A DNA stretch of 33,616 nucleotides from Alphaproteobacteria bacterium (lineage in GTDB: Bacteria; Pseudomonadota; Alphaproteobacteria; Micavibrionales; Micavibrionaceae): positions 581-34,196 of the forward strand of contig JAACQG010000018.1 in assembly GCA_009995045.1 (NCBI GenBank), in the 5' to 3' direction. Below the pieces are notes generated by a model. The model did no database searches. It saw only the letters and a list, made by a program, of their open reading frames with translations, and was not told the DNA's origin. Both the position numbers and the translations under genes were made by a program. This document shows, piece by piece, positions 1-33,616 of the stretch (within the stretch, counting starts at the first letter, position 1; the number at the start of each line of letters is the position of its first letter).

Positions 1-793
1 TAAATACTGCGGCGGGTGGGGCGTTATGCCATAGAAAGCCCATCCCTGCGCCGATGACTGCGCCGCAGAAAATGGCGAGCTCGCCTGTACCGAGGACGTA
101 ATGCACCTGTAGGTATTCGGCGAATTTTATGTTTCCGACCAGATAGCTGATGATGCCGAAACAGGCGGCGGCGATCATGACAGGGACGATGGCGAGGCCA
201 TCAAGGCCATCGGTGAGATTGACCGCGTTGGATGCGCCGACAATGACGAGCACGCAAAACGGGACGATGGCGAAGCTTAAGGGGACGAGGAAATCTTTGA
301 CAAACGGAATGGAGAGGCCAGAGGTGAATGACCAGTCATTGAGGGTTGCGATCGCGCAGAACGCGGCGAGCGCGATTGCGGATTCAAGCAGCAGGCGGAT
401 TTTGCCCGACACCCCTTCATGGGAGCGTTTGGTGAGCTTTTTGTAATCGTCGGCAAAGCCAATAGCGCCAAAGCCAAGGAACACTCCAAGCACAGACCAG
501 ATATACATGTTGGACAAATCTGCCCATAACAAGGTGGAGATGCTGGCGGCGATGAGGATCATGAGGCCGCCCATTGTTGGGGTGCCGTGTTTATGGGCAT
601 GGTCGGGGCCGATTTCACGTAAAGGCTGGCCTGCGCCTTGTTTGCTTTTTAGCCATCTGATCACTTTCGGGCCGATGATAAAGCCAATGACGGCGGCGGT
701 CAGGATAGCGCCGCCTGTGCGGAAGGTGATGTAGCTGAAAAGGTTGAAGATGATATATTTTTCAGCGAGTGGCGTTAGCAAGTGGTAGAGCAT
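1..793 (-). CDS. mraY: MraY, phospho-MurNAc-pentapeptide transferase, 3' end cut by window
   Basis: MraY transfers phospho-MurNAc-pentapeptide from UDP to undecaprenyl phosphate on the inner face of the inner membrane, giving lipid I. About 264 residues are readable from the ATG at 793 and the frame runs off the left edge. Visible family motifs are GTPTMGGL near residue 70, the FADDYKK aspartate pair that binds the catalytic metal and substrate, and NLTDGLDGLA further on, set among repeated hydrophobic segments. The start lies one base after the stop of the preceding short ORF, so the two are probably translationally coupled. It is the last visible member of the dcw operon. Identity is certain; only the C-terminal part (about 100 residues in a typical member) is missing because of the window edge. 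Confidence 0.96.
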   Translation of the reverse strand, partial: MLYHLLTPLAEKYIIFNLFSYITFRTGGAILTAAVIGFIIGPKVIRWLKSKQGAGQPLREIGPDHAHKHGTPTMGGLMILIAASISTLLWADLSNMYIWSVLGVFLGFGAIGFADDYKKLTKRSHEGVSGKIRLLLESAIALAAFCAIATLNDWSFTSGLSIPFVKDFLVPLSFAIVPFCVLVIVGASNAVNLTDGLDGLAIVPVMIAAACFGIISYLVGNIKFAEYLQVHYVLGTGELAIFCGAVIGAGMGFLWHNAPPAAVF

Positions 794-794
794 T

Positions 795-1268
795 TTATAA
801 TTTTCCGGTGTTGATCATTTTCGCGGGCGAAACGGAGCGCATCATTCCTGCCAGTTTAAAACAAGCACGATTCGGCAGGTGACGGAAGATCACATAATCA
901 CCGGGGGCTACGATTTCGGGTATGACGGGGATAAGCTTTTGCTTGCCTGCTTGTTCTTTGAGGGCGAGTTGCGCGTTGTGAACAAGGCGTGGGCGACGCC
1001 CCGTGAAGACGCAATTGAGGTTTGCGATTCTGGGCGGGATTGCCATGCGGCTTTGGCTGATATCCTGTGCGATTTTGATCAAGGCGGGGTCTTCTTCGCG
1101 CATGCCGGGGAAGGCGTTTTCGAGGACGATGGTCTGGCTGTTACGCCCTGTATCGATGAGGCTTGCGACTTTTAGGACGGTGTATGGTGAGCGCGGGGCG
1201 CGGCTTACGCTAACCGTGGTTCCGCGCACTTTCAGCGATGACCATAGGGTACGATTGTTGATATTCAT
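795..1268 (-). CDS. Short protein in the murF slot; resembles only the MurF C-terminal domain
   Basis: This 157-residue ORF lies exactly where murF normally sits, between murE and mraY. A strong ribosome-binding site, AAGGAG, lies 6 bases before the ATG, and the stop abuts mraY, so it looks like a live gene. By eye it can be laid on MurF domain 3: SRAPRSPYTVLK falls where the YNANP-S-AL motif is expected, TIVLENAFPGM where VLGDMxELG is expected, and GDYVIFRHLPNRACFKLAGMM where GDxVLVKGSRxxxM is expected. The diagnostic residues of all three motifs are replaced. There is no P-loop (TGTNGKT), so it cannot be a working ligase alone. It may be a remnant, a domain split from a relocated MurF, or an unrelated protein. 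The homology is inference by eye; the location and RBS are seen directly. Confidence 0.6.
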   Translation of the reverse strand: MNINNRTLWSSLKVRGTTVSVSRAPRSPYTVLKVASLIDTGRNSQTIVLENAFPGMREEDPALIKIAQDISQSRMAIPPRIANLNCVFTGRRPRLVHNAQLALKEQAGKQKLIPVIPEIVAPGDYVIFRHLPNRACFKLAGMMRSVSPAKMINTGKL

Positions 1269-1294
1269 GATTTCTCCTTATTTCAATCAGATGC

Positions 1295-2695
1295 TTAGAG
1301 TTGTTTTATGGCGTTTAGGGCTACGGTAACGTCGTCGAATGGATCGGTGTGGTCGGCAAAGATTTGGCCTTGCTCGTGACCTTTTCCGGCGATGACGAGG
1401 GTGTCGCCCTGGGTTAGGGTTTTGATGGTTTGGTGGATGGCGTCTCGGCGGTTGCCTATTTCGGTGAGGGTGTTGGAGGCGCTTGGCGCGTGGGGAGCCG
1501 CATCCAGAATGGCGCGGCGGATGGAGGATGGATCTTCGGAGCGTGGGTTATCATCGGTGACGATCACCGCATCGGCGAGAGAGGATGCGATTTTGCCCAT
1601 TTCGGGGCGCTTGCCTTTGTCCCGATCACCGCCGCAGCCGAACAGGCAGATGAGGCGGTTTTTGGTGTGGGGGCGTAGGGCGGTGAGGACGTTTTTGAGG
1701 GCGTCGGGGGTGTGGGCGTAGTCAACGAAGATCGCCGCGCCCGATGGGTGGCCATTGACCAGTTCCAAGCGGCCGCGCGCGCCGGAGAGATTTTCGAGGG
1801 CGTGAATGGCTTTTTCGGTGTCGACTTTGTTTTGGGAAAGCACGAGGCCGAGGGCGCATAGGGCGTTGAGAATTTGAAACTCCCCGACCAGATTAATATT
1901 AAGTCGATACGTATCGTTTAATATTTTAAGCTCGCATAATTGTCCATGCGCGGTGGGGGTGAGGGATAGGATTTTGAGGTTCTGCCCTGCCCGCCCGTAT
2001 GTCCAAATATCGCCTGTGGCTTGGCGTTTTATTTGCTGGGTTATTGTTTTGGTTTCAGGGATGTCCGCGTTTAAGATTGCGGTTGCGCCGTCCTGCATGA
2101 CCTCGGTGAAGAGGCGCGATTTGGCGGTCAGGTATTCATCCATATCGGCATGATAATCGAGGTGGTCGCGCGATAGATTTGTGAATCCGGCGGCTTGTAT
2201 ATTTACCCCATCGAGGCGGTGTTGATGGAGGCCGTGGGAGGATGCCTCCATGGCGAGATGGGTGATGCCTTCGGCTTTTAGTTTTTGAAGGTTTTTATGA
2301 AGAGAGATAGGATCGGCCGTGGTCATGCCCCCCTGTAGCGTGCCGATAGATGCGGCGTTATAGCCGAGGCTGCGCCATATTTGTTCGACGAAATTGACGA
2401 TGGAGGTTTTACCGTTTGTGCCCGTCACGGCGACGATTGTGTCGGGTTGCCCGCTGTAGAATTTTGCGACCAGATGGGCGAAATCCTTACGCGGGTTTGC
2501 GCTGTTTATAAAGTCTGCGCCGCTAATTGGGGTTACGCTATCGTCGGTGAGGATTATCGCCGCACCCGCGTCGATTGCGGATTGGATGTAATCGCGGCCA
2601 TCGCTTTTTTCGCCCTTAAAGGCGGCGAAGAGGAAACCGTCGCGCACTTCGCGGCTGTCTTGGGTGAGGCCGTTGATGGAGGAGAGATCGATCAT
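1295..2695 (-). CDS. murE: MurE, UDP-MurNAc-L-Ala-D-Glu:meso-diaminopimelate ligase
   Basis: MurE adds the third stem-peptide residue to UDP-MurNAc-L-Ala-D-Glu in the cytoplasm, using ATP. The 466-residue product carries TGTNGKTS (91-98, ATP P-loop), MEASSHGL (149-156), the AKSRLF lysine K192 expected to be carbamylated, YAHTPDAL (326-333), and DNPRSEDP (382-389). DNPR is the signature for meso-diaminopimelate rather than lysine. The N-terminal domain is slightly shorter than in many homologues. Its ATG overlaps the ftsI stop in an ATGA junction, which indicates translational coupling. The next ORF begins 26 bases downstream of the stop with its own strong ribosome-binding site. Confidence 0.97.
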   Translation of the reverse strand: MIDLSSINGLTQDSREVRDGFLFAAFKGEKSDGRDYIQSAIDAGAAIILTDDSVTPISGADFINSANPRKDFAHLVAKFYSGQPDTIVAVTGTNGKTSIVNFVEQIWRSLGYNAASIGTLQGGMTTADPISLHKNLQKLKAEGITHLAMEASSHGLHQHRLDGVNIQAAGFTNLSRDHLDYHADMDEYLTAKSRLFTEVMQDGATAILNADIPETKTITQQIKRQATGDIWTYGRAGQNLKILSLTPTAHGQLCELKILNDTYRLNINLVGEFQILNALCALGLVLSQNKVDTEKAIHALENLSGARGRLELVNGHPSGAAIFVDYAHTPDALKNVLTALRPHTKNRLICLFGCGGDRDKGKRPEMGKIASSLADAVIVTDDNPRSEDPSSIRRAILDAAPHAPSASNTLTEIGNRRDAIHQTIKTLTQGDTLVIAGKGHEQGQIFADHTDPFDDVTVALNAIKQL

Positions 2696-4407
2696 CTTTT
2701 TTCCTCCAGCTTTATATACTGCTTTAGGTTGGAGGCGAGGTCATGGTCGGGGCCGAATTGCGGGGGGATGCCCTCGATTGCGGCGATGGAGGCGATCGTG
2801 CGGGCAACCGCTGGGGCGGCGACCCAGCCGCCTGTGGCATAGCCCCATGTGCGTTTGGTGCCGATGGGTTCATCGACCATGATATAGACGGCGTATTTGG
2901 GGGCATCCATCGGGAAGACACCAACGAAGGATGAGATTTTCTTTTTGTTGTCGTAGCGACCATTGACGATTTTCTCAGCCGTCCCCGTTTTACCGCCCAC
3001 ATTATAGCCCTTTACGGCGGCCTTTGAGCCTGTGCCTTCGCTGACCACGATGCGCAAGAGTTGGCGCATTTTGTGAGAGGTGCTTTCGCTGAGGACGCGG
3101 ATATCGGGGGTGTTGTCGGGTTCATCGCTTAAGACCAGATGAGGTTTAACCAATGTGCCGCCATTGACCACCGTTGAGACACCAGCGGCGACCTGTAGCG
3201 GGGTTGTTGTAACGCCGTGGCCGTATGATGCGGTGAGGGTCGAGATTTCGCGCCATGGATTTGGCACTTGTGGGCGGGCGACCTCTTTGACGCCGAACGC
3301 CATTGGATCGAGCAGACCGAGATCGGTGTAAAATTCCTGTAGTTTTACGCCGCCGATGCTTTGCGCCATCATCGCGGTTCCGATGTTTGACGAATGCATG
3401 AACACTTCGGGGATGGTCAGGACGCGCTTTTCGGCGTGGAAATCATTGATGGTGAAACCGCCGATGCGGATTGGCTCGCTCGCGTCGAAAGTCGTGCTCA
3501 TGGGCAGGTCGCGATTTTCGAAGAAGGCGGCGACGGAGAAGATTTTGAAAACCGAGCCTAGCTCATATGCGCCTTGGGTTAGGCGGCTGAAGCTTTGGTC
3601 TTCGGTTACGATGGAAAAATCATGCGGGTTGAAATCAGGCAGAGATACACCCGCGAGAATTTCACCCGTGTTTACATCCATGATCACGCCCGCCGCGCCG
3701 ATGGCCTTAAATTCCTTAACCGTTGCAGCAACTTCACGGCGCAACGCATGTTGTAGGCGCACATCGATGCTGAGGCGTAGCGGTTCGGTATGTTCGGAGA
3801 GATAGCCGTTGAAGCTACGCTCTATGCCGTATAGCCCTTGGTTATCTACGCTTGTGTAGCCGAGGAGATGGCCCGCCATTCCCTCTTGGGGGTAGAAGCG
3901 TTTGGTGCTTTCTTCGAAGGCGAGGCCGGGCTCGCCGATTTCAAGCACGCGTTTTTGTTCATCGGGGGTGATGTTGCGTTTCAGCCAGATGAAGCTTTTG
4001 CCGCTTTGAAGCTTTTGCAGGGTTTCGCCATAGGCCAGATCAGGGAAGATTTTCTTAAGGGCAGCGGCGGCAGCTTTTGGCTCGGCGATAAAACGGGCAT
4101 CAGCAAAAAGCGACGCGGTTTTGAGGGTGGTGGCCAGCATAACGCCGTTGCGATCAATGATATCGGCGCGCATCAGATTGCCCGGTTTGTTCGGTGATTG
4201 CGTGGTGCGGTCGGCGATGCGTAGATCGGGGTCGATTTTCTTTGCCTGTACCACCGTTAAATCAACGGCGCGCAGGGCGAGCAAAAGATACACCAAAATG
4301 AAAACCCCGCCCATGAGCGCAAGGCGGCCACGCGCCAGATCAAGCGCGGTGCTTTTTTCCCCCTTCAGGCGGGATGGGTTTTGGCGCAGGCGGCGGATAA
4401 AGATCAT
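2692..4407 (-). CDS. ftsI: FtsI (PBP3), septal peptidoglycan transpeptidase
   Basis: FtsI is the class B penicillin-binding protein that cross-links septal peptidoglycan in the divisome. The 571-residue product has a short basic cytoplasmic tail, one membrane segment (about 28-48), a pedestal domain, and the transpeptidase domain. The active-site motifs are intact: SVFK (285-288, nucleophile S285), SSN (339-341) and KTGTA (473-477). The gene overlaps ftsL upstream and murE downstream, both by ATGA junctions, as is usual in dcw clusters. Nothing appears broken or unusual. Confidence 0.96.
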   Translation of the reverse strand: MIFIRRLRQNPSRLKGEKSTALDLARGRLALMGGVFILVYLLLALRAVDLTVVQAKKIDPDLRIADRTTQSPNKPGNLMRADIIDRNGVMLATTLKTASLFADARFIAEPKAAAAALKKIFPDLAYGETLQKLQSGKSFIWLKRNITPDEQKRVLEIGEPGLAFEESTKRFYPQEGMAGHLLGYTSVDNQGLYGIERSFNGYLSEHTEPLRLSIDVRLQHALRREVAATVKEFKAIGAAGVIMDVNTGEILAGVSLPDFNPHDFSIVTEDQSFSRLTQGAYELGSVFKIFSVAAFFENRDLPMSTTFDASEPIRIGGFTINDFHAEKRVLTIPEVFMHSSNIGTAMMAQSIGGVKLQEFYTDLGLLDPMAFGVKEVARPQVPNPWREISTLTASYGHGVTTTPLQVAAGVSTVVNGGTLVKPHLVLSDEPDNTPDIRVLSESTSHKMRQLLRIVVSEGTGSKAAVKGYNVGGKTGTAEKIVNGRYDNKKKISSFVGVFPMDAPKYAVYIMVDEPIGTKRTWGYATGGWVAAPAVARTIASIAAIEGIPPQFGPDHDLASNLKQYIKLEEKR

Positions 4408-4763
4408 TGCGTATCCTCCGCTTCATAGGAGGCGGGCTGCGCTTGATCGTTATCAACCGGTTTTTCGGGGAGGGTTGCAGCCTCGTCAATAAGGGTGTCC
4501 GACATTGTATCGGGCGATGGCGGAACGAGGTCGAGGAATTTTGTCGCGAGGCGCTCAAGACGCTCGGGGCGATTGAGGTATTCCCACTCGGCGCGCAAAA
4601 CACGCATTGTGTCTTGCTCGCGTGCGATTTCCGCCTCTAGGCTCGCGAGGGTTTCTTCGGCTTCCTGCACACGTTGCGAGGTATGCAAGAGCGCCGTTCC
4701 CGCCAATGCGGCGCAGGCGAAAATGACGAAGGTGCGCAGGCGGATGCCTTTTAGTGCACTCAT
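4404..4763 (-). CDS. ftsL: FtsL-like divisome protein
   Basis: FtsL is a small bitopic protein that bridges FtsQB and FtsWI in the divisome. This 119-residue product shows the expected build: a short cytoplasmic N-terminus, one membrane helix (about 10-26), a heptad-like coiled coil rich in Glu, Leu and Arg (about 28-58), and the motif EWEYLNRPERLERLA typical of alphaproteobacterial FtsL. The C-terminal tail of about 40 residues is acidic and proline-containing with no known role. Position between rsmH and ftsI, with ATGA overlaps on both sides, supports the call more than sequence alone, since FtsL is poorly conserved. Confidence 0.88.
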   Translation of the reverse strand: MSALKGIRLRTFVIFACAALAGTALLHTSQRVQEAEETLASLEAEIAREQDTMRVLRAEWEYLNRPERLERLATKFLDLVPPSPDTMSDTLIDEAATLPEKPVDNDQAQPASYEAEDTQ

Positions 4764-5692
4764 GCGCGCCCTCCATTATCATCGCCGTTATAGCTTGCTA
4801 CGCGCAGGCGGGCGGAGCGGGAGCGGGCGTTTTCTTCGACTTCCGATTTTGATGGCTTGATGGCTTTGCGCGAGATCAGGGTGAAGGTTTCGGGCGGTAA
4901 TTCGGCTTGAGGTTGGTAGCGAGAGACACCCTCGCCGCCTGATTTTTTGCGGAAGAAACGTTTGACGAGACCGTCTTCGAGGGAATGGAAAGACACGACC
5001 GCCATGCGCCCCTCAGGCTTTAGGATGTTTTCGGCGGCGTTAAGCGCGCGCTCAAGCTCGCCCAGCTCATCATTAACAGCAATGCGGATGGCCTGAAAGG
5101 TTCTGGTGGCGGGGTCGATATCGCCGTGACGCGGCTTGGGCAGGCAGGAGCGGACGATATCAGCAAGCTGGAATGTGGTTTCGATGGGATGATCGCGGCG
5201 GGTTTCAGCAATCTTATGCGCAATGCGGCGGGATTTGCGCTCTTCGCCATATTTATAGATCAGGTCGGCGAGGTCTTTTTCTTCTGTGGTCGCGATAAGA
5301 TCCGCCGCGCTTTGGCCGTTTTGCGGGTCCATGCGCATATCGAGCGGCGCATCGAAGCGGAAGGAAAATCCGCGCTCGGCTTGGTCAAGCTGGAATGAGG
5401 ACACGCCAAGATCAAGGACGAAGCCGTCAATTTTTTTAATGTCGGCATCGGCGAGCAATTGCTCAACATCACCGAAGCAACCGCGCAGGAAGATTAAGCG
5501 ATCTTCGCCGAGGGCGTCTGCGCGCAATTTGGCATCAGGGTCGCGGTCAATGGCGACGACGGTGCAATCTGCGGCGTCCAAAATAGCCTTTGCGTACCCC
5601 CCTGCCCCGAAGGTGCCATCAACATAAACGCCGTCATCCACAGGGGATAGAGCGTCTAAAATCTCCGGCAACATGACAGGGTAATGACTCAC
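4760..5692 (-). CDS. rsmH: RsmH (MraW), 16S rRNA m4C1402 methyltransferase
   Basis: RsmH N4-methylates C1402 of 16S rRNA in the decoding centre, using S-adenosylmethionine. The 310-residue product begins MSHYPVMLPEIL and has the SAM-binding DGTFGAGG (25-32), DLGVSSFQLD (94 onward), an FSFR-DAPLDMRMD segment, and SFHSLEDGLVKRFF near residue 235, all hallmarks of the family. It is the first gene of the dcw operon here. In most bacteria mraZ lies directly upstream; here the upstream region is non-coding and repetitive. The stop overlaps ftsL by ATGA. Confidence 0.96.
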   Translation of the reverse strand: MSHYPVMLPEILDALSPVDDGVYVDGTFGAGGYAKAILDAADCTVVAIDRDPDAKLRADALGEDRLIFLRGCFGDVEQLLADADIKKIDGFVLDLGVSSFQLDQAERGFSFRFDAPLDMRMDPQNGQSAADLIATTEEKDLADLIYKYGEERKSRRIAHKIAETRRDHPIETTFQLADIVRSCLPKPRHGDIDPATRTFQAIRIAVNDELGELERALNAAENILKPEGRMAVVSFHSLEDGLVKRFFRKKSGGEGVSRYQPQAELPPETFTLISRKAIKPSKSEVEENARSRSARLRVASYNGDDNGGRA

Positions 5693-5726
5693 GATAATGA
5701 AACCTCACAAGATATGCGATACGAAT

Positions 5727-5750
5727 CGAATCGTAAGTGTTTACGATTCG
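5727..5750. promoter_or_regulatory. 24-bp perfect inverted repeat upstream of rsmH
   Basis: Two perfect 10-bp arms, CGAATCGTAA and TTACGATTCG, flank a 4-base centre. The element lies about 35 bases upstream of the rsmH start codon. It could be an operator for a dimeric regulator, or an mRNA hairpin in the dcw leader. There is no T-run after it in the minus direction, so a terminator is unlikely. The function is inferred only from position and symmetry. Confidence 0.5.
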
Positions 5751-5860
5751 GATGGACTCTGAATAAGGCTAAAGAACAAGCCTTGACTCTATTAGAGGTA
5801 TCACTTGGCTTAGCGATTCGTCAAATTTTCCGCCGAGTCGCATACAAGTTGTGCACATAT

Positions 5861-6074
5861 AATTTTTTGTGGGGGAATCATTGCCAGAATCAAAAGCCGT
5901 CTCTTGGGGCTATATTTCTGCCACAAACAAACCTTCGGTTTGCTTCGTATTTAATTTTTTGTGGGGGAATCATTGCCAGAATCAAAAGCCGTCTCTTGGG
6001 GCTATATTTACACCACGAACAAACCTTCGGTTTGCTTCGTATTTAATTTTTTGTGGGGGAATCATTACCAGAAT
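5861..6074. repeat. 92-bp direct tandem repeat, 2.3 copies
   Basis: The unit starts AATTTTTTGTGGGGGAATCA and begins at 5861, 5953 and 6045, an exact 92-base period. The third copy ends after about 30 bases, and the first two differ at only a few positions. Each full unit ends with a hairpin, CAAACC-TTC-GGTTTG, flanked by GAA and CTTCG. A similar hairpin is found at 14595-14660. The repeat sits between rnpB and rsmH where mraZ and its promoter would normally be. Recent tandem duplication is the simplest explanation. Confidence 0.9.
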
Positions 6075-6092
6075 TAATTTTACCTTCAAACC

Positions 6093-6125
6093 ATAGAAAA
6101 GCCGCCTGAATCTCTCCAGGCGGCT
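6093..6125 (-). terminator. Intrinsic terminator of rnpB
   Basis: On the minus strand, a 9-bp perfect stem (AGCCGCCTG pairing with CAGGCGGCT, plus-strand arms 6100-6108 and 6117-6125) with an 8-base loop is followed by TTTTCTAT. It lies directly after the 3' end of RNase P RNA and would separate rnpB transcription from the dcw operon downstream. Confidence 0.85.
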
Positions 6126-6136
6126 GATCATAATTA

Positions 6137-6504
6137 AGCTTAGAAAATCTATAAGCCGGGTTTTGTCCAGTCTTTGCCGAAGCGCCGACATGGATGACCA
6201 TTCATCTGCGCGGATTGTTGCCAATACGCTCTAGCGACCTACCCGAACCACCACGCGAAAAGGCATGATGTGTGGTTCCTATTTGGTCTTGCTTCCGGTG
6301 GGGTTTACCTTGCCGCTCATGTTACCATCAACGCGGTGCGCTCTTACCGCACCCTTTCAGCTTTTCCTCCCGAAGGAGGTAGTCTTCTCTCTGTTGCACT
6401 TTCCGTCAGGTCGCCCTGCCCAGCCGTTAACTGGCACCGTCTTTTCGTGAAGCCCGGACTTTCCTCTCAGCCGAAACCAAGCGGTCATCCAATCTTCTAA
6501 ACTG
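6137..6504 (-). ncRNA. rnpB: RNase P RNA (bacterial type A)
   Basis: The catalytic RNA of RNase P matures tRNA 5' ends. Read on the minus strand, the sequence has the universal 5' core GAGGAAAGTCCGGGCTTC (about 6451-6468), an AGTGCAACAGAGA segment, a GGTAAACCCC region, and the 3' core ACAAAACCCGGCTTAT (6151-6166) that pairs with substrate CCA and closes P4. The proposed ends come from an 11-12 bp P1 helix: AGTTTAGAAGAT at 6503-6492 with ATTTTCTAAGCT at 6148-6137. The length of about 368 nt fits the class. It is followed by a strong terminator and preceded by a plausible promoter. The exact ends are inferred from P1. Confidence 0.95.
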
Positions 6505-6510
6505 GTCGGG

Positions 6511-6539
6511 ACTATGATGTTTTAATGCTTAAAAATCAA
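6511..6539 (-). promoter_or_regulatory. Candidate sigma70-type promoter for rnpB
   Basis: On the minus strand, TTGATT (6539-6534), a 17-base spacer and CATAGT (6516-6511) would start transcription near 6504, which matches the P1-derived 5' end of rnpB. The -35 box overlaps the stop codon of the amidase gene. The call is pattern-based. Confidence 0.5.
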
Positions 6540-7291
6540 GAAATTTCATGGCTTTGGCGGATGAGGCTTAGGAGTTTTGCGGCGGTGGCGATGTCTGGCT
6601 CGTCTGGTTTGTCGGCGGCGGTGGTAAATTTTTCAGGGTAATAATGGCGGTGGAAGGCGCGGACAGTTTCCCCCAAAGGCAGGGAAGCAGCGTAGCCGAA
6701 CCCATTGAGCAATTCATGCAGCGCGTCAGGGTCGAGGATTAAATCTTCGCCGGCTTGATAATCCATCTCGGTTGGGGCGGGCCATAAGCCGATCGCGTCG
6801 CGGGCGAGTTTTTCCCACGGAAAGAGATGGCCGGGGTCGATTTTGCGGGTGATGGCGATGTCAGAATGCCCAAGCACGCGGGCGGGAGATATATCAAATT
6901 CAGCCATGAGATCCTTGCACAACCCAGCCAAAGCGGTGATTTGCTTTTCGGGAAATGCGCGATAGCCCAATTCATGTCCTGGGTTGACGATTTCAATGCC
7001 AATGCTGGCGGAATTCATATCGCTCACGCCTTTCCATTGCGATTTTCCCGCGTGCCAAGCGCGCTTGTTATTATTAACAAGGTGATGAATTTTTCCGCTT
7101 TCTTCGATCACATAATGCGCGCTGACTTCGGCTTTTGGGTCGCATAGGCGGGCAATCGCGTCTTTGGCAGTTTTCATGCCCGTGTAATGGAGAATTAACG
7201 CATCGGGTGTATCATAGTTGATGCGGTCATTATAATTGGGTGATCTGTGTTTTTTGGATATTTTTCGATTAAACATAGGAAAATGTAACAT
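6536..7291 (-). CDS. AmiD/AmpD-type N-acetylmuramoyl-L-alanine amidase
   Basis: This zinc amidase (Amidase_2 fold) cleaves the bond between MurNAc or anhydroMurNAc and the stem peptide. With the start at 7291 (AAGGGG ribosome-binding site 5-6 bases upstream, chosen over an upstream ATG at 7375 with no site) it has 251 residues. Zinc ligands H35 (LILHYTG), H142 (VLGHSDI) and D152 (KIDPG) and the catalytic E100 (SIGIE) are present. After residue 185 a helical region, ELLNGFGY and then VRAFHRHYYPE, resembles the C-terminal peptidoglycan-binding part of AmiD. No signal peptide is clear from this start, so the compartment is uncertain. Its product would act in recycling or turnover, complementary to the dcw genes next door. 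Confidence 0.88.
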   Translation of the reverse strand: MLHFPMFNRKISKKHRSPNYNDRINYDTPDALILHYTGMKTAKDAIARLCDPKAEVSAHYVIEESGKIHHLVNNNKRAWHAGKSQWKGVSDMNSASIGIEIVNPGHELGYRAFPEKQITALAGLCKDLMAEFDISPARVLGHSDIAITRKIDPGHLFPWEKLARDAIGLWPAPTEMDYQAGEDLILDPDALHELLNGFGYAASLPLGETVRAFHRHYYPEKFTTAADKPDEPDIATAAKLLSLIRQSHEIS

Positions 7292-7361
7292 TTTCACCCC
7301 TTCAGCCGAACTTTTATTTAACTGACACGTTGGAAATATACCAACAAATGATAGAGGTTTT

Positions 7362-7997
7362 ATGAGAAACATCATCCTACTTACTATTTTTGCCTTTACC
7401 TGCTTTAGCCTTATCTTACTGGCAGGTGGAACCAGCCGCGCAACATTGCTTAAACAAGGAGATCATTTAATGACCGAAAAACCAGAAGGATATCCGAGCG
7501 CCGTTTTAGCAGGGGGCTGTTTCTGGTGCACAGAGAGCGAGTATCGCGCCCTTGATGGTGTGCTGTTCACACGCGCGGGATATATGGGCGGTGATTTGGA
7601 CAACCCGACCTATCAGGACATCACTACAGGCAAGACAGGCCATGCGGAGGTGATTGAGGTGACATATGATCCCGAAGTTATTAGCTATGAGAAGATTATA
7701 GAGTTTTTCCTTACCCAAGCGCATGACCCAACGCAGCTTAACCGCCAAGGCGTTGATAAGGGCACACAGTATCGCAGCGCGATTTTTCCCGCCAATGATG
7801 AGGAAAAGGCGACAGCCGAAGCCGTGATAGAACGCCTTCAGCCAGATTTCAAAAAGAAGATAGTGACCACGATCGAGCCTTACAGTACGTTTTGGGAAGC
7901 AGAACAATATCATCAGCAATATTACGAGAAGTACCAAGAAGAAACCGGCAAGGATCACATCCGCGTGATTTTGAAAAAGGCCGGTAAGCTGAAATAA
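7362..7997 (+). CDS. msrA: MsrA, peptide methionine-S-sulfoxide reductase
   Basis: MsrA reduces methionine-S-sulfoxide in proteins. The 211-residue frame has GGCFWCTE (C53 catalytic, C56 nearby), a YMGG segment, GHAEVIEVTYDP, and the C-terminal EQYHQQYY typical of the family. The N-terminus from 7362 is a hydrophobic stretch resembling a Sec signal peptide (about residues 3-22, no lipobox cysteine), suggesting export. A second start at 7470 has a better ribosome-binding site (AAGGAG at 7456-7461, 8 bases upstream) and would yield a 175-residue cytosolic form beginning MTEKPEGYPS. Either or both may be used. It is transcribed divergently from the amidase, with 70 bases between them. Confidence 0.95.
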   Translation: MRNIILLTIFAFTCFSLILLAGGTSRATLLKQGDHLMTEKPEGYPSAVLAGGCFWCTESEYRALDGVLFTRAGYMGGDLDNPTYQDITTGKTGHAEVIEVTYDPEVISYEKIIEFFLTQAHDPTQLNRQGVDKGTQYRSAIFPANDEEKATAEAVIERLQPDFKKKIVTTIEPYSTFWEAEQYHQQYYEKYQEETGKDHIRVILKKAGKLK

Positions 7998-8086
7998 ACA
8001 TATCGCGTCATGCCCGCCGCGCATTTAATGTCGCACAGTGGGCATCATTTTCGACGATTATTGCCATTATTTCCTTGCCTATTATT

Positions 8087-8115
8087 TTGCAACACACCAT
8101 AAAGCTACCTAATAT
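8087..8115 (+). promoter_or_regulatory. Candidate promoter for the Ppx/GppA gene
   Basis: TTGCAA (8087-8092), 17 bases, then TAATAT (8110-8115), about 30 bases upstream of the ATG at 8145. A 7-bp inverted repeat, GCTACCT (8104-8110) and AGGTAGC (8130-8136), overlaps the -10 region and the AAAGG ribosome-binding site. If transcribed it could mask that site. The call is pattern-based. Confidence 0.3.
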
Positions 8116-8144
8116 TGAGTAACATAAAAAGGTAGCCAATTGGC

Positions 8145-9128
8145 ATGGCAACACAAGCACACCAAGCATCGGAATATAGCCAAAAATTCGGGATTGTTGA
8201 TTTTGGCTCGGGCACTTTGCGTATTGTTGTTTATGGCGCGAATGATAAAGGCGAGCTGACCAAATTATTTACAGATAAAGCCAATTGTGCCCTTGGTGAG
8301 AGTGTTGCCAAGAACGGCCGCCTCAGCAAGGCATCACAGACATATGCCATTGATAGCATCAAACGGTTTCAATCCGCGGCGGCGGCGCATGGCGTTGATA
8401 CGCTTCACGCATTTGGCACGTCAGCGCTGCGCAGGGCGAAAAACCAAAAAGCTTTTCTTGAGGCGGTGCGTGACCAAACGGGCGTCGATGTCGATGTTAT
8501 CTCCGGCAAGGAAGAAGCCAAGCTTCAGGCGATTGGATCGTCATTAGGCGGACAAAACAGTAAAGGCCGCATCAGCGCGGATTTGGGGCGCTCTAGCCTT
8601 GATATTGCCCGAGTTAAAAATGTGTCTTTTATGCCAAAAAGCGTGCTGCTTGGGTGCGCGATTGTAGCGTCGAAGGGGGATGGCGCGCGCAAATATATTA
8701 AGCGCAAAATTAAGGAGCTTCCACATTACCCCAAAGGCCGAAAAATGCATTTGGTTGGCGGGTCTTGGCGGCGCATGGCAAAGGCGTATTTGATTGAACA
8801 AGGCGTTGAAAAGCCCAGAGATATTTTGCACGGCTTTGATGTTGATGCAAAAGAGTTTATGACGTTTTTGGATACATTGGGGGAAATGCCCGCAGACATG
8901 CTCCGCGATACATACGAGATTGAAGAAAGCCGCATCAAACATATTCCAGCGGCGGTTGAAACATTGCGCCAGCTTTCCGATCACCTTAAGACGAGCGAAT
9001 TTGTGTTTTCCATGTTTGGAGTGCGCGAGGGATATCTTTTGAGCAAGGTCATTAACACGCGCGCGGCGGATATCACCATTGTGCCAGAGCCACCACCCGC
9101 AAATAATCTAGAATTAGCGGCGCAGTGA
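8145..9128 (+). CDS. Ppx/GppA-family phosphatase-like protein
   Basis: The family (ASKHA fold) contains exopolyphosphatases and pppGpp phosphohydrolases. This 327-residue protein covers one Ppx/GppA core. It has the first phosphate loop as VDFGSGTLRIVVY (consensus D-G-S-N-S), the FGTSALRRAKN strand, the VISGKEEAKL segment with the catalytic glutamate, and a C-terminal GVREGYL. The second loop, normally D-G-G-G-S, reads ADLGRSSLDIA, so one glycine is replaced by arginine. The C-terminal HD-like domain of longer Ppx proteins is absent. Activity against polyphosphate or pppGpp cannot be decided from sequence. Its stop is immediately followed by the ileS stop on the other strand. Confidence 0.85.
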   Translation: MATQAHQASEYSQKFGIVDFGSGTLRIVVYGANDKGELTKLFTDKANCALGESVAKNGRLSKASQTYAIDSIKRFQSAAAAHGVDTLHAFGTSALRRAKNQKAFLEAVRDQTGVDVDVISGKEEAKLQAIGSSLGGQNSKGRISADLGRSSLDIARVKNVSFMPKSVLLGCAIVASKGDGARKYIKRKIKELPHYPKGRKMHLVGGSWRRMAKAYLIEQGVEKPRDILHGFDVDAKEFMTFLDTLGEMPADMLRDTYEIEESRIKHIPAAVETLRQLSDHLKTSEFVFSMFGVREGYLLSKVINTRAADITIVPEPPPANNLELAAQ

Positions 9129-12119
9129 TTACGCCGCTTTTTCTTTAGGCAGGCTTTTGACGGCAGCTTCGCAGCGATTGCAGAGATGCTCATCATTTTG
9201 CGCAACTTCAGGGAGCGTTTTCCAGCAGCGGACGCATTTTTCGCCGGGTGTTTTTTCAATTTTTACCGTTGTCTCGCCGCCCTGCTCTATTCGCACATCA
9301 GAGGTAATGAAGATATCGGGCAGGTTTTGGCCTTCCACGGCTTTTGCCATGTTTTCATCAAGGGTCAGGATCGGCAACGCTTCAAGCGATGATCCGATTG
9401 TTTTATCGGCGCGCAAGGGTTCGATCGCGGCGGTGACTTTTTCGCGAAGCTCGCGGATGGCGAACCATTTTCCCGCCAGCGCAGCGTTGTGCCAGTTTTT
9501 AGGGATGGATGGGAATTCGCGCAAATGCACGCTGCCTTTGTCCTCAAACACGCCCGTTGGTCTGTGTGACCATGCCTCTTCGGTGGTGAAGGCGAGCACG
9601 GGGGCGAGCCAAGCGGTTAGGCATTCGAATAATTTTGCCATGACCGTGCGGGTGATGCGGCGCTGATCGTTATCGGGGGCGTCGCAATAGAGGCTATCTT
9701 TGCGGATATCGAAATAAAACGCAGACAGGTTTTCGTTACAAAAATCATGCAAGCCCTTGGTGAGTTTCATGAAGTCGTAATTTTCGATATGCTCGCGCAT
9801 CTTCACATCCATCTCAAAGAGTTGGTGGAGGACGAGCTGTTCTAGCTCGGGCAAGGCGCTTACATCGGTGAGATCGGCTTGTTCGCTCTTGGTGAAGCCA
9901 TCAATGGCGCCGAGGAGGAAGCGCAGCGTGTTGCGGATGCGGCGATAGAGGTCGCCGGTGTTTTTCAGGCTGTCTTTGCCGATGCGGATGTCTTCGGAGA
10001 AATCGGATGTCATGGCCCATAGGCGCAGAATATCCGCGCCATATTGATCCATCATCTTGAGCGGGTCGACGACATTGCCCTTTGATTTGGACATTTTATA
10101 GCCCTTTTCATCCAACACGAAGCCGTGTGTGAGGACGGATTTATACGGGGCGTGGCCGCGTGTTCCGACGGATTCGAGGAGCGATGAATGGAACCAGCCG
10201 CGATGCTGGTCTGATCCTTCGAGATAGAGGTCGGCGGGGCTGTGGAGGCCTTCTTCTTGCTCTAAAACGATGGCGTGGGTGGAGGCGGAATCGAACCACA
10301 CATCGGCGGTGTCGAAGATTTGGTGGTAATCATCGGCGTTGTAGCCATTGCCGAGAAAGTCGGATGCGGGGCGCTTCCACCATGCATCTGCGCCTTCTTC
10401 TTCGAAGATATCGCCGATGCGGGTTAGGACGGCTTCATCGCGCAAGATTTCGTCGGTTTCTTTGTGGACGAATAGCGCGATGGGCACACCCCATACGCGT
10501 TGGCGGGAGATGCACCAATCAGGGCGGTTTGCGATCATGGATTTGATGCGGGCTTCGCCTTTTGCGGGGATCCATGTGGTGTTTTCGATTTCGGAGATTG
10601 CCTTGTCACGCAAATCGTTTTTGCTCATCGAGATGAACCATTGCGGGGTGGTGCGGTAGATGAGCGGCGCGCCTGATCTCCATGAATGCGGGTATTCGTG
10701 ACGGACGGAGCCTTTTGCAAGGAGGTTTCCGCTTTCCGCCAATGCTTTGAGCACGGCGAAGTTGCCGCCGCCCATTTCGCCTTTTTGGGTGTATACTTCG
10801 AGGCCAGCGAATAAGGGGACATGGTCGCGGTATTTTCCGTCATCGGCGACGTTATCAGGGATATCGCCTGCGCCGAAATGCTGGAGGAAGAGGAAGTAAT
10901 CGTCTTCGCCGTGGCTTGGCGCGATATGGACGAAGCCTGTTCCTGCGTCATCGGTCACGAAATCGGCGGCGAGGAGTGGGCGTGGTGTGTTGTACATATC
11001 CGCTTGCGTCAATTCGGGCGCATGCGAGAAATCTCCGTCAATGGCATGAGATCCCTCCGCTTCGCGTTCGGGATGACGCGATTTGGCGAGTGGATGCGCG
11101 CAGAGTGTGCCGGCGATGTCTTTGCCGCTTAATGTGCCGAGAAGTTCCCAGCTTGCGATTTTTGCATCTTCTTTGACGCTATCGGCGAGAGAGGTTGCGA
11201 GGACGATTTTCGTTTTATGAAGGCCTGCCGGAATTATTTTTCCCTGCTCATCAACCGGCATCTCATCAGGACGCGGGTCAATCTGGTATTTTTCTGTTTC
11301 ATGCTCAAATTCATAGACGCCGTATTCGATATGCTCGCCATAGGCCAGTGCTTTATTAGAAGGGATTGTCCACGGGGTGGTTGTCCAGATGACGACATCT
11401 GCGCCCTCAAGCAAGGGGTTGCTTGCTTTGGTGATCGGGAAGCGTACCCAGATGGTGATGGATTTGTGTTCTTTGTATTCGACTTCGGCTTCGGCGAGGG
11501 CGGTTTGTTCGACGACGGACCACATGACGGGTTTTGACCCTTTATAGAGGCCGCCATTTTTCACGAATTTATGGATTTCGCGCACAATGATCCCTTCGGA
11601 TTTATTGGCCATGGTCATGTATGGATCATCCCATCGCCCAAGCACGCCGAGGCGTTGGGTTTGGTCACCCTGGATGGCGCTCCATTCTTTGGCGAAGGCG
11701 CGGCATTCGGCGCGCAGATCGAGGGGATGGATGTCGTCTTTGGTTTTGCCTTGGTCGCGGTATTTTTGCTCAACCTTCCATTCAATCGGCAGGCCGTGAC
11801 AATCAGAGCCAGGGATGTATGGCGCGTCAAAGCCAAGCATGGAATAGGATTTGATGGTGACGTCTTTTAGGATTTTATTGACCGCGTGCCCCATGTGGAT
11901 ATTTCCATTGGCATAGGCGGGGCCGTCATGCAGAACCCATTTGGGCTTGCCTTTGTTTTGATCACGGATTTGGCTGTAGAGGCCGTCATCGCGCCACACA
12001 TTCAGGATTTCCGGTTCCTTTTGTGGCAAGCCGCCGCGCATGGGGAAATCGGTTTTGGGTAAGAAAACGGTGTCTTTATATTTGTCCTTATTGGACATGT
12101 TTTTATCTGTATCGCTCAT
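9129..12119 (-). CDS. ileS: Isoleucyl-tRNA synthetase with an in-frame repeat insertion
   Basis: IleRS charges tRNA-Ile in the cytoplasm. The 996-residue product has HMGH (75-78, class I HIGH motif), the CP1 editing domain with VIWTTTPWTIPSN, KMSKS (675-679), and a C-terminal zinc site with C962, C965, C980 and C983. The length is slightly above the usual 930-970. The excess maps to residues about 346-379 in the editing domain, between CAHPLA and PLLAADFVTDDAGTGFVH, where homologues have a short linker. That segment is encoded by a palindromic repeat (separate entry). Two starts are possible, M1 at 12119 and M8 at 12098; neither has a strong ribosome-binding site. Flanking genes on the same strand are the small-gene cluster upstream. 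Confidence 0.96.
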   Translation of the reverse strand: MSDTDKNMSNKDKYKDTVFLPKTDFPMRGGLPQKEPEILNVWRDDGLYSQIRDQNKGKPKWVLHDGPAYANGNIHMGHAVNKILKDVTIKSYSMLGFDAPYIPGSDCHGLPIEWKVEQKYRDQGKTKDDIHPLDLRAECRAFAKEWSAIQGDQTQRLGVLGRWDDPYMTMANKSEGIIVREIHKFVKNGGLYKGSKPVMWSVVEQTALAEAEVEYKEHKSITIWVRFPITKASNPLLEGADVVIWTTTPWTIPSNKALAYGEHIEYGVYEFEHETEKYQIDPRPDEMPVDEQGKIIPAGLHKTKIVLATSLADSVKEDAKIASWELLGTLSGKDIAGTLCAHPLAKSRHPEREAEGSHAIDGDFSHAPELTQADMYNTPRPLLAADFVTDDAGTGFVHIAPSHGEDDYFLFLQHFGAGDIPDNVADDGKYRDHVPLFAGLEVYTQKGEMGGGNFAVLKALAESGNLLAKGSVRHEYPHSWRSGAPLIYRTTPQWFISMSKNDLRDKAISEIENTTWIPAKGEARIKSMIANRPDWCISRQRVWGVPIALFVHKETDEILRDEAVLTRIGDIFEEEGADAWWKRPASDFLGNGYNADDYHQIFDTADVWFDSASTHAIVLEQEEGLHSPADLYLEGSDQHRGWFHSSLLESVGTRGHAPYKSVLTHGFVLDEKGYKMSKSKGNVVDPLKMMDQYGADILRLWAMTSDFSEDIRIGKDSLKNTGDLYRRIRNTLRFLLGAIDGFTKSEQADLTDVSALPELEQLVLHQLFEMDVKMREHIENYDFMKLTKGLHDFCNENLSAFYFDIRKDSLYCDAPDNDQRRITRTVMAKLFECLTAWLAPVLAFTTEEAWSHRPTGVFEDKGSVHLREFPSIPKNWHNAALAGKWFAIRELREKVTAAIEPLRADKTIGSSLEALPILTLDENMAKAVEGQNLPDIFITSDVRIEQGGETTVKIEKTPGEKCVRCWKTLPEVAQNDEHLCNRCEAAVKSLPKEKAA
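10983..11081 (-). repeat. Palindromic-element insertion within ileS
   Basis: About 33 codons read in frame as SRHPEREAEGSHAIDGDF and onward, a stretch not expected in IleRS. The DNA core at 11051-11074 has ATCCC and GGGAT arms around a CGC-TTC-GCG hairpin. On the minus strand it reads GTCATCCCGAACGCGAAGC..GGGATCT, the same architecture as the intergenic GTCATTGCGAG..GCGAAGCAATCT element at 14472-14500. This is comparable to Rickettsia palindromic elements, which are known to insert in frame in genes. The family relationship is inferred by eye. Confidence 0.7.
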
Positions 12120-12127
12120 AGCGTTGC

Positions 12128-12156
12128 AATATGATGCAAAACGAGGCGGAGTGCAA
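12128..12156 (-). promoter_or_regulatory. Candidate promoter for ileS
   Basis: On the minus strand, TTGCAC (12156-12151), a 17-base spacer and CATATT (12133-12128) would place the transcription start within a few bases of the ileS ATG, giving a very short or absent leader. The -10 box is identical to that proposed at 13452. The call is pattern-based. Confidence 0.35.
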
Positions 12157-12164
12157 GATGCAGA

Positions 12165-12344
12165 TTAGCTTCCGAATGCTCTGTCGTAATCTTGTGCTTG
12201 AGGAGCCCAGAGAGGTGCAGGCTTAGTGGGAGATGGCTCTCCTTCAACGGCGCGGGTAAAAGCACATGGAAGGTTTCCCTCAGGAACTTCATTGAGCGCA
12301 GCCAATGCTTCCAACATATTCTCTGATACATGTCCTTTAAGCAT
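12165..12344 (-). CDS. Small unrecognised protein, 59 residues
   Basis: This frame begins MLKGHVSENMLEALAALNEV and ends APQAQDYDRAFGS, 59 residues. An AGAGGA ribosome-binding site lies about 10 bases before the ATG. The first half looks helical; the second half is proline-rich. There is no signal peptide or membrane segment. It is the last of four small minus-strand genes and ends 45 bases before ileS. A longer overlapping frame at 12116-12331 lacks a binding site and has an atypical composition, so I prefer this one. I do not recognise the family. Confidence 0.6.
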   Translation of the reverse strand: MLKGHVSENMLEALAALNEVPEGNLPCAFTRAVEGEPSPTKPAPLWAPQAQDYDRAFGS

Positions 12345-12400
12345 AATTTTAGTCCTCTATTTTTTCATCAGCGCCATAAGCGGGCTGAATTGTTTATTGC

Positions 12401-12913
12401 TTACTGCATTTTGGCGCCAGGGGTTAATCCCTGATGCTGTTCTTGGGGCAATTGCGGCCCGATAAGATCTCTATGTTTGCGCCCTGCATCAATATTAACA
12501 ACTTTAGAATCTTGACCAGAGAGTTGCCCTACTACATTAAAGTGCTCAAATAAAACAGCCTGATCTTTGGCAGGTAAGCTATTGAGTTGAAAGTTAGCGT
12601 TCATATTTATGTATGGGTTGTTTATTTCGTAATGCTCTTCAATGCGACCTTGCAGATCACCAACAGTTTTGGATACAGCCGCACGAATTTTTTGCACAAC
12701 ATCAACAGGATCTTGAGCAATAGCTTCAGAGCCCTGAAGCTTTTTGATTGCATTTGCTAGCGCTCTTGTGCGCGGTTGGCCTGTATATTCAAACTCTTTA
12801 GGCTCCTCGCGCAAAACACGAAGCTGCTCGCGTGTTCTGTCGTACCATTCTGTGAAGGCGCGATCGAAAAAGGCGCGTTTTGTTTTATCTTCAAATATTG
12901 CGTGCAGTTCCAT
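12401..12913 (-). CDS. Unrecognised 170-residue soluble protein
   Basis: The product is probably mostly helical through residue 100 (alternating charged and hydrophobic residues, e.g. AFFDRAFTEWYDRTREQLR near the N-terminus), followed by an asparagine-rich segment (NNPYINMNANFQ) and a glutamine- and proline-containing tail. There is no signal peptide, membrane segment, zinc motif or known catalytic motif. It starts 5 bases after the stop of the 70-residue gene upstream, so the two are likely translated together. I do not recognise the family; it looks lineage-specific. Confidence 0.7.
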   Translation of the reverse strand: MELHAIFEDKTKRAFFDRAFTEWYDRTREQLRVLREEPKEFEYTGQPRTRALANAIKKLQGSEAIAQDPVDVVQKIRAAVSKTVGDLQGRIEEHYEINNPYINMNANFQLNSLPAKDQAVLFEHFNVVGQLSGQDSKVVNIDAGRKHRDLIGPQLPQEQHQGLTPGAKMQ

Positions 12914-12918
12914 TGCTC

Positions 12919-13131
12919 TTATCCCATTTGCATCATTTGTTGCGGATTGTAATCACCTTCGCCATGTTGAGTGGGGCGATCAGCATGCTGATCGCCTTTA
13001 CTACTCCAGGCGCGGCTTAGACCCGCGTTGTTTAAACTTACATCCCTATGGCTTGGTTCGGGACTTTTGTGAAAAGCGCCCATTTGAGCAAATTTAAAAG
13101 TATCTCTGTGTGATTGATCATCGAATGGCAT
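12919..13131 (-). CDS. Small unrecognised hydrophilic protein, 70 residues
   Basis: The protein is hydrophilic and probably disordered, rich in Ser, His, Asp, Gln and Arg, and ends NPQQMMQMG. It has no cysteine, signal peptide or membrane segment. Only a weak ribosome-binding site (CGGGA) precedes the ATG. Its stop is 5 bases before the ATG of the 170-residue gene, and it follows the 77-residue gene by 27 bases. A perfect 22-bp palindrome lies inside the frame. Support for coding comes mainly from the tight same-strand spacing. Confidence 0.55.
   Translation of the reverse strand: MPFDDQSHRDTFKFAQMGAFHKSPEPSHRDVSLNNAGLSRAWSSKGDQHADRPTQHGEGDYNPQQMMQMG
12975..12996. repeat. 22-bp perfect palindrome inside a small gene
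   Basis: Two 11-bp arms, GGCGATCAGCA and its exact complement, meet with no spacer. On the plus strand the palindrome is followed by TTTACT. In the minus-strand frame it encodes GDQHADR. It may form a hairpin or cruciform, or be a protein-binding site. It is too symmetrical to be likely by chance. Confidence 0.75.
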
Positions 13132-13158
13132 TGTTATATCCCGTTTTCTCTTAAATTT

Positions 13159-13392
13159 TTATAAATCAGACGTCATTAACATTTGCTGAAGCTCTCTTTG
13201 CTTCTGCATTTCGTCATAATCTGGAGCAGGCGTAAGCGTGGCAACTCCATTTTGTCCACCATGCTGAATTTGAGCCTGCGACATCCAACCATACTGTTGC
13301 TGTTGCTGTTGCTGAGGATAGCCTCCACCAGTTTCACCAGCGGCTTTTCTTGGGAATTCTGTGCGTAGACCTGGAACGTTTGACCAACTCAT
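13159..13392 (-). CDS. Small unrecognised Gln-rich protein, 77 residues
   Basis: The product begins MSWSNVPGLRTEFPRKAAGE, contains a run of seven glutamines after GGGYP, and ends QRELQQMLMTSDL. The glutamine run is encoded by mixed CAA/CAG codons. It is hydrophilic and probably disordered apart from a short C-terminal helix. An AGAGAG site lies about 12 bases before the ATG. It is the first gene of the four-gene set and has a good candidate promoter about 60 bases upstream. The family is unknown. Confidence 0.6.
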   Translation of the reverse strand: MSWSNVPGLRTEFPRKAAGETGGGYPQQQQQQQYGWMSQAQIQHGGQNGVATLTPAPDYDEMQKQRELQQMLMTSDL

Positions 13393-13451
13393 GATGTTTT
13401 TCTCTCTTTAAATCTCTTTAATTCACGACTTCCTATACCGAAAGTTGCGCG

Positions 13452-13480
13452 AATATGTCTTTATTTAAGGAAAGGGTCAA
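13452..13480 (-). promoter_or_regulatory. Candidate promoter of the small-gene cluster
   Basis: On the minus strand, TTGACC (13480-13475), a 17-base spacer and CATATT (13457-13452) lie 60 bases upstream of the 77-residue ORF. The -35 box is near consensus. It would drive the four small genes and could read on into ileS. Confidence 0.5.
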
Positions 13481-13533
13481 GCAAAAAACGCATGACTGTG
13501 GATAAAATCGTGCGATAGTATCAATTTTATATT

Positions 13534-14460
13534 CTAAATACCTGAAATCATTACTATAAATGGTATGTAAAAAAGCGCAAAAATTGTACAAAGCAGAACG
13601 GTTGTTGCGGCTTTTTCGGGCTGAACATTAAGCTGCGCGGCGAAAGCGGCGATGTTTGCGGCTGGGGGGACAATGGAGAGAATCAGCATCAATTTGTAGA
13701 TTTCAGCATTGAAAAGATGCGTTAAATGCATGTCTATTGCCATAATTATTATCATAAGGATAGGCCATATGATGAACTTGCCGAGGGCGACGAGGCTGAG
13801 GAAGCGTGGGCCGATGACCAGTTTTTCCACGCTGGCGAGGGCGACGCCGATGATCATCATGCCCATGACCACATACGCGCCTTTAAAATATGCCCAATAG
13901 GTGTAAAACTGCTCGGGCAGCTCCGCGCCGCTTATATTGACGATTAATGCCAAGGCGATGGCGTAGAGGGCGGGAAATTTCATCAGTTTTTTGATGCTGT
14001 CGCTGACCGAATAGCTGCCGCGGGCGGCGATGTAATATCCGATTGTTGCCTCGTATATGGTCACGCCGAGCATCATGAACATGTAAACGCCGACCCATTG
14101 CGGCTGTTCTTTAAAGACGAGGATCACCAGCGGCAGGCCGAAATAGCCGGAATTGGGCATGGATGCGCACATGGAAAGAAGATTGGCGCGGTTATCGCCG
14201 AACATGCGCTTGCCAAGAGCATATACGCCGAGGCCGACGATGCTGCTGATGGTGAGGATGATGATGGGGAGGAAAATGTAGGAGAGCTGAAACTCCAATG
14301 TGGAGACGAAGCCGAATGCGACGACTGGTAGACATATATAGATGACCAAATTTGCGATGCTCATGCGCTCGACATGTAAAAAACGACCCGCGATGAAGCC
14401 GAGGCCAATGAGGATGTAGAGCGGGATGAGATTGGTGAAGAGTGTTAAAAATATGTCCAT
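13534..14460 (-). CDS. AEC-family (auxin efflux carrier-like) transporter
   Basis: The 308-residue protein is hydrophobic throughout, with about ten membrane segments in two halves, and matches the AEC/PIN-like permease layout. A conserved N-terminal half (LIPLYILIGLGFIAGR), the central MCASMPNSGYFGLPL segment and the C-terminal PPAANIAAFAAQ segment are typical of the family. Bacterial members transport organic acids such as malate or malonate, but the substrate cannot be told here. It stands between ribF and the small-gene cluster on the same strand, with a repeat-filled gap on the ribF side. Confidence 0.88.
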   Translation of the reverse strand: MDIFLTLFTNLIPLYILIGLGFIAGRFLHVERMSIANLVIYICLPVVAFGFVSTLEFQLSYIFLPIIILTISSIVGLGVYALGKRMFGDNRANLLSMCASMPNSGYFGLPLVILVFKEQPQWVGVYMFMMLGVTIYEATIGYYIAARGSYSVSDSIKKLMKFPALYAIALALIVNISGAELPEQFYTYWAYFKGAYVVMGMMIIGVALASVEKLVIGPRFLSLVALGKFIIWPILMIIIMAIDMHLTHLFNAEIYKLMLILSIVPPAANIAAFAAQLNVQPEKAATTVLLCTIFALFYIPFIVMISGI

Positions 14461-14471
14461 GAGGTTATTTT

Positions 14472-14500
14472 GTCATTGCGAGAGAAGCGAAGCAATCTGG
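14472..14500. repeat. GTCATTGCGAG-type palindromic repeat
   Basis: The element begins GTCATTGCGAGAGAAGCGAA and ends with GCAATCTGG. Short arms ATTGC (14475-14479) and GCAAT (14492-14496) enclose the AAGCGAA core. Elements of this form are common between genes in several alphaproteobacterial lineages. It has the same layout as the element inserted in ileS. Confidence 0.65.
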
Positions 14501-14594
14501 TTTTAAAAGGGCGAAGCTTTTTTATTGCCTCGCGGTACTTACGCACCTCCGTCAGGGCAGACTTACGCCCGCCTCGCTCTTATTTAATAAGTTT

Positions 14595-14662
14595 GCGAAC
14601 AATGCCTTCGGTATTGCTTCAACTTCTTTAAGCTTGCGAACAATACCTTCGGTATTGCTTCG
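14595..14662. repeat. 41-bp tandem repeat with TTC-loop hairpins
   Basis: Two copies beginning GCGAACAAT start at 14595 and 14636. Each contains a hairpin with a 7-bp stem around TTC (perfect CAATACC and GGTATTG arms in the second copy), followed by CTTC. The flanks GAACAA..TTGCTTCG are shared with the hairpin inside the 92-bp repeat at 5861-6074, so the two loci appear to carry the same element family. The GGGC-N7-GCCC segment just upstream (about 14555) also resembles part of the 113-bp repeat at 22713. Confidence 0.75.
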
Positions 14663-14663
14663 C

Positions 14664-14703
14664 ACTCAGTACAATTTTAAATCCGCGGGATTTAAAATCA
14701 CTA
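14664..14703. repeat. AT-rich 11-bp-arm hairpin element
   Basis: Perfect arms ATTTTAAATCC (14674-14684) and GGATTTAAAAT (14688-14698) flank a GCG loop, with CTCAGTACA before and CACT after. The 113-bp repeat at 22713-22938 has the same design twice (11-bp arms, GTG or GCG loop, CTCGGTACA before, CACT after). The arms differ in sequence but complement each other, as expected for a structure kept under selection or spread as a unit. It lies downstream of ribF and could also act as a terminator. Confidence 0.75.
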
Positions 14704-14711
14704 TATGAGAA

Positions 14712-15632
14712 TTAAGATAGAATGGTGCGGGCTTGGGCGCAATCTTTGGCCATTTGGTCGATGAGGTCGTCGAGGCTTTCGAATTTGGCTTCACCGCGCA
14801 GGCGCTTGACGGGTTTGATGCGCAGGGTTTTGCCGTAAATCTCTTCGTCGAAATCGAAGATGAATGTCTCCACCAAGGCTTCGGGGGTTTCGAACATCGG
14901 GCGGATGCCGATATTGGTGGCGGATGCGCGCCATGTGTCTTCGCCCTTGATCTGAACCCATGTGGCGTAAATGCCATAGGCGGGATGCGCGGTGTCGCCA
15001 AGCTGCACATTGGCGGTGGGGTAGCCAAGCTCCCTGCCCCGTTGGTCGCCCTTGACGACCGTGCCGCGGATTTCCCATTCCCAGCCGAGCAAATCATTGG
15101 CTTCGGCGATTTTACCGTGGCGGAGCGCAGTGCGGATGCGGCTGCTGGAGAGTTTTTCAGCGTCTTGTTCCTTGGCATCGCGAATTTCTTCGATGATGGT
15201 TGTTTCGTATCCCGCGGCGATAAAGTCTTCGGGTTTTCCCTTGCGCAATTGGCCGAAACAAAAATCATAGCCGATGATGATATGCGCGGGGGCAATGCCG
15301 TTGGTCATGACATTCTTGATGAAGGCATCAGATGATTGGCTGGCGAAATCCCAATTAAAATCAAGCGAGAAGAGAACATCGACCCCGCTGGCGGCGAGGC
15401 GTTCGGCTTTTAACCCAGCGGGGGTGAGGCGAAATGGTGGATCATCGGGGCGAAAGAGGCGGCGTGGGTGCGGCTCGAAGGTTAAGACGGCGAGCTTTGC
15501 GCCTTTGTCATCGGCGATTTTGCGGGCGCGCTTGAGCAATTCGCAATGACCACGATGGACGCCATCGAAGTTACCAATGACGACGACGGTGCCTTTTTCA
15601 TCGTTTTCTTTTATGTTTGTAATTATTTTCAT
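14712..15632 (-). CDS. ribF: RibF, bifunctional riboflavin kinase / FAD synthetase
   Basis: RibF phosphorylates riboflavin to FMN and adenylylates it to FAD in the cytoplasm. The 306-residue product has the nucleotidyltransferase motif GNFDGVHRGH (20-29), EPHPRRLF, and SSSRIR in the N-terminal domain. In the riboflavin kinase domain it has GRELGYPTANV and NIGIRPMF (usual form NIGxRPTF). The length is normal. The ATG at 15632 has only a weak ribosome-binding site. ribF commonly neighbours ileS in alphaproteobacteria; here 2.6 kb separates them. lspA is divergent. Confidence 0.95.
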   Translation of the reverse strand: MKIITNIKENDEKGTVVVIGNFDGVHRGHCELLKRARKIADDKGAKLAVLTFEPHPRRLFRPDDPPFRLTPAGLKAERLAASGVDVLFSLDFNWDFASQSSDAFIKNVMTNGIAPAHIIIGYDFCFGQLRKGKPEDFIAAGYETTIIEEIRDAKEQDAEKLSSSRIRTALRHGKIAEANDLLGWEWEIRGTVVKGDQRGRELGYPTANVQLGDTAHPAYGIYATWVQIKGEDTWRASATNIGIRPMFETPEALVETFIFDFDEEIYGKTLRIKPVKRLRGEAKFESLDDLIDQMAKDCAQARTILS

Positions 15633-15715
15633 TCAGACCATATAACTTGATTTAAAGCATTGATAAAGCCCCTTTTATCCGCTTTACCTGAGATTATGCG
15701 GGGTAAGGGTCTTTC

Positions 15716-15745
15716 AAAAGCGTTGCTTTTAAAATCACTATCTGT
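15716..15745 (+). repeat. Degenerate copy of the AT-rich hairpin element
   Basis: Arms AAAAGC and GCTTTT around GTT are followed by AAAATCACTATCTG, nearly the same 3' flank as the element at 14664-14703 (AAAATCACTATATG). It lies in the ribF-lspA intergenic region about 35 bases upstream of the lspA start. Confidence 0.4.
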
Positions 15746-15777
15746 TTTGAATATAGCACCTAACAAGAGCACATTAT

Positions 15778-16317
15778 ATGAGCATCATAAAAACACTTCT
15801 TCTATCCGTCTTTATTATTATCGCAGATCAGTTGTCCAAATGGGCGGCGATGGAGTTTGCGCTGCGCCCGCTATCTGTGGGGGACAATCAGCCGCGCGGG
15901 TTTATTGATTGGATGATGCATGCTCCTGATCGCTTGCCGTTTTTGCATGATCAGATTTTGCCGTTTTTCAATTTTGTGGTGGTGTGGAACCAAGGGGTGA
16001 GCTTTGGCATGTTGCGCAATAACGCAGAATACGGGCCGTATTTGTTGATTGCGTTGTCGTTGATTATTGCGATCGGATTTTTGGGCTGGATGTTTAAAAC
16101 AGATAATAGCGTTCATCGCATCGGCATTGCATGTGTTATTGGCGGGGCGATTGGCAATGTTATTGACCGCTTTCGTTTCGGCGCGGTGTTTGATTTTCTG
16201 GATTTCCACCTATTTGGTTATCATTGGCCCGCGTTTAATATTGCCGATAGCGCGATTGTCATAGGGGTATCTATCTTGATGATATATGCTTTTTTCTTTG
16301 AAAAAAAACTTCAATGA
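15778..16317 (+). CDS. lspA: LspA, lipoprotein signal peptidase (signal peptidase II)
   Basis: LspA cleaves the signal peptide of prolipoproteins in the inner membrane. The 179-residue product has four membrane segments, WNQGVSFGML near 70, GGAIGNVIDRFRFGAVFDF, and FNIADSAI. By spacing the catalytic aspartates are D139 (AVFDF) and D157 (NIAD). The periplasmic loop between the first two helices is somewhat longer than in many homologues. It heads a plus-strand block whose next gene encodes a lipoprotein, a likely substrate. Confidence 0.95.
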   Translation: MSIIKTLLLSVFIIIADQLSKWAAMEFALRPLSVGDNQPRGFIDWMMHAPDRLPFLHDQILPFFNFVVVWNQGVSFGMLRNNAEYGPYLLIALSLIIAIGFLGWMFKTDNSVHRIGIACVIGGAIGNVIDRFRFGAVFDFLDFHLFGYHWPAFNIADSAIVIGVSILMIYAFFFEKKLQ

Positions 16318-16333
16318 CGTGTTAGGATTTCGT

Positions 16334-16867
16334 ATGAATAGTACCATGAAAATAAGAATCGTATTAAGCGCCTTGTGCGTGTGTGGTTTGGCGGCTTGTA
16401 GCTCTACGAAGGAAACTTTGGGTTTGAACAAGCAGGTTCCTGATGAATTTCAAGTTGTTAAGCGTGCGCCGCTTTCGGTGCCTCCGGATTATGTTTTGCG
16501 TCCACCGCGCCCCGGTGCTGCGCGTCCGCAAGAACAAACCACAGCCAATGAAGCTGCGGCCACTATCTTTGGGCAAGACGCAGTTGGCGGCGGCAGTGAT
16601 GTTGTGACATCCGGTGAGGCGGCATTATTGAGCCGCGCAGGTGGTGACAATATTGATCCCAATATCCGCAACCGCGTTGATTCGGAGACAGCCGAAATGG
16701 TTGACCGCAATAAGCCGGTAGCAAAAAAGCTGCTTGGTAAGCTGGGCGGCGCGGATGAGGCATCGGCGAGCGTTGTTGACGCAAAAGCAGAGGCAGAGCG
16801 CCTTCAAGACAATGCGCAGGCGGGCAAGCCCGTGACCGCGGGTGAGACCCCGAGCATTGAGCAATAA
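16334..16867 (+). CDS. BamF-like (DUF3035) outer-membrane lipoprotein
   Basis: BamF is an alphaproteobacterial accessory subunit of the BAM outer-membrane assembly machine. From the ATG at 16334 (AGGA 6-7 bases upstream) the product has 177 residues with a signal peptide and lipobox LAAC (C22, Ser at +2, predicted outer-membrane retention). After it comes PDEFQVVKRAPLSVPPDYVLRPPRPG (key residues D-E-F, R-A-P-L, P-P-D, R-P-P), the motif that defines DUF3035. The remainder is low in hydrophobic residues. An upstream in-frame ATG at 16286 would overlap lspA by 32 bases and is less likely. Its position after lspA and before M16 peptidases is typical. Confidence 0.82.
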   Translation: MNSTMKIRIVLSALCVCGLAACSSTKETLGLNKQVPDEFQVVKRAPLSVPPDYVLRPPRPGAARPQEQTTANEAAATIFGQDAVGGGSDVVTSGEAALLSRAGGDNIDPNIRNRVDSETAEMVDRNKPVAKKLLGKLGGADEASASVVDAKAEAERLQDNAQAGKPVTAGETPSIEQ

Positions 16868-16891
16868 CCTCTAACGGTATTTGAAAAGGAC

Positions 16892-18334
16892 ATGGCTATG
16901 TTCACACGTCTTCTTCCACTCTTTATGATGGTTTTGGCTTTCCCCGCCTTTGCGGCGGCGCAAGAGAAAGTTTATAACGCGTCGGAGACCACCCTTGATA
17001 ACGGGATGCAGGTTGTGGTTATCCCCAATCATCGCGCCCCTGTGGTTACGCATATGGTGTGGTACAAGGTTGGCGGCGCGGATGAAGCGCAAGGGCATTC
17101 CGGCAGCGCGCATTTCTTGGAGCATCTTTTGTTTAAAGGATCGGATGTGATCGGCGGCGAGCCATTGGCACCAGGTGAGTTTTCAAAGGTTATTCGCCGC
17201 ATGGGCGGCAACGACAATGCCTTTACGGGGCAAGATTACACCGCATTTTTCCAATCCATCCCCAGCGAGAATTTAGAGACAGCCATGCGCATGGAAGCGG
17301 GACGCATGCGCGGCGCGAAGATGGAAGAGTTGGAATCAGAGCGATTGGTGATTTTGGAAGAGCGCAGACAGCGCACCGATAATGACCCACGCGGAAGATT
17401 TGGCGAGCAAATGGCGGCGATGGCGTATATCAACCACCCCTATGGCACGCCGATTATTGGCTGGTATCATGAGATGGAGCAGCTCGACCTTGCCGCGACC
17501 AAGGGGTTTTATGATTTATGGTATGGGCCGAATAATGCGATTTTGATTGTATCGGGCGATGTTGAACCAGATGAGGTTTTCACATTGGCGCGTGATATAT
17601 ACGGACAAGTGCCGCGCAATGATAATGTGCCAGAGCGTGTGCGCACCACATCGCCGGTGATGAATTCGAAAACGCTCGTGACATTAGAGCATCCCGTTAT
17701 CCGCGAAGCGGTGTTTCAGCGATTATATCGCGTGCCAAGCTTCCGTCAGGATAAAGAGGTGTCGCTTGCGATGCAGGTTTTGGAAGAGATTATGGGCGGC
17801 GGGCCGACTTCGCGGCTTTATAAATCTTTGGTTGTTGATCAAAAGATTGCGAGCAGCGCGGGATTATCCTATAGCGCGAATACGTATGATGATAGCGGGC
17901 TTTGGGTTTATGCCAATCCGCTTCCTGATACGGATATCGTGAATATTGAGGCAGCGCTTGATGCGGAGCTTCGCGCGCTTATTGCCGATGGCGTGAGTGA
18001 TGAGGAGTTGAGCGATGCGAAGACACGCATGCAAGATGCAGCGATTTATGCGCGTGACAGCCTTGCGGGGCCAGCGATGGTGATTGGATATTCCCTTGCA
18101 ACGGGATCGACGCTTGATGATGTTGAAACATGGCCAGCGCAGATTGACGGCGTTACAGCCGCACAGATACAAGAAGCGGCGAAAGCCTATCTTAACCCCG
18201 ATGCGCCGCGCGATATTCCCCCCGTGAGCGGTGTGTTATTACCCAAAGCTGACCTTGCGCCCATCGTTTCATCTGAGCCTGATGTTGCGCCGGAGCACGA
18301 TGATGCACAAAACAGTGAAGGAGAGACGGAATGA
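16892..18334 (+). CDS. M16-family zinc peptidase, catalytic subunit, exported
   Basis: This is a pitrilysin-like zinc peptidase. The 480-residue product has a Sec signal peptide (cleavage after AFAAA) and the inverted zinc motif HFLEH (H74, E77, H78), with a downstream glutamate, probably E156 in RLVILEERR, as the third ligand. The R/Y pair region with GGGPTSRLYKSLV lies in the second half. The C-terminus is acidic and probably flexible. The ribosome-binding site AAAAGGAC directly precedes the ATG. It overlaps the second M16 gene by an ATGA junction. The pair likely forms a periplasmic heterodimer; the substrate is unknown. Confidence 0.93.
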   Translation: MAMFTRLLPLFMMVLAFPAFAAAQEKVYNASETTLDNGMQVVVIPNHRAPVVTHMVWYKVGGADEAQGHSGSAHFLEHLLFKGSDVIGGEPLAPGEFSKVIRRMGGNDNAFTGQDYTAFFQSIPSENLETAMRMEAGRMRGAKMEELESERLVILEERRQRTDNDPRGRFGEQMAAMAYINHPYGTPIIGWYHEMEQLDLAATKGFYDLWYGPNNAILIVSGDVEPDEVFTLARDIYGQVPRNDNVPERVRTTSPVMNSKTLVTLEHPVIREAVFQRLYRVPSFRQDKEVSLAMQVLEEIMGGGPTSRLYKSLVVDQKIASSAGLSYSANTYDDSGLWVYANPLPDTDIVNIEAALDAELRALIADGVSDEELSDAKTRMQDAAIYARDSLAGPAMVIGYSLATGSTLDDVETWPAQIDGVTAAQIQEAAKAYLNPDAPRDIPPVSGVLLPKADLAPIVSSEPDVAPEHDDAQNSEGETE

Positions 18335-19740
18335 TCAATCAAAAGATGCGTCATTGCGCGCGTTTGAGCGCTTTCATGTTTGTTGCGATTGGCATCATGG
18401 CTTTATCCGCCCTGCCCGCTTATGCGCAGGATCGTGATCGGTTGTTGGATATTCAGGAGATCAAGACGCCCAAAGGCATCACCGCATGGTTGGTTGAGGA
18501 TTCCAGCATTCCCGTCATCTCTATGCAATATGCATTTAAAGGGGCGGGCGCGGTGAATGACCCACAAGGCAAGCAAGGCCTTGCGCAGCTATTGTCCAAT
18601 ACGATGGATGAGGGTGCGGGTGATTTAGACAGCCAAGCGTTTCAAAAAGAATTGCAGGATTTATCCATCAGCCTTTCGTTTAATTCGGGGCGTGATCATT
18701 TCGGCGGGTCACTTAAGACATTAACCAAGAATTCGATGCGTGCGTTTAACTTGCTTGAGATGGCGATTATGCGTCCACGTTTTGATGATGATCCCGTGCA
18801 GAGAATGCGCCAATCCAACCAGAGCCGCATTCGTGGTTCACTGTCTAACCCTGATTGGGTTGCTGCGCGGGTGTTGAATGATGTGGCGTTTGAGGGGCAT
18901 CCTTATGCGCGCAATAGCGGTGGGACGCTATCGAGCCTTGATGCGATTACGTCCGATGATTTGCGAGCGTTTCATCGCGCGCATTTGGGCAAGAACAACC
19001 TTGTTGTGGCGGTTGCGGGGGATATTGATGCGGAGCGCTTGAGCGTTGTTTTGGACAATATTTTCGCGGGATTGCCCGATGTTGATATTCCAAGCGCCGA
19101 TGATGTCGCTGTGCAAAATATTGGTAAGATTGCGATTTATGAGAAAGACATTCCGCAGACCATCGTCGAGATGATGAAGCCCGGCATTGCGCGTAATGAT
19201 CCCGATTATTTCACCGCGCAGGTGATGAATTTCGTGCTTGGGTCATCGGGTTTCGGTTCGCGTTTGACCGAGGAGATTCGGGAGAAACAAGGGCTGACTT
19301 ACGGGGTGTATTCTTCGTTTTATAATCTTGATCACCTGAATGCGATGGCGGTATCCACATCAACGAAAAATGAAAACGTGCCCAAGATGCTGGCGGCGAT
19401 TGAAAGCGAATTTGAGACGATGCGCGATGGCGGTATCACACAAGATGAATTGGATGACGCCAAGGCGTATTTGATTGGTTCACTGCCGCTTTCGCTCACA
19501 TCAACCGATAAAATTTCGGGGTTGATGTTGTCGTTGATGACGGATGATTTGGGTGTTGATTATCTGGATCGCCGTCAAAGCGCGATCGAAAACACAACCA
19601 TAGAAAGCATCGCTAAAGTATCTAAACGCTTGCTTTCTCCCGATGAATTTGTCACCGTTCTCGTTGGTCAGCCGCCGCGCGATACGCTCGAATGGTTAGG
19701 GGAAATTCATATGGTTGAGACACTTCCGAATGTCGAATAA
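18331..19740 (+). CDS. M16-family peptidase-like partner lacking the zinc motif
   Basis: The 469-residue product has a signal peptide (ending about ALPAYA) and the M16 fold, but where HxxEH is expected it reads QGLAQLLSNTMDEGAG, so it cannot bind zinc there. GSSGFGSRLTEEIREKQGLTYGVYS in the second half matches the substrate-binding region of M16B proteins. Such inactive subunits pair with an active M16 subunit, as in mitochondrial processing peptidase. The ATGA overlap with the preceding active gene supports a fixed 1:1 complex. Confidence 0.9.
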   Translation: MINQKMRHCARLSAFMFVAIGIMALSALPAYAQDRDRLLDIQEIKTPKGITAWLVEDSSIPVISMQYAFKGAGAVNDPQGKQGLAQLLSNTMDEGAGDLDSQAFQKELQDLSISLSFNSGRDHFGGSLKTLTKNSMRAFNLLEMAIMRPRFDDDPVQRMRQSNQSRIRGSLSNPDWVAARVLNDVAFEGHPYARNSGGTLSSLDAITSDDLRAFHRAHLGKNNLVVAVAGDIDAERLSVVLDNIFAGLPDVDIPSADDVAVQNIGKIAIYEKDIPQTIVEMMKPGIARNDPDYFTAQVMNFVLGSSGFGSRLTEEIREKQGLTYGVYSSFYNLDHLNAMAVSTSTKNENVPKMLAAIESEFETMRDGGITQDELDDAKAYLIGSLPLSLTSTDKISGLMLSLMTDDLGVDYLDRRQSAIENTTIESIAKVSKRLLSPDEFVTVLVGQPPRDTLEWLGEIHMVETLPNVE

Positions 19741-21304
19741 TTCTATTACAGAACTGCCTGAATGGCAGGCTCTGGTTGAGCATGCCGAGGCGATGAAAGA
19801 TGTTAGTATTCTTTCATTGTTTAAGGGCAGCGAGAACCGCTTTGATAATTTTCATACCACGTTTGAGGGGCTTTTCTTTGATTATTCTAAGCATCATGCG
19901 TCGTATGAAACGATGGACATGCTTTTTGATCTGGCGCGTGCGCGCAAATTAGAGCAAGCGCGTAGTGCGATGTTTCATGGTGAGCCGATCAACAACACGG
20001 AAGAACGTGCCGTATTGCATACGGCGTTGCGCGGCTCGGTCGCGAAAAGCTTGATGGTTGATGGGGAGAATGTTTCGAAATTTGTGAAAGATACGCTCGC
20101 GCAGATCAAGCAAATTAGTGAAGATATTCGAGGCAATGAGGCCATTACCGACATTGTTAATATTGGTGTTGGCGGATCTGACCTTGGCGGGCGATTGGTG
20201 TGTGATGCCTTGCTTGACCATCAAAGCGGGCCAGAGGTGCATTTTTTAGCCAATATTGACGGGTATGGCGTGTCACATTTGCTCAAGAAAATTAAGCCGG
20301 AAAGCACGATTTTTATTATCTCATCGAAAAGCTTTACCACGTTAGAGACCATGACCAATGCCAATACGGTGCGGGAATGGTTTGTTCGCGAATATAGCGA
20401 GAGCGCGATTGAGCATCATTTTTATGCGGTGAGCAATAACAAAGACGCAGCGACAGAATTTGGCATCAGTGAAGATAAAATATTACCGCTGCGCGATTGG
20501 ATTGGCGGGCGATTTAGTGTCTGGAGTGCGATTGGATTGCCGATTGCGGTGGCGATTGGATTTGATGGATTTAAATCCTTTTTGGATGGTGCGCATGCGA
20601 TGGATATGCATTTCAAGACTGCGCCTATGGAACAAAATATTCCGATCATCATGGGGTTGCTTGGTGTTTGGTATAATAATTTTGAAGGGCATAACCTGCA
20701 TTGTATTTTGCCTTACACCAAGAATTTACGCCGTTTTTCCGCTTATATCCAACAGCTTGATATGGAATCAAATGGCAAATCTGTCACACGTGATGGTAAC
20801 CGCGTTGATTATGCGACCGGACCAGCGGTGTTTGGTGAGCCGGGCACGAATGGGCAGCATGCGTTTTTCCAGCTTATGCATCAGGGTACGCAGATCATAC
20901 CGAGTGATTTCATCGCGTTTATTACGCCTAATCATAACCTCAATCAGCATCATTATAATCTGCTCGGCAACATCCTCGCGCAGGCGCAGGCCTTTGTTCA
21001 CGGCAGCAAGAACGAAGAGCAGCCGCATCGTAATTTTGACGGCAGTCGACCATGTTCGGTGATTTTGCTCGATAAGCTGGATGCGTATCATTTGGGCATG
21101 TTGATGGCGCTTTATGAGCATAAAGTATTTGTGCAGGGCATTATTTGGGACATAAACAGCTTTGATCAATGGGGGGTTGAGCTTGGTAAGAAATTGGCCG
21201 GGCCGCTGACCGATGCGATTGCGACGGGGGTTGTTCCTGATACGCTTGGGTCTTCGACATCGGGGCTGTTGAGGCGGATTATAGAAAAATCCGTAAAATC
21301 TTAA
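19730..21304 (+). CDS. pgi: Glucose-6-phosphate isomerase
   Basis: Pgi interconverts glucose-6-phosphate and fructose-6-phosphate in the cytoplasm. From the ATG at 19730 the product has 524 residues. Visible are the signature DWIGGRFSVWSAIGLP, the active-site glutamate region GEPGTNGQHAFFQ, and FDQWGVELGKKLA near the C-terminus. The start overlaps the end of the M16 gene by 11 bases. An in-frame TTG at 19715 is possible but has no better support. It is shorter than E. coli Pgi (549) but within family range. No terminator was seen after it. Confidence 0.95.
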   Translation: MSNNSITELPEWQALVEHAEAMKDVSILSLFKGSENRFDNFHTTFEGLFFDYSKHHASYETMDMLFDLARARKLEQARSAMFHGEPINNTEERAVLHTALRGSVAKSLMVDGENVSKFVKDTLAQIKQISEDIRGNEAITDIVNIGVGGSDLGGRLVCDALLDHQSGPEVHFLANIDGYGVSHLLKKIKPESTIFIISSKSFTTLETMTNANTVREWFVREYSESAIEHHFYAVSNNKDAATEFGISEDKILPLRDWIGGRFSVWSAIGLPIAVAIGFDGFKSFLDGAHAMDMHFKTAPMEQNIPIIMGLLGVWYNNFEGHNLHCILPYTKNLRRFSAYIQQLDMESNGKSVTRDGNRVDYATGPAVFGEPGTNGQHAFFQLMHQGTQIIPSDFIAFITPNHNLNQHHYNLLGNILAQAQAFVHGSKNEEQPHRNFDGSRPCSVILLDKLDAYHLGMLMALYEHKVFVQGIIWDINSFDQWGVELGKKLAGPLTDAIATGVVPDTLGSSTSGLLRRIIEKSVKS

Positions 21305-21399
21305 CGCATCTTGGGTTATACTAGAGGTCAATCTTGATTTTATTGATTGCATTTGCTGCGTAATATTTAACCGTTATTTGACATGAAACAGGAATGTGC

Positions 21400-22704
21400 A
21401 TGCAGCCCAATAAACCAGATCCCAGCACGCTTGCGCCGATGAGCCAAAGAGAGCTGAATCATGTTATGAAGAAACATAGCATGTATCTTAAAGGTGAGAT
21501 TGGAGGCGGGCGCGCGGTTTTGCAATACTGCAATTTGTCGGGTTTAGACCTTAGCAATCAAGACCTTTCACAAGCCGATTTTACAGCCTCTCATTTTCGC
21601 GATGCCAATCTTTCAGGCGGTAATTTTAAATCAGCCAGTTTTTTTGCCTGTGATTTGCGCAATGCCAATATGCGCAACGCCAATTTGTGCCGTGTTGATT
21701 TTCGCGGGGCTTATGTCAGTGGCGCGGATTTAACGGGTGCGGATTTGACGGATGCAGATATGCGTGAAGGCAAAGTGATGCGGCGCGGCACAGATGGCAC
21801 AATGGAAGATCAGGCACGATCAGGCGGCGGCAAAGGCTCTAAGACGATATTCACGGGTGCAAAGCTTAAAGATACCAATATGGAAGGTGTGCAGGCCAAT
21901 CAGGCGGATTTTTCAGATGCGGATATGACCGGCGTTATCTTAAAAGACACCGATTTGGGCGGGGCGAGCTTTGTTGGCGCAAACCTAGCGGATGCCGATA
22001 TGACTGGTGCGGATCTTAGCAATACCAATATGCGCGATTCTGTTATGACGGGTGCAATTTTGGCCGATGTTGAAGATCAGGGTATGATCAGCTATGGCGC
22101 GATTACCGAAGCGGATATGGGCAACAAGCTTGAAAACCTTGGTAAGAGCTTGGCGGAATTGCTTGAAGAGCACACGCTTTGGGTTTCAACCGCAGGGAGC
22201 GCAGGGCGAAAGCTGGATTTGAGCGATTATGATTTGCGCGATGTCTTGAATTTACGCAAATTCCCGCTCACGGCGATTGATGCGTCTGGCGCGATTTTCA
22301 TCGGGCAGGATTTGCGCGAAGCGGAGATGCAATCGGGCGTTTTTGACCGTAGTGATTTTCGTGATTGCAATCTTGGTGGGGCGGATTTGCGTGGCTCTAG
22401 CTTTAAATATTCGGTGTTTACGCGGGCGAATATGAAGGGCGTAAAATTATGTCCGCTTGAGTTTAAAAAAGACGGACAAGAAAGCCGATTAAAGCGCGTT
22501 GATATGAGCGGATCGATCATGAAATACGCCAATTTTGAAGCGGCGGATTTGCGTGATTGTATCTTGATGGGGGTTGATTTAAGCCACGCCAATTTAAAAG
22601 GGGCGGATTTGCGCCGCGCGGATTTAACGGGTGCCATATTGGATGAAGCCAATCTTGATGGCGCGAAGCTGGATGATACGGCGATAGATTTGGCCAATTT
22701 GTAA
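21400..22704 (+). CDS. Pentapeptide-repeat protein
   Basis: From the ATG at 21400 (AGGA 6 bases upstream, preferred to the ATG at 21394, which abuts it) the product has 434 residues. It consists mostly of A(D/N)LXX pentapeptides (ADLTG, ADLTD, ANLKG, ANLDG). They fall in an N-terminal block (about 45-125), a middle block (about 150-225) and a C-terminal block (about 255-430). A non-repeat segment, LENLGKSLAELLEEHTLWV and onward, separates the last two. Such proteins fold as a right-handed square beta-helix; some mimic DNA and protect gyrase, most have unknown roles. There is no signal peptide. Nothing in the context identifies a partner. Confidence 0.9.
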   Translation: MQPNKPDPSTLAPMSQRELNHVMKKHSMYLKGEIGGGRAVLQYCNLSGLDLSNQDLSQADFTASHFRDANLSGGNFKSASFFACDLRNANMRNANLCRVDFRGAYVSGADLTGADLTDADMREGKVMRRGTDGTMEDQARSGGGKGSKTIFTGAKLKDTNMEGVQANQADFSDADMTGVILKDTDLGGASFVGANLADADMTGADLSNTNMRDSVMTGAILADVEDQGMISYGAITEADMGNKLENLGKSLAELLEEHTLWVSTAGSAGRKLDLSDYDLRDVLNLRKFPLTAIDASGAIFIGQDLREAEMQSGVFDRSDFRDCNLGGADLRGSSFKYSVFTRANMKGVKLCPLEFKKDGQESRLKRVDMSGSIMKYANFEAADLRDCILMGVDLSHANLKGADLRRADLTGAILDEANLDGAKLDDTAIDLANL

Positions 22705-22712
22705 TTATTTGG

Positions 22713-22938
22713 TTTTTACGCGCTGCGCGCTGGTTTTTTCGGGCTGCGCCCGCCTTCGCTGTGGCTCGGTACAATTTTTAAAACGTGGTTTTAAAAATCA
22801 CTGTTCTTTCATAAAATTATCCAACTTTTTACGCGCTGCGCGCTCGTTTTTTCGGGCTGCGCCCGCCTTCGCTGTGGCTCGGTACAATTTTTAAAACGCG
22901 GTTTTAAAAATCACTGTTCTTTCATAAAATTATCCACC
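22713..22938. repeat. 113-bp tandem duplication in the pentapeptide-mutL gap
   Basis: Two nearly identical units run 22713-22825 and 22826-22938, differing at only a few bases. Each unit contains GCGC-TGC-GCGC and GGGC-TGC-GCCC hairpins. Next comes GCCTTCGCTGTGGCTCGGTACA and an 11-bp-arm hairpin (arms ATTTTTAAAAC and GTTTTAAAAAT at 22774-22798 and 22887-22911, loop GTG or GCG), ending in CACTGTTCTTTCATAAAATT. The GC hairpin followed by TTTTTT in each unit could terminate the upstream gene. A 12-bp palindrome, CCGCCTAGGCGG, follows at 22937-22948. The whole 297-base gap before mutL holds no gene. Confidence 0.92.
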
Positions 22939-23001
22939 GCCTAGGCGGGCCACATGGTCATGATAGCTGACTCACGGGTTTTCACGCGCTATGTTTACCC
23001 T

Positions 23002-24879
23002 ATGCGTATACGATATCTTTCAGAAACATTGATTAACCAGATTGCGGCGGGCGAGGTCATTGAGCGTCCGTTTGCCGCCGTGAAGGAATTGGTCGAAAAC
23101 GCGATTGATGCAGGGGCGAGCCGCATTGATGTGAGCATCAGTGATGGCGGCAAGAGCCAGATTATTGTGTCGGATAATGGCAGCGGGATGAGCCGTGAGG
23201 AGTTGATTGCATCGGTGGATCGTCATGCGACATCCAAATTAAAGGGTGATGACCTGCTTGATATTCGTCATATGGGTTTTCGTGGTGAGGCGCTTGCGTC
23301 GATTGCATCGGTTGCGCGCCTGTCGATAGCGTCACGTGCGCAAGAACAAGATTCAGAGCAAGATAATGAGGCGTGGGAGATTAAGGTTGAGGGCGGTAAA
23401 AAAGGTGAGCCCTTGCCGTCTTCACACCCCGAAGGCACGCAGATTGCGGTCAGGGATTTATTTTATGCGACCCCTGCCCGTCTTAAATTTATGAAGAGCG
23501 AACGTGCGGAGTTTATGGCGGTTAAAGATACGCTTGTTCGGCTTTCGATGGCCAATCCGCAGGTGTCTTTCCGTCTTGTTCATGATGGCAAGGAGAGCTT
23601 TCATCACCCCGCCGTTTTGGATGCGCAGGGGCGTTTGGCGAAGATTTTGGGGCGTGAGTTTGGCGAGAATGCGATTGAGATTAACGCCGAGCGCGAGGGA
23701 TTACAGTTGAGTGGTTATGCAGGGTTGCCGACGCTTCATCGTGGGACGTCGCAGTATCAATATCTGTTTGTGAATGGCCGTCCGGTGCGCGATAAATTGT
23801 TGCATGGATGTGTACGCGCGGCTTATTCGGATGTTTTGCATGGGGGGCGCCATCCTATGCTTGCGCTGTTTTTGGATGTGCCGCGTGATTTGGTGGATGT
23901 GAATGTGCATCCAGCGAAAGCGGAAGTGCGCTTTCAAGATCCTGCGCTTGTGCGGGGATTGATCATTTCGGCGCTTAAACATGCGCTTCATGAGCATGGC
24001 ACGCGGACATCCTCGAGCGTCTCCAGTGCGGCGCTTGGACGGTTTAGCGGCGGATATGACGGGGCAAATGACGGTGGGCGTGATGATATGCGCGCGCCAA
24101 GCTTGCCGATGCATCGCGGAAGCCATGCGGCAGTTCCGCGCTCTTATGCGTATGGGAATGCACCAGGGAATATGTCGATGGGGATGCATGAGAATGTGCA
24201 GAATATGTATGCGCCGCAACGCTCCATGCTCGCCGAGGAAGCGCCCAGCGCGCGGGCGGAATTAGAGCCACAAGCCATGCGCGAGGAAGATCAAGCCTAT
24301 CCGCTTGGCGCGGCGCGGGCGCAGCTTCATGAGAATTATATTGTCGCGCAAACATCCGAGGGGATGGTGATTGTGGATCAGCATGCGGCGCATGAGCGGC
24401 TTGTTTATGAACGCTTTAAGCGCCAAGTTGAAGAGCGCGGCGTGGAAAAGCAGGGATTGCTCTCGCCCGAGATTATCCAGCTTGAGGAGAGCGAAGCGGA
24501 GCGGCTTATTGGTTTTGCCGAGAATTTGTCCAAGCTTGGGCTGGAGATTGAGCCGTTTGGCGCGGGGGCGATTGCGGTGCAGGCGATTCCTGCGTTATTG
24601 GGGACGAGGCCGAATATCGAGCAATTGATCCGTGATTTGGCGGATGAGATTACCGAACGTGATAGCGCGCAAGGGTTGGAAGAACGACTGAATGATATAT
24701 TATCAACGATGGCGTGCCATGGATCGGTGCGATCAGGGCGGCGGATGAATGTTGACGAGATGAATGCTTTGCTGCGTCAGATGGAGGCGACGCCTTTATC
24801 GGGGCAATGTAATCATGGGCGACCGACGTCTATTACGCTGTCCCTCACGGATATTGAGAAACTTTTTGGAAGACGATGA
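23002..24879 (+). CDS. mutL: MutL, mismatch repair protein with endonuclease motif
   Basis: MutL couples MutS mismatch recognition to strand incision. From the ATG at 23002 (where homology to MutL begins, MRIRYLSETLINQIAAGEV) the product has 625 residues. The GHKL ATPase motifs are ENAIDAG (32-38), DNGSGM (58-63) and GFRGEAL (92-98). A proline- and methionine-containing linker (about 335-430) joins the C-terminal domain, which has DQHAAHERLVYE (459-470), the DQHA(X)2E(X)4E endonuclease motif, plus ACHGS and CNHGRP zinc-site motifs. This is therefore the nicking type, as in bacteria lacking MutH. No strong ribosome-binding site precedes 23002; an in-frame ATG at 22954 would add 16 unrelated residues. 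Confidence 0.95.
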   Translation: MRIRYLSETLINQIAAGEVIERPFAAVKELVENAIDAGASRIDVSISDGGKSQIIVSDNGSGMSREELIASVDRHATSKLKGDDLLDIRHMGFRGEALASIASVARLSIASRAQEQDSEQDNEAWEIKVEGGKKGEPLPSSHPEGTQIAVRDLFYATPARLKFMKSERAEFMAVKDTLVRLSMANPQVSFRLVHDGKESFHHPAVLDAQGRLAKILGREFGENAIEINAEREGLQLSGYAGLPTLHRGTSQYQYLFVNGRPVRDKLLHGCVRAAYSDVLHGGRHPMLALFLDVPRDLVDVNVHPAKAEVRFQDPALVRGLIISALKHALHEHGTRTSSSVSSAALGRFSGGYDGANDGGRDDMRAPSLPMHRGSHAAVPRSYAYGNAPGNMSMGMHENVQNMYAPQRSMLAEEAPSARAELEPQAMREEDQAYPLGAARAQLHENYIVAQTSEGMVIVDQHAAHERLVYERFKRQVEERGVEKQGLLSPEIIQLEESEAERLIGFAENLSKLGLEIEPFGAGAIAVQAIPALLGTRPNIEQLIRDLADEITERDSAQGLEERLNDILSTMACHGSVRSGRRMNVDEMNALLRQMEATPLSGQCNHGRPTSITLSLTDIEKLFGRR

Positions 24880-25422
24880 ATGAGCGAGCCAAGAGACCCT
24901 GATCAGAAAAAGCTTTATAATATTTACGCGCTGTTTGGCGTTTCGATTGCCCTGTGTGTTTTGCCCTATATGAGCGCGGCGATTTTGTCGGCGGTGTTTT
25001 TAACCGTGCTTTTGATTGCGGCGTGTAGCCTACGCAAAAAGGCAGAGCCGCTCAGCCTTGTTCATAATCACATGGTGTTTATTATTCGCAGCCTTTGGAT
25101 TGCGGCGCTGATGTCACTCTTTACCATGTTGGCGGCGTCGTTTTATATGTTTCAGAGCATTGATTACGGCGCGTTTAACCCATGTGCGGATACGATTTCC
25201 GGTCAGGGGATAGAGGCGCTTGAAGCGATGGGATATGGAGAGTTTTATACGATCGCGCAGCCCTGTATCGACGATTTTATTGCGCTTAATTATAACACTT
25301 TGATTGTTGCCGTTGCGATTGCGGGTGGTTTGCCGCTTGTGTATTTGGGCTATCGTTTCTTTAAGGGGATGAGCCGCGCGGTTAAGGGGTATCGGATTGC
25401 CGATCCAAAAAGCTGGCTATAA
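24880..25422 (+). CDS. Small membrane protein, unrecognised (possibly DUF4870-like)
   Basis: The 180-residue product has about four membrane segments: residues 15-50 (probably two), about 68-92, and about 140-162. A short amphipathic region between them contains two cysteines (NPCADT and QPCIDD), possibly a periplasmic disulfide. The C-terminus RFFKGMSRAVKGYRIADPKSWL with a basic segment resembles DUF4870/Tic20-like proteins, but I am not certain. The ATG follows the mutL stop with no gap, so the two are translationally coupled. Its stop directly abuts the stop of the convergent ATP12 gene. Confidence 0.8.
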   Translation: MSEPRDPDQKKLYNIYALFGVSIALCVLPYMSAAILSAVFLTVLLIAACSLRKKAEPLSLVHNHMVFIIRSLWIAALMSLFTMLAASFYMFQSIDYGAFNPCADTISGQGIEALEAMGYGEFYTIAQPCIDDFIALNYNTLIVAVAIAGGLPLVYLGYRFFKGMSRAVKGYRIADPKSWL

Positions 25423-26130
25423 TTAATCAATCAAAGACAGGTAGTGGAGCCCGGCTTTTAGGTCGGCCTGTGTTGCAATGTCTTTCTTTTCCTGCGCGGG
25501 GTCGCCGCCGTAAAATTCTTCGTTATAAATCTCTGCCTTAAATTTTTCTTCCACACGCATGGCGGCGTAAATATCATCTGCTGTTGCTTTATCGCCTATG
25601 GCGGCGAGGCCCAAGACCAGTGACCCCGATGCGGATACGATGAGCTGGATGATTGTGAAGTGATCATCATCCAATGCCTTGATATGTGCCTGCACTGCCT
25701 TGTGCGCGGCGTCAGGTTGGTTGAGCGCGGTGAGGGCGAAGGTGGTATCGAGGGGGTGGCCGAATTCTGCGGCGAACCAATCGAGATATGGGTTCCATGC
25801 GTCTTCTTGCGCCTTTTGCAGATCAGGAGGTGTGTTTGTGCGGTAGCAGAGCAAATCGGTGTCGAGATATTTGAAGATGTAGTTTTGCATCGCCTCGCGC
25901 TCCGTTGAGACGCGGTCGATTTTTGTGCTCAGGATTTGGGTGAGCGGCATGGTGTCGGGGATGATGTCTTCTTTTTGCTCCGCCCATTCCTGCACGAGCG
26001 CATTTGCAAGATCCTCGGTGGGGGCGAGGAGTTCGGCTCTTAACGCGGTTTTGACAGGGCGACCATCGAGCGTGATGTGGTAACCGCCTTGTGATTTTTG
26101 TGTTGAGACAAGTTTATAAAAACGTTTCAT
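25423..26130 (-). CDS. ATP12-family F1-ATPase assembly chaperone
   Basis: ATP12 helps the F1 alpha subunit assemble in mitochondria and alphaproteobacteria. The 235-residue product shows the family pattern: MKRFYK start, YHITLDGRPVKTALRAELLAPT, EWAEQKEDIIPDTMPLTQILSTKID, DTDLLCYRT, and a C-terminal EEKFKAEIYNEEFYGGDPAQ. It is full length for bacterial members (about 230-260). Its presence is one of the best hints that the host is an alphaproteobacterium. It lies at the 3' end of a minus-strand run with crcB, the pseudouridine synthase and the AsmA-like gene; ATP12 next to an RluA-family gene is common in this class. Confidence 0.93.
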   Translation of the reverse strand: MKRFYKLVSTQKSQGGYHITLDGRPVKTALRAELLAPTEDLANALVQEWAEQKEDIIPDTMPLTQILSTKIDRVSTEREAMQNYIFKYLDTDLLCYRTNTPPDLQKAQEDAWNPYLDWFAAEFGHPLDTTFALTALNQPDAAHKAVQAHIKALDDDHFTIIQLIVSASGSLVLGLAAIGDKATADDIYAAMRVEEKFKAEIYNEEFYGGDPAQEKKDIATQADLKAGLHYLSLID

Positions 26131-26146
26131 CGGGATTTAGGTACTC

Positions 26147-27253
26147 TTATTCTGGCTTTGGCTCAGACGGGGTGAAAATCATTTGATTGTCTTTGATGGA
26201 TGCGCCGCCCGTGAAATCTTGAACGGTTTTTGACTTGGCGGTGAACGTATCGGCGGTGACCGCGATGGCGTGGCTTTCATTTGCTGGGGCATCGGAGGTC
26301 ATGAAGATGCTTGCCCATTCTTTCCATGTTTTTGATATGCGGGAATTGGCGGAAAAATCATCCTGATAGAGGGTGTCGGCGGCGATGTTTCCCGTGATTT
26401 GCATATTTTTCGCGGCGATGATGTTCCAGTCAAATGTACCGTTGGAGCCAAATTCGGGAGCCGTGAAGTTGCCATTTATCGCGATGTTACCTTCCGCGCC
26501 GCGGATGAAGGTGAAGGTGGCGTCTATGATTTCTTGTTCATTATTGATGATTTTCAGGTCGCGAATATGCAACCCGCCCATGGTGCGTGGGCGCAGGATT
26601 CCGGTCATTGTGATATTGCCGACCTTAAAATCGAACGCGCCCTCTTCGCCCAATTTATATTTGGGGTTGCTGCGTGTGCCAATGGATTCAATATCCAAAC
26701 CGCCTGAAAACTTATCACTGCCGAGCGCGCCGGATAATGCGATGAATGGTTTTCCTTCTGGTGTTTCATCAATGCCGAGCGTTTCGATATGCAGTGGTTT
26801 TTCATGAACCGTGCCGGCCTTAAACTCTGCGTTGCGGATTTGGATGTTTTTGATGTTTTTGTTATGCGCAAGGGTCACATCCCAGAAACCAATCGCAATA
26901 ATGGCTTTTTCTATTGTTGCATCGGGATTAAAGAAGTCGATTGGTGGGGGTGTGGTTCCGCGCTCTTCCTCTGGTTTTTGGGCTTCTTCATCCGCCCATG
27001 CCTGCATTGCCTTGATATCCGGTTTTTTCAGGATGATGCCTTCTGCGTCCACGGAGATATTGGGGAAGAAGGTCATGTTATTGAAGGTTTTGATTTTTGT
27101 GGCGTATCCGCTGGATGCGGTGATGTAATCTTCGATAGCACCTTTTAGGGTATCGCTATCACCGCCCATGTTGAAGAGAACGGTGATCACAACACCAAGA
27201 AAAGCGATGAGGAAGAAGCTTAATTTCGCGAGACGACCGAGCCATTTTTTCAT
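26147..27253 (-). CDS. AsmA-like membrane-anchored protein
   Basis: The 368-residue product has one N-terminal membrane helix (about 9-27) and then a long periplasmic region of beta-strand character with repeats of the form ITMTGILRPRTMGGLHIRDLKI and NIAINGNFTAPEF. This matches the N-terminal part of AsmA/DUF748-type proteins involved in envelope lipid transport or outer-membrane biogenesis. It is much shorter than full AsmA (over 600). It follows the pseudouridine synthase by 39 bases and precedes ATP12 by 16 bases on the same strand. A role in envelope homeostasis is an inference from fold alone. Confidence 0.7.
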   Translation of the reverse strand: MKKWLGRLAKLSFFLIAFLGVVITVLFNMGGDSDTLKGAIEDYITASSGYATKIKTFNNMTFFPNISVDAEGIILKKPDIKAMQAWADEEAQKPEEERGTTPPPIDFFNPDATIEKAIIAIGFWDVTLAHNKNIKNIQIRNAEFKAGTVHEKPLHIETLGIDETPEGKPFIALSGALGSDKFSGGLDIESIGTRSNPKYKLGEEGAFDFKVGNITMTGILRPRTMGGLHIRDLKIINNEQEIIDATFTFIRGAEGNIAINGNFTAPEFGSNGTFDWNIIAAKNMQITGNIAADTLYQDDFSANSRISKTWKEWASIFMTSDAPANESHAIAVTADTFTAKSKTVQDFTGGASIKDNQMIFTPSEPKPE

Positions 27254-27292
27254 GTTTAAAAAATATCCTTTATTGCGACCATACCCGTTTCG

Positions 27293-28351
27293 TTATTCGA
27301 AAGGGTCGCCTTTTAGATTAGGGCTAAAGCCGAGCGCTTTCCAGCTTTTCCTGAGTTCGGGGGGGAGTGGCGCGGTGATGTCGAGCATTTTTCCCGTATT
27401 GGTCGGATGCGGCAAGATGATACGGCGCGCGTGCAAATGCAGGCGATTGGCCAAATCCATGCCGTTGAGGTCGGCTTCGGCTTTGCGGCGGGCTTCGTGC
27501 CATTCTTCTTGTTCGGGCAAACGGCTGTATTTTTTATCGCCGACGATGGGGCAGCCGATCAATTCGGCGTGAACGCGGAGCTGGTGCGTGCGCCCTGTGC
27601 GCGGCCAGAATGCGACAAACGCGGCGGAGCTCATTGCGCTTTCGAGGATAACGAAATCGGTGATGGCCATTTTGCCTTCTTCTTCATCGACGACCATGCG
27701 CTCTTTATTGGAACCGCCCGCCTTTGATAACGGGGCTTTGATTGTGCCTTCGGGGGTTTCGGGTGCGGGGGATGTGATCGCCCAGTATATCTTTTTGATG
27801 TCGCGCCCTTTGAATGCATCGCCTAATTTACGTGCGACATTGGCGGAGCGAGCAAGGAGCAAGATGCCGCTTGTGTCTTTATCGAGGCGGTGAACGAGGC
27901 GCGGTTTTACGCCTTCTTTGTTGGTGAATGCCTCTAGGTAGAGATCAATGTAGCGGCTTTGTTTGCTGCCGCCTTGGGTTGCGATGCCGCTTGGCTTGTT
28001 CAGGACGATGACATCGGCGTCTTCGTAGATCACCATATCCTTGATGAAGGCTTTGTCCTTATCGGTTAGCTTATGCTTGATGGGTTGGGATTTATCATCG
28101 ACGGGCGGGATGCGCACGGTTTGCCCTGTCTCAAGCCTTGTCTCGGCTTTTGCGCGCTTGGAGCCGACGCGGATTTGCCCTTTGCGCATCAATTTCTGCG
28201 CAAGCGCGTATGGAATTTCGGGCACGTATTTTTTGATCCAACGATCGAGGCGCTGGCCGTCATCATCGGCTTTTACCTCGATATGGCGGACGCGGGTGGT
28301 GTCTTGTTGGGTGTCTTGTTGGGTGTCTTGGGTGGTCTTGTCTTCGTTCAT
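27293..28351 (-). CDS. rluC: RluA-family pseudouridine synthase (RluC-like)
   Basis: It isomerises specific uridines of 23S rRNA. The 352-residue product has an S4 RNA-binding domain (about 25-85, LDRWIKKY and LMRKGQIRVGSKRAKAETRLETG) and the catalytic domain with HRLDKDTSG, whose aspartate is the nucleophile, then the GRTHQLRVH motif. The gene symbol is the best match; RluD or a paralogue cannot be excluded. The N-terminus contains a (TQQD)n-type stretch from a 12-bp microsatellite (about 28296-28328). The ATG overlaps the crcB stop (ATGA). Confidence 0.9.
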   Translation of the reverse strand: MNEDKTTQDTQQDTQQDTTRVRHIEVKADDDGQRLDRWIKKYVPEIPYALAQKLMRKGQIRVGSKRAKAETRLETGQTVRIPPVDDKSQPIKHKLTDKDKAFIKDMVIYEDADVIVLNKPSGIATQGGSKQSRYIDLYLEAFTNKEGVKPRLVHRLDKDTSGILLLARSANVARKLGDAFKGRDIKKIYWAITSPAPETPEGTIKAPLSKAGGSNKERMVVDEEEGKMAITDFVILESAMSSAAFVAFWPRTGRTHQLRVHAELIGCPIVGDKKYSRLPEQEEWHEARRKAEADLNGMDLANRLHLHARRIILPHPTNTGKMLDITAPLPPELRKSWKALGFSPNLKGDPFE

Positions 28352-28731
28352 GATATGAACCCTTTTACGATGGCCATGCCGGCGAAGAGTGCGGCGATGG
28401 ATAATACGACAGATGCGCTGAGATAGGCGGCGGTGGTGAGATATTCTCCGCGCTCAAAGAGTGTTGCGACATCGAGTGAGAATGTTGAAAATGTTGTAAA
28501 CGCACCGAGCAATCCCGTAATGATGAAAACACGCATTGTTTCAGTGGGTTGGAATATTTGGGCGAAGGCAATTATGATCGCACCCATCAAGAATGAGCCA
28601 AGGATATTGACCGTGAGCGTGCCATAGGGAAAGCCATGTCCCATTATTTTAACGGCGGCGATGTTAACGCCGTGGCGCATTAATGCACCGATTGCTCCGC
28701 CCGCGGCGATGGCTGCTATTGTGTTAATCAT
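28348..28731 (-). CDS. crcB: CrcB/Fluc fluoride channel
   Basis: Fluc channels export fluoride as dual-topology dimers. The 127-residue product has four membrane segments and the family motifs GGAIGALMRHG, GTLTVNILGSFLMG and GLLGAFTTFSTFS. It overlaps the downstream pseudouridine synthase by an ATGA junction. The gap to the divergent transporter is only 47 bases, too small for a fluoride riboswitch, and none is seen. Confidence 0.96.
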   Translation of the reverse strand: MINTIAAIAAGGAIGALMRHGVNIAAVKIMGHGFPYGTLTVNILGSFLMGAIIIAFAQIFQPTETMRVFIITGLLGAFTTFSTFSLDVATLFERGEYLTTAAYLSASVVLSIAALFAGMAIVKGFIS

Positions 28732-28740
28732 AAGACTACC

Positions 28741-28764
28741 TTACAAAGTTTCAAACGTTTGTAA
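28741..28764. promoter_or_regulatory. Inverted repeat between crcB and the DMT transporter
   Basis: Perfect 7-bp arms TTACAAA and TTTGTAA flank GTTTCAAACG, itself partly symmetrical. It occupies most of the 47-base divergent intergenic region, so it could be an operator serving both genes, or part of the overlapping promoters. The function is unproven. Confidence 0.4.
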
Positions 28765-28778
28765 TAGAGTTTCATCAT

Positions 28779-29669
28779 ATGTTCAATCATTTAACCAATA
28801 CACATAAAGGGATGCTACTTGCTTTGTTCGGATACACGGCGTTTTCGTTTTCCGATACATGCGTGAAATGGCTGTCTGAGCAAGGGTATTCGATTTATCA
28901 GATCATTGTCATGGATACGGCGATTGGCGCTTTGCTTATGCTGTTATTTGCGCCGATGCTTGGTGGATTGGCGAGTTTGCGTGATGGGCGCAATTCAAAG
29001 ATACACGGGCTGCGTGTGATTTTGAATACGGGCGTTAATTTTTCGATTGTTTATTGTTATTCGATTATGCCGTTGGCGACGGTTTATACCGCCATTTTCA
29101 CCCTGCCCTTTATTGCCGCGATTATTGCTATGCCGCTTTACGGGGAGCGCATTGGTATTCATCGGTGGGTGTCGATTGTGATTGGGTTTAGCGGGGTTTT
29201 GATCGCGTTTCAGCCATGGCAGGACGGGACAAATCTTTTATTGATGGCTTTACCTTTGGGCACCACGACGTTGATTGCATTGATGTTTTTGGTGGCGCGA
29301 TCATTGAAAGGGTCGAGCTTGTTGGCGATGGGGTTTTATCCGGTTTTTGGCTCTTGCCTGATTACCATTCCGTTTGCGATTTCAGGGTTTATACCGATTG
29401 AGCTGTCGCATCTTCATGCGTTTGTTTTATCAGGGATATTGATGGCGAGCGGGATTATTTGTGTCTCGCTTGCGTTCCAGATTGCCGATAGCGCGGCGGT
29501 GACGCCGATTGTTTATACCGAATTGATATGGGCGGTGTTGTTTGGGGCGCTGTTATTTGGGGATTATCCGCATGTTTGGATGCTCGTCGGGGCGGCGGTG
29601 ATTATTGTGAGCGGTTTATATTTGTTGCGCGCGGAGCGGCGACGTCCGGTTATCCTTAAGGATTTATAA
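28779..29669 (+). CDS. DMT (EamA)-family transporter
   Basis: The 296-residue protein has about ten membrane segments in two repeated EamA halves. The first ends near FTLPFIAAIIAMPLYGERIG, and the second has VTPIVYTELIWAVLFGALLFGD, both typical of drug/metabolite transporters. The substrate is unknown. It is divergent from crcB and convergent with the DUF429-like gene, 5 bases away. Confidence 0.92.
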   Translation: MFNHLTNTHKGMLLALFGYTAFSFSDTCVKWLSEQGYSIYQIIVMDTAIGALLMLLFAPMLGGLASLRDGRNSKIHGLRVILNTGVNFSIVYCYSIMPLATVYTAIFTLPFIAAIIAMPLYGERIGIHRWVSIVIGFSGVLIAFQPWQDGTNLLLMALPLGTTTLIALMFLVARSLKGSSLLAMGFYPVFGSCLITIPFAISGFIPIELSHLHAFVLSGILMASGIICVSLAFQIADSAAVTPIVYTELIWAVLFGALLFGDYPHVWMLVGAAVIIVSGLYLLRAERRRPVILKDL

Positions 29670-29674
29670 GCGCT

Positions 29675-30544
29675 TTATACGCCGAAGATCCAACCTTCGC
29701 GGGTGCGCGCGGCTATGTCCATTTCGGGTGGATTTGCGATGTGATCTGGGATTGTTTTTTGATTGCCGCACAGCATGCGAAGCCCTGCGCTAGAAACGAT
29801 TGCATCGGCGTCATGATTATTAAATCGAAGCGTTTCGTATTTATTATTGCAGCCTAGTTTTTTGAGCGATGTATTTAACTCATCCAAGGTATTTACCTTG
29901 GTCAGGCCGTGTCCCGTACGCATGAGAAATTGGCGGGGGAAGATTTCGGTTATGACTGTTTTTGCGGTGTCAGCGATATGATGTTCGAATGGCCAGATGC
30001 AGATATCATCACCCATCGATTGTTTCAGCGCGTGCGCCATGCGCATTGCAGCCAGTCCGCCTTTGCCGACTTGTTTTGCTCCGATCAGCTTGAACGGGCT
30101 TTCGGGGTTGCCGTATCCTTTTGCGGCGCATTGGATTTCGGTTAGGCGTTTGGGAAAGCGCATATGGGGTGGCTTTTTGCCGCGTGTCCAGAAATGATCG
30201 GGATATGCTTGCCAAAATCCGCCAGCGAAAAAATTATCACTTTGCGCAGAATGCTTTTCAACATATGTCCATAAATCACTGATGTTATAGCCTTTTCCGA
30301 TTTGTTGCTGGGCGATATCTTGGGCGTATCCGAAATTGGCGTCAATGCCGATTAGGGTTCTGCTGTTGGTATTTTGGGTTAGGGATTGGATGTACTCAAA
30401 AACCTTTGTGCGGCTCCATTTTTCATCCAATAATATGGGTGCGTCCGCGCCCTGCGTGCTAAATGATAGCGCGATGGAGTGTGTTTGGATGGGTAATTTT
30501 GCACCCGACCAGTCAATGCCGATGAAGCTTTCGAAATTTTTCAT
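29675..30544 (-). CDS. DUF429-type protein with RNase H-like fold
   Basis: The 289-residue product (start at 30544; an in-frame ATG at 30559 would add five residues) has acidic motifs in the pattern of DUF429 proteins: FIGIDWSGAK near the N-terminus, LIGIDANFGYAQ, ITEIFPRQFL, and HDADAIVSSAGLRML near the C-terminus. These would put several carboxylates at an RNase H-like active site. The family is predicted to be nuclease-like, with no settled biochemical role. It lies 21 bases after rarA on the same strand, so co-transcription is likely. Confidence 0.8.
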   Translation of the reverse strand: MKNFESFIGIDWSGAKLPIQTHSIALSFSTQGADAPILLDEKWSRTKVFEYIQSLTQNTNSRTLIGIDANFGYAQDIAQQQIGKGYNISDLWTYVEKHSAQSDNFFAGGFWQAYPDHFWTRGKKPPHMRFPKRLTEIQCAAKGYGNPESPFKLIGAKQVGKGGLAAMRMAHALKQSMGDDICIWPFEHHIADTAKTVITEIFPRQFLMRTGHGLTKVNTLDELNTSLKKLGCNNKYETLRFNNHDADAIVSSAGLRMLCGNQKTIPDHIANPPEMDIAARTREGWIFGV

Positions 30545-30565
30545 GTGTGCGCCACCCATGGGTTT

Positions 30566-31855
30566 TTAAGATTTTTCACGCCTTAATTTATTCCAATATT
30601 CCAAGCGCTTATTGATGTCTCTTTCGAAACCACGTTGAGGCGGTTTGTAATATTGGGCGCGGGGCAAGTCGTCGGGGAAATAGTTTTGACCGCTAAAGCC
30701 CTCGGCTGTGTCGTGATCGTAGATATAGCCATCGCCGTAGCTTTGATCCTTCATGAGGTTTGTGACCGCATTCAAAATATGTTTAGGCGGCATGAGAGAG
30801 CCGCTTTTCTTGGCGGCGTCCATGCTGAGCTTATAGGCTTTATAGGCGGCGTTGGATTTGGGGGCGGTGGCGAGATAGATCAGCGCCTGTGCGAGGCCAA
30901 GCTCGCCTTCAGGGCTTCCGAGCTTAAGATAGGTTTCCCATGCAGCGTTGCACACGCCCAGCGCTTGCGGGTCGGCAAGGCCGACATCTTCGATGGCCAT
31001 GCGTGTCATGCGGCGGGCGATATATTCAGGGTCTTCACCGCCCGATATCATGCGCGCAAACCAGTATAGCGCCGCGTCAGGATCGCTGCCGCGGACGGAT
31101 TTATGAAGGGCGGAGATAAGGTTGTAATGCGCCTCATCGCCTTTGTCGTAGAGCGGGGCGCGGCGCTGAATAACGTTGAGCAGCGCGTCTTCGTCTAATT
31201 CCTCCGATTGTGCCTGCAGCTGTTCCGCCATTGACAGGAGATACCGCCCATCGCCATCGGCCATGGTTTTGAGGAGGCTGCGTGCCTCGGGCGTTAGGGG
31301 GAGCGGTTTTTCGGCTTCGGCCTTTATCAGGAGGTCTTCTAGCGCATCTTCGTCGAGGCGTTTGAGCACGAGCACTTGGGCGCGTGAGAGCAGCGCGGCG
31401 TTCAGCTCGAATGACGGGTTTTCCGTGGTTGCGCCGATGAGTGTAATTGTGCCGTCCTCCATCACGGGCAGGAAGGCATCTTGCTGTGATTTATTGAAGC
31501 GGTGAATCTCGTCGACGAATAGCAACGTCCCCTGCCCGTTCTTTTTACGGATTTTTGCGCTGTCGAAGACTTTGCGCAAATCACCCACGCCAGAAAATAT
31601 CGCGGAGAGTTGTTCGAAATGCAGATCGGTGTGATCGGCTAAAATACGAGCCAAAGTGGTCTTGCCGCATCCGGGTGGGCCCCAGAAGATGATGGAGGGC
31701 AAATGCCCGCCAGCCAAGGTTTTTCGTAGGGTTCCGTTTTCGCCGACGATGTGGTCTTGTCCTGCGACTTCGTCGATGCTGCGGGGGCGCAGGCGGTCGG
31801 CGAGTGGGCGGCTTGCGTCCGCATTTTGTGTATCATCTGCAAATAAATCCGCCAT
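30566..31855 (-). CDS. rarA: RarA (MgsA), replication-associated recombination AAA+ ATPase
   Basis: RarA acts at stalled replication forks. The start is placed at 31855, giving 429 residues that begin MADLFADD. A longer in-frame start at 32005 would overlap nadA and has an N-terminus unlike the family. The product has Walker A GPPGCGKTT, Walker B LLFVDEIHRFNK, sensor GATTENPSFELN, and the C-terminal tetramerisation region with MPPKHILNAVTNLMK. The gene is divergent from nadA. Confidence 0.95.
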   Translation of the reverse strand: MADLFADDTQNADASRPLADRLRPRSIDEVAGQDHIVGENGTLRKTLAGGHLPSIIFWGPPGCGKTTLARILADHTDLHFEQLSAIFSGVGDLRKVFDSAKIRKKNGQGTLLFVDEIHRFNKSQQDAFLPVMEDGTITLIGATTENPSFELNAALLSRAQVLVLKRLDEDALEDLLIKAEAEKPLPLTPEARSLLKTMADGDGRYLLSMAEQLQAQSEELDEDALLNVIQRRAPLYDKGDEAHYNLISALHKSVRGSDPDAALYWFARMISGGEDPEYIARRMTRMAIEDVGLADPQALGVCNAAWETYLKLGSPEGELGLAQALIYLATAPKSNAAYKAYKLSMDAAKKSGSLMPPKHILNAVTNLMKDQSYGDGYIYDHDTAEGFSGQNYFPDDLPRAQYYKPPQRGFERDINKRLEYWNKLRREKS

Positions 31856-31878
31856 CGTAGCTTTATCGTTCCTTGACC

Positions 31879-31906
31879 TTGACCCGTATATTATGAAAGA
31901 TACATC
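31879..31906 (+). promoter_or_regulatory. Candidate promoter for nadA
   Basis: TTGACC (31879-31884), a 16-base spacer and TACATC (31901-31906) lie about 40 bases upstream of the ATG at 31946, which has AAGGA (31932-31936) before it. This arrangement supports 31946 rather than the in-frame ATG at 31893 as the nadA start. Confidence 0.35.
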
Positions 31907-31945
31907 TTTCTTAAAGACCATATGGCACGATAAGGACGATAAAGC

Positions 31946-32966
31946 AATGCAGCCTCTTGAATACACGCCTGAAATAGCGGAAGCGACAGCGCCGATTTTT
32001 GCCAAGCTTGAGCACCAATATAAAGAGGAGCACTGGAGAACCCTTGCCCCTTATATCTATGAGATTAACCGCCTTAAGGCAGAAAAGAATGCGGTCATCT
32101 TGGCGCATAACTATATGACGCCGGATATTTTTTACGGTGTTGGTGATGTTGTCGGTGATTCCCTCATGCTCGCGCAGCAAGCCGCCGCATCGGATGCGGA
32201 TATTATCGTGCAATGCGGTGTGCATTTCATGGCCGAGACATCCAAGATTTTATGCCCCGAGAAAAAAGTGCTTATGCCGGATATGAATGCGGGATGCTCA
32301 CTTTCCGAGAGTATTACGGGCGCGGATGTGATTGCGCTTAAAAAAGAATATCCCGGTGTTCCGGTTGTTACATATGTGAACACATCGGCAGATGTGAAAG
32401 CGGAAAGCGATGTGTGCTGTACGTCCTCCAACGCGCTTAAGATTATTAAGGCGCTTGAGGCGCAGGGGCATAAGCGCATTATTATGACGCCTGATAAATT
32501 CCTCGCCAAGAATGTAGCCAATGAGATGCGCGATGGCGGATCCGATGTCGAGATCATTATCTGGGATGGTGCGTGCATGGTGCATGAGCGCTTTACCCCC
32601 GAAGATGTGCGCCGCGTGCGCGAGGAGCATAAAGACGCGTTCGTGCTTGCGCATCCTGAATGCCCGCCAGAGGTGATGGCAGAGGCTGATTTCAGCGGCT
32701 CAACTGCGCAGATGGATACTTATATTAAAGAACATAAACCCGCCAAGGCCGTTTTGATGACAGAATGTTCCATGGGCAGCAATTTAGCCGCGGCCAACCC
32801 TAGCGTTCAGATGCTTGGCACGTGTCAGATGTGCCCTCATATGAAGCGTATTTCCTTGCCGAAGATTTTGAAATGCCTGCAGACAGAACAGCCCGAGATT
32901 ACACTTGACCCCGAAACCGCCAAACGCGCCCGCAAGGCCGTTGATAAAATGTTGGAGCTTAGCTAA
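31946..32966 (+). CDS. nadA: NadA, quinolinate synthase (4Fe-4S)
   Basis: NadA condenses iminoaspartate with dihydroxyacetone phosphate to quinolinate. From the ATG at 31946 the product has 339 residues, normal for the family. It has HNYMTPDIF, GDSLMLAQ, NTSADVKAESDVCCTSSNA, and the three cysteines expected to bind the iron-sulfur cluster: C117 (AGCSLSES), C210 (WDGACMVH) and C296 (TCQMCPHM). A much longer in-frame extension upstream overlaps rarA antisense and is not credible. The stop overlaps the nadC ATG (TAATG). Confidence 0.96.
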
Positions 32967-33616
32967 TGCCGCATCCTTTAATTGTTGAACCGATCATTCG
33001 TAATGCTTTGCTTGAGGATTTGGGGCATGGAAACGATGTCACCAGCGAGAATATTATCTCCCCGAATGCGCAGGCTACCGCTGTTATGCATGCACGCCAG
33101 CGCGGCGTTATCGCGGGCACGCGCATTGCCGAGATGGTGTTTTTGATGGTTGATCCCACCCTTGTGACCAATCGTTACGTGACCAGCGGCGAGAGCGTTT
33201 TGAAGAACAAAGAAATTTTGTCGATCCAAGGATCCGCACAATCAATTTTAGCAGCGGAGCGTGTTGCGCTTAACTTTATTACGCATTTGTCGGGCGTGGC
33301 GAGCGCGACTGCGGCCTTTGTTGAAAAGACAAAAGGCACGAAGGCGAAAATTTGTTGTACGCGCAAAACCTTGCCAGGGCTTCGTTCGTTGCAGAAATAT
33401 GCGGTGCTTGCCGGTGGTGGCGCGAATCACCGTTTTGGATTGGATGATGCGATTTTGATTAAGGATAATCACATTGCGATTGCGGGCGGCATTCAGGCCG
33501 CGCTTGATAACGCACAAAATCATTCCGGCCACATGATGAAGATCGAAATAGAAGTTGATACGCTCGCGCAATTGGACGAGGTTTTGGCACATGGTGGCGC
33601 AGATGTTGTGATGCTT
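32966..33616 (+). CDS. nadC: NadC, quinolinate phosphoribosyltransferase, 3' end cut by window
   Basis: NadC converts quinolinate and PRPP to nicotinate mononucleotide. The first 217 residues are present, from MPHPLIVEPIIRNALLEDLG to the right edge. Family motifs seen are LNFITHLSGVAS, CTRKTLPGLR, and GGGANHRFGLDDAILIKDNH, all in order. It starts within the nadA stop, so the two are translationally coupled. nadB (L-aspartate oxidase), commonly between or beside these genes, is not here. Confidence 0.96.
   Translation, partial: MPHPLIVEPIIRNALLEDLGHGNDVTSENIISPNAQATAVMHARQRGVIAGTRIAEMVFLMVDPTLVTNRYVTSGESVLKNKEILSIQGSAQSILAAERVALNFITHLSGVASATAAFVEKTKGTKAKICCTRKTLPGLRSLQKYAVLAGGGANHRFGLDDAILIKDNHIAIAGGIQAALDNAQNHSGHMMKIEIEVDTLAQLDEVLAHGGADVVML

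Follow-up and report, generated by a model that had tools for sequence, protein, structure and literature searches.

A non-catalytic MurF remnant retained between murE and mraY in bacteria with a putative membrane-embedded MurF

In the window, by which we mean the whole analysed stretch of 33,616 nucleotides from a member of the Micavibrionaceae, the slot between murE and mraY is occupied by a gene for a 157-aa protein which, judged from profile comparisons of its orthologues, is a descendant of canonical MurF. We consider it rather probable that this is a case of non-orthologous replacement, in which a different enzyme took the place of MurF and the old protein was retained as a non-catalytic, probably structural component. 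MurF is usually regarded as one conserved, essential protein and as a drug target. Here a different architecture appears to replace it in several lineages, and the old protein stays after losing catalysis. Two questions can therefore be asked: which functions MurF has other than its enzymatic one, and whether the stem peptide can receive its last amino acids on the membrane.

Results

The slot gene and its descent from MurF

The arrangement described in an earlier sequence-only reading, a 157-residue open frame flanked by murE and mraY and preceded by a strong ribosome-binding site, was recovered in full (Table 1). The product of mraY, which runs off the window edge, has a full length of 360 aa in locus L108. 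Elsewhere in the window, a tandem repeat with a 92-nt unit (two copies with 95% identity and a partial third) occupies positions 5857-6077, upstream of a division and cell-wall gene cluster, and a 436-aa ORF with many pentapeptide repeats (ADLxx-type, by eye) lies at 21394-22704.

Table 1. Features of the murE-mraY slot in the window and of the cassette found on another contig of the same genome
Feature	Position	Strand	Basis or remark
157-aa non-catalytic MurF remnant (pseudo-MurF, short form; P0001)	795..1268	(-)	ATG start
Part homologous to MurF domain 3, residues 24-155	804..1199	(-)	hhalign against dead-long and canonical MurF
First ~14 residues (NNRTLWSSLK), resembling the MurF N-terminus (LW[ST])	1227..1268	(-)	inferred from comparison by eye
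AAGGAG ribosome-binding site, 5 nt before ATG	1274..1279 (CTCCTT on plus)	(-)	sequence
murE, upstream neighbour	1295..2695	(-)	Pfam Mur_ligase, M and C domains
mraY, downstream neighbour, incomplete at window edge	2..793	(-)	Pfam Glycos_transf_4 and MraY_sig1
Three-gene cassette: divergent Ddl (417 aa), alpha/beta hydrolase (255 aa), membrane MurF (554 aa)	L028:6173-10034 (G000:C24)		downstream of murB

The 157-aa protein has no Pfam match and no NCBIfam match, and none of 12 short orthologues reaches the gathering score of the Pfam Mur models, Mur_ligase_C (PF02875) included. In pairwise profile comparisons (hhalign) the 12 short orthologues align with 13 canonical MurFs at 97.4% probability (E 1.2e-11, residues 24-155), and with domain 3 of the longer, catalytically dead MurF forms described below at E 1.2e-33 (residues 24-152); six of these dead-long forms (414-430 aa) align with MurF over their whole length (E 6.4e-65). 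The match of the short forms to the canonical profile is confined to about 120 residues in the C-terminal part of MurF. As a negative control, the short-form profile was compared with the membrane MurF introduced below and showed no relation (2.3% probability). The profile of the 12 short forms recovers 14 of 17 canonical MurFs at E <= 3.3e-7 (E scaled to 100,000 sequences), the other three not being listed, and the dead form of G024 at only E 0.18. Of the 12 short forms, the copy in the window has the poorest score against the canonical profile (E 4.1), and its membership in the MurF family therefore rests on its orthologues, of which those in G004 and G007 are 43% identical to it.

Measured against the MurF ligase family (TIGR01143), the protein has a C-terminal domain homologous to MurF domain 3, while the UDP-binding domain 1 and the middle domain with its GSxGKT P-loop are absent and the motifs of the YNASP, GDMxELG and KGS types are lost. 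Lacking domains 1 and 2 as well as the catalytic motifs, it cannot act as a ligase. The likeness to MurF domain 3, previously noticed by eye, held up in the HMM-HMM comparison, and the reported absence of the ATP-binding and UDP-substrate domains and the alteration of the motifs are real. The MurF domain boundaries used here are those which we take to be the accepted ones.

The AlphaFold model of the short form, computed from a 12-row alignment, is beta-rich (pLDDT 74, pTM 0.65), unlike what we take MurF domain 3 to look like, and structure searches were indecisive. This model may be wrong, or the remnant may have refolded. Together with the missing Pfam Mur matches of the 12 short orthologues, it would agree with a short protein that took on a new fold and an unrelated function, a reading that we hold to be improbable.

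Slot states in relatives

P0001 was searched in 58 genomes of the window's order and matched open frames of ~150 to ~560 aa in 22 of them (its own genome counted), including six of the seven congeners searched and further genera; the matching short ORFs sit between murE and mraY. The same short ORF, which it had been proposed to look for in relatives, is thus present in congeners and in other genera, so an assembly artefact (a deletion or frameshift of murF) is unlikely.

Four states of the slot can be distinguished: it holds a canonical MurF, a dead MurF (325-430 aa), a short form (133-160 aa), or no gene at all. The dead forms that were read have lost the GSVGKT P-loop, YNN, EMGMNH, YNASP and GDMLELG, and their KGS is lost or altered. 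In the 24 genomes of the order that carry the membrane MurF the slot is short in 12, dead-long in four, empty in three and unreadable in five. Twenty further genomes, picked from named membrane-MurF loci, comprise four with a short form, four with a dead-long form, two with a ~245-aa piece of the middle domain, two with canonical MurF and eight without a recognised gene. In a sample drawn from the class, the slots of the six membrane-MurF genomes besides the window's hold a canonical MurF (one), a dead fusion of MurF domains 1-2 with MurE (one, G112) or nothing (three), and one is unreadable.

Dead MurF pieces thus persist in three other membrane-MurF genomes. In Marivibrio halodurans (L202:2919-3665) and bin.17 (L206), proteins of ~245 aa lie between murE and mraY, and only the second half of the MurF middle domain is matched in them (hhalign E 9.4e-9). 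In G112 an 803-aa MurE (L219:2654-5065) is fused at its C-terminus to MurF domains 1-2, the P-loop of which is destroyed.

The tree of five cluster proteins (48 rows) contains a clade of 26 genomes with dead or short forms only. According to its starred branches the short state arose at least twice, and the domain-3 gene tree is compatible with a single origin. The similarity of the first ~14 residues of the remnant to the beginning of MurF makes it likely that domains 1 and 2 were removed by an internal in-frame deletion sparing the start codon and the ribosome-binding site; not all short forms have the tryptophan of the LW[ST] start (it is absent in G004 and G007).

Selection on the slot gene

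Nei-Gojobori dN/dS was calculated for the slot gene in ten genome pairs of relatives, five of which gave finite values and five of which were saturated. Two of the finite pairs are dead-long forms with one genome in common, and three are short forms. The slot-gene values in these five pairs are 0.111, 0.088 (dS 2.1), 0.130, 0.076 and 0.082, compared with 0.115, 0.119, 0.053, 0.148 and one undefined value for murE, 0.05-0.17 for the membrane MurF and 0.02-0.10 for mraY. In four of these pairs mraY, at 0.02-0.07, is under tighter constraint than the slot gene; its value in the remaining pair is 0.10. For G035-G073, murE (0.053) is more strongly constrained than the slot gene (0.130). The differences in the slot gene fall mostly at third codon positions, and in all five finite pairs the slot protein is more alike than MurE. 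Mean pairwise identities among six dead-long proteins are 0.56, 0.46 and 0.45 for domains 1, 2 and 3, against 0.49, 0.55 and 0.61 in canonical MurFs; all three domains are constrained, domain 3 not being the best conserved, and deeper dead-long pairs give per-domain dN/dS of 0.17-0.56 where finite. The slot gene is under purifying selection in the relatives, and the earlier suggestion that selection keeps the remnant is backed by the five of ten pairs that yielded a value.

These data bear on two alternatives. The slot gene could be a functionless pseudogene caught in the middle of its decay, to which the loss of domains 1-2 and of the motifs, the different fragments kept by different lineages, and the slots that are empty beside a membrane MurF (3 of 24 genomes in the order, 8 of the 20 further genomes and 3 of 6 in the class sample) would correspond. 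Such decay is very unlikely given the dN/dS of 0.08-0.13 with its mainly third-position changes, the likeness of the slot proteins exceeding that of MurE, and the fact that, among the order's 19 membrane-MurF genomes with a readable slot, 16 carry an intact ORF of the short or dead-long type. Alternatively, the ORF could be only a translated leader that couples translation of mraY to that of murE, its amino acids being irrelevant. Just 1 nt separates its stop codon from the mraY ATG in the window, and in several relatives it overlaps mraY by 11 nt; however, the gap reaches 70 nt in the congener G005, murE is directly followed by mraY in other membrane-MurF genomes, and the purifying selection acts on the amino acids, which leaves little credit for the leader.

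A membrane MurF as the candidate replacement

No canonical MurF over the TIGR01143 cut-off was found in the window's genome, which is 93.75% complete, and relatives at 99-100% completeness show the same pattern. The best match there is a 554-aa protein on another contig, adjoining murB (L001:1456-3120), which scores about 208.5-208.8 bits, below the curated cut-off of 288.6, over profile positions 65-403 only; the other four matches are frames taken for MurE, MurC and a cut MurD. This protein type (~550 aa), here called membrane MurF, has the Mur_ligase_M and C domains of Pfam, and in L001:1456-3120 no Pfam Mur_ligase N-terminal (UDP-binding) domain 1 was detected. The first ~180 residues, where domain 1 would be, are mostly helical with hydrophobic segments. 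Across 22 aligned sequences the P-loop (TGSxGKTS), EMGAYG and [YF]N[SA]NP are kept, with Y replaced by F in some, and the best PDB matches of the model (pLDDT 89) are MurF structures (E 1.5e-22). In congeners the membrane MurF and the slot lie ~9 kb apart on one contig. In G033 (L083:7011-8312 and L084:7480-8925) the open frame that contains mraY is unusually long, and the membrane MurF has a shortened membrane region.

The MurF chemistry has probably passed to the membrane MurF; that it adds D-Ala-D-Ala we infer from its motifs and from the lack of an over-cut-off MurF match in the genome. The sequence-only reading had allowed for a full MurF elsewhere, and catalysis is indeed probably located elsewhere, but in a ligase with a membrane domain and no domain 1 instead of an ordinary MurF. 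The genome search that it called for, for ddl and for a MurF with the P-loop domain, returned a divergent Ddl and the membrane MurF but no canonical MurF over the cut-off. Its proposal of a split enzyme is not supported, because the membrane MurF has middle and C-terminal domains of its own and several genomes pair it with an empty slot.

The membrane MurF of the window's genome belongs to a three-gene cassette (Table 1) that recurs in unrelated bacteria. Among the best 80 named membrane-MurF loci, out of more that matched, the hydrolase is present in 75 and the divergent Ddl in 66 within the sequence available around them. Many loci without a cassette partner stop near a contig end, yet L168 lacks both partners and L144 lacks the Ddl despite long flanks. 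The Ddl of the window's genome falls just under the TIGR01205 cut-off (244.1 against 245.65, hmmscan), and it also matches the sequences of structurally solved Ddl proteins. A Ddl match above the cut-off is present in 24 of 29 canonical-MurF genomes versus 2 of 24 membrane-MurF genomes. By eye, the divergent Ddl appears to carry an insertion after its DFKQKY stretch and to have changes in the NPIPGSFG motif.

Distribution of the two MurF types

The 58 genomes of the order divide into 29 with canonical MurF over the cut-off, 24 with the membrane MurF (23 at >=365 bits and one, G033, in two pieces), five with neither and none with both, that is, the two types are mutually exclusive in this set. 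Of the 20 further membrane-MurF genomes, 14 were searched with TIGR01143, and 12 of these are without a canonical MurF over the cut-off. Among 115 genomes drawn from the class, 105 have the canonical type over the cut-off and seven the membrane type; six of these seven (the window's genome included) lack an over-cut-off canonical MurF and one has both, and in the other four genomes of the sample the match falls short of the cut-off, is divided between contig ends, or is absent.

This distribution raises the possibility that the remnant works specifically with the membrane MurF, as its partner or regulator, for instance by aiding uptake of the tripeptide precursor by that enzyme. All 16 of the 58 genomes with a dead or short slot form have the membrane MurF, and each of the 18 slots read among the 29 canonical-MurF genomes holds a MurF-sized gene adjoining murE (one cut by a contig end). 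On the other hand, the empty-slot genomes have a membrane MurF without any remnant, and in a small scan no MraY or MurE residue separated the two groups, so we regard such a specific partnership as unlikely.

The membrane MurF occurs in Micavibrio-like MAGs, Labrys, Azospirillum, Marivibrio, Blastochloris, Kordiimonas, Desulfovibrio and Acidobacteriota MAGs. In its tree, the starred branches require a minimum of four changes between the window's order and others (order membership being our own assignment), which suggests repeated transfer, and the gene was presumably acquired in this way. One genome, G031 (96% complete), yielded a single weak Mur-ligase match (E 2.2e-11) and neither an mraY match nor a strong Ddl match; it may belong to the same family yet lack peptidoglycan synthesis.

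Discussion

We suppose that an acquired membrane-embedded MurF, accompanied by the hydrolase and the divergent Ddl, took over from canonical MurF in this lineage. The old murF would first have lost its catalytic motifs; then, in the window's clade, domains 1 and 2 would have been lost, probably by in-frame deletion, leaving the start, the ribosome-binding site and domain 3. A catalytically dead stump kept between its old neighbours suggests a second, non-enzymatic job, and the adaptor role raised in the sequence-only reading fits this picture by analogy. The remnant may still bind the former partners of MurF in a putative Mur/MraY/MurG assembly, holding or tuning the complex without catalysis. 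Lineages differ in the domains they have kept: the window's clade has domain 3, Marivibrio and bin.17 have a piece of the middle domain, and G112 has domains 1-2. This speaks against a single simple interface.

Since the membrane MurF is without a UDP-binding domain, it might also be read as acting after MraY, on the lipid-linked tripeptide. MraY would then accept the MurE product directly and the pentapeptide would be finished on the membrane, with the dead MurF surviving as a physical bridge between MurE and MraY. We consider this scheme rather doubtful; if true, many bacteria would run a supposedly fixed pathway in a different order.

Comparison with known systems

The 157-aa protein resembles MurF domain 3 (TIGR01143; structures such as 1gg4, 4qdi and 4cvk) in its position between murE and mraY and in its C-terminal homology over ~120 residues. 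It differs from MurF in having neither domain 1 nor the ATP-binding domain 2 nor the catalytic motifs, and in being invisible to Pfam and NCBIfam.

Two published systems offer analogies to the slot remnant and the membrane MurF. The excerpted text on Bordetella pertussis describes a MurE-MurF fusion that binds MurG, with MurG as a possible scaffold (PMC6420597), which indicates that MurF can make contacts in a Mur complex; that fusion is a bifunctional enzyme, whereas the MurF considered here is dead or cut to one domain. MurT/GatD, in the excerpt of PMC6085368, amidates lipid I and II and not UDP-linked precursors, so that MurT resembles the membrane MurF as a Mur-ligase relative needing no UDP-linked substrate and is a precedent, by analogy, for work on a lipid-linked one. 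According to the same excerpt, MurT/GatD is a water-soluble complex in which MurT works with GatD, whereas the membrane MurF has retained motifs of the MurF type and is encoded beside a Ddl and a hydrolase.
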